The position numbers and the translations under genes are program-made. A DNA stretch of 64,000 nucleotides from Myxococcota bacterium (GTDB lineage Bacteria > Myxococcota > JAJVIH01). The stretch is taken from assembly GCA_022072125.1 (NCBI GenBank), contig JAJVIH010000016.1, forward strand, positions 229,205 to 293,204, in the 5' to 3' direction. Shown piece after piece: positions 1 through 64,000 of the stretch (its first letter is position 1; the number at the start of each line of letters is the position of its first letter). A model generated the notes under the pieces. It was not told the DNA's origin. It searched no databases and saw nothing but the letters and a program-made list of their open reading frames with translations.

Positions 1-981
1 TTTCCTCCCCCATTCCGCCGCCGGGACATCTCCGATCCGGGCCGGGCCCGCCGGATTCTGTTCCTGGCGTTGACGCTCCTGTGTTTTCCCTTCGCCTGCC
101 GGGCGCAGGGCTCCCCCCTTCCGTCCGCGGCGACTCCTGCCGGCGCATCGGCCCCGGCGCCGGATGAAACTTCCATCACCGGGTCCCTGGCGAACGGATT
201 GCAATGTTACCGGGAACTGGAATTTGACTGCGCCATCCGCGAATTGGAAAAGGTCCGGCGCGCCCTGCCTTCCGATCGCCAACGGGCGTTGGCCCTGGGC
301 GGCGTTCCCGCGCTACGCCACCTGGCGCTCTCCCACGCAGCCCTGGGGAACAATCCACTGGCGGTGCAGACCTTCAAGGAGTTGTTGAAATTGGACCCGG
401 ATTATCAACTGGATGATTCGTCCATCTCTCCGCGCATCAAATCACTGTTGGACAAGGCCCGGCGGGAATCCAGGAGCATCGCCCCGGCGCCCGGTCCCAT
501 CCAGCCGGTCCCAGCCGGAATCACCGCCTTCCCGCGCTGGGCGGCGCGGCTGCATGGCGGGGCCATTTTGCTGGCGGGCGATGATCAGGATCGCTACACG
601 CCGGGCATGGCGGTGGATCTGGGCGCCGGATACCGTCCCTGGAAAGACTGGGAATTCAGCCTGAACATCGGCTACCAGAAACCGGATCAGAAACCACGCG
701 GCGATCTGAACATGCTGGATATTTCAGCGTGCGCCGGTTGGACCTTCGCCGCGGATCGCTTCCGGTTGGCGCTGGCGGCGGGACCCGGATTCACTTTTTT
801 TGGGATCAACGATCTGGGCCAGGCGTCGGCGTTTTTCTTCCGCGGCGAGGCGCGCCCCGGCGTGGTGCTGGGCGGGGGATTCCGCCTGAGCCTGCTGCTG
901 CGGCCCGCCCTGTCCGCCGCCAGCGGCAAGGCCAGTTATACCACCGTGATCGGCGCGGGCGCCGAATGGGAGGGGCCATGA
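1..981 (+). CDS. TPR-containing outer-membrane-like protein (5' end outside window)
   Basis: The frame is open from base 1. The first in-frame usable start, a TTG at 70, would cut into a hydrophobic signal-peptide-like stretch (ILFLALTLLCFPFAC), so the true start lies upstream of the window. After an Ala/Pro-rich linker comes a TPR-like helical region (CYRELEFDCAIRELE, then ALAALG-type helices and a FKELLKLDPDY motif). The last ~150 residues alternate short polar and hydrophobic strands rich in Gly and aromatics, as in outer-membrane beta-barrels. The stop overlaps the next gene by ATGA, so the two are coupled. Specific function is not recognisable. Confidence 0.75.
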   Translation, partial: FPPPFRRRDISDPGRARRILFLALTLLCFPFACRAQGSPLPSAATPAGASAPAPDETSITGSLANGLQCYRELEFDCAIRELEKVRRALPSDRQRALALGGVPALRHLALSHAALGNNPLAVQTFKELLKLDPDYQLDDSSISPRIKSLLDKARRESRSIAPAPGPIQPVPAGITAFPRWAARLHGGAILLAGDDQDRYTPGMAVDLGAGYRPWKDWEFSLNIGYQKPDQKPRGDLNMLDISACAGWTFAADRFRLALAAGPGFTFFGINDLGQASAFFFRGEARPGVVLGGGFRLSLLLRPALSAASGKASYTTVIGAGAEWEGP

Positions 982-1877
982 AGACCTGGGCGCGAATGGC
1001 GTTCGCCGCCGCGCTGGGCCTGATGGCGTCTTCCTGCACGCGGGACGAGGCGGCGGCGCGCCGCGCCCTGGCGGATGATCTCGTGCTCAAACAGGAGTAC
1101 CGGCGGGCGGAGGAACTCTACAGCGCGGTGCTGGTGGATCTGGAGGCGCGCGGCGACGCGCCGCCGCAGGATCGCATCGCCATTCTGAAACGGATCGCCG
1201 AACTGAATGGCAAGACGCTGGGCCGCCCCCGGGAGGCCATCAAATACTACCGGCGGCTGGCCGATGCGGCTCCCAATTCCCCGGAAGGCCGTGACGCCCA
1301 GGCGAATATCGCCTGGATTCTATACAATGACCTGCGCAATTACGAGGAGGCGGTGCAGAGTTACAATATATTGATCAAGAGATCGCCTGCCGATCCGAAC
1401 CTGCCGGAATATCGCTGGAACCTGATCAACGCCTGGTTCAAGCTGCGCAATTACGGGCAGGTGCTGCTGGAAGCCAAGTCCTTCGCCGACGCCTATCCGC
1501 AACACGAACGGGCGCCGCAAGCCCTGCTGCTGATGAGCGACGCCCTCGCCCTGCAGAACCGCCGGCGGGAGGCCATTGCGACGCTCAACTCCCTGCTGGA
1601 GATGTATCCGTCCTCGCCGTTGCGTTCCCAGGTGCTGCTGGATCGCGGCGGCCTGTACGAACAGGAAGGCAACCATGACCAGGCCATGCGAGACTACATG
1701 GACGCGCTGCGGATTCACTCCAACCCGGAGTCGGTGAAGGTCAAGATCGCCACGCTGGAAAAAACCATCAAGGCCAAAACCGAAGACCCGCCGTCCGCCT
1801 TGCGTCCGCGCGCCAATATTCCTGTTCAGGGCGCGGTTTCCCCCGCCACCCGCGCGCGCCGCGCCGTTCCACGCTAA
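978..1877 (+). CDS. TPR-repeat lipoprotein
   Basis: ATG at 978 overlaps the stop of the preceding gene (ATGA). The N-terminus (MKTWARMAFAAALGLMASSC) is a lipoprotein signal ending in ASSC, so the mature protein is probably a lipid-anchored periplasmic or outer-membrane protein. The body of about 300 residues is made of tandem TPR-like helix pairs (YRRAEELYSAVL, AIKYYRRLADAAPNSPEGRDA, AVQSYNILIKRSPADPNLPEY, AIATLNSLLEMYPSSPLRSQ). This resembles BamD/YbgF-type scaffolds, but nothing ties it to those complexes. It probably acts with the TPR/barrel protein upstream. Confidence 0.8.
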   Translation: MKTWARMAFAAALGLMASSCTRDEAAARRALADDLVLKQEYRRAEELYSAVLVDLEARGDAPPQDRIAILKRIAELNGKTLGRPREAIKYYRRLADAAPNSPEGRDAQANIAWILYNDLRNYEEAVQSYNILIKRSPADPNLPEYRWNLINAWFKLRNYGQVLLEAKSFADAYPQHERAPQALLLMSDALALQNRRREAIATLNSLLEMYPSSPLRSQVLLDRGGLYEQEGNHDQAMRDYMDALRIHSNPESVKVKIATLEKTIKAKTEDPPSALRPRANIPVQGAVSPATRARRAVPR

Positions 1878-2045
1878 TCCTTCGCGGGCGCGTGGACGGC
1901 GGAACGCGGTTGTGGCGATCATCGCAGCCAGCCCGGCTCCTCCATCCGCAAACCGGAGGGGAGGTCCCCCGTCCATGACGGGATGGAGGCCCGGACTGGA
2001 GTGGGGGGGGCCGTGGCGCGGGATAACTGCGCGGGCAGCCCCCCC

Positions 2046-2077
2046 AAAAAAAAGCCCCCGCTTGCGGCGGGGGCTTT
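2046..2077 (-). terminator. Rho-independent terminator of the 3620-2096 operon
   Basis: Inverted repeat with 11-bp perfect arms (2051-2061 and 2067-2077) and a 5-nt loop. Read on the minus strand, the arm is followed by an unbroken run of eight T (A run at 2046-2053, partly within the stem). It lies about 20 nt beyond the stop of the minus-strand gene ending at 2096. The rest of 1878-2095 contains only G/C-rich sequence with no gene I can support. Confidence 0.8.
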
Positions 2078-2095
2078 GTCCGGAACCCGTAATGG

Positions 2096-2836
2096 TTATT
2101 TCCCGTCCGGTTTTTTCTCCGCGGGCTTGGCGGCGGGCTTGCCGCCTTTTTTCGCCGCCGTGTCTTTTTCATCGTACACCGCGGGCGCGGCGGTGGTCTG
2201 CAGGTAAGACCACCAGCTCGAAATCAGCTTGCGTCCCAGCTCTTCCTGCTTGGTGCCGCCCTGCTTCTTCGCCATGGCCTGCAGCTTGGCGTTGATATTC
2301 TTGAGCGCCACCAGTGACTTGGAAAGTCCGGCGCCCGCATCGCTCTGCAGGGCTGTTTTCATGGCGCTGCCCATTTCATTGGCGATCGCCAGCTCAATCG
2401 CCGCGGGGTTGGTCTTGAGTTGCTTGCGCAGGTTGTTTGAATCGCTCTTCAGCACTGATTCAAAGACCTGGTTCGCTGCGTTCGAGCTGAATTTGATCAG
2501 TTCTCCCGAGAAGTCCTTGAACATGTCCACACCCATGGTGCGCACCATGGGAATGCCCTGTTGCAGCAACGAATCGGCGAACTGCTGGATCATTCCAGGC
2601 AGGGCTTCTGAAAACTCTTCCTGCACGTTCTTGCGGACTTCCGGCAGGTTGCCGCGTACAGCGCCCACCACGGTGACCGCCAGGTTTTCCGGCTGGATGG
2701 CCTCCTTGATCATGGATTTCATCCACGCGAAGTAGATGAGAATGACAATCGCCACAATGGCGAAAGCGATGAGAGCAACGCGAAACGAGCGCTCCGCCGC
2801 CGTGGTTTCCTGTTCGAGATAGGTGCGTGCGTCCAT
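2096..2836 (-). CDS. Single-pass membrane protein with helical periplasmic or cytoplasmic domain
   Basis: I chose ATG 2836 (MDARTYLEQ) because an AGGGAGGGA ribosome-binding site sits just before it. The longer in-frame ORF has a shadow-like N-terminus. The 246-residue protein has one membrane helix near residues 18-38 (ALIAFAIVAIVILIYFAW), then about 180 residues of amphipathic helix, and a Lys/Ala/Pro-rich tail (AAKKGGKPAAKPAEKK). The architecture matches the gene immediately upstream, 10 nt away, so the two are probably paralogues working together. No family recognised. Confidence 0.75.
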   Translation of the reverse strand: MDARTYLEQETTAAERSFRVALIAFAIVAIVILIYFAWMKSMIKEAIQPENLAVTVVGAVRGNLPEVRKNVQEEFSEALPGMIQQFADSLLQQGIPMVRTMGVDMFKDFSGELIKFSSNAANQVFESVLKSDSNNLRKQLKTNPAAIELAIANEMGSAMKTALQSDAGAGLSKSLVALKNINAKLQAMAKKQGGTKQEELGRKLISSWWSYLQTTAAPAVYDEKDTAAKKGGKPAAKPAEKKPDGK

Positions 2837-2846
2837 GATTCCCTCC

Positions 2847-3620
2847 CTACTTTCCCGCCTTGGGGGCTGCTTTGCCGGCTTCCTTTGCGGGGACGGGATT
2901 TTTCTCCGTGCCCTTGAGGATGTTGTCGCTGCCGACCAGGGTTTCATTCATCAGTTCAAACCACAGCATTCCCACCTCGTCGGCGCCTCCGGGCGCGCCT
3001 TCCTTGCGGGTGTAGCTGCTTTGCAGGGTTTTGCGGATCTGCTCCATGGCGGCGACGTGTTCGTCCACCGTGTCGGCCAGTTGCACCACCGACCAGTGCA
3101 TGAAGGCCTCGCGGGCCTTTTCCAGCACCTTGTTCTGCGCCTCGACATCGTTGGCCAGTTCGGGAACCGCCTTGATCAGCGTGGCGCGCTGCTGGGCTTC
3201 GAGAGCCGCAAGGGACTTGCGCAGTTCATTGGTCAGGTGCGCCTCGGTTTCCTTGCGGACGGTTTCGATCTCGGTCACCAGCGCCTCTTCCAGCTTCGGC
3301 CCCAGTTCCTTGGTCTGCTTGTCCAGCGTGCTCTGGATGACCGGCGTCAGATTATCCACCAGCACCTTCAGTTCGCGCTCCAGATCGGGCCCCAGGCTGC
3401 CGCCTTCCTTGATGAAGTGGCTCTCCAGTTTGGCCTGTCCCTGAGGAGACAGCAGATCGGCTTTGACCATGTTGATGATGGACATGACATTGATGGTGAT
3501 GATCAGCAGGATGACCACCACGCCGGCGATGCGCAGCCAGAAATTTTTCGACTGCGCGGCTTTGTGCCGGGCGATCAGTGCGTCATCGGAGGCAGACGCG
3601 CCCATGCCTGGGTTTTCCAT
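2847..3620 (-). CDS. Single-pass membrane protein with long coiled-coil-like domain
   Basis: Start chosen at ATG 3620 (MENPGMGAS), which has a GGAGGGG ribosome-binding site 5 nt upstream. The 257-residue product has a short cytoplasmic head, one membrane helix (about residues 27-47, LRIAGVVVILLIITINVMSI) and a long charged helical stretch (LERELKVLVDNLTPVIQ, KELGPKLEEALVTEIETVRK). It ends in a Lys/Ala-rich tail like that of its neighbour. It is the first gene of a two-gene minus-strand operon ending at the 2046-2077 terminator. Function unknown. Confidence 0.75.
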   Translation of the reverse strand: MENPGMGASASDDALIARHKAAQSKNFWLRIAGVVVILLIITINVMSIINMVKADLLSPQGQAKLESHFIKEGGSLGPDLERELKVLVDNLTPVIQSTLDKQTKELGPKLEEALVTEIETVRKETEAHLTNELRKSLAALEAQQRATLIKAVPELANDVEAQNKVLEKAREAFMHWSVVQLADTVDEHVAAMEQIRKTLQSSYTRKEGAPGGADEVGMLWFELMNETLVGSDNILKGTEKNPVPAKEAGKAAPKAGK

Positions 3621-3755
3621 AGAAGCCCCTCCAGATTTGAGTAGGAACGGAAGTGATCCAAATGTAGCACCGCTTGCCCCCGATGATCCAGTGGCTTTTT
3701 TCATTCCCGGCCAGGCAGGTTCCGGAGTGCAAAATCCGTCAGTTCCGGAAGACGG

Positions 3756-3780
3756 AAAAACGGCCCCCTGGAGGGGCCGT
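3756..3780 (-). terminator. Rho-independent terminator of the ferritin-like gene
   Basis: ACGGCCCC at 3760-3767 pairs perfectly with GGGGCCGT at 3773-3780 around a 5-nt loop. On the minus strand the stem is followed by TTTTT. It lies 25 nt past the stop of the minus-strand gene 3805-4257. Confidence 0.8.
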
Positions 3781-3804
3781 ATGGATTGGACGTTTCCGGT
3801 TTGT

Positions 3805-4257
3805 TTAGTGCGCCGCCGCGATATCGCCCGGCTTGCGCAACATCTTGTCCACCTCTCCCAGGTGCATCTCTTCCTGGTAAATCAGGGTGCGGGCATATTC
3901 TTCCAGCATCACCGACTTGCCCTCCACCAGACCGAGCAACTCGTGATAGGCTTTGAGGCTCTCCTTTTCATGCTCCAGCGATTCCCGCAGGATCGCGCCG
4001 ATATCGTGGTTGTGGGTCTCCAGCAGAGGCCCAATCGCCAGGGAAGGATGCTCGCCGAGGTTGGCGATCAACTCGCCCGCCTGATGGGCGTGGTTCAGGG
4101 ACTCCGCCCCCTGCTCGCGCAGCCATTTGACAATGGGAATGCGGTTATAACCGTAGACCATGAAGGAGTAGTGGGTATAACGGACCACTCCCGCCAGTTC
4201 GAGTTCGAGAATGCGGTTGAGGGATTTGAGCACCGCGGCCTTGTCGTAGCCTGACAT
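3805..4257 (-). CDS. Bacterioferritin-like (ferritin-like diiron) protein
   Basis: 150 residues, close to the usual 155-160 of bacterioferritins. Start ATG 4257 has an AAAGGAA ribosome-binding site. The helices carry recognisable ferroxidase residues: LELELAGVVRY in helix A, LEHEKESLKAY in helix C, and YQEEMHLGEVDKML with its E..H in helix D. In helix B the usual ExxH is written ESLNH, one residue longer, and the methionine that binds heme in classical Bfr is not in place, so heme binding is doubtful. Expected role is iron storage or detoxification as a shell-forming cytosolic protein. It is a single gene with its own promoter and terminator. Confidence 0.85.
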   Translation of the reverse strand: MSGYDKAAVLKSLNRILELELAGVVRYTHYSFMVYGYNRIPIVKWLREQGAESLNHAHQAGELIANLGEHPSLAIGPLLETHNHDIGAILRESLEHEKESLKAYHELLGLVEGKSVMLEEYARTLIYQEEMHLGEVDKMLRKPGDIAAAH

Positions 4258-4629
4258 GACATTCCTTTCCGCGCGGCGGAGCAGTTCCTTGCGCGCCTGT
4301 TGATGTATAGGTGATTTCCGCCACTCCCGCCGCCAATGTTGTGAGATTACTCCCAATACTGGAACAATGCAAGAGATATCTGCGTGTTTTTCGTATTTGA
4401 AGGCGATATTCATTTTCATTTTCAGCCGCGCCCAGGCGAAGGCGCTGGGGGCGCTTCCCATCAGCCGTCATTTGTGGGTTGGGATCAGATGTTGATGGCT
4501 GGGAGCGAAGAACCCATGCCCGGGCCTCCGCCACGTCCACTGGAATAACACGGTAAATCACGTGATGGCTTGCGGGGTTCCTATCCGGTCTGTTACGTAT
4601 CATTCAGGCACAGGGGCCGGGGGAACAAC
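4258..4629. other. Divergent intergenic region
   Basis: 372 nt between the ferritin-like gene (minus) and the Cys-rich lipoprotein gene (plus). It holds the predicted minus-strand promoter at 4344-4372. The half next to the lipoprotein gene is less GC-biased, but I could not pick a convincing plus-strand promoter. Short ORFs here have no coding character. Confidence 0.5.
4344..4372 (-). promoter_or_regulatory. Predicted sigma70-type promoter for the ferritin-like gene
   Basis: On the minus strand, TTGCAT (4372-4367) is separated by exactly 17 nt from TAATCT (4349-4344). This is followed by an ~80-nt leader to the ATG at 4257. I see no good Fur box in it. The call rests on motif match and spacing only. 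Confidence 0.45.
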
Positions 4630-7101
4630 ATGCATTCAACATACCGCCAGAATGGGCCGCGCCCGCTCGTGGCGTTCTGGGCCATCTGGTCTTCCCTGAT
4701 CCGGACCAGGCTGCTCACCGCCGGATTTTTCACGCTGGCGATGCTGGTTTTGGGCGCCGCCGGATGCCTTCCCGGCGCCGCCATAGATCCCGCCGCCTAT
4801 CTGCCCGATCAGCCCAACGTCTCCCCTGGCGACGCGGGCCAGGCGACACGGACCGTTGAATCCACGCCCTTCTGCAAGTCCGACACCGATTGCAGCGGCG
4901 GACAACGCTGCAGCCGGGGCCTTTGTTTTTCGCATTGCAGCCTGCCCGCCGATTGTTTTTCCGGGCAATTCTGCGAGGGAGGCGTCTGCCAGGTCCGGGA
5001 ATGCGTGGATGACAGTTCCTGCGGCGGCGGCGAAAAATGCGCGGGCGGGCGCTGCATCGCCTTCTCCTGCAATCCAGACTGCACCGGGAAAACCTGCGGC
5101 GGCGATGGCTGCGAGGGGTTCTGCGGGCACTGCTTCGACAATACCTTCTGCAGCGCGGCCAGTTTCCGCTGCGAGGAAAAGATCAATTGCACGGATGAAT
5201 GCGCCGAAAACTCGACCGTGTGCGAAAGCATTTTCATGGTTCGCAAATGCGTGCGCGGCGCCAACGGCTGCGCCGCCCTCGCCGCGCCGGAACCTTGTCC
5301 GGAAGGCCAGGAATGCCAGCGCAACCGTTGCATTCCTAAAGATGCGCCCGATCCGTGTCTGGAACGCGAATGCGGCCCGGATGGCGCGGGCGGGAATTGC
5401 GGCAGGTGCCCGGAGCGGATGGCCTGCAACCGCGACGGCAAATGCGTGAACGCCTGCGCGGACGAATGCAGGCCCAATGAAAAGACCTGCGTGGACGGCA
5501 TCCGCATCCGGGTATGCGCCCGGGACGCCAACGGTTGCTGGGTGCTGAAACCAGAAGTCTGCCCCGCCGGACAGACCTGCAGAAACAACGCATGCGCGTC
5601 ATGCGAGCCCGAGAATGATTGGACTTTCTGTTCCCGCATGGGCGCACAATGCGGTCCTGTCACTGGCGCGGACAACTGCGGCGATTCCCGTTCGGTCTCG
5701 TGTGGAAGCTGCACGCCGCCGCTGACCTGCGGCGGCGGCGGACAGTCAAACCTCTGCGGCTGCGCGCCCAAATCGAAACCGGACGCCTGCGCGGGGAAAA
5801 CCTGCGGCGCCGCCGATGATGGATGCGGCGTCATGCTGGCCTGCGGCGAATGCCCGCAAGGGGAGGTCTGCGCGGGGATCGGCTTGTGCTGCAAGCCGGA
5901 AAGCGACGCGGATTTCTGCTCGCGCCAGGGCAAAACCTGTGGAAATTTCAAGGGCGCGGACAATTGCGGCAACGGCCGCCTCGCCGATTGCGGCGCCTGC
6001 CAGGGCCGGGATACCTGCGGCGGCGGCGGACAGCCAAACCTCTGCGGTTGCACGCCCAAACCGAAACCGGACGCCTGCGCGGGCCGCGTCTGCGGTTTCG
6101 CCGACAACGGATGCTCGGCCATCGAATGCGGAAGCTGTCCCAGCGGCCAGTTTTGCAACGCCAGCGGTCAGTGCCAGAACACCTGCACGCCCGAATCCGA
6201 CAGCGCCTTCTGTTCCCGCCTGGGCAAGAACTGCAATAGCGTGACCGCCGCGGACAATTGCGGAACCTCTCGCACGGTCAACTGCGGATCGTGTTCCAGC
6301 CCCAACACCTGCGGCGGCGGCGGAACCGCCAATGTCTGCGGATGCACGCCCAATTCAAAATCCTCGGCCTGTTCCGGCCGGCAATGCGGAACCACCGGCA
6401 ATGGCTGCGGCGGAACACACGATTGCGGAACCTGCACCGGCGGCCAGACCTGCAATGGCGGCGGGCAATGCGCGGGGGGTGGATGCACGCCTGAATCCGA
6501 TAGCGCCTTTTGTTCCCGCATGGGCAAAAACTGCGGGGTATTTGTTGGAACCGACAACTGCGGCGCCACCCGCACCGCCAACTGCGGAAGCTGCCCATCC
6601 GGAACCAGTTACTGTAGCAGCAACGTTTGTGTGAATTGCCCATCCAACTGGTGCAAGGACAATGGCAAGTCGAGCGGCAACCATTGCGGCGGCTCCACGC
6701 TCTATACTTGCGGCCCCGACGGCAACCTCTGCCCGTCCGTGCTGGGTCAGAGCAGTTGCCAGTATGGTTGCAGCAACGGCGCCTGCGTGGTTCCACAATG
6801 CACCAGCGGCCCCTGTTGCAATACCTCAACCGGGAAGTTCCATTCGTCCACCCAATCCTGCAACTCAGGCGCCGAGGGACGATGCAGCGGAACCTGCCCG
6901 CAGCGGATTGAACGGCGGAACTACACGATTTATTGCAGCGGTTCTTCCTCCAGTTGCAATGGGTCCATCAGCTATGGCTCCTGGAGCACCATGCAAACCT
7001 GTTCAGCCAACCAATCCTGTTATTCTCCCGGCGGCACGCCCACATGTTACAACTGTCCAACCGGCCAGACCTGCAAAGGCGCGGGAAACTGCGCTCCGTA
7101 G
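4630..7101 (+). CDS. Cysteine-rich repeat lipoprotein
   Basis: ATG 4630 follows a GGGGGAAC ribosome-binding site. The N-terminus has a hydrophobic stretch and lipobox (LVLGAAGC), so a lipid-anchored surface protein of about 823 residues is expected. The mature part is extremely rich in Cys and Gly. From 5602 it contains three units of 96, 98 and 100 residues plus a partial fourth, each with a PESD..FCSR.GK.C...DNCG..R...CG.C core, then CGGGG..N.CGC.P and a CG.CP.G..C segment. Upstream modules also look like short disulfide-rich domains (CTGKTCGGDGCEGFCGHC). Such repeats occur in exported proteins of Myxococcota and relatives. A role in adhesion or envelope structure is possible but not shown. 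The long opposite-strand ORF here is a codon-bias shadow. Confidence 0.85.
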   Translation: MHSTYRQNGPRPLVAFWAIWSSLIRTRLLTAGFFTLAMLVLGAAGCLPGAAIDPAAYLPDQPNVSPGDAGQATRTVESTPFCKSDTDCSGGQRCSRGLCFSHCSLPADCFSGQFCEGGVCQVRECVDDSSCGGGEKCAGGRCIAFSCNPDCTGKTCGGDGCEGFCGHCFDNTFCSAASFRCEEKINCTDECAENSTVCESIFMVRKCVRGANGCAALAAPEPCPEGQECQRNRCIPKDAPDPCLERECGPDGAGGNCGRCPERMACNRDGKCVNACADECRPNEKTCVDGIRIRVCARDANGCWVLKPEVCPAGQTCRNNACASCEPENDWTFCSRMGAQCGPVTGADNCGDSRSVSCGSCTPPLTCGGGGQSNLCGCAPKSKPDACAGKTCGAADDGCGVMLACGECPQGEVCAGIGLCCKPESDADFCSRQGKTCGNFKGADNCGNGRLADCGACQGRDTCGGGGQPNLCGCTPKPKPDACAGRVCGFADNGCSAIECGSCPSGQFCNASGQCQNTCTPESDSAFCSRLGKNCNSVTAADNCGTSRTVNCGSCSSPNTCGGGGTANVCGCTPNSKSSACSGRQCGTTGNGCGGTHDCGTCTGGQTCNGGGQCAGGGCTPESDSAFCSRMGKNCGVFVGTDNCGATRTANCGSCPSGTSYCSSNVCVNCPSNWCKDNGKSSGNHCGGSTLYTCGPDGNLCPSVLGQSSCQYGCSNGACVVPQCTSGPCCNTSTGKFHSSTQSCNSGAEGRCSGTCPQRIERRNYTIYCSGSSSSCNGSISYGSWSTMQTCSANQSCYSPGGTPTCYNCPTGQTCKGAGNCAP
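5602..6640 (+). repeat. In-gene tandem repeat, ~290-300 nt period
   Basis: The repeat starts, defined by the Cys of C(E/K/T)PE(N/S)D, fall at 5602, 5890, 6184 and 6484. Spacings are 288, 294 and 300 nt, all multiples of three. The last unit breaks off near 6640. Similarity is clear at the protein level and partly at the DNA level (for example the recurrent tgcggcggcggcgga). This points to duplication within the gene. Confidence 0.8.
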
Positions 7102-7179
7102 AGCGGGGACATTGCGGGTTGTCCGCCGCCGTCAAATCAGGTAGCTGTTGATGCAAATAGTTTCAGGAGGGTGAACGGC

Positions 7180-7644
7180 ATGCGGAAATCACGAAGATGG
7201 ACTGGAATGGCGATGGCGGCCCTGCTGTTGATCCCGGCGCCGGCGTTTGCGGACGCCATCAATCCGGATGAATCGGCGTGCCAGGGAAAGAAGGCGGGCG
7301 ATTCGTGTGAAGGCGGAAAAAGCTGCGCCTCCGCCACCTGCAGCCGGCTGGATTACAGCGATGGCTCCCCTCCCACGACAAAGGAATACGCCTGCCTGCT
7401 ATGCAAGGATCCCGCATCCGCCAGCGACGCCGCCGCGCCGGACAACGCCCCAGCCCAGGATGTGGGGGTGAAAGTGGATGCTTCCATCACCATTGACGCC
7501 TCGACGGGCGATGCGGGCGCCGCCAAGGGCGACAGCGGTTGTGGCTGCGATCTGGGCGTCCGCCGGTCTGGCTGGTTGTCGCTGGGCAGCCTTCTGACAG
7601 GCCTTGCGCTGGCGATGGGTCTGATCCGCCGCCGCGCGGGATAG
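7180..7644 (+). CDS. Small secreted protein with MYXO-CTERM-like sorting tail
   Basis: ATG 7180 is placed by a perfect AGGAGG at 7165-7170. The earlier in-frame GTG at 7171 directly abuts that site and cannot be used. The 154-residue protein has a signal peptide (MAALLLIPAPAFADA), four Cys in a short N-terminal module (SACQGKKAGDSCEGGKSC), an Asp/Ala-rich linker and a C-terminus reading GCGCDL, a hydrophobic helix (LSLGSLLTGLALAMGLI) and RRRAG. That is the GC-motif, transmembrane and Arg-cluster plan of MYXO-CTERM surface-sorting tags. It follows the Cys-rich lipoprotein by about 80 nt. Molecular role unknown. Confidence 0.75.
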   Translation: MRKSRRWTGMAMAALLLIPAPAFADAINPDESACQGKKAGDSCEGGKSCASATCSRLDYSDGSPPTTKEYACLLCKDPASASDAAAPDNAPAQDVGVKVDASITIDASTGDAGAAKGDSGCGCDLGVRRSGWLSLGSLLTGLALAMGLIRRRAG

Positions 7645-7675
7645 CCTCACGCATGGCTTGCTTCTGGGGCCGGCC

Positions 7676-7879
7676 TTATGGCTGACGCGCCATGGGACTG
7701 AAGCCGCCCGTCCGTTCCGGGCGCCGTCTGGCGGAGCGTGCCGCTCTGCCTGTATCAACCGGCATCCCCTGCTCCTCCCGGTGGAAGACGCCAGATTGGC
7801 CGCCGTTCTTATCGAGCAGGCGCACCTGGCCGATTTTCGCCGGATTGTCCAGTTCCTCGACCATGCCGTACCGGATCAT
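7676..7879 (-). CDS. Possible small protein, 67 aa (uncertain)
   Basis: ATG 7879 is preceded by a GAGGGGGCG stretch. The first 45 codons show the high-GC third-position bias of real genes here and read MIRYGMVEELDNPAKIGQVR, LLDKNGG, VFHREEQGMP. The last 20 residues (RAARSARRRPERTGG) look random. Just upstream another frame reads ARIVKGGRKAMEREKQA and then stops, also protein-like, so this may be a decayed or frameshifted gene. It lies in the 388-nt gap 7645-8032, which otherwise holds only the promoter at 7947-7975. No homologue recognised. Confidence 0.3.
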   Translation of the reverse strand: MIRYGMVEELDNPAKIGQVRLLDKNGGQSGVFHREEQGMPVDTGRAARSARRRPERTGGFSPMARQP

Positions 7880-7946
7880 GTCCGCCCCCTCATGCCTGTT
7901 TCTCCCGCTCCATGGCCTTCCGGCCGCCTTTGACGATGCGCGCTGA

Positions 7947-7975
7947 TTGTAATCCGTTCGCAGGGTCTTTATAAT
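7947..7975 (+). promoter_or_regulatory. Strong predicted sigma70-type promoter
   Basis: TTGTAA (7947-7952), 17-nt spacer, perfect TATAAT (7970-7975). The leader to the ATG at 8033 is about 50 nt and contains an AAGGAG. It drives the G1P dehydrogenase/UDG/LOG operon. Confidence 0.7.
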
Positions 7976-8032
7976 AGCATCAATTGTCGCCAGGTTTCGA
8001 CCCGTTTCCCTTCCAAGGAGAACTTTTCCGCC

Positions 8033-9412
8033 ATGTCCGCGGGACATATGACCCTGATCAAGGGCCTGATTGACAGCAGTTTTCAGGACCCCCAAGGCAA
8101 GTCCTTTCAACTCGACACGCGGGAGGTTCTGATTGATCACGGCGCGCTGTCCGCCGCCGGGGAAGTCGCCCTCCGTTACGCCCGGCCTGGCCTGGCCCTG
8201 CTGGTGGCTGACGAGAACACCTTCGAGGCCGCGGGCGATCCGGTGGCGGAAAGCCTGGACAAGGCCGGATTCGGCATGTCGGGCGTGATGCTGGAAGGCG
8301 AGGACGGTGATCCGCCCCTGGCCGACGAGGCGAACCTGCGCGCGGTGCAGGAAAACATCAATGATGAAGTCACGCTGGTGGTCGCCATCGGGTCTGGCTC
8401 CGTCAACGACATGGCCAAGCTGGCGAGCTTCCACGCCAAAAAGCCGTTCATCACCGTGGCGACCGCGCCCAGCATGAATGGATTCACCTCACGCATCGCC
8501 GCCATCATCCGCGGCAATATCAAGCGCACGGAAGTCTGCCACGCCGCGAAAGCGGTGATCGGCGATCTGAATGTCCTGTGCGCGGCTCCGAAAAACCTGG
8601 TGCGCGCGGGCTTTGGAGACCTGATGTCCAAACCCGTTTCCAGCGCATGCTGGAAGCTGGCGCATCTGATCAAGGGTGAGCCGTTCTCCCAGCGGCCGTA
8701 TGAAATCACCTCCGGCGCCTTCAACGACGTGCGCGCGCGGGCGCTGGAAATCGGCGACCGCGATCCCCACGCCATCCGCTGCCTGTTCGAGGCGATCATC
8801 CTTTCCGGCTTTTCCATGAGCATCGCTGGTTCATCGGCGCCGGCCTCGGGCGGAGAGCATCTCATCAGCCACTACTGGGACATGACCGCCCTGCGCGACA
8901 AACGCAGGAAAAACCTCCATGGCGAACAGGTGGGCATCGGCACACTGCTGACCGCCACGCTCTACCAGAAACTCGCGGATCTGGATGTGGATCAGTTCGA
9001 CGCCGCTTCCATCCTCGCCGATTACCCGGATATTGATCAGTTCGAGTCGGATATCCGCAAGGCGCATGGTGATTTCGCCGATTTTGTGTGGCCGCAGGCG
9101 AAGGCCAAGTACCTGCCGCGCGAGCAGAAGCTGAAGGAAGTGGAAGGCGTGCTGCGCGACTGGAAAAAAATCTGGGGGCAGCTTGCGCCGATGCTGGAGA
9201 AACCCGCGCGCCTGCGCGGCGATCTGGAAGGCGTGGGAGCGGTCATCTCCATTGACGAACTGGGCATTGACCGCCAGGAGGCTTACCGCGCCCTGACGCG
9301 GTCCAAGGATATCCGCTCGCGTTATACCGTGCTCGATCTGGCCGCCGATCTGGGGCTGCTGGAACAACTCGCCGACGAAACCCTGCTGGATTCCGGCGTG
9401 CTGGGGGTGTGA
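8033..9412 (+). CDS. araM: sn-glycerol-1-phosphate dehydrogenase (AraM/EgsA family)
   Basis: 459 residues of the iron-alcohol-dehydrogenase/dehydroquinate-synthase fold. The NAD-binding loop reads VAIGSGSVNDMAKLAS, followed by TAPSMNGFTS. The metal site shows GFGDLMSK and the family signature SSAPASGGEHLISHYWDM with its metal-binding His residues. The expected reaction is NAD(P)H-dependent reduction of dihydroxyacetone phosphate to sn-glycerol-1-phosphate, the backbone of archaeal lipids and, in Bacillus, of heptaprenylglyceryl phosphate. At 459 aa it is longer than Bacillus AraM (about 394), mostly at the C-terminus. An AAGGAG lies 12 nt before ATG 8033, and ATG 8048 is an alternative. The stop overlaps the next start (TGATG). 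No GGGP-synthase-like partner is in the window. Confidence 0.85.
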   Translation: MSAGHMTLIKGLIDSSFQDPQGKSFQLDTREVLIDHGALSAAGEVALRYARPGLALLVADENTFEAAGDPVAESLDKAGFGMSGVMLEGEDGDPPLADEANLRAVQENINDEVTLVVAIGSGSVNDMAKLASFHAKKPFITVATAPSMNGFTSRIAAIIRGNIKRTEVCHAAKAVIGDLNVLCAAPKNLVRAGFGDLMSKPVSSACWKLAHLIKGEPFSQRPYEITSGAFNDVRARALEIGDRDPHAIRCLFEAIILSGFSMSIAGSSAPASGGEHLISHYWDMTALRDKRRKNLHGEQVGIGTLLTATLYQKLADLDVDQFDAASILADYPDIDQFESDIRKAHGDFADFVWPQAKAKYLPREQKLKEVEGVLRDWKKIWGQLAPMLEKPARLRGDLEGVGAVISIDELGIDRQEAYRALTRSKDIRSRYTVLDLAADLGLLEQLADETLLDSGVLGV

Positions 9413-10272
9413 TGGATTCCATCCGCCCCGAACTGATCTCGCTGGTCCGGGGATTGCGCTGGCGTCTGGAACTGGAACGCGATCTGCTCGGCGCGGAATT
9501 CGCCCCCTCGCCTCCACCCCGGCAAGCCAAACCGCGGGAGGAGATTCCTGTTCCGCCCGCGGCGGCGTTTTCTCCTCCGCCGGTTGTTCAGCTTCCTCAA
9601 ACCCGGTTTACTCCCGTGCTCAAAAACTCCAGGGGAAACAATCCGCCCGCGCCCCAACCGGCCAATTGGGAACGCGAATTCACGCCGTTTGATCAGCGCC
9701 CGGCCAAGCTGATCAAACTTCGCGAATACATCGGCGACTGCCGGCGCTGCCGCCTGTGCGAACAACGGAATTCCATCGTGATCGATCGCGGCGATCCGTC
9801 ATCGAACATCGTCTTCGTGGGAGAAGGTCCGGGCGCCGATGAAGACGCGCAGGGATTTCCGTTTGTCGGCAGGGCCGGTCAACTGCTTGACCGCATCATC
9901 ATCAGCATGGGTCTGGATCCGGCGAAGGTCTACATCTGCAACGTGGTGAAATGCCGTCCGCCGCAGAACCGCACGCCATTGCCCGATGAACAGGAAACCT
10001 GCGGCAAATTCCTGCGCTGGCAACTGGAGTTGATCCAGCCGGCAATGATCGTGACCCTGGGAGCGGTCGCCACCGGTTATTTGCTGGGAACGGATTCGCC
10101 CATGGGCAAACTGCGCGGGAAATTCCATCCCTATCGCGGCGCCAAACTGATGCCGACCTACCACCCCGCCTATTTGCTGCGGAATCCGCCCGCGAAAAAA
10201 TTCGTGTGGGAAGACATGCAGAAGGTCATGGCGGAAATGGGACTGAAGGCGCCTCCCCGGGACATCAAATGA
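9412..10272 (+). CDS. Type-4 uracil-DNA glycosylase (Fe-S)
   Basis: Removes uracil from DNA to start base-excision repair. The N-terminal ~90 residues are a Pro-rich variable leader. The catalytic domain begins at LREYIGDCRRCRLCEQR, whose Cys pair joins CNVVKC and ETCGKF as likely 4Fe-4S ligands. Motif A reads GEGPGADEDAQGFPFVGRAG, with the G-E-G-P-G loop and the FVG uracil pocket. The C-terminal active-site loop is YHPAYLLR. ATG 9412 overlaps the upstream stop (TGATG), and GTG 9409 is an alternative. It overlaps the LOG gene by 4 nt. Confidence 0.9.
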   Translation: MDSIRPELISLVRGLRWRLELERDLLGAEFAPSPPPRQAKPREEIPVPPAAAFSPPPVVQLPQTRFTPVLKNSRGNNPPAPQPANWEREFTPFDQRPAKLIKLREYIGDCRRCRLCEQRNSIVIDRGDPSSNIVFVGEGPGADEDAQGFPFVGRAGQLLDRIIISMGLDPAKVYICNVVKCRPPQNRTPLPDEQETCGKFLRWQLELIQPAMIVTLGAVATGYLLGTDSPMGKLRGKFHPYRGAKLMPTYHPAYLLRNPPAKKFVWEDMQKVMAEMGLKAPPRDIK

Positions 10273-10823
10273 AATCGGTCGCGGTCTTTTGCGGATCCCA
10301 ATCCGGAAACGATTCCGCCTTCGCGGCGGCGGCCCGCACGTTGGGCGTGGGGGTGGCGCGCCGCGGATGGACGCTGGTCTATGGCGGCTCCAGCTTCGGA
10401 TTGATGGGCGCGCTCGCCAACGGCGCCTTATCCCAGGACGGCAAGGTGATCGGGGTGATTCCCCGCGCCCTGCGCAAGGCCGAACAGGCGCACGGCGGAT
10501 TACAGGAACTCATCGAGGTGGATACGTTGCAGGCGCGCAAACAGACCATGGCCGTGTACGCCGATGGTTTCATCGCCCTGCCGGGTGGTTTCGGCACGCT
10601 GGATGAATTGACGGAGATGATCACCTGGAACCAGTTGGGGCTGCATTACAAGCCGGTGGGTCTGCTCAATGTCGCCGGTTTTTACGATAGCCTGCTGAAG
10701 TGGATTGAACATGCGGGCGCGCAGGGGCTGGTTCGCAAGGGATCATCCGGCCTGCTCCTGATGGAGAGCGATCCCGCCGCCCTGCTGGACCGTCTTTCCG
10801 CCGCCTGCGAATTGTCGAAGTAG
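10269..10823 (+). CDS. LOG-family protein (TIGR00730, nucleotide phosphoribohydrolase type)
   Basis: 184 residues, the usual size. N-terminal VAVFCGSQSGND, then YGGSSFGLMG and the hallmark PGGFGTLDELTEMITWNQLG (PGGxGTxxE with upstream R/K residues in LRKAE and LQARKQT). Characterised LOG proteins cleave cytokinin riboside monophosphates or AMP-like nucleotides to base and ribose-5-phosphate. The old label lysine decarboxylase is wrong for this family. ATG 10269 overlaps the UDG stop (ATGA). It is the last gene of the operon. A GC-rich hairpin without a T run follows at about 10827-10842. Confidence 0.88.
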   Translation: MKSVAVFCGSQSGNDSAFAAAARTLGVGVARRGWTLVYGGSSFGLMGALANGALSQDGKVIGVIPRALRKAEQAHGGLQELIEVDTLQARKQTMAVYADGFIALPGGFGTLDELTEMITWNQLGLHYKPVGLLNVAGFYDSLLKWIEHAGAQGLVRKGSSGLLLMESDPAALLDRLSAACELSK

Positions 10824-11036
10824 GTCGCCCCGCCGGGGCGGGGCCGGGCTTCATCCGCCCGCGTGGTTGTTTTCGCCTGGTGGCGTGGTGAAGAGACAAA
10901 ATCTCCCCTCGTTTGGAGATGCGCCCCGGAGAATAGCGTTCTCCAGCCCTGGTCCCCGCATCCACTCCGCGCCGCGTTTCAACTCATCCGGTCTGGCGCG
11001 GCGGACGGACTTCCGTGCGCGGACGGTTTTCCCTGG

Positions 11037-11065
11037 TTGACCCCGCCAGATGGCAAGTCTACAAT
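11037..11065 (+). promoter_or_regulatory. Predicted promoter with central dyad, upstream of merR-type gene
   Basis: TTGACC (11037-11042), 17-nt spacer, TACAAT (11060-11065). The short dyad GCCAGATGGC (11045-11054) sits inside the spacer, where MerR-family operators lie. Autoregulation is an inference. The rest of 10824-11036 shows nothing else I can support. Confidence 0.55.
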
Positions 11066-11094
11066 CCAACGTGACGTAACGGGAGATTTGGGTA

Positions 11095-11613
11095 GTGTCG
11101 CAACGGGTCAGCAAACGTGAGGCGGGTGAATACACCGCAGGGGATTTGGCGCGGGAAGTGGGCGCCACCCTCCGCACGGTGCGCTTCTATGAGGAAGTGG
11201 GCCTGCTGCTGCCCATCCGCCGCTCCCGCGGCAACCACCGCCTGTATGGGGAAGACGCCATTCGCCGGCTGCGCGTCATTCTCGACCTGACGGCGGCGGG
11301 CATGCAGTTGAGTGAAATCCGCCAGATATTTGAAATCCGCGATCGCGCGTCCAGCAACGCCGAAGCGGTCACCCGGTTCAACGGCATTCTGAAGGAACGG
11401 CTGGAGGAAGTCAGGCAAAAACTCGACACCCTGGAGCGGGTGAACAACGCCATGCGTTATACCCGCGATCTGCTGGCGGAATGCGCCAGTTGCCAGCAGC
11501 CCTCCGATGGCTCCCAATGTCCGCACTGCGATGTGGCGCACCGGGCCTCCAGCGCCGATGATTCCGGTCAGATTTTCCACGATGTATGGGTTCGCCCCAA
11601 ACCCGAGGGGTGA
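11095..11613 (+). CDS. MerR-family transcriptional regulator
   Basis: GTG 11095 has GGGAG ten nt upstream. The N-terminal winged helix reads YTAGDLAREVGATLRTVRFYEEVGLL, then NHRLYGEDAIRRLRVILDLTAAGMQLSEIRQIF, and is followed by the usual dimerisation coiled coil (LKERLEEVRQKLDTLERVNNAM). The 172-residue protein ends with ECASCQ and QCPHCDVAH, a four-Cys cluster that could bind a metal or sense redox. The effector is not predictable. A good promoter with a spacer dyad lies just upstream. The gene is convergent with the histidine kinase gene. Confidence 0.85.
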   Translation: MSQRVSKREAGEYTAGDLAREVGATLRTVRFYEEVGLLLPIRRSRGNHRLYGEDAIRRLRVILDLTAAGMQLSEIRQIFEIRDRASSNAEAVTRFNGILKERLEEVRQKLDTLERVNNAMRYTRDLLAECASCQQPSDGSQCPHCDVAHRASSADDSGQIFHDVWVRPKPEG

Positions 11614-11649
11614 TCATCATCCCCCTGGTGCGGCTTTCCAGGAAGACAA

Positions 11650-14190
11650 CTACCCCCTCAATACCTGGCGGATGCGCTCCTCAAGCTGGTGGAGTTGATA
11701 GGGCTTTTGCAGAAAGCCCGCCAGCCCTTTGCCCGCGAAGCGGCTGGTGGCGTCCTGTTCGTTGTAGCCGCTGGACAGAATCACCCGCACCCCCGGGTTG
11801 ATCTGCCGCAACCGCCAGAAGGTTTCCTCGCCGTTCATTTCGGGCATGGTCATGTCGAGAAGCACCAGGCGGATTTCCGGATGCCGTAATTCGTAAATCC
11901 TCACGGCCTCGCGACCATCGGTCGCGCAAATGACCTGGAACCCCATCTCTTCCAGCATCATGCGGACCACGGCGCGGATATTCTCCTCATCGTCCGCTAC
12001 CAGCACCAGTCCCTCGCCCCGCCACGGAACTTCACTGATGGGGCGCTCCGGCATGGAGATGGGAGTCTGATCCGACGCCGGCAGAATGATCTTGAACGTG
12101 GTTCCTTTTCCAGGCTCGCTGTACACCTTGATGCCGCCCTTGTGGCTGCGCACGATGCCTTGCACGGCGGAAAGCCCCAGACCGCGCCCGGTGGATTTGG
12201 TGCTGTAGAAAGGCTCGAAAACACGCTTGATGGTCTCCGCGTCCATGCCGCAGCCGTTGTCGGAGACTTCGAGAAAAACGTATCGCCCGGCCTCCAGTTC
12301 CACATCGGAGAAAACGGTTCTCAGATAATTCTGATCCGATTGCATCACTCCGGTGGTCACGGTGACCAGGCCGTTTTTGTCGCCAATGGCGTCGGAGGCG
12401 TTGGTGATCAGGTTCATGACCACCTGGCGGATTTGCGTGGCGTCGGCCTCAACGCCCGGCAGTTCCGCATGCAGGTTGAGCTGAAGGCGCGCCTTTTTGG
12501 AGACAGCGGTCTCCAGCAACTGGCTCATCTCGGTGACAACGAAATTGAGGTCCACGGCTTCGACGACAAACCTTCCCTTGCCGCTGTAGGCCAGTAACTG
12601 CTTGGTCAGGTCCGCGGCGCGCAGGGCCGCGGTTTCGATCTGCCGGACAAACAGGGTTTCCCGCGCGGTTTCCGGCATGGATTTCAGCGCCAGGCTGGTG
12701 TTGCCGAGAATGCCCATGAGCAGGTTGTTGAAATCGTGGGCGATGCCGCCCGCCAGCACGCCCAGGCTTTCCAGCTTCTGGGCGTGAAGCACGCGCATTT
12801 CCATCTGGCGGCGTTCGTCCTCCTGGCGTTTGCGGTCGGTGATGTCGCGAACCACCACGACAATCCGGTTGGAGGACGCCAGGCTCAGGCGCGCCTCGAA
12901 ATGCTTCAATCCCCGGGGAAGCGGCAAGGCGTATTCGACCACCTGCATGCGCCGGGTTTTCTGGAGATCCCGGACCGCGGTGAGAATCACCCCCGATACT
13001 TCCTCCGGCAATACATCCGCCATGCGCCGGTAGAGGAACTCTTCCGGCCGGGCGTACAGAATGCCGGAATCGGGGGCGCGGTAATCCACGATCGTGGTGT
13101 CCGCCGTCATCAGGAAAAACAGATCGGGCATGGATTCCAGCAAGGCCCGGTTGCGGCTTTCGCTTTCGCGCAGCGAATCCTCGCGGGTCTTGCGATCCAG
13201 GGCGTTGACGATGATCTCCGCCGCCAGTTCCATGATCGAAATCACATCACTGGTCCACTCCGGTTCGTGAGTCAGACAGGAGAGCGACAGTGAGCCTATC
13301 AGTTCGGCTTCACGTTTCATGTGAACGGTGCAAATGCTTTTGATGCCCGCCGCCTCCAGAATGGCGCGCTCGCCGATCGCGGTTTCAGGCAGGCTGCTCT
13401 GCGTGGCCGTGAAATGACGCTCTTTTCGCAGATGATTCCAGTACCATTCAAGCCCCTTGACCTCGACCCGGTAAAACTCCTCCCGCCGGGAGGAAACGCC
13501 GGGCTGGCAGTGTTCGTGCGTGCAGAAATACACATCCTCCTGGGTGTCTCTCAGGTAGATGAACGCCCGGTCCGCGCCGGCGTAATCACAGAGCATCTTC
13601 AGGACGCGGTGGATCTCGCCGTCCAGATCGGACAGGTGGAGGTTGATGAAGCGCAGGGCGATTTCCGTCAGGTTGCGCTCGAATTCATAGCGCTGGCGCA
13701 ACATCTGCTCGCGGTTCAGGCGTTCGGCGCCCTCGGAGAAGATGTAGCAGATGGTGCCCAGAAAAAAGAGAACATCCTGATCCGGCTGCGAGGATGCGTC
13801 CGCATACGCCGCCAGCACCCCTTTGGTATGGGGATGGGTGCGCATCGGCTGCATCACGCACATCACCTGGCGATTGGAGCCATCCGGACATGGAACGATT
13901 CCGCACCAGGGTTCCTGACCGTACATCACCGCCAGCAAACGATCGCGTTCTTCCGCCCGCAACCCGCTGGCGCTCCGGTCCGGGGCATGCTGGCAAGACT
14001 GGATCAGTTCCAGAAGTCCGGGACCTCCCTGTTCCATCCACAATTCGGAACCAATGATTTGCAGACCGGCGGAGACACTTTCACAGGCGGTCCGGGCCAA
14101 TTCCTGCAGGGTTGTGGCGAACATCGCGGCGCGGCTCAGTGCGCTAATCGCCTGTTGTTGTGTGGCTCCGCGCAGATGATCAGGCAGCAT
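11650..14190 (-). CDS. Hybrid sensor histidine kinase (GAF-GAF-PAS-HisKA-HATPase-REC)
   Basis: 846 residues without membrane helices, so probably a soluble sensor. Two GAF-like domains (about 10-160 and 180-345) are followed by a PAS domain (about 350-470, ending VVVVRDITDRKR). Next come the HisKA phosphoacceptor GIAHDFNNLLMGILGN, the ATPase boxes VMNLITNASDAIGD, DNGCGM and GRGLGLSAVQGIV, and a receiver (about 725-845) with acidic pair DDEEN, phospho-acceptor LLDMTMPEMNG and lysine FLQKPY. It autophosphorylates and passes phosphate to its own receiver, and output must go through another protein. Start ATG 14190 has a GGGGGGAAAC ribosome-binding site. No partner regulator is adjacent. Confidence 0.92.
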   Translation of the reverse strand: MLPDHLRGATQQQAISALSRAAMFATTLQELARTACESVSAGLQIIGSELWMEQGGPGLLELIQSCQHAPDRSASGLRAEERDRLLAVMYGQEPWCGIVPCPDGSNRQVMCVMQPMRTHPHTKGVLAAYADASSQPDQDVLFFLGTICYIFSEGAERLNREQMLRQRYEFERNLTEIALRFINLHLSDLDGEIHRVLKMLCDYAGADRAFIYLRDTQEDVYFCTHEHCQPGVSSRREEFYRVEVKGLEWYWNHLRKERHFTATQSSLPETAIGERAILEAAGIKSICTVHMKREAELIGSLSLSCLTHEPEWTSDVISIMELAAEIIVNALDRKTREDSLRESESRNRALLESMPDLFFLMTADTTIVDYRAPDSGILYARPEEFLYRRMADVLPEEVSGVILTAVRDLQKTRRMQVVEYALPLPRGLKHFEARLSLASSNRIVVVVRDITDRKRQEDERRQMEMRVLHAQKLESLGVLAGGIAHDFNNLLMGILGNTSLALKSMPETARETLFVRQIETAALRAADLTKQLLAYSGKGRFVVEAVDLNFVVTEMSQLLETAVSKKARLQLNLHAELPGVEADATQIRQVVMNLITNASDAIGDKNGLVTVTTGVMQSDQNYLRTVFSDVELEAGRYVFLEVSDNGCGMDAETIKRVFEPFYSTKSTGRGLGLSAVQGIVRSHKGGIKVYSEPGKGTTFKIILPASDQTPISMPERPISEVPWRGEGLVLVADDEENIRAVVRMMLEEMGFQVICATDGREAVRIYELRHPEIRLVLLDMTMPEMNGEETFWRLRQINPGVRVILSSGYNEQDATSRFAGKGLAGFLQKPYQLHQLEERIRQVLRG

Positions 14191-14246
14191 GTTTCCCCCC
14201 TATATCGCATGCGCGCATTTATCCTTGCGCCGCCCGCTCCCGGTTG

Positions 14247-14291
14247 TGACACGATGTGTCATATGATTTTCCTGGCGCAACTTCTTGTCAA
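14247..14291 (-). promoter_or_regulatory. Predicted promoter with inverted repeat before the hybrid kinase
   Basis: On the minus strand a perfect TTGACA (14291-14286) is followed, about 17-19 nt on, by an A/T-rich weak -10 region (AATCATAT). Overlapping the likely start site is the dyad TGACACGATGTGTCA (14247-14261), with 6-bp arms and a 3-nt centre. It looks like an operator for an unknown repressor or activator. The rest of 14191-14342 holds nothing else. Confidence 0.45.
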
Positions 14292-14342
14292 GCGCGAAAG
14301 GCCGGCCCATATCAACCAGTATGGTCCCGCCGCACCGGATGA

Positions 14343-14966
14343 TCATCCGGAGGGCTTGTTCTCCCGATGATTTCCCGCTCCGGAAGGCCACCGGAAGAGC
14401 GCTTCGTACCGCACTCCACCGGAGCCGGAATGGCTCCGGTACAGCGTCAGTTCGCCGGCCCTCCAGACGCCGCTCCGGAAAGAATCCAGCCCGGTCAGTT
14501 CCTCCGGCCACGTCCGCAGGACGATCTGCTTTCGCGCCCGTGCAATCGTGAGGTGCGGGACAAACTCCTTTTCCTCCCGCAGCATCGCCCCCGCCTTCCG
14601 CAACTCCTCCAGCGGAATGTTCCGGTACAGGCGCGCCAGTTCCCGATCGCATTCCACTCCCAGCCAGAACACCGCGGGACGCCGCCGTCCGGGAAAGGCC
14701 CCGAAACCCGACAGTCTCAGGTCCAGCGGCGGTATTTTCACCGCGGCGGCGGCGCAGGTGTTCACCAACAGGTCAAGGCGTTCTCCGCCGCCCGGAAACA
14801 GCGCGGATAACTCCCCCAGAAACAGGACGGTCAGATGGAAATTCTCCGGCGGGACCGGGGAAAGAGGAATCCGCAGGCGGCGGGCGGCGTGAAGAAATTC
14901 ACGCTGAGCCTCCATCGCCGCCGCGCGCTGGGGTTGTGGAATATGGATCGCCAGAAACAGGCGCAA
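14343..14966 (-). CDS. thpR: RNA 2',3'-cyclic phosphodiesterase (ThpR, 2H family)
   Basis: 207 residues. The two catalytic HxTx motifs of the 2H superfamily are present: FHLTVLFLGE and PHLTIARAR. The N-terminus MRLFLAIHIP is typical. It hydrolyses 2',3'-cyclic phosphates to 2'-phosphates and was first described as an RNA ligase. The start is a TTG at 14966 with GAGGGAG 7 nt upstream. The gene is divergent from 15089-16141 and precedes the kinase gene on the same strand, separated from it by a separate promoter. Confidence 0.88.
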   Translation of the reverse strand: MRLFLAIHIPQPQRAAAMEAQREFLHAARRLRIPLSPVPPENFHLTVLFLGELSALFPGGGERLDLLVNTCAAAAVKIPPLDLRLSGFGAFPGRRRPAVFWLGVECDRELARLYRNIPLEELRKAGAMLREEKEFVPHLTIARARKQIVLRTWPEELTGLDSFRSGVWRAGELTLYRSHSGSGGVRYEALFRWPSGAGNHRENKPSG

Positions 14967-15088
14967 TGTTCAACTCCCTCCGTGTGCGTGGGGTTCTCGC
15001 ATGCCTGCGGCCAGCTTGCCTGGAAACGGACATTATACTTTACTGCGCGCCGCTCAACGGGGGAAATCCCAACAACCATGGAGTGATT

Positions 15089-16141
15089 ATGATCCGCACC
15101 ATCGGCATGGCGGCCGCCGTTCTTGCCGTCCTGATTTCCACTGCCGCCGCGCAGGACAAACCGGCCGGCGACAGCAATGTGGAGGTTTTGAAAGAGAAAC
15201 AGAAGGAAGGTCTGTTCACCGAAACGAAAAAGGATGGCTGGGATTTGAATCTGACCCTGGGCGCGGGCCTGAGCCTGACTCAGAACTCCAGCTTCGTCGG
15301 CCAGCCCGACGGCCTGTCCACCACGCTTTCCGGCAAGGCGGACTTCGCCGCCACGCTGTACGCCGGACTGCATGAATGGCGGAACTCCATTGGCTACAGC
15401 GTCGCCTTCGCCCGCACCCCGGCGATTGACGACTGGGTGAAGACCAACGACGTGCTGGCGCTTGAATCCATCTACTTCCTCAAACTGGAGCCCTGGGTCG
15501 GTCCTTTCGCCCGTCTGTACGCCGACACCCCGGTGTTCCAGGGCTACGATCAGCGCGCCAAGGAGGTCACGTACCTGGTTCCCCAGGAAGACGGGACCGT
15601 GCAGCGCGTGGAGCGGGAGAAGCGCTTCAAACTCACCGACATCTTTCTGCCGTTCCGCCTCAAGGAAACCGTGGGTGGATTCCTGCGGCCCTACACCTCG
15701 GATCCCATCGCGGTGGAATTTCTGATCGGCGTTGGCGGGCGCCAGGTCATTGTCGGCGACGCCACCTACGTTGTGGCTGACATCAAGGACACTCCGGAAA
15801 TTGAACTGAACCGCATCACCAGCTTCGCGCAGGGCGGTCCGGAACTGATCGCGGGCGTCTCCGGCGTGCTGGCCGAAAAGCGCGTCAATTATGGAATCCG
15901 GGCTGAAGCCATGATGCCGGTGATTGACAGCGCGTATGAAGGCGGCAAAAGCACCCCCGAACTGACCAACATCGAATTGAACGCCAAGGTGGCCTTCAAG
16001 CTGGTGAGTTGGGCCTCGCTGGACTATGAATTTCGCCTGATTCGCCAGCCAGTGCTGGTGGACGCCACGCAGGTGCAGAACCTGGTGCTGCTGACCTTCT
16101 CCTACGCCTTGCTGGAAGAAAAGGCCGAAGAGAAGAAATAG
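15089..16141 (+). CDS. Outer-membrane beta-barrel-like exported protein
   Basis: ATG 15089 has GGAG six nt upstream. In-frame codons before it look non-coding. The 350-residue product has a signal peptide (MAAAVLAVLISTAAAQ) and then a succession of amphipathic strands rich in Gly and aromatics (WDLNLTLGAGLSLTQNSSF, LSGKADFAATLYAGLHEW, LVSWASLDYEFRL). It ends LTFSYALLEEKAEEKK, with a strand near the C-terminus. The pattern suits a barrel of about 12-14 strands, resembling DUF3078-type proteins. A TATACT at 15034-15039 may be its -10 box. Function unknown. Confidence 0.75.
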   Translation: MIRTIGMAAAVLAVLISTAAAQDKPAGDSNVEVLKEKQKEGLFTETKKDGWDLNLTLGAGLSLTQNSSFVGQPDGLSTTLSGKADFAATLYAGLHEWRNSIGYSVAFARTPAIDDWVKTNDVLALESIYFLKLEPWVGPFARLYADTPVFQGYDQRAKEVTYLVPQEDGTVQRVEREKRFKLTDIFLPFRLKETVGGFLRPYTSDPIAVEFLIGVGGRQVIVGDATYVVADIKDTPEIELNRITSFAQGGPELIAGVSGVLAEKRVNYGIRAEAMMPVIDSAYEGGKSTPELTNIELNAKVAFKLVSWASLDYEFRLIRQPVLVDATQVQNLVLLTFSYALLEEKAEEKK

Positions 16142-16466
16142 TTCATCCGCGGCGGAATTGATCGGGAGTTCCATCTCCCGGTCAATTCTATGCCCCCCGC
16201 CGCTCGCCCGCTTGTGAATCAACTTTCCGCCCCTCCGGAGTTCGCCAGGCTCCGCCGGCGGTCATGGGACGCCTGCCCCGCCATGTGGGATGAATCACCA
16301 CGCCGCGGGGGCGTGATCCGCGATCCAGAGTCTTCGCCTTCCATTTCCTGCAACCATCATCAGTCCCGTTCCGCCGCATCCGTCCCCATTTGGGGCGCTC
16401 CGCTATTGCAATGCCATTGCCGCGAAGGCAAACTGAGTGCCGTTCACCCCCCCCCGTGGAGAGGTT
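16142..16466. other. Intergenic region with hairpin
   Basis: 325 nt between two plus-strand genes. It holds the hairpin at 16155-16188 directly after the upstream stop. The rest is G/C-rich without convincing ORFs or promoter motifs. Confidence 0.5.
16155..16188 (+). terminator. Strong hairpin after stop, probable terminator
   Basis: Arms 16155-16168 and 16175-16188 pair over 14 positions with one G-T mismatch and a 6-nt loop. It begins 13 nt after the stop codon. There is no T run after it, so termination could be factor-dependent or the hairpin may protect the 3' end. Confidence 0.5.
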
Positions 16467-18155
16467 ATGATGAGGTCAATGCGTTTGGTGGTTCTGGCGG
16501 CGTCTCTGTTCGCCTGTTCCTCGACGGAAAAACCCGCGGCCGGTCAGGACGCCGCTCCCCCGGCGCCCGCCGTGGATGGGGGCGCTGGAGTCTCCGCGAG
16601 CATCACCTGGCACGCCAGCATCCAGCCGTTGATGGAGCAGCACTGCGTCTCCTGCCATGTCGAAGGCGGTATCGCCCCGTTTGTGCTGAACGCCTATGAA
16701 TCGGCGAAACGCAACGCCGGCGCGGTCGCCGGCGCGGTCGAGGCCAAACGCATGCCGCCCTGGATGCCCGACCCTTCCTGCCGCCGCTACCAGCACGAGC
16801 GCATCCTGCCCGAGGCTGATCGCCAGACCATCCTCGAATGGGTGAAGGCGGGCGCGCCCGAGGGCGATCCATCCCAGGCGCCCAGGAAGCCCCAGACCGC
16901 GTCCGTTGAAAGGCCCAAGCCCACGCTGGTCCTGAACATGAAGGAAGCCTACACGCCGGACTCTTCCCATCCGGACGATTACCGCTGTTTTCCTCTCGAC
17001 CATGTTTTTGAAAAGGAAACCTACCTCGCCGTGGTGGACGTAACGCCGGGGCAGCGGTCGTTGGTCCATCACGTCATCACCTATCTGGTGGAGCCCGCGG
17101 GCGTGGCGGCGATGGAGGAGTTGGACGCCAGGGACCCGGGTCCTGGCTACACCTGCTTTGGCGGTCCGCGGGCGGGTTCCAACCGCAACCTTGGCGGATG
17201 GGTGCCGGGCTATACGCAGGGCGCCATCAATACAAAAGCAGCGCAGGTGATTCCGGCGGGCAGCCGCATTGTCATGCAGGTTCATTATAATACCCTGACC
17301 GCCAAACCGGCCCCCGACAACACCAGTGTGGATTTGTACCTCCTCGATCTGCCTCCGGAAGTGGAATTGCGCACCGAACCGTTGGCCAACCTGGGGATTC
17401 AAATCGAGGCGGGAGACGCTAACTCGAAGCAGGTTCAGAAATTTTACAATGACGGCTCCAAGCCCATTCGAATCGCCGGCGTGACGCCGCATATGCACCA
17501 GCTTGGACGCGAGTTGCGCGTCAACGTCCGGCGCAAGGACGGCGGCTCCACGTGCCTGGTGGACATTCCGAAATGGAATTTCGCCTGGCAGCAGAATTAC
17601 CGCTTCCTGCCCGGCGAGGAGGTGGAGGTGATGCCGGGCGATTATATGGAACTGGAATGCATATATGACAATTCCGCCGCCAACCAGCCAGTGGTGAATG
17701 GCGAACGGCAGCCGCCGCGCAAGGTGATTTGGGGCGAAGGCACGGCGGACGAGATGTGCCTGAACTATATTGTGACCGCCAGGCCCTACGAGAAGAAGCA
17801 GGGTCCGGAACCGGTTTGCAAGGATTTCAACCAGTGTTTTGATTCCTGCGACGATGGGGCGTCGGTTTGCAGCCTGGTGTGCGCTTCACGTTCCGGTCCG
17901 GGATGTCCGCGCTGCGTGCTGACGGGTTTGATCACCTGCGTGCAGCATGACTGTTCGGAATCGGGCGGCCCGTTGATCACCTGCATCCAGAACTGCTCGC
18001 GGAACGAGGCGCAGGAGGACTGTATCGAAAATGAATGCGGGCCCCTGATGCCCGCGTTCGACAAATGCGTCACGCCAATCCTGAAGGCGGGCAAATGTGA
18101 TTCCGCGACGGCGGTTTGTCCAGCGAAGCTCTCGACCCTTCAGCCCACGAAGTAA
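16467..18155 (+). CDS. Copper type II monooxygenase-like lipoprotein with c-type heme motif
   Basis: Start ATG 16467 follows GGAGAGG (ATG 16470 is equivalent). The signal ends LFAC, a plausible lipobox. A CVSCH heme-binding motif at residues 60-64 sits in an N-terminal cytochrome-c-like segment with MPPW downstream. The central part matches the peptidylglycine/dopamine monooxygenase fold: SLVHHVITYLV, MQVHYNTL and TPHMHQLGREL supply the candidate copper His residues. The last ~100 residues form a Cys-rich module (CKDFNQCFDSC to KCDSATAVCP). Family members in Myxococcota are exported putative oxidases with unknown substrate. The heme could feed electrons to copper, which is an inference. Confidence 0.8.
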   Translation: MMRSMRLVVLAASLFACSSTEKPAAGQDAAPPAPAVDGGAGVSASITWHASIQPLMEQHCVSCHVEGGIAPFVLNAYESAKRNAGAVAGAVEAKRMPPWMPDPSCRRYQHERILPEADRQTILEWVKAGAPEGDPSQAPRKPQTASVERPKPTLVLNMKEAYTPDSSHPDDYRCFPLDHVFEKETYLAVVDVTPGQRSLVHHVITYLVEPAGVAAMEELDARDPGPGYTCFGGPRAGSNRNLGGWVPGYTQGAINTKAAQVIPAGSRIVMQVHYNTLTAKPAPDNTSVDLYLLDLPPEVELRTEPLANLGIQIEAGDANSKQVQKFYNDGSKPIRIAGVTPHMHQLGRELRVNVRRKDGGSTCLVDIPKWNFAWQQNYRFLPGEEVEVMPGDYMELECIYDNSAANQPVVNGERQPPRKVIWGEGTADEMCLNYIVTARPYEKKQGPEPVCKDFNQCFDSCDDGASVCSLVCASRSGPGCPRCVLTGLITCVQHDCSESGGPLITCIQNCSRNEAQEDCIENECGPLMPAFDKCVTPILKAGKCDSATAVCPAKLSTLQPTK

Positions 18156-18551
18156 CAAGGTGGAACGTGAAGGGTCCTCAACCGGAGGTTGATGATCCCG
18201 GCTGCTTTTGTGAAGGGGTCCCCCATTTCCGCGCTGCAGGCCGCGGAAAGCAATGCCTCGGCGGCGCGAGGCCCCGCGGGCGGCCAGGGAGTTGAGCCGT
18301 GTCCGCCAAGCCCGCAACCCCGATGCAAAACCAATCCGGCCATCTCGCCATATTCCAAGCCGGAGAGCGGGGAGGCGTGTATATGCATGAAGGATTCCTC
18401 CCGGCGGTTGGACAGGGGATGGGTGGGGGAGGCCGGTGGAGTTGGAATTTCGTCCCTTTTGCTCCACCAGTTCACAACAGGTCCGGCATGGCGTTGCCTG
18501 ATTGTCACAATCATGGTCTAACCTGCCGTGGATTTCCTGAGGGAGAAGCAA
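18156..18551. other. Intergenic region
   Basis: 396 nt between two plus-strand genes. I see no T-tailed terminator, RNA gene or ORF with coding character. A weak hairpin around 18177-18195 is the only structure. Confidence 0.4.
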
Positions 18552-19829
18552 TTGAACTGGATGACTGCGCTGCGTCTGACTTCCTGGTTTCCGCCGGTCA
18601 TGGTTCTGCTCGCGGCGGCCCCGGCCTCAGCCGGCCTGTACGAAGAAGTGTTTGAGGGTGCGTCCGGTACGGCGGCGGGGGTCGTGGCGCCGGAGAATGA
18701 AGAAGATTGCGCTCCGTTGTATATGCCGGCGGCGAAGGCCAAACTGTTTGACCACCGGCTGGAGCCGATCGCGCTGATCCGCCCGATCTTCGTCGGAACC
18801 TTCGAGGATGTGGCCCAAACCACCGACGCCAAAACCGGCGCGGCCCGTGAGGTCAAGTCCAGCGCCATGGATCCCAATTTCTCCGGGCATCGCCAGGGCT
18901 TTGTGCTGGAAAACGCCGAGGTGGGCCTGGGCGGCCGCTTCAACGACAGCGGCGTCTACTACAAGGTCATGTTCGAATTGGCGCCCCGCGGCCGAGACGG
19001 CAATCCGCGGCCCGGCGACTTTCCCCGCGACATTTACCTGGGCTGGAACAAATACACCTTCGTTCAAGGTCAAATCGGCTACATGCGCGTACCTGTCAGC
19101 CAGGTCAACATGAAGCCCACGGCGCAGCGCCCGCTGGTATACAGCCCCGTGCTGGAGGTGAACCTGCCCCTGCGCGTGCTGGGCGCCAAACTCAGCGGCG
19201 GCGACCCCTGGCAGATCGTCAAGGTGACAGGCGGCGTGTTCAACTCCGATCCGTCGGCGGTTCAGCAGATGCGCCGCTTTGATCAATTGCTGCTGACCGG
19301 GCGTTTTGATCTGCGCGTGGACAATATCCTCCGGGTCGCCAAGGCGCATTTCATGGATTTTGAAATGAACCTGGGCGCCAGCATGGCCTATGTGGGAGAG
19401 CGCTTTGATCCCCCCACCGAACACCGCTGGTTTGGCCTCGACGCCCGGCTCCATCTGTGGCGTTTTACGCTGGAAGGCGAGATGTTGAGCATGGATTTCT
19501 TCAAGCCCGCCCTGGCCGGCAACCTCGACGCCTCGCGCGCGGAAGGCTGGCATGCCGATCTGATCATCCACGCCTGGCCCAGGGTCATTGACGTCATCTT
19601 CCGCATCGAGCAGTACGATGGCGACACCGAACTGGAGAACGGGCTGGGCAATCCGCCCAACACCCAGGACACGCTGCCGGCGAACAAACGCTGGTATACA
19701 GGAGGCGTGAACCTGTATCTGACCAACCGGACCAAATTCGCCCTCAACTACATGCACCGGGAAGAGCTGGAAGGCTTCAATTTCCCGATGAACGACGTGG
19801 TCATGGGGCTGTTCCAGTTCGACTTGTGA
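18552..19829 (+). CDS. Phosphate-selective porin-like outer-membrane barrel (OprO/P type)
   Basis: About 425 residues. TTG 18552 has GGGAG six nt upstream. ATG 18561 and GTG 18528 are alternatives. A signal peptide (FPPVMVLLAAAPASAG) precedes a barrel of alternating strands with OprP-like features: FVLENAEVGLGGRF, YYKVMFELAP, GQIGYMRVPVSQ, GLDARLHLWRFTLEGEML, and a C-terminal aromatic-rich strand ending in F-D-L. The gene lies 63 nt before a purple-acid-phosphatase-like gene, which fits uptake of phosphate released outside. Substrate specificity is inferred from fold and context only. Confidence 0.72.
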   Translation: MNWMTALRLTSWFPPVMVLLAAAPASAGLYEEVFEGASGTAAGVVAPENEEDCAPLYMPAAKAKLFDHRLEPIALIRPIFVGTFEDVAQTTDAKTGAAREVKSSAMDPNFSGHRQGFVLENAEVGLGGRFNDSGVYYKVMFELAPRGRDGNPRPGDFPRDIYLGWNKYTFVQGQIGYMRVPVSQVNMKPTAQRPLVYSPVLEVNLPLRVLGAKLSGGDPWQIVKVTGGVFNSDPSAVQQMRRFDQLLLTGRFDLRVDNILRVAKAHFMDFEMNLGASMAYVGERFDPPTEHRWFGLDARLHLWRFTLEGEMLSMDFFKPALAGNLDASRAEGWHADLIIHAWPRVIDVIFRIEQYDGDTELENGLGNPPNTQDTLPANKRWYTGGVNLYLTNRTKFALNYMHREELEGFNFPMNDVVMGLFQFDL

Positions 19830-19892
19830 GCCCAGGGGCTCGCGCCTAGAATTCCGGCTGACTTCAACCGGGTGCGAAAACGGAGCGTCCAC

Positions 19893-21347
19893 ATGCTGAA
19901 CAAAAAGATTCTCGTTGCTGTATTCGCCGTGGCGGGTGCATGGGTGTTTGCGGTTGGCTGCGGCAAGTTCCAGGACAAACAGGCCACGGGCGACGCGGGC
20001 GCGGCTGGCGGCGGGAATAATGATTCGCCGGTGCTGGACGCCGGTCCCGTCGAGCAGAGCGATATCGTGGAAGTCGCCGGTCCCGCGGACTACCTGACCG
20101 ACAAGGAGAAGGGGAAAACCAACGACTTCCTGATCAAGGAGCCGTATTTCATCCACCAGACCTACCGCGGCGCTCCGGACACCACCGTCACCATCCAGTG
20201 GGCGACCAACCATGATGATGTGAATGGCTCGTACGTTCCGCGCGTGTGGTTCAACAAATCCGAGAGCCTGACGGGCTCCTGCGACGGCGTGAAGCTGAAA
20301 TACGCCAAACAGTTCGTGCGCGAAGGCAAGGGGTTTAACTACCGCGAGACCCTGAATGGCAAGGAGACCAACAACAAAGAGGTCTCCGTCCAGTGGGAAG
20401 TGGACATCACAGGCCTGGAGCCGGGAAGCCGTTACTGCTACCGCGCCGGAACCTGGGAATCCTTCGACATGGCGGGCAAGACCTTCGTGAAGCCCAACCT
20501 GTCGCCGGTGTACAGCTTCCGCACTTCGCCAAAGAAGGGCGCGAAGGACAAATTCACCGTCATGCTGGCGGGCGACAGCCGCGGCGGGTACGAGGAGATC
20601 AAAAAGCATATCGGCCGCCTGGTGGACATGAAGGCGGACTTCTGGCTGTTCAACGGCGACATGAACCAGTTCGGCAACAAGAAGGAATGGTTCCAGTGGT
20701 TCAGCGTCATGACCCCGCTGCTGTCCGGAACGGTGTTGATGCCGGTGCAGGGCAACCACGAAACCTTCGCCGATCTGTATTATGATCAATTCGCCCTGCC
20801 GGAGAACGCGGGCGTTCCGGAAGAGTTCAAGGAGCACGCCTGGTCCATCAACTATGGCAACTTGAATGTGACCGGCCTCAATTCCAACACCGACACCACG
20901 GTCACCGGCATCAAGGAATGGCTGGACAATCACTTGGCCGCGGTCGCCGCCGATCCGGACATCACCTGGAAGATCGTGATTTTCCATCATCCGGCGTACA
21001 GCGCGTCCAATCACGGCTCGACCAAGCGCGTGCAGGATCACTGGGTGCCGATTTTCGAGAAACACAAGGTGGATATGGTGTTCAGCGGCCATGACCACAA
21101 CTACGAGCGCTCGGTTCCCATCAAGAACAACCTGAAGGTGGAGCCGGCTACGGGCGTGATCTACGTGACAGCGGGGGCCTTCTTCTCTCCGGGCTATGGC
21201 AATGGCTCCGACTGGTGGACCGTTGTCTCCCACCACGGTGATAAAGGCAATTATGTCTATGCGACGGTGGAAGGAAATAAGATCAGCCTGGTCGCCTACA
21301 GCGGAGACGGCAAGGAAGAACTCGACAAATTCGAGCTGACCAAATAA
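19893..21347 (+). CDS. Purple acid phosphatase-like metallophosphoesterase lipoprotein
   Basis: ATG 19893 has GGAG seven nt upstream. The signal ends FAVGC, giving a lipidated, exported protein of 484 residues. A fibronectin-like N-terminal domain (TVTIQWATNHDD, then ITGLEPGSRYCYRAG) precedes the metallophosphatase core with GDSRGG, FNGDMNQFG, GNHETF, FHHPAYS and GHDHNYERS. The first motif is GDS rather than the more usual GDxG, but the metal ligands appear intact. It should hydrolyse phosphomonoesters outside the cytoplasm. It follows the porin-like gene and ends at the 21372 terminator. Confidence 0.85.
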   Translation: MLNKKILVAVFAVAGAWVFAVGCGKFQDKQATGDAGAAGGGNNDSPVLDAGPVEQSDIVEVAGPADYLTDKEKGKTNDFLIKEPYFIHQTYRGAPDTTVTIQWATNHDDVNGSYVPRVWFNKSESLTGSCDGVKLKYAKQFVREGKGFNYRETLNGKETNNKEVSVQWEVDITGLEPGSRYCYRAGTWESFDMAGKTFVKPNLSPVYSFRTSPKKGAKDKFTVMLAGDSRGGYEEIKKHIGRLVDMKADFWLFNGDMNQFGNKKEWFQWFSVMTPLLSGTVLMPVQGNHETFADLYYDQFALPENAGVPEEFKEHAWSINYGNLNVTGLNSNTDTTVTGIKEWLDNHLAAVAADPDITWKIVIFHHPAYSASNHGSTKRVQDHWVPIFEKHKVDMVFSGHDHNYERSVPIKNNLKVEPATGVIYVTAGAFFSPGYGNGSDWWTVVSHHGDKGNYVYATVEGNKISLVAYSGDGKEELDKFELTK

Positions 21348-21371
21348 CCGCCCGCCGTGACCTCCTTTTCA

Positions 21372-21400
21372 CCCCCGCGTGATTCCACGCGGGGGTTTTT
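21372..21400 (+). terminator. Rho-independent terminator
   Basis: A perfect 10-bp stem (21372-21381 with 21386-21395), a 4-nt loop ATTC, then TTTTT. It sits 25 nt after the phosphatase stop and before the convergent rsmB gene. Confidence 0.9.
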
Positions 21401-21495
21401 GTTGGTGCGGAGGTTTGCCTGCGATGACGCGGAGGGCGGATCGCCCAATGGGTTTCCGCCGGGCATGCGCGCGCTCATTGTTGGATGGGTGCAAT

Positions 21496-22914
21496 TCACC
21501 CGCGGCGGCGGAGGCAGGCGCCGTAAAAGGCGTCCATCCCGGAGAAGGCCAGCGGGGGAGCGAAATCGCCATCGCGGCTGATCAATTCCGGAGCGCCCGC
21601 GGAAAAGCGCTCCCGCTGGAACAGCGGATGGCTTTTCAAAAAACGGTTCACCACCTCCGTGGTTTCCTCGCGGGTGTCGGAACAAACCACGTAGGCCAGC
21701 AGTCCCCCTGGCTCCACCATCGGCGCGAGGCGTTCCAGCAATTGACTCTGCGCCGCCGCCAGACGCGGCAGGTCTTCCGGCGTCAGCCGGCGCAGCGATT
21801 CCGGATGCCTGCGGATGGCTCCCAACCCCGAGCAGGGAGCGTCCAGCAACACCAGGGCGAACTGGCGTCTCGCCAGTTCCGGAACCGGCTCCAGCAAATC
21901 GCCCGGAAGCGCCCGCACATGACTGGCGCCCATGCGCCGCAGGGTTCCGCTCAGCAGCGCCATGCGCTGGCCGGGACGATCCACGGCGACAAGTTCCCGG
22001 CCTGGAAAACGCTCCGCGAGATGGGTGGTTTTGCCTCCCGGCGCGGCGCAGGCGTCCAGAATGGGACCATCCGGAAACGCCGGCAGCCAGGCGCAAACCA
22101 GTTGCGCGGCTTCATCCTGCACGGCGCACAAACCCGCGGCGAAAGCCTTCGACTTGAACAGCTTTCCCGCTCCTTCCCCGGCCGTCAGCCCCTCCGCGCT
22201 AAACACGCAGGGATGGGTATGCACGCCCTCTTCCAGCAGGCGGGCAGCGATCCCATCCCGCGTTCCCTTGCGAAGATTGACCCGCAGGGTGAGCGGCGGC
22301 GTCTGGATGGCGGCGGCGGCCCAGGCCAGGGCGGCGGTTTCTCCCGTCTGCTCGCGGCGAAGCCGGATCAGCCAATCCGGCAGGGCTTCCGCCGGCGGTT
22401 TTTTCACAGGGCCGGCGGCGGCGCGATCCCGTTCCGCCCGCGCAGCCAGCTTGCGCAACGCGCCATTGGTGAACCCGAGCGCCCATGTTTGTCCGAATTG
22501 GCGGGTGATTTCGACCGCGCTGTTGACGGCGGCGTAGGCGGGAATGCGCATTTCCAGAAGCTGGAAGGCGGCGAGCCTCAGGTTCCACGCCAGTTCCGGC
22601 GGCAGTTTTTCGATGGGCCGCGCCAGAACCCCACGCAACGCCTGATCAAGAGGCCTGCGCAAGCGCAGGCTGCCCAGCACCAGACTGGTCAGCAGGGCGC
22701 GATCGGATTCGCTCAACCCGGCCGCTTCGGGGTTGTTGTTCAGCCAGCGGGAGGCCTGGGCCTGATCCGTTTCAGTGGCGGCCAGCGCCCGCACCGCCAG
22801 CAATCGCGGACCAACGCCGCGCGGTTCATCCACCGCCGTGGCCGGGCGCGGCGGTTGGGGTTTTACGGGGGATCCGCCGGTCTCGCCTTCTGGGTTGCGG
22901 GCGGTCCGCTTCAT
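21496..22914 (-). CDS. rsmB: 16S rRNA (cytosine-967-C5)-methyltransferase RsmB
   Basis: 472 residues. The N-terminal NusB-like domain (RLLAVRALAATETDQ, SDRALLTSLVLGSLRLRRPLDQAL, PAYAAVNSAVEITRQFG) is followed by the SAM-binding domain with DACAAPGGKTTHLAE, LLDAPCSGLGAIRRHPE and VVCSDTREETTEVV, which carry the two conserved Cys. It methylates C967 in helix 31 of 16S rRNA. ATG 22914 overlaps the fmt stop (ATGA), so translation is coupled. Longer in-frame ORF upstream lies inside fmt and is not used. Confidence 0.93.
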   Translation of the reverse strand: MKRTARNPEGETGGSPVKPQPPRPATAVDEPRGVGPRLLAVRALAATETDQAQASRWLNNNPEAAGLSESDRALLTSLVLGSLRLRRPLDQALRGVLARPIEKLPPELAWNLRLAAFQLLEMRIPAYAAVNSAVEITRQFGQTWALGFTNGALRKLAARAERDRAAAGPVKKPPAEALPDWLIRLRREQTGETAALAWAAAAIQTPPLTLRVNLRKGTRDGIAARLLEEGVHTHPCVFSAEGLTAGEGAGKLFKSKAFAAGLCAVQDEAAQLVCAWLPAFPDGPILDACAAPGGKTTHLAERFPGRELVAVDRPGQRMALLSGTLRRMGASHVRALPGDLLEPVPELARRQFALVLLDAPCSGLGAIRRHPESLRRLTPEDLPRLAAAQSQLLERLAPMVEPGGLLAYVVCSDTREETTEVVNRFLKSHPLFQRERFSAGAPELISRDGDFAPPLAFSGMDAFYGACLRRRG

Positions 22915-23858
22915 GGTCCGGCAGCGCCCAGAATCGCGCCAACACGAACCGGGAAACCCCGGAGAAACTCCGCGCCGCTCACGCGGCGTTTGCCCGGAGC
23001 CTGCACCTCCGCCAGTTCCACCGCTCCGGTTGCGCAGGCCGCCACCAGCCGTTCCTGTGCTTCCAGCACCTCGCCGGGAGCGCCGGACAAATCCGGCAAG
23101 CGGTGGGTGCGATGGACCTTGATCATTTCCGCGCCCACGCTGGTGACCGCTCCTGGCCACGGGTTGAACGCCCGCACCTGGTTGTGGATGGCGGCGCAGT
23201 CGAGATTCCAGTTGATTCGTGATTCTTCCTTGCGGAGCATCGGCGCGTGGGTGGCGAGGGCGTGGTTCTGCTCCACCGGCTGCAACTCTCCGCGCAGGAT
23301 GGCGGGCAGCGATTCCTTGAGCATGCGCGCGCCCAGGGTGGACAGGCGATCATGCAATTCCCCGCCGGTTTCCTCCGGCCCCACTGGAATGGCTTCGCGG
23401 CGGTACACCGGCCCCGCATCCATTTCCAGCACCAGCTTCATCAGCGAGACGCCGGATTCGGTGTCGCCCGCGGCGATGCAACGCTGGATTGGCGCGGCGC
23501 CGCGCCAGCGCGGCAGCAGCGAGGCGTGGACATTCAGGCAGCCCAATTCCGGCAGGTCGAGCCAACGCTGGGGCAACAGCTTGCCGTAAGCCGCCACTAC
23601 CGCGATGCGGGGCTTCATCGCGGCGATGGAATGGAACAGCGCTTCATCTCCCTTGAGCCGGGCGGGTTGGAAGACGGAAGCCCCCAACTCCAGCGCGGCG
23701 GTTTTGACAGGGGGAGCGGTCAGCTTCATGCCGCGTCCCGATGGTTTGTCCGGCTGGCACAGCACCGCGCGCACATCCAGCCCCAACTCCGCCAGCGCGC
23801 GCAGCGCCGGAACGGCGAAACCGGGGGTTCCCATGAAAATGACGGGATCGCTCTTCAC
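22911..23858 (-). CDS. fmt: Methionyl-tRNA formyltransferase
   Basis: Formylates initiator Met-tRNA. The start region reads VKSDPVIFMGTPGFAVPALRAL. I take GTG 23858, because family members begin a few residues before FMGTP; GTG 23879 is an alternative. Catalytic folate-site motifs are LNVHASLLPRWRGAAPIQR (N, H) and LMKLVLEMDAGPVYRRE (D). The C-terminal OB-like tRNA domain ends RVSGAEFLRGFPVRVGAIL. About 315 residues, normal length. It is coupled to rsmB as in many bacteria, but no def (peptide deformylase) gene precedes it here. Confidence 0.93.
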   Translation of the reverse strand: MKSDPVIFMGTPGFAVPALRALAELGLDVRAVLCQPDKPSGRGMKLTAPPVKTAALELGASVFQPARLKGDEALFHSIAAMKPRIAVVAAYGKLLPQRWLDLPELGCLNVHASLLPRWRGAAPIQRCIAAGDTESGVSLMKLVLEMDAGPVYRREAIPVGPEETGGELHDRLSTLGARMLKESLPAILRGELQPVEQNHALATHAPMLRKEESRINWNLDCAAIHNQVRAFNPWPGAVTSVGAEMIKVHRTHRLPDLSGAPGEVLEAQERLVAACATGAVELAEVQAPGKRRVSGAEFLRGFPVRVGAILGAAGP

Positions 23859-23979
23859 GCCGCGACTTGTAGCGCGCACCCATCCGCCGGAGCAAGCGGT
23901 CCCCCCAGCGGGCGGCGCTGGCCCCCATATGCTTCGCGAAGATCAATCCCCGCTTCCGTTCGCTTTTCTCCCAAGATCA

Positions 23980-25050
23980 TCAGGCGCTGGCGCGGTTTTC
24001 GATGCGGGCGGCGAGGGCGCGGGCGATCTCGCGGAAGGCCTGGGCGGGGGCTGACTTCGGGCTGGACAGGGTGACGGGCATGCCCTCGTCGCCGGCCGTG
24101 CGCACGGCGATCTCCAGCGGGATCGCGCCCAGGAAGGGCAGACCGAGGCGTTCCGCGTATTTCCGTCCGCCGCCGCTGGAGAAGATGGAATGAACCTTGC
24201 CGCAGCCCGGGCAGGCGAATCCGCTCATGTTTTCCACCACGCCAAGAATCGGAATTTTCACCTTCTCGAACATGGCGCGCGCGCGGATGACATCGGCCAA
24301 GGCCAGGTCCTGCGGGGTGGTGACCACCACTGCGCCATCGGTGGCGATTTGTTGCGCCAGCGTCAACTGGATATCTCCGGTGCCAGGCGGCATGTCCATG
24401 ATCAGGTAGTCCAGTTCGCCCCAATCCACGTCGCCGCAAAACTGCAGCAGCACCTTCTGCAGAATCGGTCCGCGCCAGAGCAGCGCTTCCCTGGTGTCCG
24501 CGAAATACCCGATGGAAATGGTTTTGAGGCCGTGGGAGTTCACCGGGCGGATGCGTTTGTCCGCGGTGGATGTGATGTCTTCCTCCGAATACAGCATGAT
24601 CGGCACGGAAGGGCCGCAAATGTCGGCGTCGAGCACGCCCACCCTGTGTCCTTCCAGCATCAGCGCGGCGGCGAGGTTGACCGCCACCGTGCTTTTGCCG
24701 ACGCCTCCCTTGCCCGAGGCCACCGGAATCACATGCCGCACGCCGGGAATCCGCTCCGGATGGGCGTCAAACTCCGTTTCTTTTTTTTCGCTTTTTTGCG
24801 ATCCGTCCTTGACCTGCAGGTCCACCTTTTCCAGGAAAGGGTAGTGCTCGCGCAGGATTTTTTCGCACTGCTTTTGCAGCACGCCCGCGAGGGGGCTTTG
24901 CGGGTTGGGCAGGCGGAGCACCAGGCTGATATTGGGTCCGTCGGTCCGCACTTCGCTGACGAATCCCGCGGCGACGATGCTGCGGTCACTTCCGGGATCG
25001 AGCACCTTGCCGAGGATTCGCACCACCTGTTGGGGAGTCAAGGGTTCCAT
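23980..25050 (-). CDS. mrp: Mrp/ApbC Fe-S cluster carrier ATPase
   Basis: 356 residues. An N-terminal MIP18/DUF59 domain (PQQVVRILGKVLDPGSDRSIV) is joined to a ParA-type P-loop ATPase: deviant Walker A ASGKGGVGKST, LDADICGPSVP, MDMPPGTGD. The Fe-S-binding ENMSGFACPGCGKVH has the CxxC pair. It assembles or carries Fe-S clusters in the cytosol. Start ATG 25050 (MEPLTPQQ). It lies upstream of fmt and rsmB on the same strand, with a 121-nt gap. Confidence 0.93.
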   Translation of the reverse strand: MEPLTPQQVVRILGKVLDPGSDRSIVAAGFVSEVRTDGPNISLVLRLPNPQSPLAGVLQKQCEKILREHYPFLEKVDLQVKDGSQKSEKKETEFDAHPERIPGVRHVIPVASGKGGVGKSTVAVNLAAALMLEGHRVGVLDADICGPSVPIMLYSEEDITSTADKRIRPVNSHGLKTISIGYFADTREALLWRGPILQKVLLQFCGDVDWGELDYLIMDMPPGTGDIQLTLAQQIATDGAVVVTTPQDLALADVIRARAMFEKVKIPILGVVENMSGFACPGCGKVHSIFSSGGGRKYAERLGLPFLGAIPLEIAVRTAGDEGMPVTLSSPKSAPAQAFREIARALAARIENRASA

Positions 25051-25230
25051 CGCCCGGATTTATAGGCCGCCCCCGTGGCGCCAGCAAGCGGCGCCTCTGG
25101 GAGGTTTTGGGTGGAACCCGGCCGCTTTCTCAACCCCAGTCCGGGGTTGCTGACGCCAGAGCCTCTTTCCAGGCTGTCCGCCATGCACATGGGTTCGCCG
25201 TCGGCATATGATACAGTCATCCCACCCCCC

Positions 25231-26031
25231 ATGAGCGCCAACACACCCGCACAGTTTCCGCCGCCCCGCTTCGCCAACAAGCTGAACGGCGCACCCGCGA
25301 ACCGCTCCGGCCGGTGGATGCGCCGGAGCATCGCGATCTATCTTTCGCTTGTGGCGGCGATTGGCCTGGTCGCGTACTTCCAGCAATACCGGTTCTTCCA
25401 GGTCCTGTGCTGGATCATGGAGGAAAACGACAGTTGCATTGATTACGCCCGCGCCCTGCGCGATGGTGAAAACGGCGCCGGCAAGGATGAAAAGAAAGCC
25501 CTGGAGGTTTTCATGGAAGTCTGCACCAGACAGGAGAGTCAAGGCTGCCACTGGATCGGCGACGCTTACGAACACGGCTGGGGAGGAGCGCCCAAATCCG
25601 ATCGCCTGGCCCTTGTCTACTACATGCGGGCCTGCAAGGGGTTCCGGCCAGCCTGCGAACGTTCCGAGGCCCTTTACTGGAAAGGAGTGAACAGCCACAA
25701 ACCCGATGAGGTGCGGTTTCTGGTGTACAGCACGCATCATTGCAATGCGGGCGATGCGGCTGCCTGCGCCCGCGTCGGCCTGATGCATCTGATGGGCATG
25801 GCCAGGCGCGTCAAGGATCACCAGGAAGCCGTGCGCTGGTTCCGCAAGGCTTGCGATGAAGGGGCGGGGAACGGCTGTTATTACCTGGGACAGGCCCACG
25901 AAAAGGGCTGGGGAGGCGTCACTCCCAACCCTGGCGAAGCACGGAATCTCCATCGCAAATCCTGCGCCGCCGGTTTTCGCCTGGCCTGCGCCGCGGAACA
26001 GGCGCTTCAGCCAAAATCACCCGATCCCTGA
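25231..26031 (+). CDS. Membrane-anchored Sel1/TPR-repeat protein
   Basis: I take ATG 25231 (MSANTPAQF); ATG 25183 is an alternative and neither has a clear ribosome-binding site. The 266-residue protein has an N-terminal membrane helix (IAIYLSLVAAIGLVAYF) and then Sel1-like repeats: ACKGFRPACERSEALYW, GDAAACARVGLMHLMG, AVRWFRKACDEGAGNGCYYLGQAHEKGWG, RKSCAAGFRLACAAEQA. Paired Cys in each repeat suggest disulfides, so the domain is probably periplasmic. Proteins of this kind act as interaction scaffolds. The partner is unknown. Confidence 0.75.
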   Translation: MSANTPAQFPPPRFANKLNGAPANRSGRWMRRSIAIYLSLVAAIGLVAYFQQYRFFQVLCWIMEENDSCIDYARALRDGENGAGKDEKKALEVFMEVCTRQESQGCHWIGDAYEHGWGGAPKSDRLALVYYMRACKGFRPACERSEALYWKGVNSHKPDEVRFLVYSTHHCNAGDAAACARVGLMHLMGMARRVKDHQEAVRWFRKACDEGAGNGCYYLGQAHEKGWGGVTPNPGEARNLHRKSCAAGFRLACAAEQALQPKSPDP

Positions 26032-26093
26032 TCAAACGGTTTCGTGTTGAATTGATTTTGTCCGCCGCGTTCCCCGGACGAGCCGGAGTCCAG

Positions 26094-26858
26094 CTATTCC
26101 AGACCTGCGATGAAGCGGCGATCGCCTTCGCGGTATGCGCGCGCCAGCCGTCCCAGCGCGGAAACCACCATCCACGGCGACCACAGGTTTTCCTGGGCCT
26201 TGTGCCAGGCGTCGAGCGCCGCCAGCGGATCCGCCGCCGCCCGCGTTTCCGGGGGCGGATCGCCGGCGAACCATGACAGGATTTCCCCCGTATCCACCGC
26301 TGCGTTGACAATATGGATGCATGAACCAGCGTAGGGATATCCGTCGGCAATGACGCGCTTGAGCACCTGCTTCTTCGTTCCCTTGTAGTACAGAGATGAA
26401 TCCGGATGCAGATTCATGATCTGGCAGGGAGTCAGGCCGGGAGCCTTGCGGTGCATCTGATCCAGGAATTCGCCAGGGATGATGCGCATATAACCCAGCA
26501 GGATCATCACCGTCAGGTCCGCGCCCCCGGCGCCGCGCGCCTGTTCCATCGCCGGAGGCAGCCGGGTGGGGCTGTTGTCGCCAAAGGTGCTGAAATGCTC
26601 CCATTGAACCTGGAGCCGCAGGCGTTCAAGCAAGCCGCGGCCCGTGTCCGATGAGACGAATTCCATCAGCGCGCGATGGTTGGAAGGATGCTCCGAGCCG
26701 GTCACGCACAGCGCGCGAACGGCGGTCACGTGGTCCGCGGGTTCAAAGGGTGGCGGGGTTCTTCCCGCGCAAAAATCGCGGAGAACCGCCGCGTTTTTCA
26801 GCGGATCCAGGCGGTCGAGCGCCGCGCGGGCGCTCACATGCGGCGCCGGAGAATCCAT
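26094..26858 (-). CDS. Formyltransferase-fold protein (PurN/Fmt-like)
   Basis: ATG 26858 (MDSPAPHVS) overlaps the end of the upstream gene by 25 nt. Over 254 residues the formyltransferase catalytic set can be found: LLGYMRIIPGEFLD, then MNLHPDSSLYYKGT (Asn and His of the folate site) and GSCIHIVNAAVDTGEIL (catalytic Asp). The N-terminal substrate loop SGxGSN of PurN is missing and replaced by other sequence, so this is probably not the purine enzyme. It could transfer a formyl group to another amine. Substrate unknown. Confidence 0.75.
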   Translation of the reverse strand: MDSPAPHVSARAALDRLDPLKNAAVLRDFCAGRTPPPFEPADHVTAVRALCVTGSEHPSNHRALMEFVSSDTGRGLLERLRLQVQWEHFSTFGDNSPTRLPPAMEQARGAGGADLTVMILLGYMRIIPGEFLDQMHRKAPGLTPCQIMNLHPDSSLYYKGTKKQVLKRVIADGYPYAGSCIHIVNAAVDTGEILSWFAGDPPPETRAAADPLAALDAWHKAQENLWSPWMVVSALGRLARAYREGDRRFIAGLE

Positions 26859-28840
26859 ATCGCCGCCGCCAGCGCCAGCAGCCCCCAGGGAGCGGAGGCG
26901 CCGCGCCCGGGCAGTGCGCAATTGCATCCGCCCGGTTCCAGTTCATTGCCTTCCACGCCGCCTTCCACCCCTCCGGAGATCGGACCGGCGACCGGGGGCG
27001 GGCTCCATGATGGATCACAGAGGTTGCCCTTGCCATCGGCGTTGTCGTCTCCCTGATCCACATTGAAGGCGTCCGGACAGTTGTCGAATTCATCCGGAAA
27101 ACTGTCGCTGTCCTTGTCGGAATAGGTTTTCGCGGTCAGTTCGATGAGATCGTAGCGAACCACGGGGGCGGTTCCATCCTCGCCGGGAACGAGTTTTTCC
27201 GCGGGGGTGATCCGCATTTTGTAGATGACGCCGTTCAGGGCGCCGCCCGCGCGCAGATTGACCGCATAGGTGTGGAACTGGCCGTCGGGAATCACGGGCA
27301 ACAACACGGATTTGGCCTCGCCGAAGTTTTCGTCAGCGCTGTTGGTCCACCACAGGCGCGCGGCGCCGGCGGCGCCTTTCGGCACGGACATGCGGACCAG
27401 GCCGGTATTGAGCCGATCGGTCTTCAGTTTCAGGTTGGTGTGAACCAGTCCCGGCGCGTCTCCGGCGTAGGCGCAGAGCAGATTCTGGCCATCGTTGCTG
27501 ACCAGCGCGCCGCCGCTGATGAGATCAACAAACGGATTCTCGGCGGTCCAGCCTTCGTCGAAGATTTTCAGGTCGAAAACCGGATATTCATCCCGGCCGT
27601 CCAGAGAGGCGATGACGCGGCCGCGGCGATCCATGCCGTTGTAAAACAGGTCGAGCCATTCCTCGCGGATATTGTTCAAGGTATTGATTTCGGCGGGGGT
27701 GAAGCCGCGTCCCTGCGGAGACAGGTAAATCCACGCCTGTTTGAAATACTTGGGAGACTTGTCCACGGTGGGGGTGCGTTGCCCTTCCGCCGCAACCACG
27801 GCGCTGACTGGAACATCCACCTTTTCTCCCAAGGCGATGACCTCGCCCCATTGCAGCGGCGGGCTGGCGGGGCTGGGGTTGCGCGAGCGGTTGGGCACGC
27901 GCGGGTTGCGGATGAACCAGAGCGGCGAGGTTTCCTCTGGAGAGCGCAGGCCAAAAATATATTGATCAAGGTGGTTGAAGCGGGTGTCAAAGACCGCCCT
28001 GGCGCGGAAACGGCCCGGCTGGGTTTCTTCCCAGCGGTTGCCTTCCAGCGGCGATGCGTCGCTGTTGGCGTAGAAGCTGTAGTGGGAATTGTCGCGGCCC
28101 AGCAGTTCGGTGGAAAGGGAGCCATCCGGACGCTTGAAGCGCACCTGCACCCCATACTGGTGTCCCAACTCTTGTCCGACAACCCCCATGATATCGTAGG
28201 GATTGCGGCGGTAGGGACGCGCGGCGTTGATCAGGTTCTGGTGCAGGTTATTCATCAGCACCACCCCGTTGAGGCGGCGCGAACCATAAAAACCCGCCTG
28301 GGAAAAAATCTCGATGGGAATCTGGCAGCTTCCCGAGGTGCTGCAACGGCGCGCGTTGATGCCAGTGACGTTGTTGCTGACCGGCGCGTAGAAGGCGCCC
28401 GCGCCAATGCGTTCAGTGAGAAACTCCGAACTCCAGAACACCAGTACGTCGTAGTTGTCCTTGTGGCTGCGGTAGAATTGTCCGGCGACTCCCGTCAGGT
28501 CCGGCTGCCGGTTGAGCCGTTCGAGCTGATCGGAGGTGAGCGCGAGAATGGCGATATCTCCCTCATCGCGATCCCCCTGCTGCTGTTGGACCACGGGCGG
28601 GCGTTCTTCGCCACGGGCCTGCCGTTCGAACAACTCATTCAGGAAAGCGGGCAGAACCTCGTTCCGGAACCCGGGTTGCGGCGGATATAACTCCCACGCG
28701 CTGCCGACGGGAGCGGACTGTTCCGGCAATTGGCTGGCGGGCCGCCAGAGGGGGTTATCGGAATTGTCGGACGGGCTTTGGGCCCAGACGGCGAGGGGCA
28801 AGAGCACGCCGGCGGCGGCGGCGAACAACAGATGACGCAT
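26834..28840 (-). CDS. Large exported protein with MYXO-CTERM-like tail, calcium-type repeats and degenerate zinc-protease motif
   Basis: 668 residues. ATG 28840 has an AGGAAG ribosome-binding site and the protein starts with a signal peptide (LLFAAAAGVLLPLAVWA). At residues 223-227 it reads QELGH in the context VGQELGHQYG, where active zinc proteases have HExxH, so the first metal ligand is replaced by Gln. Near the C-terminus DKDSDSFPDEFDNCPDAFN and QGDDNADGKGNLCD are thrombospondin type-3-like calcium motifs. The end reads GGCNCALPG, a hydrophobic helix (GLLALAAAIWIL) and RRRM, a MYXO-CTERM-type sorting tag. It is likely displayed on the surface and may be a structural derivative of a protease. 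Confidence 0.8.
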   Translation of the reverse strand: MRHLLFAAAAGVLLPLAVWAQSPSDNSDNPLWRPASQLPEQSAPVGSAWELYPPQPGFRNEVLPAFLNELFERQARGEERPPVVQQQQGDRDEGDIAILALTSDQLERLNRQPDLTGVAGQFYRSHKDNYDVLVFWSSEFLTERIGAGAFYAPVSNNVTGINARRCSTSGSCQIPIEIFSQAGFYGSRRLNGVVLMNNLHQNLINAARPYRRNPYDIMGVVGQELGHQYGVQVRFKRPDGSLSTELLGRDNSHYSFYANSDASPLEGNRWEETQPGRFRARAVFDTRFNHLDQYIFGLRSPEETSPLWFIRNPRVPNRSRNPSPASPPLQWGEVIALGEKVDVPVSAVVAAEGQRTPTVDKSPKYFKQAWIYLSPQGRGFTPAEINTLNNIREEWLDLFYNGMDRRGRVIASLDGRDEYPVFDLKIFDEGWTAENPFVDLISGGALVSNDGQNLLCAYAGDAPGLVHTNLKLKTDRLNTGLVRMSVPKGAAGAARLWWTNSADENFGEAKSVLLPVIPDGQFHTYAVNLRAGGALNGVIYKMRITPAEKLVPGEDGTAPVVRYDLIELTAKTYSDKDSDSFPDEFDNCPDAFNVDQGDDNADGKGNLCDPSWSPPPVAGPISGGVEGGVEGNELEPGGCNCALPGRGASAPWGLLALAAAIWILRRRM

Positions 28841-29257
28841 GCATACTTCCTGCGGCGGAACGGTGACTGTCCTGCACCCAACAAAACAGAGGCGGGAATG
28901 TATGCGAACTGCCCGCCTCCCGGCAAGGAATACTCTGGTTTTGGCTTGATTCAGGGACGAATCGGGGTTCCGGGTTCAATTCATCCTCAGGATCACTTCC
29001 TATGGAGTGGATGACGGTTCCACGAACCCGCCCCTGCAAGTTCACGGAGTCCCTCCATTTCCGCGCTTGCGACAGCAGGGAACCCGTATCCGCCTGGCGG
29101 TCAGGGTCGAATGGACCGTCTGGATCAATCCCGTGGCCGCCTCGCGGCGTTCTCCCGGAGCAGGAGTGGAGGTATGGATTGCGCACACGGCGCCCGCGGA
29201 GCAGGAACCAGGAACACCCGGGCCATGAAGTTCACGGTGGCGCGGTCCACTCCCCGC
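28841..29257. other. Intergenic region with promoter and inverted repeat
   Basis: 417 nt between two minus-strand genes. The part nearest 28841 carries the predicted promoter and dyad at 28889-28926. The remainder to 29257 has no ORF with coding character, no T-tailed hairpin and no RNA gene that I can recognise. Confidence 0.45.
28889..28926 (-). promoter_or_regulatory. Predicted promoter flanked by an 8-bp inverted repeat
   Basis: On the minus strand TTGCCG (28926-28921), 18-nt spacer, TACATT (28902-28897). A perfect inverted repeat GAGGCGGG / CCCGCCTC (28889-28896 and 28912-28919, 15 nt apart) has one arm in the spacer and the other just after the -10. This would suit a repressor site for the MYXO-CTERM protein gene. 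Confidence 0.45.
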
Positions 29258-30310
29258 TCATTCCGTATATGAGTTACAGGTGTTCCAGAAGAGGAGAGGT
29301 TCGGAACGCCAACCCTGTTGGCGGGCGTAATCCAGCGCGCCGGCCAGCGCCTTGCCGGTGTAGGTGGTCTCCAGCGGCAGGTCTTCGAGCTTCCGCGCCT
29401 GTTCCACAATCTCCATTGCGAGCGGCGTGGGGTCGCCATAACGCACGCCCAGATATCCGGGCAACACCAGGGCGTCCGATACATGGAACAACGGTTGCCG
29501 GGGAATCGCCCCGGCCTGCTCCAGCAGGCGCAAACACTGGTTGGCCTGCGCCGCCACGCGCGCGGGATTGGCGATGATCCGCTCCACCACCCCTATCCCC
29601 ACCACCCGTGAGTTCAACCCGGCCAGGCGCGCTCCCGCCAGCAATCCCGCCATGGTTCCGCATGAGCCCACGGCGGTGAAGATCGCCCGGGGTTCGGGCA
29701 ATTCGCCGCGCTCGATCTGGCGCTTCAATTCAAACGCCGCGCCCACATAACCCAGCGAAGACAGGGAGCCGGAACCACCCATGGGCAGGACAAACGGCGG
29801 CCGGCCAGCCGTTATCGCGCGGGCGAACCATTTCCATCCCGAGGCCAGCGGCGACAAAACCGGGTGGGGAATCACCATCACCGACGCCGCATGCTGGCGT
29901 GTAGCCGCGAACATCATGCGCACGTGATCCGTCACCGGTTGGGGAAACAGGATGGCGTGGGTGCGAATCCCAACCTTTGCGCCGTAGAGCGCGGATGCAA
30001 ATACATGGTGGCTGCCCAGGGCGGCGGCGGCGATCCATTCGCGGGCCCCGCGCGCCATGGCCGCGCCCAGCAGAAATTCGAGCTTGCGCACCTTGTTGCC
30101 GCCATAGGGCCGCCCGGAGAGCCCATCGTTCTTGAGCCAGAGTTGATCCAGTCCATATGCGGCGCCCAGGCGGGACAACAAACGCACCGGGGTGGGATAT
30201 TCTCCGATGCGGACCAGGGGAAAATGTCCCGCCACGGCGGGAAATGCGTCCAGCAGCGGATGGGGCGCGAGCGCGGCTACGGGTTGCAAAAGGCTGGCAG
30301 GGTTGCTCAC
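29258..30310 (-). CDS. D-cysteine desulfhydrase / ACC deaminase family PLP enzyme
   Basis: 350 residues of the fold-type II PLP family. LWLKNDGLSGRPYGGNKVRKLEFLLG carries the Schiff-base lysine. AAALGSHHVFASALYGAKVG and AVGSCGTMAGLLAGARLAG are the cofactor-binding loops, and FHVSDALVLPGYLGVRYGDPT is a family block. It likely breaks down D-cysteine or another D-amino acid or cyclopropane substrate to a keto acid and ammonia. The start is GTG 30310, just inside the stop of a 15-codon leader ORF (GTGA overlap). The in-frame region upstream is closed by a stop. Confidence 0.87.
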   Translation of the reverse strand: MSNPASLLQPVAALAPHPLLDAFPAVAGHFPLVRIGEYPTPVRLLSRLGAAYGLDQLWLKNDGLSGRPYGGNKVRKLEFLLGAAMARGAREWIAAAALGSHHVFASALYGAKVGIRTHAILFPQPVTDHVRMMFAATRQHAASVMVIPHPVLSPLASGWKWFARAITAGRPPFVLPMGGSGSLSSLGYVGAAFELKRQIERGELPEPRAIFTAVGSCGTMAGLLAGARLAGLNSRVVGIGVVERIIANPARVAAQANQCLRLLEQAGAIPRQPLFHVSDALVLPGYLGVRYGDPTPLAMEIVEQARKLEDLPLETTYTGKALAGALDYARQQGWRSEPLLFWNTCNSYTE

Positions 30311-30354
30311 GCGCAGTCTCCCGGGAGTTGATCATGGGGAGACACCAGGTTCAT
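30307..30354 (-). CDS. Short leader ORF (15 codons) coupled to the PLP enzyme gene
   Basis: A perfect AAGGAG (30369-30364) stands nine nt before ATG 30354. The frame encodes MNLVSPHDQLPGDCA and its TGA overlaps the GTG start of the enzyme as GTGA. The spacing makes translation plausible, with re-initiation at the GTG. It could be a regulatory leader peptide, or the sign of a frameshift that has cut the natural N-terminus. Confidence 0.35.
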   Translation of the reverse strand: MNLVSPHDQLPGDCA

Positions 30355-30627
30355 CGCCCATTACTCCTTGCCAACGCCGTCAGACACACGCCATCGCCAG
30401 ACGGCGGAGAAACGCCCTCGCGGAAATGGAAGGGCGGCATTGATGCGCACGCTTCCCATGAAGCCGGCTGACCACCTGATATCCCTATTCCACGCCGCAT
30501 CGCGAATCTCATTTCATCGCCCCTGCCGCAATCCTGCAATTCAGATCAACGCGTGGGCGCCCTTTCTTGTTTCGTAAGCGTTCTGTCCGGACACATCAAC
30601 AAATGGGGGGTTTGTGATTGTCAACCA
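30311..30627. other. Intergenic region
   Basis: 317 nt between two minus-strand genes. It holds the leader ORF and its AAGGAG. A 10-bp palindrome TGTCCGGACA lies near 30587-30596. No T-tailed terminator was seen for the lipoprotein gene 30628-32598. Confidence 0.4.
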
Positions 30628-32598
30628 TCATTCCGGCTGGGCGAGCGCGGGGGGCGATGCGGCTCCAGGGGCGGCGGCAGCCGCCGGCGTGGCGGAACCG
30701 GCGCCCGCGGGCGGAACGGGTTTGAACGACACCTCGCCTTCCACATAGGCGCCGCCGCCCAGCGGCTCGTTGTAGGCGAAGAGATAATTCATGGACTCCA
30801 CCAGTCCCAGCACGGCGGAGAGCACCCCCTGCTGCACAAAATTGCCCTGGGGTTTGTCCAGCTCGAAGGATCGCAGCACGCCCGCCAGCCCTTCCATGTT
30901 CACGAACACCACGCGGCCCGGCTTCTGCCGCATGCGGCGCCGGGCGTAGTCCGGCCATGGCGCCAGCGGGATGACGTCGGTTTTGGCCGCGCTGGTCTGC
31001 GGCGGGGATTCTCCAGTTTCAAAATACAGCGCGCGCAACCGGTTGCGGTTGCGGCCAATGGCGAGGCGCACCTCGTCGCGTACGAAGCCAAAGACAATGT
31101 CCGCGCTGGTCAATGCGCCGGACCAGATGCGTTCGCCGTTGAAGCTGCGCTCCTCCAGTTCCTTGATCTCCTTGCGGGCCTGCGGCAGTTGGGCGTCAAT
31201 GACCTCCTCCACTTCTTTTTTGTTGGTGATCTGGATGGCGAAGACCATATCGCCCAGTCCCGATGGGTCCTGACCGGCGAGGGCGATGGCCGCGCCCAGT
31301 TGGGAAGGCCGCGACGGGAAAAACGCGAACAGAAAATGCCCCTTCAGCAGGCGGGCGAAGACCTTTCCCACTTCTTTCGGGTCGCCCTTCTGCTGCAACC
31401 GCGAGTTGGAGAGCAGGTCGCCAAAAGGTGTGGCGGACTGTCCGGAGAGCAAAGGTCCCAGCGTCGCGGGATCCATGGATATCCGGATGGCGCCGATTGA
31501 ATTGCGCGCCAGCCGATCCCACGGCGGCGGATCATATCCGCTGACGCCCGAATACAGTTCCTTGTCCTTGCCGGTCAGGGTGAAGAAGGCTGAATAAGCG
31601 ATTCCCTGCGCATCGAAAGTGAAGCCGGAGATCACCTGTCCAAAGGCGCTGAGCGGCGACGGCGACATGGTCATGCCGGTTCCGCCCGGCAACGCGGCGA
31701 GGTTTTGTTGGGGGCTGCCATAAAGTTGCAGGTGCCCGGAGCGGATCTTCGGCGCCGCCTCGCGGAAGGCCGGATCCATGCCCAGCGATTTGTCCCGGGT
31801 CAGCCGGACCAGTTCCTTGAGCAGCGGCAGGTTCGACGCCGCCAGCACCTGCCCCCGCAGTTCGGCCGCCACCGCAATAGTCTGATCCGCCGTGTCCGGC
31901 AGGTCCTGGAACGCCTCGATATACTCGAATCCATCCGAGTCCCTTTTGGTCTCCAGCGCCGCCAGCGGATCCACGCGCATGAACAGGTCTTTCAGCGGAA
32001 CCCAGGCGGATTTGTCCGCGAGCCGGTGAACCGCCAACATCCATTCCCCGCGGTTTTCCGCCGCCGGGGGCGTATCCTCTTCGCTCTCCGGTTGCAGCAC
32101 CGTTGGCGCGGTGGCGGGCTCGATGGGTTTGGTTTCTTCATGGTTTCGCCAGGCGATGGCGGCGGGCTTCATGGGATCAAGGCCGATGTCGCGCCATCCC
32201 TTGGCCTTGGAAAAATGGATTTTCAAATCCAGTTCCAACCCTTCGATCGCGCGCATGATCATGAGGCGGGTTCCGGGATTGCTGACGCCGCCGATGGATT
32301 GCCGCAGCTTTTCAACCGCCATGGCCGGATTGGGAATCAGCAGCGCGCCATCCACGCGGGCGGGGACCAGTTCCGCCGCGGCGGACGGATCGCCTGCGTT
32401 GCTGGTCATGTAGGCGGGACTCATCGGCCCCTGAAGAGAAAATCCGGGTTCGCCGGCTCCACTGTCCGTGTTGGGGTCCTTGCCTCCGCCGCATTTGCCG
32501 CAGGACGCCGCCAGCGCGGCCATGGCGCCGCACAACAGAAGAATACATACGGGGGCCCGCGCGCGGCGCGGCGAAAGGGATTCAAGGGATGACTTCAT
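30628..32598 (-). CDS. Large hypothetical lipoprotein
   Basis: 656 residues. ATG 32598 is preceded by AGGAGCC. The signal sequence ends AALAASC, a good lipobox. The mature protein starts with a Gly/Asp-rich tether (GKCGGGKDPNTDSGAGEPG) and continues as a soluble, probably periplasmic protein. Blocks such as LVPARVDGALLIPNPAMAVEKL and HFLFAFFPSRPSQLGAAIAL resemble DUF3352-like proteins, but the match is weak. It ends in an Ala/Pro-rich tail. Function not recognised. The gene stands alone. Confidence 0.75.
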   Translation of the reverse strand: MKSSLESLSPRRARAPVCILLLCGAMAALAASCGKCGGGKDPNTDSGAGEPGFSLQGPMSPAYMTSNAGDPSAAAELVPARVDGALLIPNPAMAVEKLRQSIGGVSNPGTRLMIMRAIEGLELDLKIHFSKAKGWRDIGLDPMKPAAIAWRNHEETKPIEPATAPTVLQPESEEDTPPAAENRGEWMLAVHRLADKSAWVPLKDLFMRVDPLAALETKRDSDGFEYIEAFQDLPDTADQTIAVAAELRGQVLAASNLPLLKELVRLTRDKSLGMDPAFREAAPKIRSGHLQLYGSPQQNLAALPGGTGMTMSPSPLSAFGQVISGFTFDAQGIAYSAFFTLTGKDKELYSGVSGYDPPPWDRLARNSIGAIRISMDPATLGPLLSGQSATPFGDLLSNSRLQQKGDPKEVGKVFARLLKGHFLFAFFPSRPSQLGAAIALAGQDPSGLGDMVFAIQITNKKEVEEVIDAQLPQARKEIKELEERSFNGERIWSGALTSADIVFGFVRDEVRLAIGRNRNRLRALYFETGESPPQTSAAKTDVIPLAPWPDYARRRMRQKPGRVVFVNMEGLAGVLRSFELDKPQGNFVQQGVLSAVLGLVESMNYLFAYNEPLGGGAYVEGEVSFKPVPPAGAGSATPAAAAAPGAASPPALAQPE

Positions 32599-32942
32599 CG
32601 CCGGGGCTCCTGATCCGCATACATTCTGAATGGTTCGCCGGTCTTGCCGGAGCCGTTTTCGCGGCGTTTCCTCTTCTTCTCTTCGAGGCGCCAGGGAAAG
32701 CCGGAAACGGAGATGGACGGCCGGGATCGCGGTGACGATCGGGAGCGCGCCAGAGTTCCCCTCTCCGCGTCATCAGAGCGGGAAGAGGGGGCCGGAGCAA
32801 CGCGCCGGGGCGAAGCCAACATGGGCGACGCCGTCCATTCAACCTGAAATGGGTCCGATGCGGGCAGCACGATCAACAAGATGAAAGAGGCTCCTGATCA
32901 CGGCGGTGGGGCCGCCGCGCGTATCATCGGCTGGTGGAGCGA
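32599..32942. other. Intergenic region
   Basis: 344 nt between the lipoprotein gene and punA, both on the minus strand. Short ORFs on either strand have arginine-rich, non-coding composition. No promoter, terminator or RNA gene could be supported. Confidence 0.4.
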
Positions 32943-33773
32943 TTACATCAAGCGCGGCAGCAGGGCGGGCAACAGCGATCGGAAATTCGTATAAGCGAGT
33001 TGAGCGGTCCGCAGGCCTTCTTCATGGTCCAGCACCGCCCCGGCCAGACCCGCGGCCTTGTTGGTGATGCACGACATGCCAATGACCCGCGCCCCCATGT
33101 GGCGTACGGCGATGGCTTCCAGCGCGGTGCTCATGCCCACCGCGTCGCCGCCGATGGCGCGCGCCATGCGCACCTCCGCCGGGGTTTCAAACGTGGGGCC
33201 GGGCATGCAGACATACACGCCCTTGCGCAAAGGGATATTCAGTTGCTCGGCGGTTTCGTAAACCACGCGCCGGAGTTTGGGATCATAGAGATCGGTCATG
33301 TCCGGAAACCGCTCACCCAGGTCATCCAGGTTGGGGCCGGTGAGCGGATTCTGCCCGGTCATGTTGATATGGTCGCTGATGACCATGATATCGCCCGGGT
33401 TCAGATCGTCGGAGATTCCACCCGCGGCGTTGGTCAGGAGGATCACCTTCGCGCCCAGCAGCGCCATCAGGCGGACACCGAACACAATCTGGGTGGGGGT
33501 ATAGCCTTCGTAGAGATGCACGCGCCCACTCATCGCCATCACCTGCGCACCGTTGGCGGTGCGTCCCCACACCAGCCGGGCCGCGTGGCCATGTACGGTC
33601 GAGACCGGGAAATGTGGAATCTGCTGGTAATCAAGCGCCTGCGAATCCGCCAGAATTTCCGGCAGCAGCGCGCCCAACCCCGATCCCATCACCATGCCGA
33701 TGGGGGCGACGCCGGGCATGTGCTTGAGCACGTAATCGCGCGCCTGGTTGAGTTCAATCAGCCTGCGATCCAT
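32943..33773 (-). CDS. punA: Purine-nucleoside phosphorylase
   Basis: 276 residues of the trimeric PNP family. Phosphate and nucleoside motifs are GMVMGSGLGALLPE, HGHAARLVWG, SGRVHLYEGYTP, LLTNAAGGI, MPGPTFETPAEVRM, GMSTALEAIAVRHMG and MSCITNKAAG. It splits inosine and guanosine with phosphate. ATG 33773 has GTGAGGA upstream and starts 8 nt after the transporter stop; the longer TTG ORF start is not needed. With the transporter upstream it forms a nucleoside uptake and salvage operon. Confidence 0.92.
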   Translation of the reverse strand: MDRRLIELNQARDYVLKHMPGVAPIGMVMGSGLGALLPEILADSQALDYQQIPHFPVSTVHGHAARLVWGRTANGAQVMAMSGRVHLYEGYTPTQIVFGVRLMALLGAKVILLTNAAGGISDDLNPGDIMVISDHINMTGQNPLTGPNLDDLGERFPDMTDLYDPKLRRVVYETAEQLNIPLRKGVYVCMPGPTFETPAEVRMARAIGGDAVGMSTALEAIAVRHMGARVIGMSCITNKAAGLAGAVLDHEEGLRTAQLAYTNFRSLLPALLPRLM

Positions 33774-33780
33774 TGCATCC

Positions 33781-35325
33781 TCACGCAATCAGGGCGGCCA
33801 TGGTGGCGGTCATCAGACAGGCGAGCGTGCCCGACAGCACCGAGCGCAGCGCCAGCCGGGCGATATCCGGGCGGCGCGAGGGCGCGATGCCGCCGATGCC
33901 GCCCATCTGGATGGCCATGCTGCCGAAGTTGGAGAATCCACATAGCGCATAGATGGCGATGACCTGCGAACGCGGCGACAGGACGCCTTCGCCGGCCATC
34001 TTCGTCAGCTCCAGGTAGCCGATAAATTCGTTCAACCCGGTTTTGACGCCAATCAGCTTGCCGACCGCCAGCGCTTCCGAAGGCGGTATGCCCATGACCA
34101 GGGCCACCGGCGCGCCAATCCAGCCCAGAATCATTTCAATGCTCAGACCCACCGGCCGGCCCGCGATCATGCGGATGATGTTTTCATCCAGCAATCCCAA
34201 CAGGCCGTTGGCCAGCGCGGTCAGGGCGATGAAAGCCAACAGCATGGCGCCGACATTGATAGCCAGTTGCAGTCCTTCGGAAGCGCCCCGCGCCGCCGCG
34301 TCGAACATGTTCACATCGAGCCGGGGCACTTCCACCTTGACGCCGCCCATGGTCGCCGGGCTTCCGGTTTCAGGCACCATGATTTTGGCGATGACCAGGC
34401 CCGCGGGCGCCGACATGAAGCTGGCGGAAAGCAGATGCACGGCGTCCACGCCGAAACCGATGTAGGCGACCATGACCGCGCCGGCGATGGTGGCCATGCC
34501 GCCGGTCATCACCGCGAACAACTCCGATGTGGTCATGGCGGGCACATAGGGCTTGATGAGCAGGGGAGCCTCGGTCTGCCCCATGAAGACATTGGCGGAA
34601 GCCGACAGCGCCTCCGCGCCGGACACCTTCAGGATTTTTTCCATCGCGAACGCGAATACGCCCACCACCCGCTGCAACACGCCCCAGTGATACAGCAGGG
34701 TGAACAGCGACGAAACGAACACGATGGTGGGCAGCACCTTGACCGCGAAAACGAACCCGATGGCGAAGGGCTTGCCGGTGATGCCGTTGGTCACCACCAC
34801 CACGTCCGGCCAGTCGCCGAAGATGAAGACCTCTCCCTTTTTGGAAAACTCCAGGATGGCGCTGACTCCATCCGCCATTTTTTGGAAAACCGTCTGTCCC
34901 GCGGAGGTGCGCAGGATGAACACCGCCATCAGACCCTGCAGGGCGACCCCCATGCCCACCAGCCGCCAGTTGACGGCCCGGCGGCTGGTGCTGAACAGCC
35001 AGGCCACCCCAATCATGAACAGAGTCCCCACCACCGCCATGATGCGGTCATAGGCGGTGGCGGCCGGCAGGCTTTTCAGATCGGCCTTGATGGTCTTGCG
35101 TTCGCCGGTCTCCGGCTTGATTTCGGGCGCTTTGTCCGCTGATGGAGCCGTATCGGCCGGATTGTCCGCCGCGGCGGCTGGAGTCGCGGATTGCGCCGGG
35201 TCATTGCCGCCCGCCGGAGCATCCTGCGCGAGCAGCCAACCCGCCATGGGAACCATCAGCACCCATGCACATAGAAACACCATGCCCGCCCGCAATGCCA
35301 GGCGCCGGAACCCATGATTCAGCAT
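33781..35325 (-). CDS. Concentrative nucleoside transporter (NupC/CNT family) with N-terminal extension
   Basis: 514 residues with about ten membrane helices. The CNT signature VFMGQTEAPLLIKPYV and TSELFAVMTGGMATIAGAVMVAYI identify it, as do SASFMSAPAGLVIAKI and VGVKTGLNEFIGYLEL. It should import nucleosides with Na+ or H+. Typical members have about 400 residues. Here a cleavable-looking signal (MVFLCAWVLMVPMAGWLLAQD) and an Ala/Asp/Pro-rich segment of ~70 residues precede the first core helix. ATG 35325 has a GGAGAAGC ribosome-binding site. It is followed by punA. Confidence 0.9.
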   Translation of the reverse strand: MLNHGFRRLALRAGMVFLCAWVLMVPMAGWLLAQDAPAGGNDPAQSATPAAAADNPADTAPSADKAPEIKPETGERKTIKADLKSLPAATAYDRIMAVVGTLFMIGVAWLFSTSRRAVNWRLVGMGVALQGLMAVFILRTSAGQTVFQKMADGVSAILEFSKKGEVFIFGDWPDVVVVTNGITGKPFAIGFVFAVKVLPTIVFVSSLFTLLYHWGVLQRVVGVFAFAMEKILKVSGAEALSASANVFMGQTEAPLLIKPYVPAMTTSELFAVMTGGMATIAGAVMVAYIGFGVDAVHLLSASFMSAPAGLVIAKIMVPETGSPATMGGVKVEVPRLDVNMFDAAARGASEGLQLAINVGAMLLAFIALTALANGLLGLLDENIIRMIAGRPVGLSIEMILGWIGAPVALVMGIPPSEALAVGKLIGVKTGLNEFIGYLELTKMAGEGVLSPRSQVIAIYALCGFSNFGSMAIQMGGIGGIAPSRRPDIARLALRSVLSGTLACLMTATMAALIA

Positions 35326-35591
35326 GCTTCTCCGCTACACCAAAAGCCCCCATGGCGCAAGACGGAAATGGATGCGAAAGGGACCAGCCGCGGCTGGAGC
35401 AGGCGGCCGATCCGTCACGCCCCCCGCGAATGGATCGCGCCGGAAATACCCGCTTCCCGGCGGGTTTCATCAAATCCGCCGGCATATTGGCCGACGGATT
35501 GGCAAGTCCCGCCGCAAGCCGCCAGAACGAAACCAGGTGGAATCACCTGGGGTATCCGGTGCGGTTCCCGGGCCATCCCCCAAGGGCTGGT

Positions 35592-35620
35592 TTGGCCTGG
35601 CGCCGCCTTCCGCCTATAAA
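35592..35620 (+). promoter_or_regulatory. Predicted feo promoter
   Basis: TTGGCC (35592-35597), 17-nt spacer, TATAAA (35615-35620). The start site would fall near 35627, just before the Fur palindrome, so bound Fur would block it. An alternative -10 inside the palindrome (GATAAT at 35641) cannot be excluded. Confidence 0.45.
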
Positions 35621-35633
35621 CAACGGCTGGACA

Positions 35634-35666
35634 ATAACATGATAATGATTATCATTATCATGTTAT
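35634..35666. promoter_or_regulatory. Fur box within a 33-bp perfect palindrome
   Basis: The core 35641-35659 reads GATAATGATTATCATTATC, which matches the 19-bp Fur consensus at all but one position. The symmetry runs further: 35634-35649 and 35651-35666 are 16-bp perfect inverted arms around a single T at 35650. It ends 9 nt before the feoB ATG. It is therefore expected to repress the feo operon when iron is plentiful. Confidence 0.9.
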
Positions 35667-35675
35667 GGGCCGTGC

Positions 35676-38159
35676 ATGGAACACCACTCCGCCAAATCCC
35701 AAGCCAGCCAGGATCCCAAACTGATTTTGGCGGGCAACCCCAATGTGGGGAAGTCCGTCTTTTTCGGCGCCCTGACGGGGAATTATGTCACCGTCAGCAA
35801 TTATCCGGGCACCACGGTGGAAGTCACCCGCGGCGCCGCCACTCTCGATGGCCGCCGCTGGGAAGTGATTGACACCCCAGGAACCAACAACCTGGTTCCC
35901 ATGAGCGAGGACGAGCGCGTCACCCGCGATGTCCTGCTGCATTCGCCCGGGGCCACGCTGCTTCAGGTGGCGGACGCAAAAAACCTGCGCCGGGGGCTGT
36001 TGCTGACGGTCCAGATCATCGAACTGGGCCTGCCCTCGGTGCTCAACCTGAACATGATTGACGAAGCGGAGGATAGAGGCATCTTTATTGATCTGGACGG
36101 CCTTTCCGCCGCGCTGGGAATCCCCGTCAACGCCTCGGTCGCCATCCGCCGCGAAGGGTTGGACGCCGCCCGCCAGAAAGTGATGGCCCCGCGGCGCGGC
36201 GATTTCCGGGTGGAGTATCCCGCCTCCGTTGAACGGGCGATTGAAAGGATCGCCTCCCATCTGCCGCCGGAGCCGTTTCGTGCTCGCGGACTCGCCGTGC
36301 TGGCCCTGTGCGGCGACACGGAATTGGACGCCTGGTTTGAACAGCAGGGCTTCCGGCAGGCGCTGGAGGCCGTCCGGGACGAGCGCGAACGCCTGAACGC
36401 GGAACTCAATGGCGGTGTTTTCGTCGCGATCAACATGGCGCGGCTGCGGGTGGTGGAACAACTGGTGGAGCGTTACTGGCGAAAACACGCTCCTGCCCAC
36501 GGCTTGCAACGGGGCGCGCCGGGACGCCGCGCGGATATACTGACGGCGCTGTTCTCCTCCGCCATCGCCCTGCTCGCCGGAGTGGCGGCCGATGGCGCCC
36601 TGGGCGTCCTGTCGGCCATGTGGGCGGAGCATCCGGAAGCGGCGGCGCGGCGGACGCTGGCCGATCCGCTGGACGAAATCAACACGGCGCATGTGCTGTC
36701 GCGTATCGCATCCGGCGATCTGTTCCAGCACGCGGGCGCCGGGGTGGGATTCCTGGTCATGGCCGTGGCGGGCTGGCTGATGATCCGCTCCCAACGCAGC
36801 GCCGCCGCCGGCCTGGCGAAATACTGGATGTTGCTCGCGCTGGCGTATCTGGTGTTTTTCGCGGCGTATTTCCCGGCCAAACTCGCGGGCTGGCACGGGC
36901 CATGGAATATCTGGCTGTTCCTGTTGACCTTCGCCGCATTGCTGATCGCGGGCTGGCGAGCGGGCGGAGAACGTGACGCCGAAGTGACCGGGCGCATCGG
37001 GCGCTGGGCCACCCACCCGGCGGCGGGGTTCGCGCTGCTCGCCGGGGTCTTGATCATTGTTTACAAGGTGGTGGGCGAATTTGGCGCGGGCACGGCGGTG
37101 GATTTTCTCGAGAACACCATCTTCGCCAGTTACATCACCCCGGGTATGTACCACGCGCTCGCGTGGTTATTGCCCGCGGGGCCGGTGGAGAACCTGATCA
37201 TCGGCCCGCCGCGCGACGATCTTTCCACGGGCGGCGGATTGCTGATCGGTCAATACGGCCTGGTGTCCATGGGGTTGTCTTACGCCATCGCCATCGTGCT
37301 GCCGATCGTCGGGGTGTTTTTCATCGCCTTCTCGATCATGGAAGACTCGGGTTACCTGCCCCGCTTGGCGGTGATGGTCAACCGCCTGTTCCGGCTGATG
37401 GGGTTGAATGGCAAGGCGGTGCTGCCGATGGTGCTGGGGCTGGGATGCGACACCATGGCGACCATGACCGCCCGCATCATGGAGACGAAAAAGGAACGCC
37501 TGATCGTCACCCTGCTGCTGGCGCTGGGGGTGCCGTGCAGCGCGCAACTGGGCGTGATTCTCGGCATGCTGGCGGGGCTGTCGCTGGCGCACACCCTGTG
37601 GTGGGTGGGAACCATCGTGCTGGTGATGATCGCCGTGGGCTGGCTGGCCGCGCGTTTGCTGCCCGGCGAATCCAGCGATTTTCTGCTGGAATTGCCGCCC
37701 ATCCGCCGCCCGCAGTTGTCCAATATCATCGTGAAGACGGTCGCGCGCATCGAATGGTACCTGAAGGAAGCCGCGCCGCTTTTCGTGCTGGGCACCTTCA
37801 TCCTGTGGGTGATGGACGCGGTCAACGCCCTGGCGGTGGTGCAGCGGATTGGCGAACCGGTGGTCACCGGCTGGCTGGGGCTGCCGGCGCAGGCGGCGGA
37901 GGCCTTTCTGATCGGTTTTTTGCGGCGGGATTTTGGCGCGGCCGGCCTCTTCGACATGTCGAACCGGGGAATGATGGACCCGCGGCAGGTGGTGGTGGCG
38001 ATGGTGACCATCACGCTCTTCGTGCCGTGCATCGCCAACTTCTTCATGATTGTGAAGGAGCGCGGCCTCAAGACCGGCGTGGCCATGACCGCGTTCATCT
38101 TTCCCTTCGCCTTCGGCGTGGGCGGCGTGATATACCGCCTGATGGGATGGCTCGCATGA
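35676..38159 (+). CDS. feoB: Ferrous iron transporter FeoB
   Basis: 827 residues. The N-terminal GTPase domain has G1 GNPNVGKSV, G2 NYPGTTVEV, G3 DTPGTNNL (the usual form is DLPGxYSL) and G4 NMID. The membrane half carries two Gate-like regions: LPMVLGLGCDTMATMTARIMETKKERL with LALGVPCSAQLGVILGML, and the later GFLRRDFGAAGLFDMS with VTITLFVPCIANFFMI. It imports Fe2+ across the inner membrane with GTP hydrolysis. A roughly 200-residue linker with two extra hydrophobic helices lies between the GTPase and the first Gate. The ribosome-binding site is weak (GGGCC). The stop overlaps the next ATG. Confidence 0.95.
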   Translation: MEHHSAKSQASQDPKLILAGNPNVGKSVFFGALTGNYVTVSNYPGTTVEVTRGAATLDGRRWEVIDTPGTNNLVPMSEDERVTRDVLLHSPGATLLQVADAKNLRRGLLLTVQIIELGLPSVLNLNMIDEAEDRGIFIDLDGLSAALGIPVNASVAIRREGLDAARQKVMAPRRGDFRVEYPASVERAIERIASHLPPEPFRARGLAVLALCGDTELDAWFEQQGFRQALEAVRDERERLNAELNGGVFVAINMARLRVVEQLVERYWRKHAPAHGLQRGAPGRRADILTALFSSAIALLAGVAADGALGVLSAMWAEHPEAAARRTLADPLDEINTAHVLSRIASGDLFQHAGAGVGFLVMAVAGWLMIRSQRSAAAGLAKYWMLLALAYLVFFAAYFPAKLAGWHGPWNIWLFLLTFAALLIAGWRAGGERDAEVTGRIGRWATHPAAGFALLAGVLIIVYKVVGEFGAGTAVDFLENTIFASYITPGMYHALAWLLPAGPVENLIIGPPRDDLSTGGGLLIGQYGLVSMGLSYAIAIVLPIVGVFFIAFSIMEDSGYLPRLAVMVNRLFRLMGLNGKAVLPMVLGLGCDTMATMTARIMETKKERLIVTLLLALGVPCSAQLGVILGMLAGLSLAHTLWWVGTIVLVMIAVGWLAARLLPGESSDFLLELPPIRRPQLSNIIVKTVARIEWYLKEAAPLFVLGTFILWVMDAVNALAVVQRIGEPVVTGWLGLPAQAAEAFLIGFLRRDFGAAGLFDMSNRGMMDPRQVVVAMVTITLFVPCIANFFMIVKERGLKTGVAMTAFIFPFAFGVGGVIYRLMGWLA

Positions 38160-38440
38160 TGACCTGTCCGCTGTGCAATCACTCTTTCGAACCTGCGAAG
38201 GACAACTGCCACCAGGGCTGCCCGGTGAATGCGTATTGCAACCTGGTGAAATGTCCCACATGCGGTTACGAAATGCCGCGCGACACCGCCCTTGTCCGGT
38301 GGGTCAAAAAATTGGTGCGCTACCAGGAAGAAGAAGGCGGCGCTTGCGCCAATCCCGATCACCATGTCCCGGCGCGGCGGCGGGAAGATGAAGAAGAAAA
38401 AGAACTTCCCTCAGGCGCTGGAGCGCGCGGACGCGCGTGA
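38156..38440 (+). CDS. Small Cys-rich zinc-ribbon-like protein of the feo operon
   Basis: ATG 38156 overlaps the feoB stop (ATGA), and its own stop overlaps the feoA GTG (GTGA), so it is embedded in the operon. The 94 residues start MMTCPLCNHSFEP and continue NCHQGCPVNAYCNLVKCPTC, giving Cys at 4, 7, 18, 22, 28, 33 and 36. Two CPxC knuckles frame a Cys-His-rich loop, suited to Zn or Fe-S binding. A similar CHxGCPxxxxCNLVxCPxCGYE module is known to me beside feo genes in other anaerobic lineages. The tail is charged and low in complexity. It is not the winged-helix FeoC. A metal-sensing or chaperone role is an inference. Confidence 0.8.
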   Translation: MMTCPLCNHSFEPAKDNCHQGCPVNAYCNLVKCPTCGYEMPRDTALVRWVKKLVRYQEEEGGACANPDHHVPARRREDEEEKELPSGAGARGRA

Positions 38441-38679
38441 GCCCCCCCGGCGGCACGTTCACCCTGGATCAGGCGCCCGCCGGAGAGCGCCTGATCGTGG
38501 TGTCGGTGGACGCCTCCCGGTCCGGGCGCATCGCCCGGCTGGCTGGCCTGGGTCTTGTTCCCGGATGCGAGTTGATTCTGCGCCAGCGCAAACCCGCGCT
38601 GGTGGTGGACATGGGTGAGACCACCCTGGCGTTGGACGAACTGGTCGCCCGCGCCATCATGGTCACGCCATTGGGTTGA
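38437..38679 (+). CDS. feoA: FeoA-domain protein
   Basis: 80 residues with the SH3-like FeoA fold: LDQAPAGERLIVVSVDA, then RIARLAGLGLVPGCELILRQRKPALVVDMGETTLALDELVARAIMVTP. It assists FeoB in ferrous iron uptake at the inner membrane. The start is GTG 38437, overlapping the preceding stop. The order feoB, Cys-rich gene, feoA is reversed from the common feoA-feoB order. Confidence 0.93.
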   Translation: MSPPGGTFTLDQAPAGERLIVVSVDASRSGRIARLAGLGLVPGCELILRQRKPALVVDMGETTLALDELVARAIMVTPLG

Positions 38680-38769
38680 GCCTGGTTCTCCGCCCGCTTT
38701 TCCCGCATTGATTGCCTCTGGGCCAACCCGGGCTTATGATTGATGGGTTGAACGGCGGCTTTCCGGGCG

Positions 38770-38782
38770 TGTTGATTCAACA
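38770..38782. repeat. Short perfect inverted repeat
   Basis: TGTTGATTCAACA, 6-bp arms around one base, 33 nt before the ATG of the metallophosphoesterase gene. It could be a small operator. No regulator is implicated. Confidence 0.3.
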
Positions 38783-38814
38783 ACTGGATGCAATGAATTG
38801 AAAGGCGCGATGCG

Positions 38815-39627
38815 ATGAAAGTGATTTTTCTCGGTGATGTCGTGGGCAAACCCGGGCGCCAGGCCGTCAAGGGCACCTTGGGCGTGCTGATGAAGCAATA
38901 CGGCGCGGACTTCGCGGTGGTCAACGGAGAAAACATGGCCGGCGGAACCGGGATCACCCCGGAAACCGCCGCGGACCTGTTTGAAAGCGGCGCCCATGTC
39001 ATCACCTCCGGCAACCACGTCTGGAAAAAAAAGGAAGTCAACGACCTGCTGCAACAGGACCGCCGCATCCTGCGGCCCGCGAATTATCCGAAGGGCGCTC
39101 CCGGAGACGGCTGGACCCTGGTGGAAAATGACCGCGGCCAGAAACTGGGCGTGGTCAACCTGCAGGGCCGCGTGTTCATGGAGCAGATTGACTGCCCCTT
39201 CCGCAAGGCCGACGAAATCGTGGACAACCTGCGCAAGCAAACCCGCTGCATTCTGGTGGACATGCACGCCGAAACCACCAGCGAGAAGCGCGCCATCGGC
39301 TATTATCTGGATGGCCGCGTCAGTTTCGTGGTGGGCACCCACACCCACGTGCAGACGGCGGACGACGAAATTTTCGCCCACGGCACGGGCTTTCTCACCG
39401 ACGCCGGGATGTGCGGCCCCACTGATTCCGTGATTGGCGTGCGCAAGGAACTGGTGCTGCAGAAGTTCCTGACCGGCCGCCCGGTGGGGTTCCAGGTCGC
39501 CAGCGAGGGGGTGATGGTGCAGGGCGCCTTCGTCGAGATAGACGACGCCAACGGCAAATGCCTGCGCATCGAACGCATCCGCCGCCCGCCGGCGGACATG
39601 CCCAACGTATCCAGCAAGGAAAAATAA
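38815..39627 (+). CDS. YmdB-type metallophosphoesterase (TIGR00282)
   Basis: 270 residues, standard length. All family metal motifs are present: FLGDVVGKPGR, VVNGENMAGGTG, SGNHVWKKKE, MHAETTSEK, GTHTHVQTADD and DAGMCGP. Characterised homologues hydrolyse 2',3'-cyclic nucleotides and influence biofilm or motility decisions. It stands alone between the feo operon and the 39804 operon. An AAAGGCG precedes ATG 38815. Confidence 0.92.
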   Translation: MKVIFLGDVVGKPGRQAVKGTLGVLMKQYGADFAVVNGENMAGGTGITPETAADLFESGAHVITSGNHVWKKKEVNDLLQQDRRILRPANYPKGAPGDGWTLVENDRGQKLGVVNLQGRVFMEQIDCPFRKADEIVDNLRKQTRCILVDMHAETTSEKRAIGYYLDGRVSFVVGTHTHVQTADDEIFAHGTGFLTDAGMCGPTDSVIGVRKELVLQKFLTGRPVGFQVASEGVMVQGAFVEIDDANGKCLRIERIRRPPADMPNVSSKEK

Positions 39628-39803
39628 TATCCAGGGATCTCCAAGGTCCAAGCGGGGCGCCGGACGATTTCGCGTGGACGGCGGTTTTTTACCCGGTTCC
39701 GGGAAATTTGTTTTGCGGCGGGATGCAGCCCGGTTTATCTGGATTGCGGGACATGGGGGCCGTATATTCGCTTTCGACCCACCAATCATAAAGGTAACCG
39801 CCC

Positions 39804-40241
39804 ATGAAAACCGCCGTTGACTCCGTTGTCATTGATGTCCGTCCGGAAGAGTTTTTTCAAATCATCACGGACTTCGACCACTACCACGAGTTTGTACCCG
39901 AGGTGCACAAGGTCACCACACTCAAGAAGGTGGGCAATGTGTACACCGCCCTCAACCAGATCAAGCTCATCAAGGACATTGATTACACCCTGGAACTCAC
40001 GGAAGACCCTCCCCATTCCCTGCGCTGGCATCTCGTCTCCAGCAACCTCATGACCACCAATACCGGCTCGTGGGAACTGAAACCCCTTGATGGCGGCGCC
40101 AAAACCCACGCCACCTACACGGTGACCATCTCCCTCAAGTTGCCGGTTCCCGGCGGCATCGTGAACTCCCTGGTGCAGAAGAGCCTTCCCGCCATGCTGG
40201 GCAACTTCAAGGCCCGCGCAGAGGGCCGGTTCCGCAAGTGA
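39804..40241 (+). CDS. SRPBCC/START-like protein (COQ10/polyketide cyclase type)
   Basis: 145 residues. The pattern VVIDVRPEEFFQIITDFDHYHEFVPEVHKV, then LIKDIDYTLELTEDP, SLRWHLVSSNLM and a long C-terminal helix (IVNSLVQKSLPAMLGNFKARAEGRF) is the helix-grip fold that binds lipids or other hydrophobic molecules. AAAGG lies upstream of ATG 39804. It is the first gene of the long coupled chain that contains the Mla-like genes, so lipid binding is a reasonable guess. Ligand unknown. Confidence 0.82.
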   Translation: MKTAVDSVVIDVRPEEFFQIITDFDHYHEFVPEVHKVTTLKKVGNVYTALNQIKLIKDIDYTLELTEDPPHSLRWHLVSSNLMTTNTGSWELKPLDGGAKTHATYTVTISLKLPVPGGIVNSLVQKSLPAMLGNFKARAEGRFRK

Positions 40242-41785
40242 GTCCGCGCCCCGGGCTTGAGTCCGCGCCCCGCCTGGGAAACAATGGGGGCGTGACCCCC
40301 AGACCCGCTCACGATAGCCGCCTTCCCGGCGGTTGGGTGGCCATCGCCGTGCTGGCGGCGTGGGCCGTGTCCATCACCTGGTACGTAATGGAGCGCCGGG
40401 CTTCCAGCACGGGAACCTGGGATGCCGCCGACATTTCCGAAGGCTTCGTCAAGCCCCGCGAAAACTGGTTCCGGGCGGAAAAGGATGGCGGCAAGATCGG
40501 ATTTTCCCACGAGGCGCGCGAGACCCGGGGCGATACCGTGTACCTCAACCAGGAATCGGTGATGCGGTTGCCCGTCATGGGCCGCACCCTGGAGACCCGC
40601 ATTGACCTGCGTTCGGAACTGACCACCAAGGGCGAACTCAAGACCTTCAAGGTGTCCATTGTCACCGACCTCACCCGTTTTGAAGCGGTGGGCAAGGCCG
40701 AGGGCAACGTGGTCGAAACGGTCATCACCATCGGCGGGGCGTCCCGCAAGGAGATCATCCGCCTCGACAGGCCGCCGGTGCTCGATGTCAACCTGATGGA
40801 TCGCATCGGCGGCCAGAAACTGGCGCCGGGAAAAACCTTCAATCTGGAGATTTTTGATCCGCAGTCCATGACCCAGCATCCGGTAAAAGTGCTGGTGGAG
40901 GCCAGGGAAAATATCGTCATCATGGGCAAGCAGGTCAGCGCCTGGCGGCTCAAGCAGGAGTTGATGGGCATGTCCCTGCGCATGTGGATCAACGAGAAGG
41001 GCGAGCCGCTGATTTCGGAAGGTCCGCTGGGCATCCGCACGGTGCTGACCACCAAGGAAGACGCCCTCGCCGAGGAGGCCGAAGCGGACATCCAGGACCT
41101 GATCGCCCAGACCGAGGTGGTTCCCGACAAGGAGATTGAAGACATCGCCGGCGTGAGAAAACTGGTGTTGAGCGTGGAAGGCGAAAATCTGGACGCCGGC
41201 AAGGTCAATGATCGCCGCCAGACGGTGGAAGGCAAGCGCCTGACTTTGATCGCTGACACCCTGTCTGCTTCTCCGGTATCGCTGGCTCAGGCGCGTGCGG
41301 GCAACGAAGCTTTCCTGGCGCCCACGGCCACGCTCCAATCCGATCACCCCGATGTGGTGAAGAAGGCGAAGGAAATCCTCGGCGGCGAAACCCAGGCGCT
41401 GCCCGCCGCCCGCAAGTTGTATGATTACGTGTACAAGGACGTCGCCAAGCGCAACGTGATTGGCATCCCCAACACGCTGGAGGTGCTGCGCAACATGACC
41501 GGCGATTGCAACGAACACACCGCTCTGTACGTGGGTCTGGCGCGCGCCATGGGGTTGCCCGCCCGCATCAACGCCGGTCTGACCTACCTGAACGGCCGCT
41601 TCGCCTACCACGCCTGGCCGGAGGTCTTTGTGGGCCAGTGGATGGCCGTGGACCCCACCCTGGGCCAGTTTCCGGCGGATGTGGGGCATATCCGCCTGGC
41701 CACCGGCGACCTGAACGAGCAGGTGGAGATCATCCGCCTGATGGGCAAGCTGCGCATCAAGGTGGAGGCGGTGGAGAGGAAATGA
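40238..41785 (+). CDS. Membrane-anchored transglutaminase-like protein
   Basis: 515 residues from GTG 40238 (overlaps the upstream stop as GTGA); GTG 40292 is an alternative just before the membrane helix (GWVAIAVLAAWAVSITWYV). About 300 residues of beta-rich periplasmic domain follow. The C-terminal transglutaminase core has the catalytic triad in TGDCNEHTALYVGLARAMGLPAR (Cys), YHAWPEVFV (His) and VDPTLGQ (Asp). Such bacterial proteins may act as cysteine peptidases or crosslinkers. The direct repeat GAGTCCGCGCCCC occurs twice at the very 5' end. The substrate is unknown. Confidence 0.8.
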   Translation: MSPRPGLESAPRLGNNGGVTPRPAHDSRLPGGWVAIAVLAAWAVSITWYVMERRASSTGTWDAADISEGFVKPRENWFRAEKDGGKIGFSHEARETRGDTVYLNQESVMRLPVMGRTLETRIDLRSELTTKGELKTFKVSIVTDLTRFEAVGKAEGNVVETVITIGGASRKEIIRLDRPPVLDVNLMDRIGGQKLAPGKTFNLEIFDPQSMTQHPVKVLVEARENIVIMGKQVSAWRLKQELMGMSLRMWINEKGEPLISEGPLGIRTVLTTKEDALAEEAEADIQDLIAQTEVVPDKEIEDIAGVRKLVLSVEGENLDAGKVNDRRQTVEGKRLTLIADTLSASPVSLAQARAGNEAFLAPTATLQSDHPDVVKKAKEILGGETQALPAARKLYDYVYKDVAKRNVIGIPNTLEVLRNMTGDCNEHTALYVGLARAMGLPARINAGLTYLNGRFAYHAWPEVFVGQWMAVDPTLGQFPADVGHIRLATGDLNEQVEIIRLMGKLRIKVEAVERK

Positions 41786-42576
41786 GCCTGACCACGAATA
41801 TCGCCGGCCCGGATGTCCCCGTGCTGGAATGCCGGGGGCTGTACAAGAAATACGGCGCCTTCACTGCCGTGAATGGCGTGGATCTCACGGTCAAACGCGG
41901 TGAAATCTTCGGTTTTCTCGGTCCCAACGGCGCCGGAAAAACCACCACCATGAAGATGATCGCGGGACTGATCCGCCCCACCGCGGGCAATATTTTCGTC
42001 AACGGCGTGGACGCGGTGGCCAATCCCATCGAAGTGAAAAGCAGGATTGGATATATTCCCGACCGGCCCTATATCTACGCCAAGCTCACTGGAGATGAAT
42101 TTCTCGCCTTCATCGGCTCGATGTACAGACTGGAGGCCGACAACCTGAAAAAGCGGATCACCCAACTGCTGGATCTATTCCAGTTGACGGAGTTCCGTAA
42201 TAACCTGGTGGAAAGCTATTCCCATGGCATGAAGCAGCGCCTGACCATGTGCGCGGCCTTTCTGCACCGGCCCGATCTGATTGTGGTGGACGAACCCATG
42301 GTGGGTTTGGACCCCAAAGGCATGCGCCTGCTCAAGACCATCTTCCGCACTTCGTGCGCGGAACACGGCTCGACCGTCTTCATGTCCACCCACACCCTGG
42401 ATGTGGTGGAGGAGTTGTGTCACCGTGTGGCGGTGATTGACCACGGCGGCATTGTCGCCCTGGGCGCCCTCGGAGACTTGCAAAACCAGCGTGAGGCTCC
42501 GGGTGCGCGCCTGGAGGAAATTTTCCTGCGGCTGACCGGCGGCGAGGAGTTGCCCGACGTGAGGGACGCGCTGTGA
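41782..42576 (+). CDS. ABC transporter ATP-binding protein (ABC-2 export type)
   Basis: 264 residues. Walker A GPNGAGKTTT, Q-loop region RIGYIPDRPYIYAKLTG, Walker B LIVVDEPMVGLDP, H-loop STHTL. The signature is YSHGMKQRL instead of LSGGQ, common in CcmA/NatA-like exporters. No ABC-2 permease is encoded next to it, so the membrane partner must be elsewhere. ATG 41782 overlaps the previous stop (ATGA) and has GAGAGGA upstream. Confidence 0.88.
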   Translation: MSLTTNIAGPDVPVLECRGLYKKYGAFTAVNGVDLTVKRGEIFGFLGPNGAGKTTTMKMIAGLIRPTAGNIFVNGVDAVANPIEVKSRIGYIPDRPYIYAKLTGDEFLAFIGSMYRLEADNLKKRITQLLDLFQLTEFRNNLVESYSHGMKQRLTMCAAFLHRPDLIVVDEPMVGLDPKGMRLLKTIFRTSCAEHGSTVFMSTHTLDVVEELCHRVAVIDHGGIVALGALGDLQNQREAPGARLEEIFLRLTGGEELPDVRDAL

Positions 42577-43076
42577 TCCGCAAATCCGGAATGATCTTCG
42601 CCCTGACCGCCGTGCTGGCGGCGTGCGCGCACCGGCCCAGCTTCGAGGACAACGTCTACCGCGACGGGCGCGTCGCCTACCGCGTGGGACCCTTGGGCGA
42701 GGGTTGGGAGCGTGTCGGCATCGAAGACGGGCAACTCGCCTTCCGCCACGCCCAGGGCGGCGGCATTCTCGCCCAGGCCACCTGCGACGGCATGGACGAC
42801 GTGTCGCTTGATGTGCTCACCAACCACCTGCTCTTCGGCGTGGAAGAGCGCAAGGAACTGGCGCGCCAGACCCTGACGCTGGATGGGCGAGCGGCGTTGC
42901 GCACCCAGGTTTCGGGAATGGTGGATGGCGTGCCGGTGTTGCTGGACCTGGTGGTGCTGAAAAAGGACGGCTGCACCTACGACATGCACCTGGTCGCGGG
43001 CGACCGCGATTTTCCTCTGCGCCGCCCGGATTTCGAGCGGTTTGTCGCCGGGTTCGCGCGCGTGCGGGCGCCATGA
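42573..43076 (+). CDS. Small lipoprotein
   Basis: 167 residues. GTG 42573 overlaps the ABC gene stop. The signal ends LTAVLAAC, a clear lipobox. The mature domain (YRVGPLGEGWERVGIEDGQLAFRHAQGGG, LLDLVVLKKDGCTYDMHLVA) looks like a compact alpha/beta fold with two Cys. It sits between an orphan ATPase and the MlaE homologue, so an outer- or inner-membrane accessory role in lipid traffic is plausible but unproven. No named family recognised. Confidence 0.78.
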   Translation: MIRKSGMIFALTAVLAACAHRPSFEDNVYRDGRVAYRVGPLGEGWERVGIEDGQLAFRHAQGGGILAQATCDGMDDVSLDVLTNHLLFGVEERKELARQTLTLDGRAALRTQVSGMVDGVPVLLDLVVLKKDGCTYDMHLVAGDRDFPLRRPDFERFVAGFARVRAP

Positions 43077-43867
43077 GCGAATACCTGTTCAGCCAGATCG
43101 AGGGTTTCAATGCGCGCATGCGCTACAGCCTGGAATACCTGGGCGGCGTCAGCGAACTGGCCGGGCGCACGATCCTGCGCATTTTCCGGCCGCCGTTCAT
43201 GATTGGCGACATCATCTACCAGATCGAGGCGATCGGCATGAAGTCCATCGCCATCAGCGTGCTGACGGCGATCTTCTCCAGCCTGGTCATGACCATCCAG
43301 TTCGTGGTGCAACTGGACCGCTTCGGCGCCAAGGAGTACGTGGCCAACGTGGTGTCTCTGTCGCTGGTGCGCGAACTGGGTCCAGTTCTGGTGGCGCTGA
43401 TGGTCGGCGGGCGCGTCGGCGCGGGCATCGCCGCCGAAATCGGCTCCATGGCGGTGACGGAACAGGTGGACGCGCTGCGGGCGTTGGGAGCCGACCCCAT
43501 CAAGAAACTGGTGGTTCCGCGCGTGGCCGCCACGGTCATCGCCCTGCCGCTGCTGACCACGCTGGCGGACGTGCTGGGCATCGCCGGGGCGATGTTCATC
43601 GCCGATTTGGACGCTGGCGTGAACGCCACTTACTTCTACAACGCCACGCTGCGGGCGGTGAATCTGCCGGACTTTATCGGCGGACTCACCAAAACCGTGT
43701 TCTTTGGCTTCTTCATGAGCGTCATCGCGTGTTACCAGGGGTTGAACACCACCGGCGGCACCGAGGGCGTTGGCAAATCCACCACGCAGACCGTGGTCAT
43801 CACCTCGGTGGTCACGCTGGTGTCGGATTTCATTCTGACCAAAATCCTGCTGGAGTTCGGACTCTGA
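43073..43867 (+). CDS. mlaE: MlaE-family ABC permease
   Basis: 264 residues. The MlaE/YrbE core is clear: GDIIYQIEAIGMKSIAISVLTA, VRELGPVLVALMVGGRVGAGIAAEIGSMAVTEQVDALRALGADP, VVPRVAATVIALPLLT, and a C-terminal helix. It forms the inner-membrane part of a lipid transporter linking the inner and outer membranes. ATG 43073 overlaps the lipoprotein stop, and its stop overlaps the next start (TGATG). Confidence 0.92.
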   Translation: MSEYLFSQIEGFNARMRYSLEYLGGVSELAGRTILRIFRPPFMIGDIIYQIEAIGMKSIAISVLTAIFSSLVMTIQFVVQLDRFGAKEYVANVVSLSLVRELGPVLVALMVGGRVGAGIAAEIGSMAVTEQVDALRALGADPIKKLVVPRVAATVIALPLLTTLADVLGIAGAMFIADLDAGVNATYFYNATLRAVNLPDFIGGLTKTVFFGFFMSVIACYQGLNTTGGTEGVGKSTTQTVVITSVVTLVSDFILTKILLEFGL

Positions 43868-44708
43868 TGCCGGCGCCATCCCGTGATCCGCTGGTGCGAT
43901 TTGTCGAGGTGCGCAAGGCCTTCGGCCCGAAGGTGGTGTATGAAAACCTCACGCTGTCCATTTACCCGGGCGAGACCCTAACCATTCTCGGCGGCTCGGG
44001 AACCGGCAAAAGCGTGGCGCTGAAATTGCTGATCGGCCTGTTGCGCGCCGATTCCGGGGCGATCTATGTGGATGGTCAGGATATTGTGAACCACAACGAA
44101 AACCAGTTTCTGCCCATCCGCAAGCGCATCTCGATGTTGTTCCAGAGCGGCGCGCTCTTCGATTCCATCACGGTGGGGGAAAATGTCGCCTATCCGCTGC
44201 GGGAGCACGCAAAAATGAGCGACGCCGAGATCAGGGATGTCGTCGCGGAAAAGCTGGAATGGGTCGGCCTGCCCGGCATTGAGAAGATGAAACCCGCCGA
44301 TTTGTCTGGCGGCATGAGAAAGCGCGTGGCGCTGGCCCGCGCCATCGCCGGCAGTCCCGAGATAATTCTGTACGATGAACCAACGACCGGACTGGACCCC
44401 ATCAACACCCGGCGCATCAGCGAACTGATTCTGTCCATTCAGGATCGCATCAAGGTGACCTCGGTGGTGGTGACCCACGACATGGCGTGCGCGTTTATTG
44501 TGTCCGATCGTATGGCCATGCTGGCCAACCGCCGGGTGGTCGCTGAACTGCCCGCGCGGGAATTTCAGGAATCGGACAACCCGGTCATCCGGGATTTCAT
44601 TTACGCCATGTCCCTGGACAAGATCATTCAGGAACGCGAGGCGGCGGGAGGTCATATCCATGTGACCCAGGCGCAGCGCGTGGATGAACTCGACAATGGA
44701 GGCCGGCC

Positions 44709-44712
<4 letters not shown>
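43867..44712 (+). CDS. mlaF: MlaF-family ABC ATPase
   Basis: 281 residues. Walker A GGSGTGKSVALK, Q-loop MLFQSGALFDSITVGENVAYPLRE (the FQ.GALFDS.TV.ENV block is Mla-typical), signature LSGGMRKRVALARAIA, Walker B IILYDEPTTGLDP, H-loop VVVTHDM. It powers the MlaE permease. A 50-residue tail with REAAGGHIHVTQ follows the usual end. Coupled to both neighbours by overlaps. Confidence 0.92.
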
Positions 44713-47929
<3,217 letters not shown>

Positions 47930-47932
47930 ACA

Positions 47933-48718
47933 ATGGCGCTGACCTATTCCAGCTACCTGCGAATTGACGAACTGCTCGCGTTGCAGGAGCCGCGCTCCAG
48001 CCCGCCCGAGCACGATGAAATGCTGTTCATCATCATTCACCAGGCCTACGAACTCTGGTTCAAACAGTTGTTGCTGGAACTGGATAAAATCAGCGGAGAT
48101 TTTTCCGCCAACCGGCTGCACGCATCAATCTCCACCTGGAAACGCTGCCGCTTCATCATGAAGCTGCTGGTCGAGCAGCTTGATGTGCTGGAGACCATGA
48201 CTCCGCTGTCGTTCGCGGCGTTCCGCGATCGGCTCGAAACCGCGTCGGGGTTTCAATCATCCCAGTTCCGGGAGCTGGAATTTCTTCTGGGCTTCAAGCG
48301 GCCCGAAATGATGAAATTCCATTCAGAAGGCTCCCTGGCGCGCGTCAGGCTGGAGGAGCGGTTCCGTGGGCGTACGCTGATGGACCATTTTTACGATCTG
48401 CTTGAACACCAGGGCGCCGCCGTTCCGGCGGAGCTGAAGGCGCGTGACGTGACCCGGCCGGTTGAGCCCAACGAGGCGCTGCAACTGGAAATCCTGCGGT
48501 TGTACAAGGAAAAATTCGATATGCTGGTGCTCTTCGAGATCATGACGGATTTCGACGAGGGCCTGCAGGAATGGCGCTACCGGCACGTCAAGCTGGTGGA
48601 ACGAACCATCGGCAACAAGAAAAAAGGAACTGGCGGGTCGCTGGGCGTGGATTTTCTCAAGCGTTCGCTGTTCATCCCCACCTTTCCCGACCTGTGGGCC
48701 ATCCGCCACATGATGTGA
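47933..48718 (+). CDS. kynA: Tryptophan 2,3-dioxygenase
   Basis: 261 residues. HDEMLFIIIHQAYELWFKQLL carries the distal His (H36), and WRYRHVKLVERTIGNKKKGTGGS the proximal heme-ligating His (H218) and substrate loop. The reaction opens the tryptophan indole ring with O2 to N-formylkynurenine, the first step of the kynurenine route to degradation or NAD. The start is 3 nt after the ligA stop. No other kyn gene is in the window. The SQFRELEFLLG block is family-typical. Confidence 0.93.
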   Translation: MALTYSSYLRIDELLALQEPRSSPPEHDEMLFIIIHQAYELWFKQLLLELDKISGDFSANRLHASISTWKRCRFIMKLLVEQLDVLETMTPLSFAAFRDRLETASGFQSSQFRELEFLLGFKRPEMMKFHSEGSLARVRLEERFRGRTLMDHFYDLLEHQGAAVPAELKARDVTRPVEPNEALQLEILRLYKEKFDMLVLFEIMTDFDEGLQEWRYRHVKLVERTIGNKKKGTGGSLGVDFLKRSLFIPTFPDLWAIRHMM

Positions 48719-48734
48719 AAAAGAAAGGCGCCCC

Positions 48735-50066
48735 ATGCCCCAGCGGCCCAAGGTATTCCGCGATCCAATTCATAACCTCATCGCGCTGCACAAGCACGGC
48801 GAGGCCGTGATCCTGGATTTGATCGCGGCCCCGGAATTCCAGCGGCTGCGGCATATCCGGCAACTGGGGCTTTCCTGGGTGAGTTACCCGGGGGCGGAGC
48901 ATTCGCGCTTCACCCATGCCTTGGGCGTATTTCATCTGGCGCGGCGCGCGCTCAATCACCTCAGGGGACAAATCGCCATTGATCCAGAGGATTACCTGGC
49001 CACGCTGTGCGCCGCCCTGCTGCACGATATAGGACACGGACCGTTTTCCCATCTCTTCGAGGCGTTGTATCCGGAGATTGATCATGAGGCCGAAACCCTG
49101 CGCCTGATTGAACCGGATTCCCGTCTTGGACAGGTCCTGCTCAGGCATGGCGGACGCGATCTGCAAAGCCGCGTGGCGGCCATCCTGTCGAAAAAACACC
49201 GCCCGGTATTTCTGTGCCAGCTTGTATCCAGCCAACTTGACGTGGACCGCTTCGATTATTTGCTGCGCGACAGCCATATGACCGGCGCGGGTTATGGACG
49301 CTACGATCTGGAATGGCTGCTGCACTGCCTGGTGGCGGCGCCGCTGGAAACCCCTTCTGGAACTGAACTGGTGCTGGCGGTGGATGGCCTGCGCGGCCTG
49401 AACGCGCTGGAGCAGCACCTGCTCGGGCGCCACTTCATGTACCGCCACGTGTATTTCCACAAGACCACGCGCTCCGCTGAAATGATCGTGAAATTCATTC
49501 TGCGGCGGTTTTCCGATCTGGCGAAGGCCGGCTCGCCGCCGCCGGGCGCTCCGCCCGCGCTGGAAATGCTGGCGCGCGGCGAACCATTGCCGCCTGGCGC
49601 GCTGATGCGGCTCAATGACAATGTGATGATCGCGTTGTTCCAGCAGTGGGCGGAAAACCCCGGGGCCGACGGCGTGCTTCAGGATTTGTGCCGCCGCCTG
49701 CTGGAGCGCCGCCTGTTCAAGACCATTGAGACCGATCCCGCCGACAGCCTGCGCGTCAACTCCGAGCGGGATAGCCTGCAGGCGTTGGTGTGGAGCGGCG
49801 GATTTGATCCCGATTATTACCTGATCCTCGACGAAGCCCGCGATGTCGCCTACAAGGATGTCACCTGGCAGGGCCGCGAGGGACCCTACGACACGGTGTT
49901 TATCACCGGCGAAGCGGGCGGGCTGCGTCCGCTGACCCGGTTCCCCGGCGCGCTGGCAGGGTTGATGGACAGCCCTTACCATATCGCACGCTGGTGCCTG
50001 CCAGGGGATCACGGCTTGATCGAACGGGCGCGCGAACGCCTGCGCGCCCCCGATCGCCTGGTTTGA
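48735..50066 (+). CDS. HD-domain phosphohydrolase (SAMHD1/COG1078 type)
   Basis: 443 residues. FRDPIHNLIAL, FQRLRHIRQLG and SRFTHALGVFHLAR (metal His), LLHDIGHGPFSHLFE (HD) and SSQLDVDRFDYLLRDS (distal Asp) are all present. Relatives hydrolyse dNTPs or other nucleotides. The 16-nt gap after kynA makes it the last member of the long chain. Preferred substrate not predictable. Confidence 0.88.
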   Translation: MPQRPKVFRDPIHNLIALHKHGEAVILDLIAAPEFQRLRHIRQLGLSWVSYPGAEHSRFTHALGVFHLARRALNHLRGQIAIDPEDYLATLCAALLHDIGHGPFSHLFEALYPEIDHEAETLRLIEPDSRLGQVLLRHGGRDLQSRVAAILSKKHRPVFLCQLVSSQLDVDRFDYLLRDSHMTGAGYGRYDLEWLLHCLVAAPLETPSGTELVLAVDGLRGLNALEQHLLGRHFMYRHVYFHKTTRSAEMIVKFILRRFSDLAKAGSPPPGAPPALEMLARGEPLPPGALMRLNDNVMIALFQQWAENPGADGVLQDLCRRLLERRLFKTIETDPADSLRVNSERDSLQALVWSGGFDPDYYLILDEARDVAYKDVTWQGREGPYDTVFITGEAGGLRPLTRFPGALAGLMDSPYHIARWCLPGDHGLIERARERLRAPDRLV

Positions 50067-50128
50067 TGTCCGGTGTGGCGGAGACTTGGAGTCCATGGTT
50101 TGCGCCAGTGCGAAAGCCGGCGCTTTGA

Positions 50129-51043
50129 ATGGGATTTTTCATGCCCCGGTTTGCTGGCGACCCTGATGATGCGGCGCCGTCGGCCGCCTCACGGCCGCGT
50201 TGGCGAATTCCCCGTGTCACGGCGCCGGGAATCGTGCATCCCGCCGTGGTCAGGATATCCAAATGGTTTCTGCTGCCCTTGATGCGCCTGATGCACCGGC
50301 CCAGCATACGGGGTTGGGAGAACCTTCCAGATGGGCCGTTTTTGCTGGTAGCCAATCATTCGGCTGGACTGGCGTTATCCGAACTGCATAGTTTCGCGGC
50401 GCTTTACCTGGAGAAATACGGCGCCTCGCGGCCGCTGGCGGGCTTCGCCCATCCCGTGGGATTCACGGTTTTTCCGATCAGCCTAGGCCACAAATTGCTG
50501 GGTTCCATTCCATCCACCTACGAGGCGGCGGAAGAGGCTCTGTGCGCCGGCGTGCCGTTGCTGGTGTTTCCCGGCGGAGACCATGAAACCCTGCGGCCTG
50601 TGTGGCAGGCGCGCCGGGTGGATTTTGGCGGACGGAAAGGTTTTCTGAAGATCGCGCGCAAGATGAGAGCGCCAATCGTGCCCATGGGGATTGCGGGCAG
50701 CCACATCACCGCCCCAATCCTCTGGCGATCAAAGGGTTTTCTGCCGCGGATTCTGGTCTTGCCCTGGCTGCTGGGAATGAAACGATGGGCTGTCACCGCG
50801 TTGGGGATCGTGGTCCCGGGGTTGATCCTGGCTGCTCCGGTGAACTGGTGGATAAAACCCCTCGCCATTTGGGCATGGCTGGCTTCCCCGTTCATTTTCC
50901 TGCCGGTAATCCCCGCGACCATCCGCATGGCGATTGGCGAGCCCATTCCTCCCGATCAACTTTTTGATGGCGGCGAAGGGGAGTTGGATCGCGCCCTCGA
51001 TCAGGTGCAGTCCGCCGTGCAATCCCTGGTGGATGGATTGTGA
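50129..51043 (+). CDS. Acyltransferase (DGAT2/PlsC-like)
   Basis: 304 residues from ATG 50129 (ATG 50141 is an alternative, no clear ribosome-binding site). FLLVANHSAGLALSELHSF stands where NHxxxxD is expected; the Asp is absent. LLVFPGGDHETLRP, GGRKGFLKIARKMRAPIVPMGIAGSH and two membrane helices (ALGIVVPGLILAAPV, AIWAWLASPFIFLPVIP) match DGAT2-like proteins with FPGG better than bacterial PlsC with FPEG. It likely transfers acyl groups to a glycerol lipid or a similar alcohol. Convergent with the SGNH gene. Confidence 0.78.
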   Translation: MGFFMPRFAGDPDDAAPSAASRPRWRIPRVTAPGIVHPAVVRISKWFLLPLMRLMHRPSIRGWENLPDGPFLLVANHSAGLALSELHSFAALYLEKYGASRPLAGFAHPVGFTVFPISLGHKLLGSIPSTYEAAEEALCAGVPLLVFPGGDHETLRPVWQARRVDFGGRKGFLKIARKMRAPIVPMGIAGSHITAPILWRSKGFLPRILVLPWLLGMKRWAVTALGIVVPGLILAAPVNWWIKPLAIWAWLASPFIFLPVIPATIRMAIGEPIPPDQLFDGGEGELDRALDQVQSAVQSLVDGL

Positions 51044-51090
51044 TCAATCAGTTTGTCCGCGCGGCGGAACGGCGCCTTGCGGAGGCCGAT

Positions 51091-52167
51091 TCAATGGCAG
51101 CCCGGCGGTAAAAATCCCCCGCCGCGCAGCCGGTCGTAGTAGAGGTCCGCGATGACCCGGTGCCCGGTTTCGTTCATGTGGGCGTAGTCTTTGGGATCCA
51201 TGCGCAACTTTTCCAGGTCCATGCTGTCCAGGGCGCCGGTGAAATCCACGATGGGAAACCCCAGTGTGGAAGACCAGGCATGCATTGGCGCGATGACGTG
51301 CTTGAGCAGGTTGGGCTCCAGTTCGCGGCTGTGCCGCAGCTCTGAATGCATGACCACCACGACATCCATCTTGCGTTCGCGCGCCCGCGCCGTCAGGCGG
51401 CCCAGGGCCTTGTAGGCGCGTTCCTGCATTTCGATCAGGCGATCATCGTTCACCACCGAGGCGTTGCGGATGACATTGCTGACGTAGAAGTAGCGGAACA
51501 GCGACGAGTGGAAAAACAGCGTGGTGAACAGGGGATTGGTCTCACGGACAAATCCTTCCGCGCCTTTCTGATCGTCTCCCCATACGTCAAGCACGGTGGC
51601 GATGGAGTTGTCGCGCACCACGATGCGCGGCGGGGGGTGGTGGATATCGTTCAAATAGAAGGCCACCCACACGGCGTCGGGCTGGAGCGCCAGGCCCCAG
51701 GTCTCGAACATGCGCACTTCCAGTTCGGTGTCGTAACCGGAAACCGCCAGATTGATGATCTCGATATGTTTGTCGCACAGGCCGGAGTTCAGCCGGTCCT
51801 CCAGAACGTTTTCGAAGGTTTTCTCCACCGGCATTGTCAGGGATTCCGCCGCCACGGAATCACCCAGCAGCACGATGCGCCAGGTGTTCCGCGGTTTCTC
51901 CTTTGCGTATTCCCTGTCGCGGAAACCCAGGGAATTGGTGACCTTGAGCTCCACTCCAGGGCTCAGGGGATGCTTCACGTTGGGTGCGAACGAATAAAGC
52001 AGGTAACCATCCGGATAAAACCGGCGCGTTTCGCCCAGCTCGTTCCTGTATTCAAAGAGATACTTGTCAACGGGCGAGGTCTTGCGCGCCACGAATTCCG
52101 CCACGCCCAGCGGCGACAGAACCCCGAATGCAATCAGTATCCCCCGGAAGACCCATTTCCGGCGCAT
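51091..52167 (-). CDS. Membrane-anchored SGNH/GDSL hydrolase-like protein
   Basis: 358 residues. An N-terminal helix (GILIAFGVLSPLGVAEFVA) anchors it. SGNH blocks are VLLGDSVAAES (Ser104), INLAVSGYDTE (Gly), FYLNDIHH (Asn) and DYAHMNETGHRVIADLYYD (Asp/His), so all catalytic residues seem present. Such enzymes are esterases or polysaccharide O-acetyl modifiers. ATG 52167 has CAGGGAG upstream. It lies 20 nt after the fabK-like stop on the same strand. Confidence 0.85.
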   Translation of the reverse strand: MRRKWVFRGILIAFGVLSPLGVAEFVARKTSPVDKYLFEYRNELGETRRFYPDGYLLYSFAPNVKHPLSPGVELKVTNSLGFRDREYAKEKPRNTWRIVLLGDSVAAESLTMPVEKTFENVLEDRLNSGLCDKHIEIINLAVSGYDTELEVRMFETWGLALQPDAVWVAFYLNDIHHPPPRIVVRDNSIATVLDVWGDDQKGAEGFVRETNPLFTTLFFHSSLFRYFYVSNVIRNASVVNDDRLIEMQERAYKALGRLTARARERKMDVVVVMHSELRHSRELEPNLLKHVIAPMHAWSSTLGFPIVDFTGALDSMDLEKLRMDPKDYAHMNETGHRVIADLYYDRLRGGGFLPPGCH

Positions 52168-52187
52168 ATGGCTCCCTGAATACCTTG

Positions 52188-53204
52188 TTATTCCGCCGCC
52201 TGGGCGTTTTCAGCCGCGTCCCTCGCGGCGGTGGGGCGGCTCATCCACGCTGACACGCGGGCGAGTTCGCGTTCGGCCTCGCCAATGATTTCGTCAATCA
52301 CTTCCTGGCAGGTCATGACCCGTTTGACGAAATGAGAGGACATGCCGGCGGGAAACACCCCCTCGTTCAGGTCGCCGTCAATACAGCCGAATTTGGCGCG
52401 CCGCAGGCCGCGCAACGCCTGGATTTCCTGCGGGCTGTATCCTTCCATCTCCATCTCGACCATGCGATTGACAATGGGGGATTTCAGCGCCCGGCCCGGA
52501 TGATAGCGTTTGCAGTACACCGCTGTCTTGGCGTAGCTGGGGTCCTGGCGCGTCATCAGTTCCATGTAGAGTGGATGGGAATTGCCTTCTTTCACGGCGA
52601 CGAAGCGCGTGCCCATCTGGATGCCATCGGCTCCCAGCACCATGGCGGCCAGCATCTGCCTCCCGGTGGAGATGCCGCCGGCGGCGATGATCGGTCCATC
52701 GTAAAACTCCCGCACCAGCGGAGTCAGCGCCATCGAGGTGATCTCGTCGGCCGAGATGTGGCCCGCCGCCTCCCATCCTTCCAGCACCAGGCCATCCACA
52801 CCCGCCTCCAGGCATTTCTGGGCCAGGCGCGGGCTCGGCGTCACATGCAGAAGGGTGCAACCCGCTTCCTGTTTGAGGCGTTTCGCATAGGTTTTGGGGT
52901 TGCCCGCCGCCGTGAAAACGATCGGACATTTGCGCTCGATGACGATCTGCACGGTTTCTTCCACCGTCGGGGAGATGAGCGAGATATTCACGCCGAAGGG
53001 CTTGTCCGTCAGGTCCTTCATCATGTCGAGGTTCTGACGGACCTCGGCGGGCGTCATGGTGGACGTGCCCAGCACGCCCAGGCCGCCGGCGTTGGAGACC
53101 GCGGCGGCCAGGGGGGCCAGGCTGACCCACGCCATGCCGCCCTGCACAATCGGGTAACGGATGCCGAACAGATCGCAAACGCGCGTATGAAAACGATGGT
53201 TCAT
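52188..53204 (-). CDS. FabK/nitronate monooxygenase-family flavoprotein
   Basis: 338 residues, FMN TIM barrel. YPIVQGGMAWVSLAPLAAAVSNAGGLGVLG, PFGVNISL, VLEGWEAAGHIS (active-site His), GPIIAAGGISTGRQMLAAMVLGADGIQMGTRFVA. Two activities share this fold: enoyl-ACP reductase II (FabK), the last step of fatty-acid elongation, and nitronate monooxygenase. The neighbouring fabH, 4 nt upstream on the same strand, favours FabK. The call stays at family level. Confidence 0.85.
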   Translation of the reverse strand: MNHRFHTRVCDLFGIRYPIVQGGMAWVSLAPLAAAVSNAGGLGVLGTSTMTPAEVRQNLDMMKDLTDKPFGVNISLISPTVEETVQIVIERKCPIVFTAAGNPKTYAKRLKQEAGCTLLHVTPSPRLAQKCLEAGVDGLVLEGWEAAGHISADEITSMALTPLVREFYDGPIIAAGGISTGRQMLAAMVLGADGIQMGTRFVAVKEGNSHPLYMELMTRQDPSYAKTAVYCKRYHPGRALKSPIVNRMVEMEMEGYSPQEIQALRGLRRAKFGCIDGDLNEGVFPAGMSSHFVKRVMTCQEVIDEIIGEAERELARVSAWMSRPTAARDAAENAQAAE

Positions 53205-53208
53205 TCCA

Positions 53209-54210
53209 TCACCACCGGATGACCTGGGCGCCCCACGTGAAACCCGCTCCCAGCGCGGCGACCAGGATGGTCATGCCCTCGCGGATAAACCCTTTTTCCA
53301 CCGCCTCGGCGAGGGTGATCGCCGCGGAGGCGCTGGAAGTATTGGCGTATTTCTCCACCGTGGTGAAGGTTTTGTCGAGGCTGAATCCCAGTTCCTTCAG
53401 GATTTCCTTGATGAGGTTGAGATTGGCCTGGTGGGTGATGACGAAATCAATTTCAGCCGGGGTCCTTCCCGCCGCCTTCAGCGCGCCCCGCACCGCGTCC
53501 GGAAAGCCGCGCATGGCGTAGTTCCACACGCCCTTGCCATCCATTTTCAGAAAATGATCGCCGCGGTCCACCGAGGCGTAAGTGGTTTCACATTCCGATC
53601 CGCCGGTGGCGATGCCCATGATTTGCGCGCCGCTGCCGTCGGAGCGCAGGTATCCGCCAAGAATCCGGTGATTTTCATCGCCTGGAACCAGCACCGCGGC
53701 GCCCGCACCATCGCCGAAGAGTACGCCCATCAGGCGATCACTGTTATCCACCTTGTAGCGGCTGGCGATATCGGCGCCAATCACCAGAAAGGCGTCGGTC
53801 CAGCCCTGGGCGACCATATGACGGCCCATCTCCACGCCGACGATGAAGCCCGCGCAGGCGCCCATCACGTCCACGGCGAAGGCATTTTTGGTTCCCAGCT
53901 TTTCTTGGATGATGCAGGCGGTGGCGGGCGCCCTCCGGTCGCCGTATCCAAGGGCGCAGATAAGGCCGCCAATCTGCTCCGGCTTGACGCCGGCCGTTTC
54001 CATGGCCTGGCGCGCCGCAATCACGGACAGATCGCTGGTCTGTTGATCCAGGCGCGCGTGGCGGCGCTCAACCATGCCGAGCTTGGCGCGGATCCACTCA
54101 TCGGTGGTGTCCATTTTGTAGCGGTCAATCAATTCCTGGTTGGTGACCACCTTTTCGGGGACGTAATAACCAGTTCCGCCTATTTTCACCGGACGCAACA
54201 CACTTCCCAT
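53209..54210 (-). CDS. fabH: 3-oxoacyl-ACP synthase III
   Basis: 333 residues. Catalytic Cys119 in VMGACAGFIVG, His in VITHQANLNLIKEI, Asn in KYANTSSASAAITLAEAV. It condenses acyl-CoA with malonyl-ACP to start fatty-acid synthesis. The typical acyl-pocket region is present and length is normal. ATG 54210 has GAGGTGA upstream and a predicted promoter at 54243-54271. It is followed by the FabK-like gene. Confidence 0.94.
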   Translation of the reverse strand: MGSVLRPVKIGGTGYYVPEKVVTNQELIDRYKMDTTDEWIRAKLGMVERRHARLDQQTSDLSVIAARQAMETAGVKPEQIGGLICALGYGDRRAPATACIIQEKLGTKNAFAVDVMGACAGFIVGVEMGRHMVAQGWTDAFLVIGADIASRYKVDNSDRLMGVLFGDGAGAAVLVPGDENHRILGGYLRSDGSGAQIMGIATGGSECETTYASVDRGDHFLKMDGKGVWNYAMRGFPDAVRGALKAAGRTPAEIDFVITHQANLNLIKEILKELGFSLDKTFTTVEKYANTSSASAAITLAEAVEKGFIREGMTILVAALGAGFTWGAQVIRW

Positions 54211-54242
54211 GGCTCACCTCGAATGAATGTCCGCCCCGCATG

Positions 54243-54271
54243 AAGCTACGGGGATGCTCCGTCAGGGTCAA
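54243..54271 (-). promoter_or_regulatory. Predicted promoter of the fabH operon
   Basis: Minus strand TTGACC (54271-54266), 17-nt spacer, TAGCTT (54248-54243). The leader to ATG 54210 is about 25 nt. The -10 is weak and no operator is evident. The rest of 54272-54487 holds nothing I can support. Confidence 0.4.
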
Positions 54272-54487
54272 GCAGCCGCGCGGATCGGCGCACGGAGCAA
54301 ACTCACAACCGGTTAAGAGAAGCGACCGCGTGGAACCGGCTTTATGTTGAGTTAATTGCGCGGATATTCGCTGTATTGCATTGCGCACGCGATGAAAGAG
54401 GGTCGCACAAGCGCGGAGCGGAGCCGTCAGCGGAGCATCAAGCCGGCGGGTCCTGGCGCGCCGGGTGAAACCGCCGGTCATGGCGGC

Positions 54488-55627
54488 TCATTTTTTCTTC
54501 AGCACTTCATCGTACAGGGAGAGGATATTCTCAAAGGCGGACTCCCAATTGTACTCCTTGAGCACCGCCTGACGGCCGTTTTCTCCCATCCTCCGTGCTT
54601 CATCCCGGTGGGTGAGCAGGTATTCCATGCAGCGGGCGATATCCGCCGCCGAGTTGTCGCAGACCAGTCCCGCATGGAAGCGGCGCACCAGTTTCGCGGT
54701 GTTGGTTCCCTCGCTGGTGATCAGGGGCAGACCTTTGGCCCAGGCCTCGAAAATGCGGTTGGCGGCGCCGAGTTGGTTGTTTTCCGTGGCGTTGATGAAC
54801 AACGCGAGTGAGGCGAATGCGGACGGAATTTTTTCGCCAAGGTAAATTTCCCGGGGGTAGGGTCCGCCGATTTCAACTGGGCCGGAGAGATTTAATTCGT
54901 CAACCAACGCCCGCGCCGCCTGTTCCTGCGCGGGAATGGTGAATTTTCCCCACATGCCCAGCCTGCAGGGATGATTCTTCCGCACCTGGGCGAACGCGCG
55001 CAGAACCGGGGTCAGTCCCCGGTCTTCATGCAGCCAGCCCGAATTGGAAAAGATCGGAACGAGGGCGTCATGCCCGGGAGCGATGTGATCGGCCACAATC
55101 GAACGTTCGGCGTAATTGCCGGCCACCACCACCTTGACGCCACGGCGGCGATAATGTTCCGCGATATCGTCGCTGACCGTCACCACTCCGCCGAACTGGA
55201 GGCGGCACGCCGCGGTCTCCACCGCGTTGAAGACCCGTGAAAACACCCGGCCGCCGCGTCCATACAGCGTTTCGTCGCCAAGGACATCCACGTAATATTC
55301 ATGGGCGTCCCAGATCACCGGTTTGCGGACGGCGGCGGAGAGCGCCTGCATGGCGGGCATCAGTTCGGGGTCATGAAAGTGGAACAAATCCGCTCCCGTG
55401 CGGGCGGCGATTTTGGCGGCCAGCCAGGGCCACAGAAGGCGGCGCTGAATTTTCGTCTCTGGTTGCGGAAGCTGGATGATCTCCACGCCATTTTTCGTTT
55501 CGTTCCGGTCATGGCGGGCCACCAGGCTGACACGGTAGCCCGCCTTCGCCAGCGAGCAGCATTCGCGCACGAAGATGCGGGTGTCGAAGACCGGATGAAC
55601 CGTGGTGATATGGCAGACATGGGGCAT
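54488..55627 (-). CDS. Glycosyltransferase family 4 protein
   Basis: 379 residues from ATG 55627 (MPHVCHITTVHPVFDTRIFV); the longer ORF start is within non-coding sequence. GT-B fold: FHFHDPELMPA and IWDAHEYYVD in the N-terminal domain, IFSNSGWLHEDRGLTPVLRAF, and the donor site FINATENNQLGAANRIFEAWAKGLPLITSE. It transfers a sugar from a nucleotide donor to an unknown acceptor. It lies 61 nt after cphA on the same strand, an unusual companion for a cyanophycin operon. Confidence 0.87.
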   Translation of the reverse strand: MPHVCHITTVHPVFDTRIFVRECCSLAKAGYRVSLVARHDRNETKNGVEIIQLPQPETKIQRRLLWPWLAAKIAARTGADLFHFHDPELMPAMQALSAAVRKPVIWDAHEYYVDVLGDETLYGRGGRVFSRVFNAVETAACRLQFGGVVTVSDDIAEHYRRRGVKVVVAGNYAERSIVADHIAPGHDALVPIFSNSGWLHEDRGLTPVLRAFAQVRKNHPCRLGMWGKFTIPAQEQAARALVDELNLSGPVEIGGPYPREIYLGEKIPSAFASLALFINATENNQLGAANRIFEAWAKGLPLITSEGTNTAKLVRRFHAGLVCDNSAADIARCMEYLLTHRDEARRMGENGRQAVLKEYNWESAFENILSLYDEVLKKK

Positions 55628-55688
55628 GGCTGAAATTCCAAGGGCGCGGCGGCGAACCAGGTCCGCCGCGACGGGTTGTGAATGGAAA

Positions 55689-58328
55689 TCAGGCGCTGGG
55701 TTTGCCGAAGTAGATGACCTGTTTCCACACGCCCGGGATATCATCCGCGAAGATGACCAGCACATCCTCGCGCTGCGCCATGGCCAGGCTGGCGTTCACG
55801 GCGTCCCGTTCGTCCTCGATGATGGTGATACTTGATTTCATGAACCCGGCGGCGAGGGCGCCTTCCTGCAGCAGTTTTGCGGTTTCACCCACCGGACGGC
55901 CGCGGCGATCCACGTCCTCCTTGAAGATGATGCGGTCGAAAAATTCCGCCGCCGCCGCCCCCACCGCGCGAATGTCTTCGTCACGCCGGTCGCCGGGCGC
56001 GCCGATCACGCCCATCAGCCGGGTGCGCCGCAGATTCTGGGCGAATTGCCCCATGGCGCGGATGGCGGCGGGATTGTGCCCGTAATCCACCACCACCTTG
56101 AAGGGCAACTGATCATAGACGTTGCAGCGTCCGGGCGCCTGGAAAAACGTGGTGTCGAAGGTGCGCAGGCCCTGACGGATATTCTCCAGCGACACCCCGA
56201 GCGCGAAGGCCATGGCCGCCGCCGCCAGCGCGTTCGCCACGTTGAACATGGCCTGTCCTTCCATGGTCGCGGGGATCAGGTGCGTCCACAGCAGGGGAAT
56301 GCTCTGCTCGTTGCGGTGCAGGGTGATCATATGGCCGTTGAGGCCTTCTTCAAGCGAAGCGGCCAGGCCTCCATTGGCCACGTGATCGCGAATCACCGGA
56401 TTCCCCGGTTGCATGGAAAACAGCAGATGTTTTCCCGCCGCCTCGCCTCGCATGCCCATCACCAGCGGGTCGTCCGCGTTGATCACCGAAACTCCGTCGT
56501 CGCGGGTGACTTCGAGCACCAGCCGCTTGACGTAGGCCAGGTCTTCCATCGTATTGACGCCGCGTTGTCCCAGGTGATCGGCGGTGACATTCAGCACGCA
56601 GCCGACATCGCAGAGGTCGAATCCCAGACCTTCGCGCAGGATGCCGCCCCGGGCGGTCTCCAGCACCGCGATCTCCACGGTGGGATCGCGCAGCACCACG
56701 CGGGCGCTCCACGGGCCCGTCATGTCGCCCTTCATGATGCGTTCGCCGTCAATATAAATACCGTCGGTGGTGGTCAGGCCCACGCGCTTGCCGGTCATTT
56801 TCAGGATATGGGCGACCATGCGCGAGGTGGTGGTTTTGCCGTTGGTGCCGGTGATGGACACGATGGGAATCCGCGAACGGACTCCCGGCGGGAACAACAT
56901 GTCAATCACCGGCGCCGCCACGTCCCGTGTTTTGCCGCGGGTGGGCGAGGTATGCATGCGGAATCCCGGCGCCGCGTTGACCTCGACAATCGCACCGCCG
57001 GATTCCCGCGCGGGGCGTCCGATATCCTCCAGGATCATGTCTATGCCTGCGACATCGAGACCGATGATGCGCGCGGCGCGCCGTGCGATCTCGGCGTTGT
57101 CCGGGTGAATCTGGGCGGTGCAGTCCGCCGCCGTGCCGCCCGTGGAGAGGTTGGCGGTCGATCGCAGGAAAAACGTCTTTCCGGCGGGCAACACCGAATC
57201 GGGAGTCAGGCCGGCCTGTTGCAGCAGGCGCATGGCCTGTTCATCCAGTTCGATGCGGGTCAGCACCTTTTCATGGCCGACGCCGCGGCGCGGGTCGGCG
57301 TTCACCGCGTCCAGCAGTTGGCGGATGGTGCGCTGTCCATCGCCGATCACATGTCCCGGCGTGCGCTCCGAAACCGCGACGATTTCGCCGCCGATGACCA
57401 GCACGCGGTAATCCTTGCCGGCAAGGAACTGCTCGACCAGCGCGTGATCCGCCAGTTCGTACACCCGCTTCCACGCCTCGCGCACCTGCGCCTCCGTGGT
57501 CAGGTTTAACGACACCGCCCGGCCATGAGACAGGTTGTAGGGCTTGACCACGCAGGGATACCCGACCTCTTCCGCGGCGCGCGCCGCGTCTTCCTCCGAC
57601 GACACCAACACGCTGCGCGGTACGGGAATGCCGGTGTCGCGCAGCAGTTTGAGCGTGAGTTCCTTGTCCTGGGCAATCTCGACGGCGATATGGCGGGTTT
57701 CCGAGGTGACGGTCGCCTGGATGCGCTTCTGGTGGACGCCATAGCCCAGTTGCACCAGCGAGCGATCGTTCAGGCGAATGGCGGGGATGCCCCGCCTCCG
57801 CGCCTCTTCCACCAGCGAACGGGTGGAAGGTCCCAGCGCCACTTCATCCACGATGCGAGCGAGCCGGTTTTTGGCCGCTTCCAGATCGTAATTTTCCCCG
57901 GAGGCGCTGGGCAAATGCGGCGGCAGCAGGCCGCGCAGGAAATCATACGCGATGCGTCCCGCTTCCAGACCGGCGCGTTCCTCTTCGTAGGAATAAATGA
58001 CATGGTAAACGCCTGGCTGGCCTGCCCCGCGGCATTTGCCATAGGTCACCGGCGTGCCCGCCAGGCACTGCAACTCCAGCGCCACGTGTTCGAGGATATG
58101 GCCGAACCAGGTGCCCTCGCGCAGCCGCCGCACGAATCCGCCCTTCACGCCATAGGAGCAGGTGTGATCGTCCAGCGTGGGAATCGCCGCGACCAGCCGG
58201 TCCACAAAGCCTTCCAGCTTGTCCGAAGGATATTCCTCCAACTCCTCCAGATCGATGGTCAGGCGGATGACCGGACGGTATCCGTACAGGTTGGGACCAC
58301 GGTACACCTGGGTTTCCAGAATCTTCAT
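55689..58328 (-). CDS. cphA: Cyanophycin synthetase CphA
   Basis: 879 residues, full length. The N-terminal domain (MKILETQVYRGPNLYGYRPV, GTWFGHILEHVALELQ) is diagnostic. An ATP-grasp domain follows (GIPVPRSVLVSSEEDAARAAEEVGYPCVVKPYNLSHG, VEQFLAGKDYRVLVIGGE, IVEVNAAPGFRMH), then a Mur-ligase-like domain with P-loop ITGTNGKTTTSRM and NVTADHLGQRG. It polymerises a poly-Asp backbone with Arg side chains, a nitrogen reserve. Located 26 nt after cphB. Cyanobacterial in name but found in many other bacteria. Confidence 0.95.
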   Translation of the reverse strand: MKILETQVYRGPNLYGYRPVIRLTIDLEELEEYPSDKLEGFVDRLVAAIPTLDDHTCSYGVKGGFVRRLREGTWFGHILEHVALELQCLAGTPVTYGKCRGAGQPGVYHVIYSYEEERAGLEAGRIAYDFLRGLLPPHLPSASGENYDLEAAKNRLARIVDEVALGPSTRSLVEEARRRGIPAIRLNDRSLVQLGYGVHQKRIQATVTSETRHIAVEIAQDKELTLKLLRDTGIPVPRSVLVSSEEDAARAAEEVGYPCVVKPYNLSHGRAVSLNLTTEAQVREAWKRVYELADHALVEQFLAGKDYRVLVIGGEIVAVSERTPGHVIGDGQRTIRQLLDAVNADPRRGVGHEKVLTRIELDEQAMRLLQQAGLTPDSVLPAGKTFFLRSTANLSTGGTAADCTAQIHPDNAEIARRAARIIGLDVAGIDMILEDIGRPARESGGAIVEVNAAPGFRMHTSPTRGKTRDVAAPVIDMLFPPGVRSRIPIVSITGTNGKTTTSRMVAHILKMTGKRVGLTTTDGIYIDGERIMKGDMTGPWSARVVLRDPTVEIAVLETARGGILREGLGFDLCDVGCVLNVTADHLGQRGVNTMEDLAYVKRLVLEVTRDDGVSVINADDPLVMGMRGEAAGKHLLFSMQPGNPVIRDHVANGGLAASLEEGLNGHMITLHRNEQSIPLLWTHLIPATMEGQAMFNVANALAAAAMAFALGVSLENIRQGLRTFDTTFFQAPGRCNVYDQLPFKVVVDYGHNPAAIRAMGQFAQNLRRTRLMGVIGAPGDRRDEDIRAVGAAAAEFFDRIIFKEDVDRRGRPVGETAKLLQEGALAAGFMKSSITIIEDERDAVNASLAMAQREDVLVIFADDIPGVWKQVIYFGKPSA

Positions 58329-58354
58329 AACGGCGTTCCGGTTGCGGATTCCAT

Positions 58355-59221
58355 TCAGCCCGCCGCGAGCGCCAGCGCGGGGGGCGGCGGCAGCGCCTCG
58401 GGCGGATGGGCCTTGCGGGTGAAAAGATCATAGGTGCAGCCGGCTGTCAGCACATGCACCTGCAGGCCCAGCACCGCGGCGGGATTGCGGCCTTCGATTT
58501 CGTGGACGTTGGTCCAATTCAGGCTGGCGCCGTCCACCACGGTCACGGCGCCGCGTCCCCAGACGTGGATGCGGTTTTCCGGACCCAAAAAAGCGGCGGT
58601 GTCCTCGTCAATGCCCACGCCAATCAGGAAGGGATTCAGCGACACCGCGCTGAACAGCCGCCCCATGCGGTGACGCTGGGAAAAATGCTGATCCACGATG
58701 ATCCGGTTGGTCAGTCCCAGTCCCGCCGCCAGGCTGACCATGTGGCGGCCCAGCACCATACCGCTCTTGCCGCGTGCGATCATGTGCTGACACAAGGCGC
58801 CCGCGCCCGCGCTGGTTCCCGCCACTGGCACGCCCCGCGCGTTCATTCGCCGGATGGTGGTCACGACATGGGTGCCGCCCAGTTGCGCCACCAGCCGGAG
58901 TTGATCGCCGCCGGTGAAAAACACCAGGGTGGCGCGCTCCAGGCGGTCCAGGGTGTCCGCGTGGTTGGCCTGCTCCCGGTTGTCGAACTGGAATACCTCG
59001 ATCTGCTCCGTTCCCAGTTCGCGGAAGACTTCCGTATATGTGCGGGCGGTTTCCTGGGGGATGGTGGACGCCGCGGGAAAGACGGCGATAACGGCCCGCC
59101 GCCCGCCCGCCATGTCAACGAGCTGGCTCAAAACCACCCGTTCCCGGATTTTGTCTTCGGCGCCGCCGATGGCGACGATGGGACCTCGAACTGCTTCAAG
59201 CGAAATGCGCGCCGGACTCAC
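58355..59221 (-). CDS. cphB: Cyanophycinase CphB
   Basis: 288 residues from GTG 59221, which has a GAGGAGAG ribosome-binding site. Peptidase S51 fold: VAIGGAEDK, FFTGGDQLRLVAQL, AGTSAGAGALCQHMI (nucleophile Ser), IIVDQHFSQRHRMGRL and GIGVDED-type block IGVGIDEDTAAFL. It cuts cyanophycin to beta-Asp-Arg dipeptides. It precedes cphA in one operon, so synthesis and breakdown are transcribed together. Confidence 0.93.
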   Translation of the reverse strand: MSPARISLEAVRGPIVAIGGAEDKIRERVVLSQLVDMAGGRRAVIAVFPAASTIPQETARTYTEVFRELGTEQIEVFQFDNREQANHADTLDRLERATLVFFTGGDQLRLVAQLGGTHVVTTIRRMNARGVPVAGTSAGAGALCQHMIARGKSGMVLGRHMVSLAAGLGLTNRIIVDQHFSQRHRMGRLFSAVSLNPFLIGVGIDEDTAAFLGPENRIHVWGRGAVTVVDGASLNWTNVHEIEGRNPAAVLGLQVHVLTAGCTYDLFTRKAHPPEALPPPPALALAAG

Positions 59222-59616
59222 CCGAACTCTCCTCGGCCGATGGATGGAGGCTGAACTTCCTGACTTTGTGGATAACAAGGCGCCGCATCCCCGTCAAAAT
59301 TGCGCTGCATCCCGGCCCTATCGCCGTGGCGGGAAAAAGGAGGATATCCCGGAGAAATCAGGGTGCTGGATTCACCAATTGGATTCAATTGAGCGATCCG
59401 CTTTTTATCTCCAAAGCATGATATGGCCTGACCGGCTCCTCTTGGCGAAACCAGGTGTGATGGGAGTCTCTCACCCCAGGAGGCGGCCTCATGGCGCATG
59501 GAAAACACGGACGGCTGCTCAACGGCGGGCAGTCAACCGGACAAATCTCCCGCCGTTGAACCGGCCGCCGGCTGCACGCACACCGCGCCGTGGGCCGCCC
59601 GCCGCGTGATTCAATC
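59222..59616. other. Intergenic region
   Basis: 395 nt between two minus-strand genes. Near 59269-59297 lies the predicted cph promoter. The rest has no ORF with coding composition, no T-tailed terminator and no RNA gene that I recognise. Confidence 0.4.
59269..59297 (-). promoter_or_regulatory. Predicted promoter of the cphB-cphA operon
   Basis: Minus strand TTGACG (59297-59292), 17-nt spacer, TATCCA (59274-59269), about 40 nt before the presumed transcript reaches GTG 59221. Confidence 0.45.
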
Positions 59617-60513
59617 TTAAAACGAACGCCGGACGCAGCGCAGCGCCAGTTCGCGCAGGATGGCGCCATCCAGTTCTGACGGAATCAGATCCAGCGCCTG
59701 CCCCAGCCTCCCCTCCGCCCGCCGCCGGGTTTCCGCCAGCCCCCACAGCCGCACCCCGCTGGGTTTCTGGTTGCGTTCGTCCTGGCCCGAGGGTTTGCCC
59801 AGGGTGATGCTGCCGGATTCGGCGTCCAGCACGTCGTCCATCAACTGGAAGGCATGGCCCAGAACATCGCCCCAGCGCGCCCAACGGTCCAGATCGCCTC
59901 CGCCAGCCGCTAGCGCGCCCAACTCCGCCGCCGCCCGGAACAGTGACGCGGTTTTCGCCGCGTGAATATCCTCCAGCGGAGCCTGTTCCGATTCCAGCGC
60001 CTGACCGGCGAAAATTCCGCGCGCTGGTCCCGCCGCTTCCGCCAGAATCCGCATGGCGTGCAGGCGTTCTTCCGCCGGAGCATGAACGCGCGCCATGATT
60101 TCAAAGGGCAGCACGAACAGGGCGTCGCCTGCGAGCAGGGCCGTGGCCTCGCCAAAGGCCTTGTGACAGGAGGGCTTGCCGCGCCGCAGGTCCGCGTTGT
60201 CAAAGCAGGGCAGGTCGTCATGGATGAGCGATCCCGCGTGGATCATTTCCAGCGCCGCCGCGCTGGCGTGCGCCAGCGGCGGTTGGTCGCGTCCGTGGGC
60301 GTTGACGACCGCCAGCACCAGCAGGGCGCGCAGCCGTTTTCCGCCATTGAGAACGCTGTGGCGCATGGCGGCGTTGAGTTGGCGTGGCGGCGCATCCGCG
60401 GGAGGCAGCAGGCGATCCAGTTCCGCCTCGATGGCGCGGAGAGACTGACGGACAAATCCATCGAATGTTCCGGCTCCGGTCATCAAGCGGTTTTTTCCAG
60501 GTTGTTCATGCAT
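59617..60513 (-). CDS. ispA: Polyprenyl (farnesyl/geranylgeranyl) diphosphate synthase
   Basis: 298 residues. NGGKRLRALLVLAVV, first Asp-rich motif IHDDLPCFDNADLRRGKPS, GDALFVLPFEI, second Asp-rich motif FQLMDDVLDAES. It condenses isopentenyl diphosphate with allylic diphosphates to C15 or C20. The exact chain length cannot be read here. ATG 60513 lacks a clear ribosome-binding site, and ATG 60483 is a possible alternative. It could supply isoprenoids to quinones, carotenoids or glycerol-1-phosphate lipids. Confidence 0.9.
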   Translation of the reverse strand: MHEQPGKNRLMTGAGTFDGFVRQSLRAIEAELDRLLPPADAPPRQLNAAMRHSVLNGGKRLRALLVLAVVNAHGRDQPPLAHASAAALEMIHAGSLIHDDLPCFDNADLRRGKPSCHKAFGEATALLAGDALFVLPFEIMARVHAPAEERLHAMRILAEAAGPARGIFAGQALESEQAPLEDIHAAKTASLFRAAAELGALAAGGGDLDRWARWGDVLGHAFQLMDDVLDAESGSITLGKPSGQDERNQKPSGVRLWGLAETRRRAEGRLGQALDLIPSELDGAILRELALRCVRRSF

Positions 60514-60596
60514 GCTTCACGCAGGGCCTCCGGTGGGTTGGTTTGCGGATAAAGGACCATCGGTTAGACTGCGGTCCGCAGGCGGAAACCTCCCAG

Positions 60597-62060
60597 ATGA
60601 ACCCGGCGTCCAACACCAACGTACCCGCTGGTTTATGTCCAAATTGCGGCCATCGCAACCCGGACGGCGCCCGCTATTGCGGCATGTGCCGCACCCTGCT
60701 TGCTCCCGCCGAAACCCAGCCCGCGAATGGCCTCCAGCCCGCCGCCGGGCAGTCGTCCACTCACGTCACCCAGGGTGAAACCGCGCTGGACCTGCCCATG
60801 CTGCCGCCGGTCACGCCAGGGATATGCGTGGACCGGCGCTACGATCTGCAGGCGCTGCTGGGCGAAGGCGGCATGGGATCGGTTTTTCTGGCGTGGGATC
60901 GCCTGCGCGAGGAGCAGGTGGCGCTCAAGGTCATGTCGCCCCGCCTGGGATTCGATGATCAGGCCCGCAAACGCTTCGTGCGCGAGGTCAAACTCGCCAG
61001 CCAGCTTCATCACCCTGGCATCGTCGCGGTGTACGATATCCAAGAGGAGCATTTTGAAAGCGGCGTTTCCCGGCTGTACTACGTCATGGAATTTGTGCGC
61101 GGGGAAACCCTGCGCCGCCGGTTGCGCGCCGATGTTGACGGCCAGAAGACCGGCCTGCCCTGGAATGAACTGGGCAGGTTGTTCGCGGAGATATGCGCCG
61201 CGCTGGATTACGCCCATGGCAAGCAGATCGCCCACCGGGACCTGTCTCCGGAGAACATCATGATCCGCGAGCCGGAAGGCGCCGCGGTGATTCTTGATTT
61301 CGGCATCGCCAAGGCGCTGGGCGGCAGTCCGGCTCTGACCCCTGTCACCATCGAGGGCCAGAGCATCGGCAAGCTGCACTACATGTCGCCAGAGCAGCAG
61401 CGCGACGGCGCCAGCGTGGACACCCGCACGGACATCTATTCGTTGGGCATCATGCTATACGAATGTTGCACGGGGGTGTTGCCCGCGGGAGTGCATCCGC
61501 CGCCGATCGGCGAAGCACGGCTGGATGCGCCGCCGGAACTGGATGAACTGTTTCGCCACGCCACCCACGCCAATCCCGCCGAGCGGATGGATACGGCCAG
61601 CGGATTCGCGCGGCGGTTGTGCGAAATCCTGGGGTTGTCCGCCCCGGCTGAACCGGCTGCTCCGCCAACGCCCGCCGGCCGGTGGAGCTTCGATATCCCC
61701 GGAACCCTGCGCGATCGCCAGTCCGGACTCATCTGGTCCGCCGGGGATTCGTGGAGCCAGCTTGGCATGGGCATCAACCACGAGCAGGCCATCGCGTGGT
61801 GCGAACGCTACGCTGGCGCTGGATTCACGGACTGGCGCATGCCTTCGCTTGTGGAACTGCAGGAACTCCGGAAGGCGCTGCTGGAATCGCCGCCGTCAGA
61901 GCCTTCATGGATGGAGCCCGGAGGCGGGGAGTGGTTCTGGACGTCCGACACGCCGGGAGCGGGACTGGCCTATGGATTTCATTGGCCGGAGGGACAGGTG
62001 CGCGAGGCGCCCATCTCCGAGACCAAACCCTGGTCGGTGCGCCCGGTGCGTTCCGGGTGA
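60597..62060 (+). CDS. Ser/Thr protein kinase with zinc ribbon and DUF1566-like domain
   Basis: 487 residues from ATG 60597. An N-terminal zinc ribbon (CPNCGHRNPDGARYCGMC) precedes a PknB-type kinase: GEGGMGSVFLAWD, VALKVM (ATP lysine), IAHRDLSPENIMI (Ser replaces the Lys of HRDLKPEN, as in several myxobacterial kinases), DFGIAKALGG and the activation-loop end YMSPEQQRDG. The C-terminus (RDRQSGLIWSAGDSW to FTDWRMPSLVELQELR, then WFWTSDT) is a DUF1566/Lcl-like domain with W and G typical of the fold, likely a sensor or ligand-binding part. No membrane helix, so cytosolic. Confidence 0.87.
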   Translation: MNPASNTNVPAGLCPNCGHRNPDGARYCGMCRTLLAPAETQPANGLQPAAGQSSTHVTQGETALDLPMLPPVTPGICVDRRYDLQALLGEGGMGSVFLAWDRLREEQVALKVMSPRLGFDDQARKRFVREVKLASQLHHPGIVAVYDIQEEHFESGVSRLYYVMEFVRGETLRRRLRADVDGQKTGLPWNELGRLFAEICAALDYAHGKQIAHRDLSPENIMIREPEGAAVILDFGIAKALGGSPALTPVTIEGQSIGKLHYMSPEQQRDGASVDTRTDIYSLGIMLYECCTGVLPAGVHPPPIGEARLDAPPELDELFRHATHANPAERMDTASGFARRLCEILGLSAPAEPAAPPTPAGRWSFDIPGTLRDRQSGLIWSAGDSWSQLGMGINHEQAIAWCERYAGAGFTDWRMPSLVELQELRKALLESPPSEPSWMEPGGGEWFWTSDTPGAGLAYGFHWPEGQVREAPISETKPWSVRPVRSG

Positions 62061-62082
62061 GCGCGTGCAACGGCGCGGACAG

Positions 62083-62907
62083 TCACTTCCCGTCCGCCTT
62101 GCGGTCGCTGAAGACGAAAAAGCCAAAATCCTGGAGCAGGTGGAAGTCGCCCGCGGATAGCGGCCGCCATGCCGCAAAGACGCCGCCGCCCTCCCGCTCC
62201 TTGCGATCAATCCGGTAGAGGTTGCCGCGGAATCTGTCGCCAGGCTTCGGCGGGATATTGCGGATGGCCTTCAATTCCGCGAAGGGGATGGCGAGTTCCG
62301 CCGTCCAGCCGCGGTCGCGGTCGTTCCGTTCGTTGAGCGCGCCATCCACCCGCACGGCGCTTTTGACATTGGCGTTGTATTGGGCGGCCACGCGCCAGTC
62401 CGGCGAACGGCGTTTCTCGAAGTAGGCGTCGAAGAGCACATTGGCGGGGCTGATCTGGAACTCATGGTAGGTGGCCTGATCATTGTCGGCGTCAATATAG
62501 ATTTCGGCCACTTCCTCGTCGAAGATAGGCTCGTCGCGCTGGCCGTAGCCGGACCAGACGTCGGTATCCTGGACCTCGAAGGCGACATAGAGAAATGCAT
62601 CGTCCCACAACAGGCGGGCGGTGGTCTCCAGTTCGGGTGGAGACGGATCCGCGCGCATCGAGCGGACGAACAGCCCGGTGGAGGCGGCGCCCTTCCAGTC
62701 CGCTTCGTTCAGGACACCGTCAACGGCGATGGGGCCGGTGGTTCGCCGCACCTCCAGTTGATCGGAGCCGGCGGATGCCGCCGCCAGGGTGTTCTTTTTG
62801 CGATCGGTTTCGGGGTCCACCCCGAATCCGCACGCCTCGCAGGACGCCAGCGTGGCCAGCACCAGCAACAGGGCGGCGCGCAACCGTTGTTGAACCGGGA
62901 AAATCAT
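62083..62907 (-). CDS. CBM9-like carbohydrate-binding lipoprotein
   Basis: 274 residues from ATG 62907, overlapping the dtd stop (ATGA). The signal ends LATLASC, a lipobox. [19 protein letters not shown]-type start ([20 protein letters not shown]), [50 protein letters not shown] and [13 protein letters not shown] are classic for the CBM9/sugar-binding cellulase-associated fold. It probably binds polysaccharide at the cell surface. No catalytic domain is attached. Confidence 0.82.
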
Positions 62908-63359
62908 CCGTTTTTCCAATCGTTGGAATCGAGCCAGATGGTGACCGGCCCCTGGTTGATCAGTTCCACCATCATGGATGCGCCAAATTCGCCGGTTTCG
63001 ACGGTCAGTCCTGATGCACGGGCCAGCCGGATGAATTCGTCCACCAGAGAGCGGGCCAGTCCAGGTGCCGCCGCCCCAGTGAACGACGGGCGGCGGCCCT
63101 TGCGGCAGTCGGCGTAGAGCGTGAACTGGCTGACAACCAGCATGGGCCAGCCCTTGTCCCGCAGGGACAGGTTCATCTTGCCCTGGCCGTCTTCAAAGAT
63201 GCGCAGCCCGGCGATGCGGTCGAGCAGCAGGGCGGCGTCGGCGCTGGTGTCCTGCGGAGCAGCGCCGAGCAGCACCAGCAATCCAGGGCCAATGGCGCCG
63301 GTCTGGCGGTTTTCGACGGTGACGCGGGCGCGGCCGACCCGCTGCAAGATCGCTCGCAT
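62904..63359 (-). CDS. dtd: D-aminoacyl-tRNA deacylase
   Basis: 151 residues. [19 protein letters not shown], the catalytic motif [17 protein letters not shown], and the second key loop NQGPVTI define DTD. It frees tRNA mischarged with D-amino acids or Gly. ATG 63359 fits the family start; the longer ORF is unlikely. A 4-nt overlap couples it to the CBM9-like gene, an unusual neighbour. Confidence 0.94.
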
Positions 63360-63734
63360 GGCGGCGGAGTTGTAACGCATGCCCGCAAGCCCCGGCAACG
63401 ATCCATGCGGTGGATCCGCCGCCGTGGGTTGCATCATTCGCCTTCTGGCGCTCGTGCTCAAGGCGGAGTGAATCAGATGGTTCATGATCACATGAATGCC
63501 TTCATCCGCAATCACTTCATGCCTTTGCCTGCATGCCGATCAGGACAGGAATGGTCCGGACAGGCCATGATTCGCCTCCGCCGGGGCCGAAGACGCGATA
63601 AGGGGCCGCCGCCTTGCCTTTATTGGCGTCTTCCCCCCGTCCAAAACCAGTGAGCGGGAGGATTCTAATGAGTTCTTCCTCGAAATTTGTTTGAATTCCG
63701 TGGTATACTGCCTTGCTTTACCAAGGAGTATTCC
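63360..63734. other. Divergent intergenic region
   Basis: 375 nt between dtd (minus) and the last gene (plus). It contains the extended -10 at 63701-63709 and an 8-codon ORF (63668-63694) behind a GGGAGG. Otherwise no gene or hairpin is convincing. Confidence 0.45.
63701..63709 (+). promoter_or_regulatory. Predicted extended -10 promoter
   Basis: TGGTATACT carries the TGn extension and a good TATACT box, followed by a ~25-nt leader containing AAGGAG (63723-63728). The -35 region is poor, as often with extended -10 promoters. Confidence 0.5.
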
Positions 63735-64000
63735 ATGCAACATCATTCCAATGAACCCGTCATCACCTGGATCGCCGTGGTGGATCGCCACGCCGCGCGC
63801 ATCTTTGAAAACCGCGGCGAACACACCGGCTTGCATCTTGTGGAGAACGCGCCGTTGCAGAAACACGGCAAATCCAACGAGCACCATGATTTGCATCACA
63901 AACACAGTGCGGACACCGCCGTCGCCAAGGAGGTGAGCCATTACCTGGAGCACGCCCGCACCCAGAAGCGGTTCCACCGGCTGGTGCTGGTGGCGGATCC
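63735..64000 (+). CDS. Host-attachment/baeRF-like protein (3' end outside window)
   Basis: ATG 63735 with AAGGAG 6 nt upstream. The visible 88 residues read ITWIAVVDRHAARIFENRG, then HLVENAPLQKHGKSNEHHD and AKEVSHYLEHARTQKRFHRLVLVAD, which match the host-attachment/eRF1-like (baeRF) family whose start is W.xV.D...A.if...g. The His-rich middle is typical. In Agrobacterium a related protein was linked to attachment, and a ribosome-associated role is suspected. The gene runs off the window. Confidence 0.75.
   Translation, partial: MQHHSNEPVITWIAVVDRHAARIFENRGEHTGLHLVENAPLQKHGKSNEHHDLHHKHSADTAVAKEVSHYLEHARTQKRFHRLVLVAD

Follow-up and report, generated by a model that had tools for sequence, protein, structure and literature searches.

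The 94-residue Cys-rich protein encoded between feoB and feoA in the window, as we call the whole 64-kb stretch of DNA that was analysed, is a member of a conserved family that has yet to be named. Every credible locus of this module, in Myxococcota and Chloroflexota, is a gene directly 3' of feoB on the same strand. Because the module co-occurs with feoB, adjoins it in two phyla and is fused to FeoA in some relatives, we regard its functional association with the Feo system as practically certain. It is very likely a functional component of the FeoB iron pump, and it is rather probable that it serves as a soluble accessory subunit acting with FeoA. The locus has the following features.

35634-35666, no strand assigned: perfect palindrome of 33 bp, with 16-nt arms and one central base
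35628-35655, plus strand: promoter-like site TGGACA - 16 nt - TATCAT, 10/12 consensus positions (a consensus match only), overlapped by the Fur box
35641-35659, no strand assigned: predicted Fur box GATAATGATTATCATTATC, 18/18 non-central positions
35676-38159, plus strand: feoB, ferrous iron transporter, 827 aa (FeoB_N E 1e-48; TIGR00437 360 bits, over cut-off)
38156-38440, plus strand: FeoB-linked seven-Cys protein, zinc-ribbon-like, 94 aa (ORF and family alignment)
38437-38679, plus strand: feoA, 80 aa, GTG start (PF04023 E 2e-13)
38717-38732, plus strand: weak terminator-like hairpin 3' of feoA (hairpin count not above shuffles)

Profile search found the G domain, Gate domains and FeoB_C in FeoB, and a gene with a FeoA domain adjoins it, as in a Feo operon. 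The gene order is feoB-cys-feoA and both joints are 4-nt overlaps (ATGA and GTGA); the GTG start of feoA shares bases with the stop codon of the Cys gene. The original prediction had described these three overlapping genes, and their positions are confirmed here. Judging from the overlaps, the Cys protein would be made together with FeoA and FeoB. No clear Shine-Dalgarno sequence was seen 5' of any of the three starts, and for this reason the feoB start is given as the likeliest, not as a proven one. A domain search identified feoA as the only FeoA domain in the window genome, and an Rfam search returned nothing.

The palindrome, which had been noted earlier together with a Fur core, ends 9 nt before the feoB ATG and has a G+C content of 18%, versus 65% in the operon. 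Its core at 35641-35659 agrees with GATAATGATNATCATTATC with zero mismatches and is a perfect Fur box. No other site in the 64 kb has three or fewer mismatches, and 100 shuffles gave 0. The feo site is also the sole perfect Fur box in the 4-Mb genome, where a backwards control pattern gave 0, and the best of the sigma-70-like sites of the area lies across it. Three Fur-family genes are present in the window genome, one of them a full-length strong match, along with six further Fur-box-like sites at 2 or 3 mismatches (none for the control pattern). Four of these six sites (L100, L102, L103 and L105) adjoin genes that, by eye and with only the sequence to go on, read as TonB-dependent receptors, TonB and an imelysin-like protein; the sites by the imelysin-like and TonB-like genes are L103 and L105 (G000:C36:4879 and C73:3795). 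A Fur regulon in the window genome is likely because of the Fur-family genes and the further sites beside genes of this kind, and the 19-bp Fur box at the promoter would make feoB-cys-feoA a Fur-repressed ferrous-iron uptake operon. The proposed Fur control of feo is thus supported by a predicted box over the best promoter-like site, by the Fur-family genes and by other candidate sites next to such genes. A comparable Fur box was not found 5' of the feoB genes tested in relatives, except for a weak 13/18 match in L007, so that feo regulation seems to differ between lineages. One Chloroflexi MAG has an ORF that looks like a Fur-type repressor directly 5' of feoB and of a Cys-FeoA fusion gene (L008:3530-4030).

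The core of the Cys protein consists of CxxC (Cys 4 and 7), C-x3-C-P-x4-C (Cys 18, 22 and 28) and CPxCGY (Cys 33 and 36). All seven Cys had been listed in the original prediction and are conserved; the total is eight, and the one that had been missed, at residue 64, is not conserved. It belongs to a tail stretch (CANPDHH, window 38345-38365) which is not conserved in relatives either, and in which Cys64, His69 and His70 are possible extra metal ligands. In an 11-member alignment the seven Cys are invariant. With 22 members Cys 4, 7, 22, 33 and 36 are invariant and Cys28 is nearly so, while the position of Cys18 varies (C-x3-C vs. C-x2-C spacing). The family signature is CxxC ... C-x2/3-C-P-x4-C-x4-C-P-x-C followed by G-Y, and the window protein fits it. 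No Pfam or NCBIfam family passed its cut-off in the window protein. Our searches of the open literature turned up no description of the family, though one may exist.

Profile searches for the module covered 195 genomes of Myxococcota, the window's phylum going by named relatives, and 400 of Chloroflexota. In Myxococcota a search with the single sequence gave six matches, including the window's own and one spurious; the 11-member alignment found the module in 28 of the 195 genomes, and the 22-member alignment gave 31 matches, of which two were rejected and G031 was accepted as a divergent member. Near-copies among the Anaeromyxobacter loci make the independent count lower than the raw count. 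In Chloroflexota 20 of the 400 genomes matched, one spuriously, leaving about 19 credible. A scan of all genome contigs with the single sequence found nothing (the patterns were too strict), and the scan with the alignment succeeded. Plasmid searches found no module. Several matches were rejected: G203 (Chloroflexota, E 9e-4); L006 and L069, and L071, the one match of a viral scan, all three with no feoB match alongside; G052, which has an internal stop and whose genome is missing from the list of those with FeoB_C; and G134, on a different contig from its feoB. Selenocysteine was considered for three Chloroflexota loci with a TGA apparently inside the match (L055, L057 and L058) and dismissed, their frames being open through all module Cys; in L055 a stop lies just 5' of the module start.

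The module's first codon in the match lies 0 to 333 nt beyond the end of the FeoB match. FeoB_C is present in 89 of the 195 Myxococcota genomes, and all 28 genomes with a strong module are among these. Several genomes of the Anaeromyxobacter family combine one module with two FeoB genes; the G035 module, at 2644267, adjoins the FeoB at 2644908 and not the one at 3804003, which has no module in its downstream stretch. The proposed check of co-occurrence over feo neighbourhoods therefore came out in favour of the seven-Cys module, which recurs beside feoB in two phyla, and the conservation next to feo on which the prediction depended is present. As a rule the module is followed by FeoA or by a DtxR-like regulator with a FeoA domain at its end. 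A single ORF encodes the module together with a FeoA domain in at least five loci: L008 (147 aa), L047, L052 and L081, with FeoA over the Pfam cut-off in each, and L053, a close copy of L052.

The linked FeoBs are almost entirely of one FeoB subfamily, a statement that rests on tree topology: in a tree of FeoB C-terminal parts they group on a long, fully supported branch. A clade nested in this group (L077, L084, L088 and L089) has no detected module, which likely reflects loss or an ancestral state and indicates that a FeoB of the module-linked subfamily can work without the module. Directly 3' of feoB, three of the four (L077, L084 and L088) encode a DtxR-like protein that has a FeoA domain. 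L067 (G214) has a short, C-terminally truncated module by a divergent FeoB (28% identity), placed just outside the module-linked group in the same tree, and a nearby ORF with ferredoxin-like Cys motifs. On plasmid pPRO1 of Pelobacter propionicus (L072), feoB lies near a heavy-metal P-type ATPase and adjoins a metal-dependent regulator; by the annotation no gene separates feoB from the regulator, hence there is no Cys module.

The Cys protein is comparable to FeoC, a winged-helix protein, in that FeoC is a small, usually Cys-containing cytosolic product of feo operons and a proposed regulator of FeoB. It differs in its zinc-ribbon-like arrangement of Cys and gave no match to PF09012 (FeoC) at E up to 10. 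FeoC was found neither in the window genome nor in any module-bearing Myxococcota genome searched, which supports the earlier suggestion that the Cys protein takes FeoC's place in the operon. Since FeoC is rare in Myxococcota anyway (2 of 195 genomes), its absence is weak support for replacement. FeoC, the PF12669 peptide and Cys-rich tails of FeoB are all described in a survey of how Feo evolved (PMC8749426). The PF12669 peptide is a short, Cys-rich membrane peptide encoded just 3' of feoB and prevalent in Firmicutes and Bacteroidetes (PMC8749426). The Cys protein shares its size, Cys richness and gene position, but it has no apparent membrane segment (judged by eye), a different Cys pattern and a different range of phyla, and it has no match to the PF12669 profile. 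FeoI of Stenotrophomonas (feoABI) is likewise an extra small feo-operon protein, one that contacts FeoB; unlike the Cys protein it is a predicted single-pass inner-membrane protein (PMC9047314).

We propose that the product of the middle gene is an accessory subunit of one FeoB subfamily, soluble and located in the cytosol. The knuckles at Cys 4/7 and 33/36 would most likely coordinate a single Zn or Fe within a zinc-ribbon/rubredoxin-like fold. Cys 18, 22 and 28 of the loop would form another thiolate site, an incomplete one, which could accommodate Fe(II) or an Fe-S cluster and may be iron- or redox-responsive. Sensing of iron or redox state by the protein is conceivable, though on balance doubtful. 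Sensing and structural explanations are versions of how the accessory subunit would act, and their likelihoods overlap.

The first such explanation, tentative as it is, is an Fe-S sensor like FeoC, in which an oxygen-labile [4Fe-4S] (or [3Fe-4S]) cluster would be bound by the three loop Cys, and the protein would protect FeoB or mark it for degradation depending on oxygen and iron. The operon position and the Cys-rich loop are consistent with it, and there is a precedent in E. coli FeoC, whose Cys are needed for full function and which forms a [4Fe-4S] cluster anaerobically; the Cys motif of FeoC can be of the type Cx4Cx2Cx5C (PMC8749426). In many members an extra Cys beside Cys33 (VICCPSCGY) makes a four-Cys loop, but this residue is K or R in the window protein and in many relatives. 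The two CPxCG knuckles also look like Zn sites, and there is no match to the winged-helix FeoC.

It is slightly less likely that the protein is a purely structural zinc ribbon, aiding the folding or docking of FeoA with no part in sensing. The fusions to FeoA would fit this explanation as well as the main proposal, and so would the fold, which is likely, not proven, to be zinc-ribbon-like. Two CxxC knuckles are present as in LysW and rubredoxin. An AlphaFold2 model built from 14 sequences is moderately confident (pLDDT 70) and is best around the two knuckles. Its best match in a fold search against the PDB, the LysW zinc ribbon, is weak (E 0.2, prob 0.92), and a profile search gave rubredoxins at E 0.03 and also zinc fingers, matches that are common for CxxC motifs. 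A structure model of the Cys-FeoA fusion was too poor to use (pLDDT 61). Unlike zinc ribbons and rubredoxin, the module has three more conserved Cys between its knuckles and no family model over cut-off; Cys 18, 22 and 28 are conserved beyond the need of one structural site.

An improbable explanation is that the module partners the DtxR-like regulator and co-regulates transcription, not transport. In most Myxococcota relatives the next gene encodes such a protein, with an iron-repressor metal-binding/dimerisation domain and a FeoA domain, and in L051 a protein of this kind continues the reading frame of the module (an internal start is possible). DNA binding by these neighbours is unproven, because two examples scanned had no match to the Pfam DtxR helix-turn-helix. 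No such regulator exists in the window genome, where the stand-alone FeoA accounts for the sole FeoA domain, and the module is nonetheless retained; here the FeoA-domain search is what counts, an empty DtxR helix-turn-helix search being no test of absence. Several members are, in addition, fused to FeoA alone. That the ORF between feoB and feoA is no gene but an open frame by chance can be dismissed, given homologues with the same Cys pattern in the same place in two phyla and the FeoA fusions.

As an accessory subunit, the Cys protein would most likely work with the FeoA (SH3-like) domain, in trans in the window via translational coupling and in cis in those relatives where the two form one chain. 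Both would bind FeoB at its cytosolic G-protein side, tuning or stabilising the transporter in line with iron or redox state. FeoA is reported to stabilise GTP-bound FeoB (PMC8980893), and the passages of that study consulted on fusion architectures make no mention of a Cys-ribbon-FeoA fusion. In this way a protein unrelated to FeoC would carry out what has been suggested as FeoC's job in other systems. Taken as a whole, the chances are about even that the family is a further, unnamed class of Feo accessory proteins: soluble zinc ribbons binding metal or Fe-S which, with FeoA, would form an iron/redox-responsive regulatory unit on a distinct Myxococcota/Chloroflexota FeoB subfamily, and which would have evolved independently of FeoC.

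Many bacteria have no FeoC. The family defined here is absent from Pfam and NCBIfam. As a conserved partner physically fused to FeoA in some lineages, it offers a direct handle on FeoA-type action on FeoB, and its Cys module is also a handle on how FeoC-less systems might sense iron.
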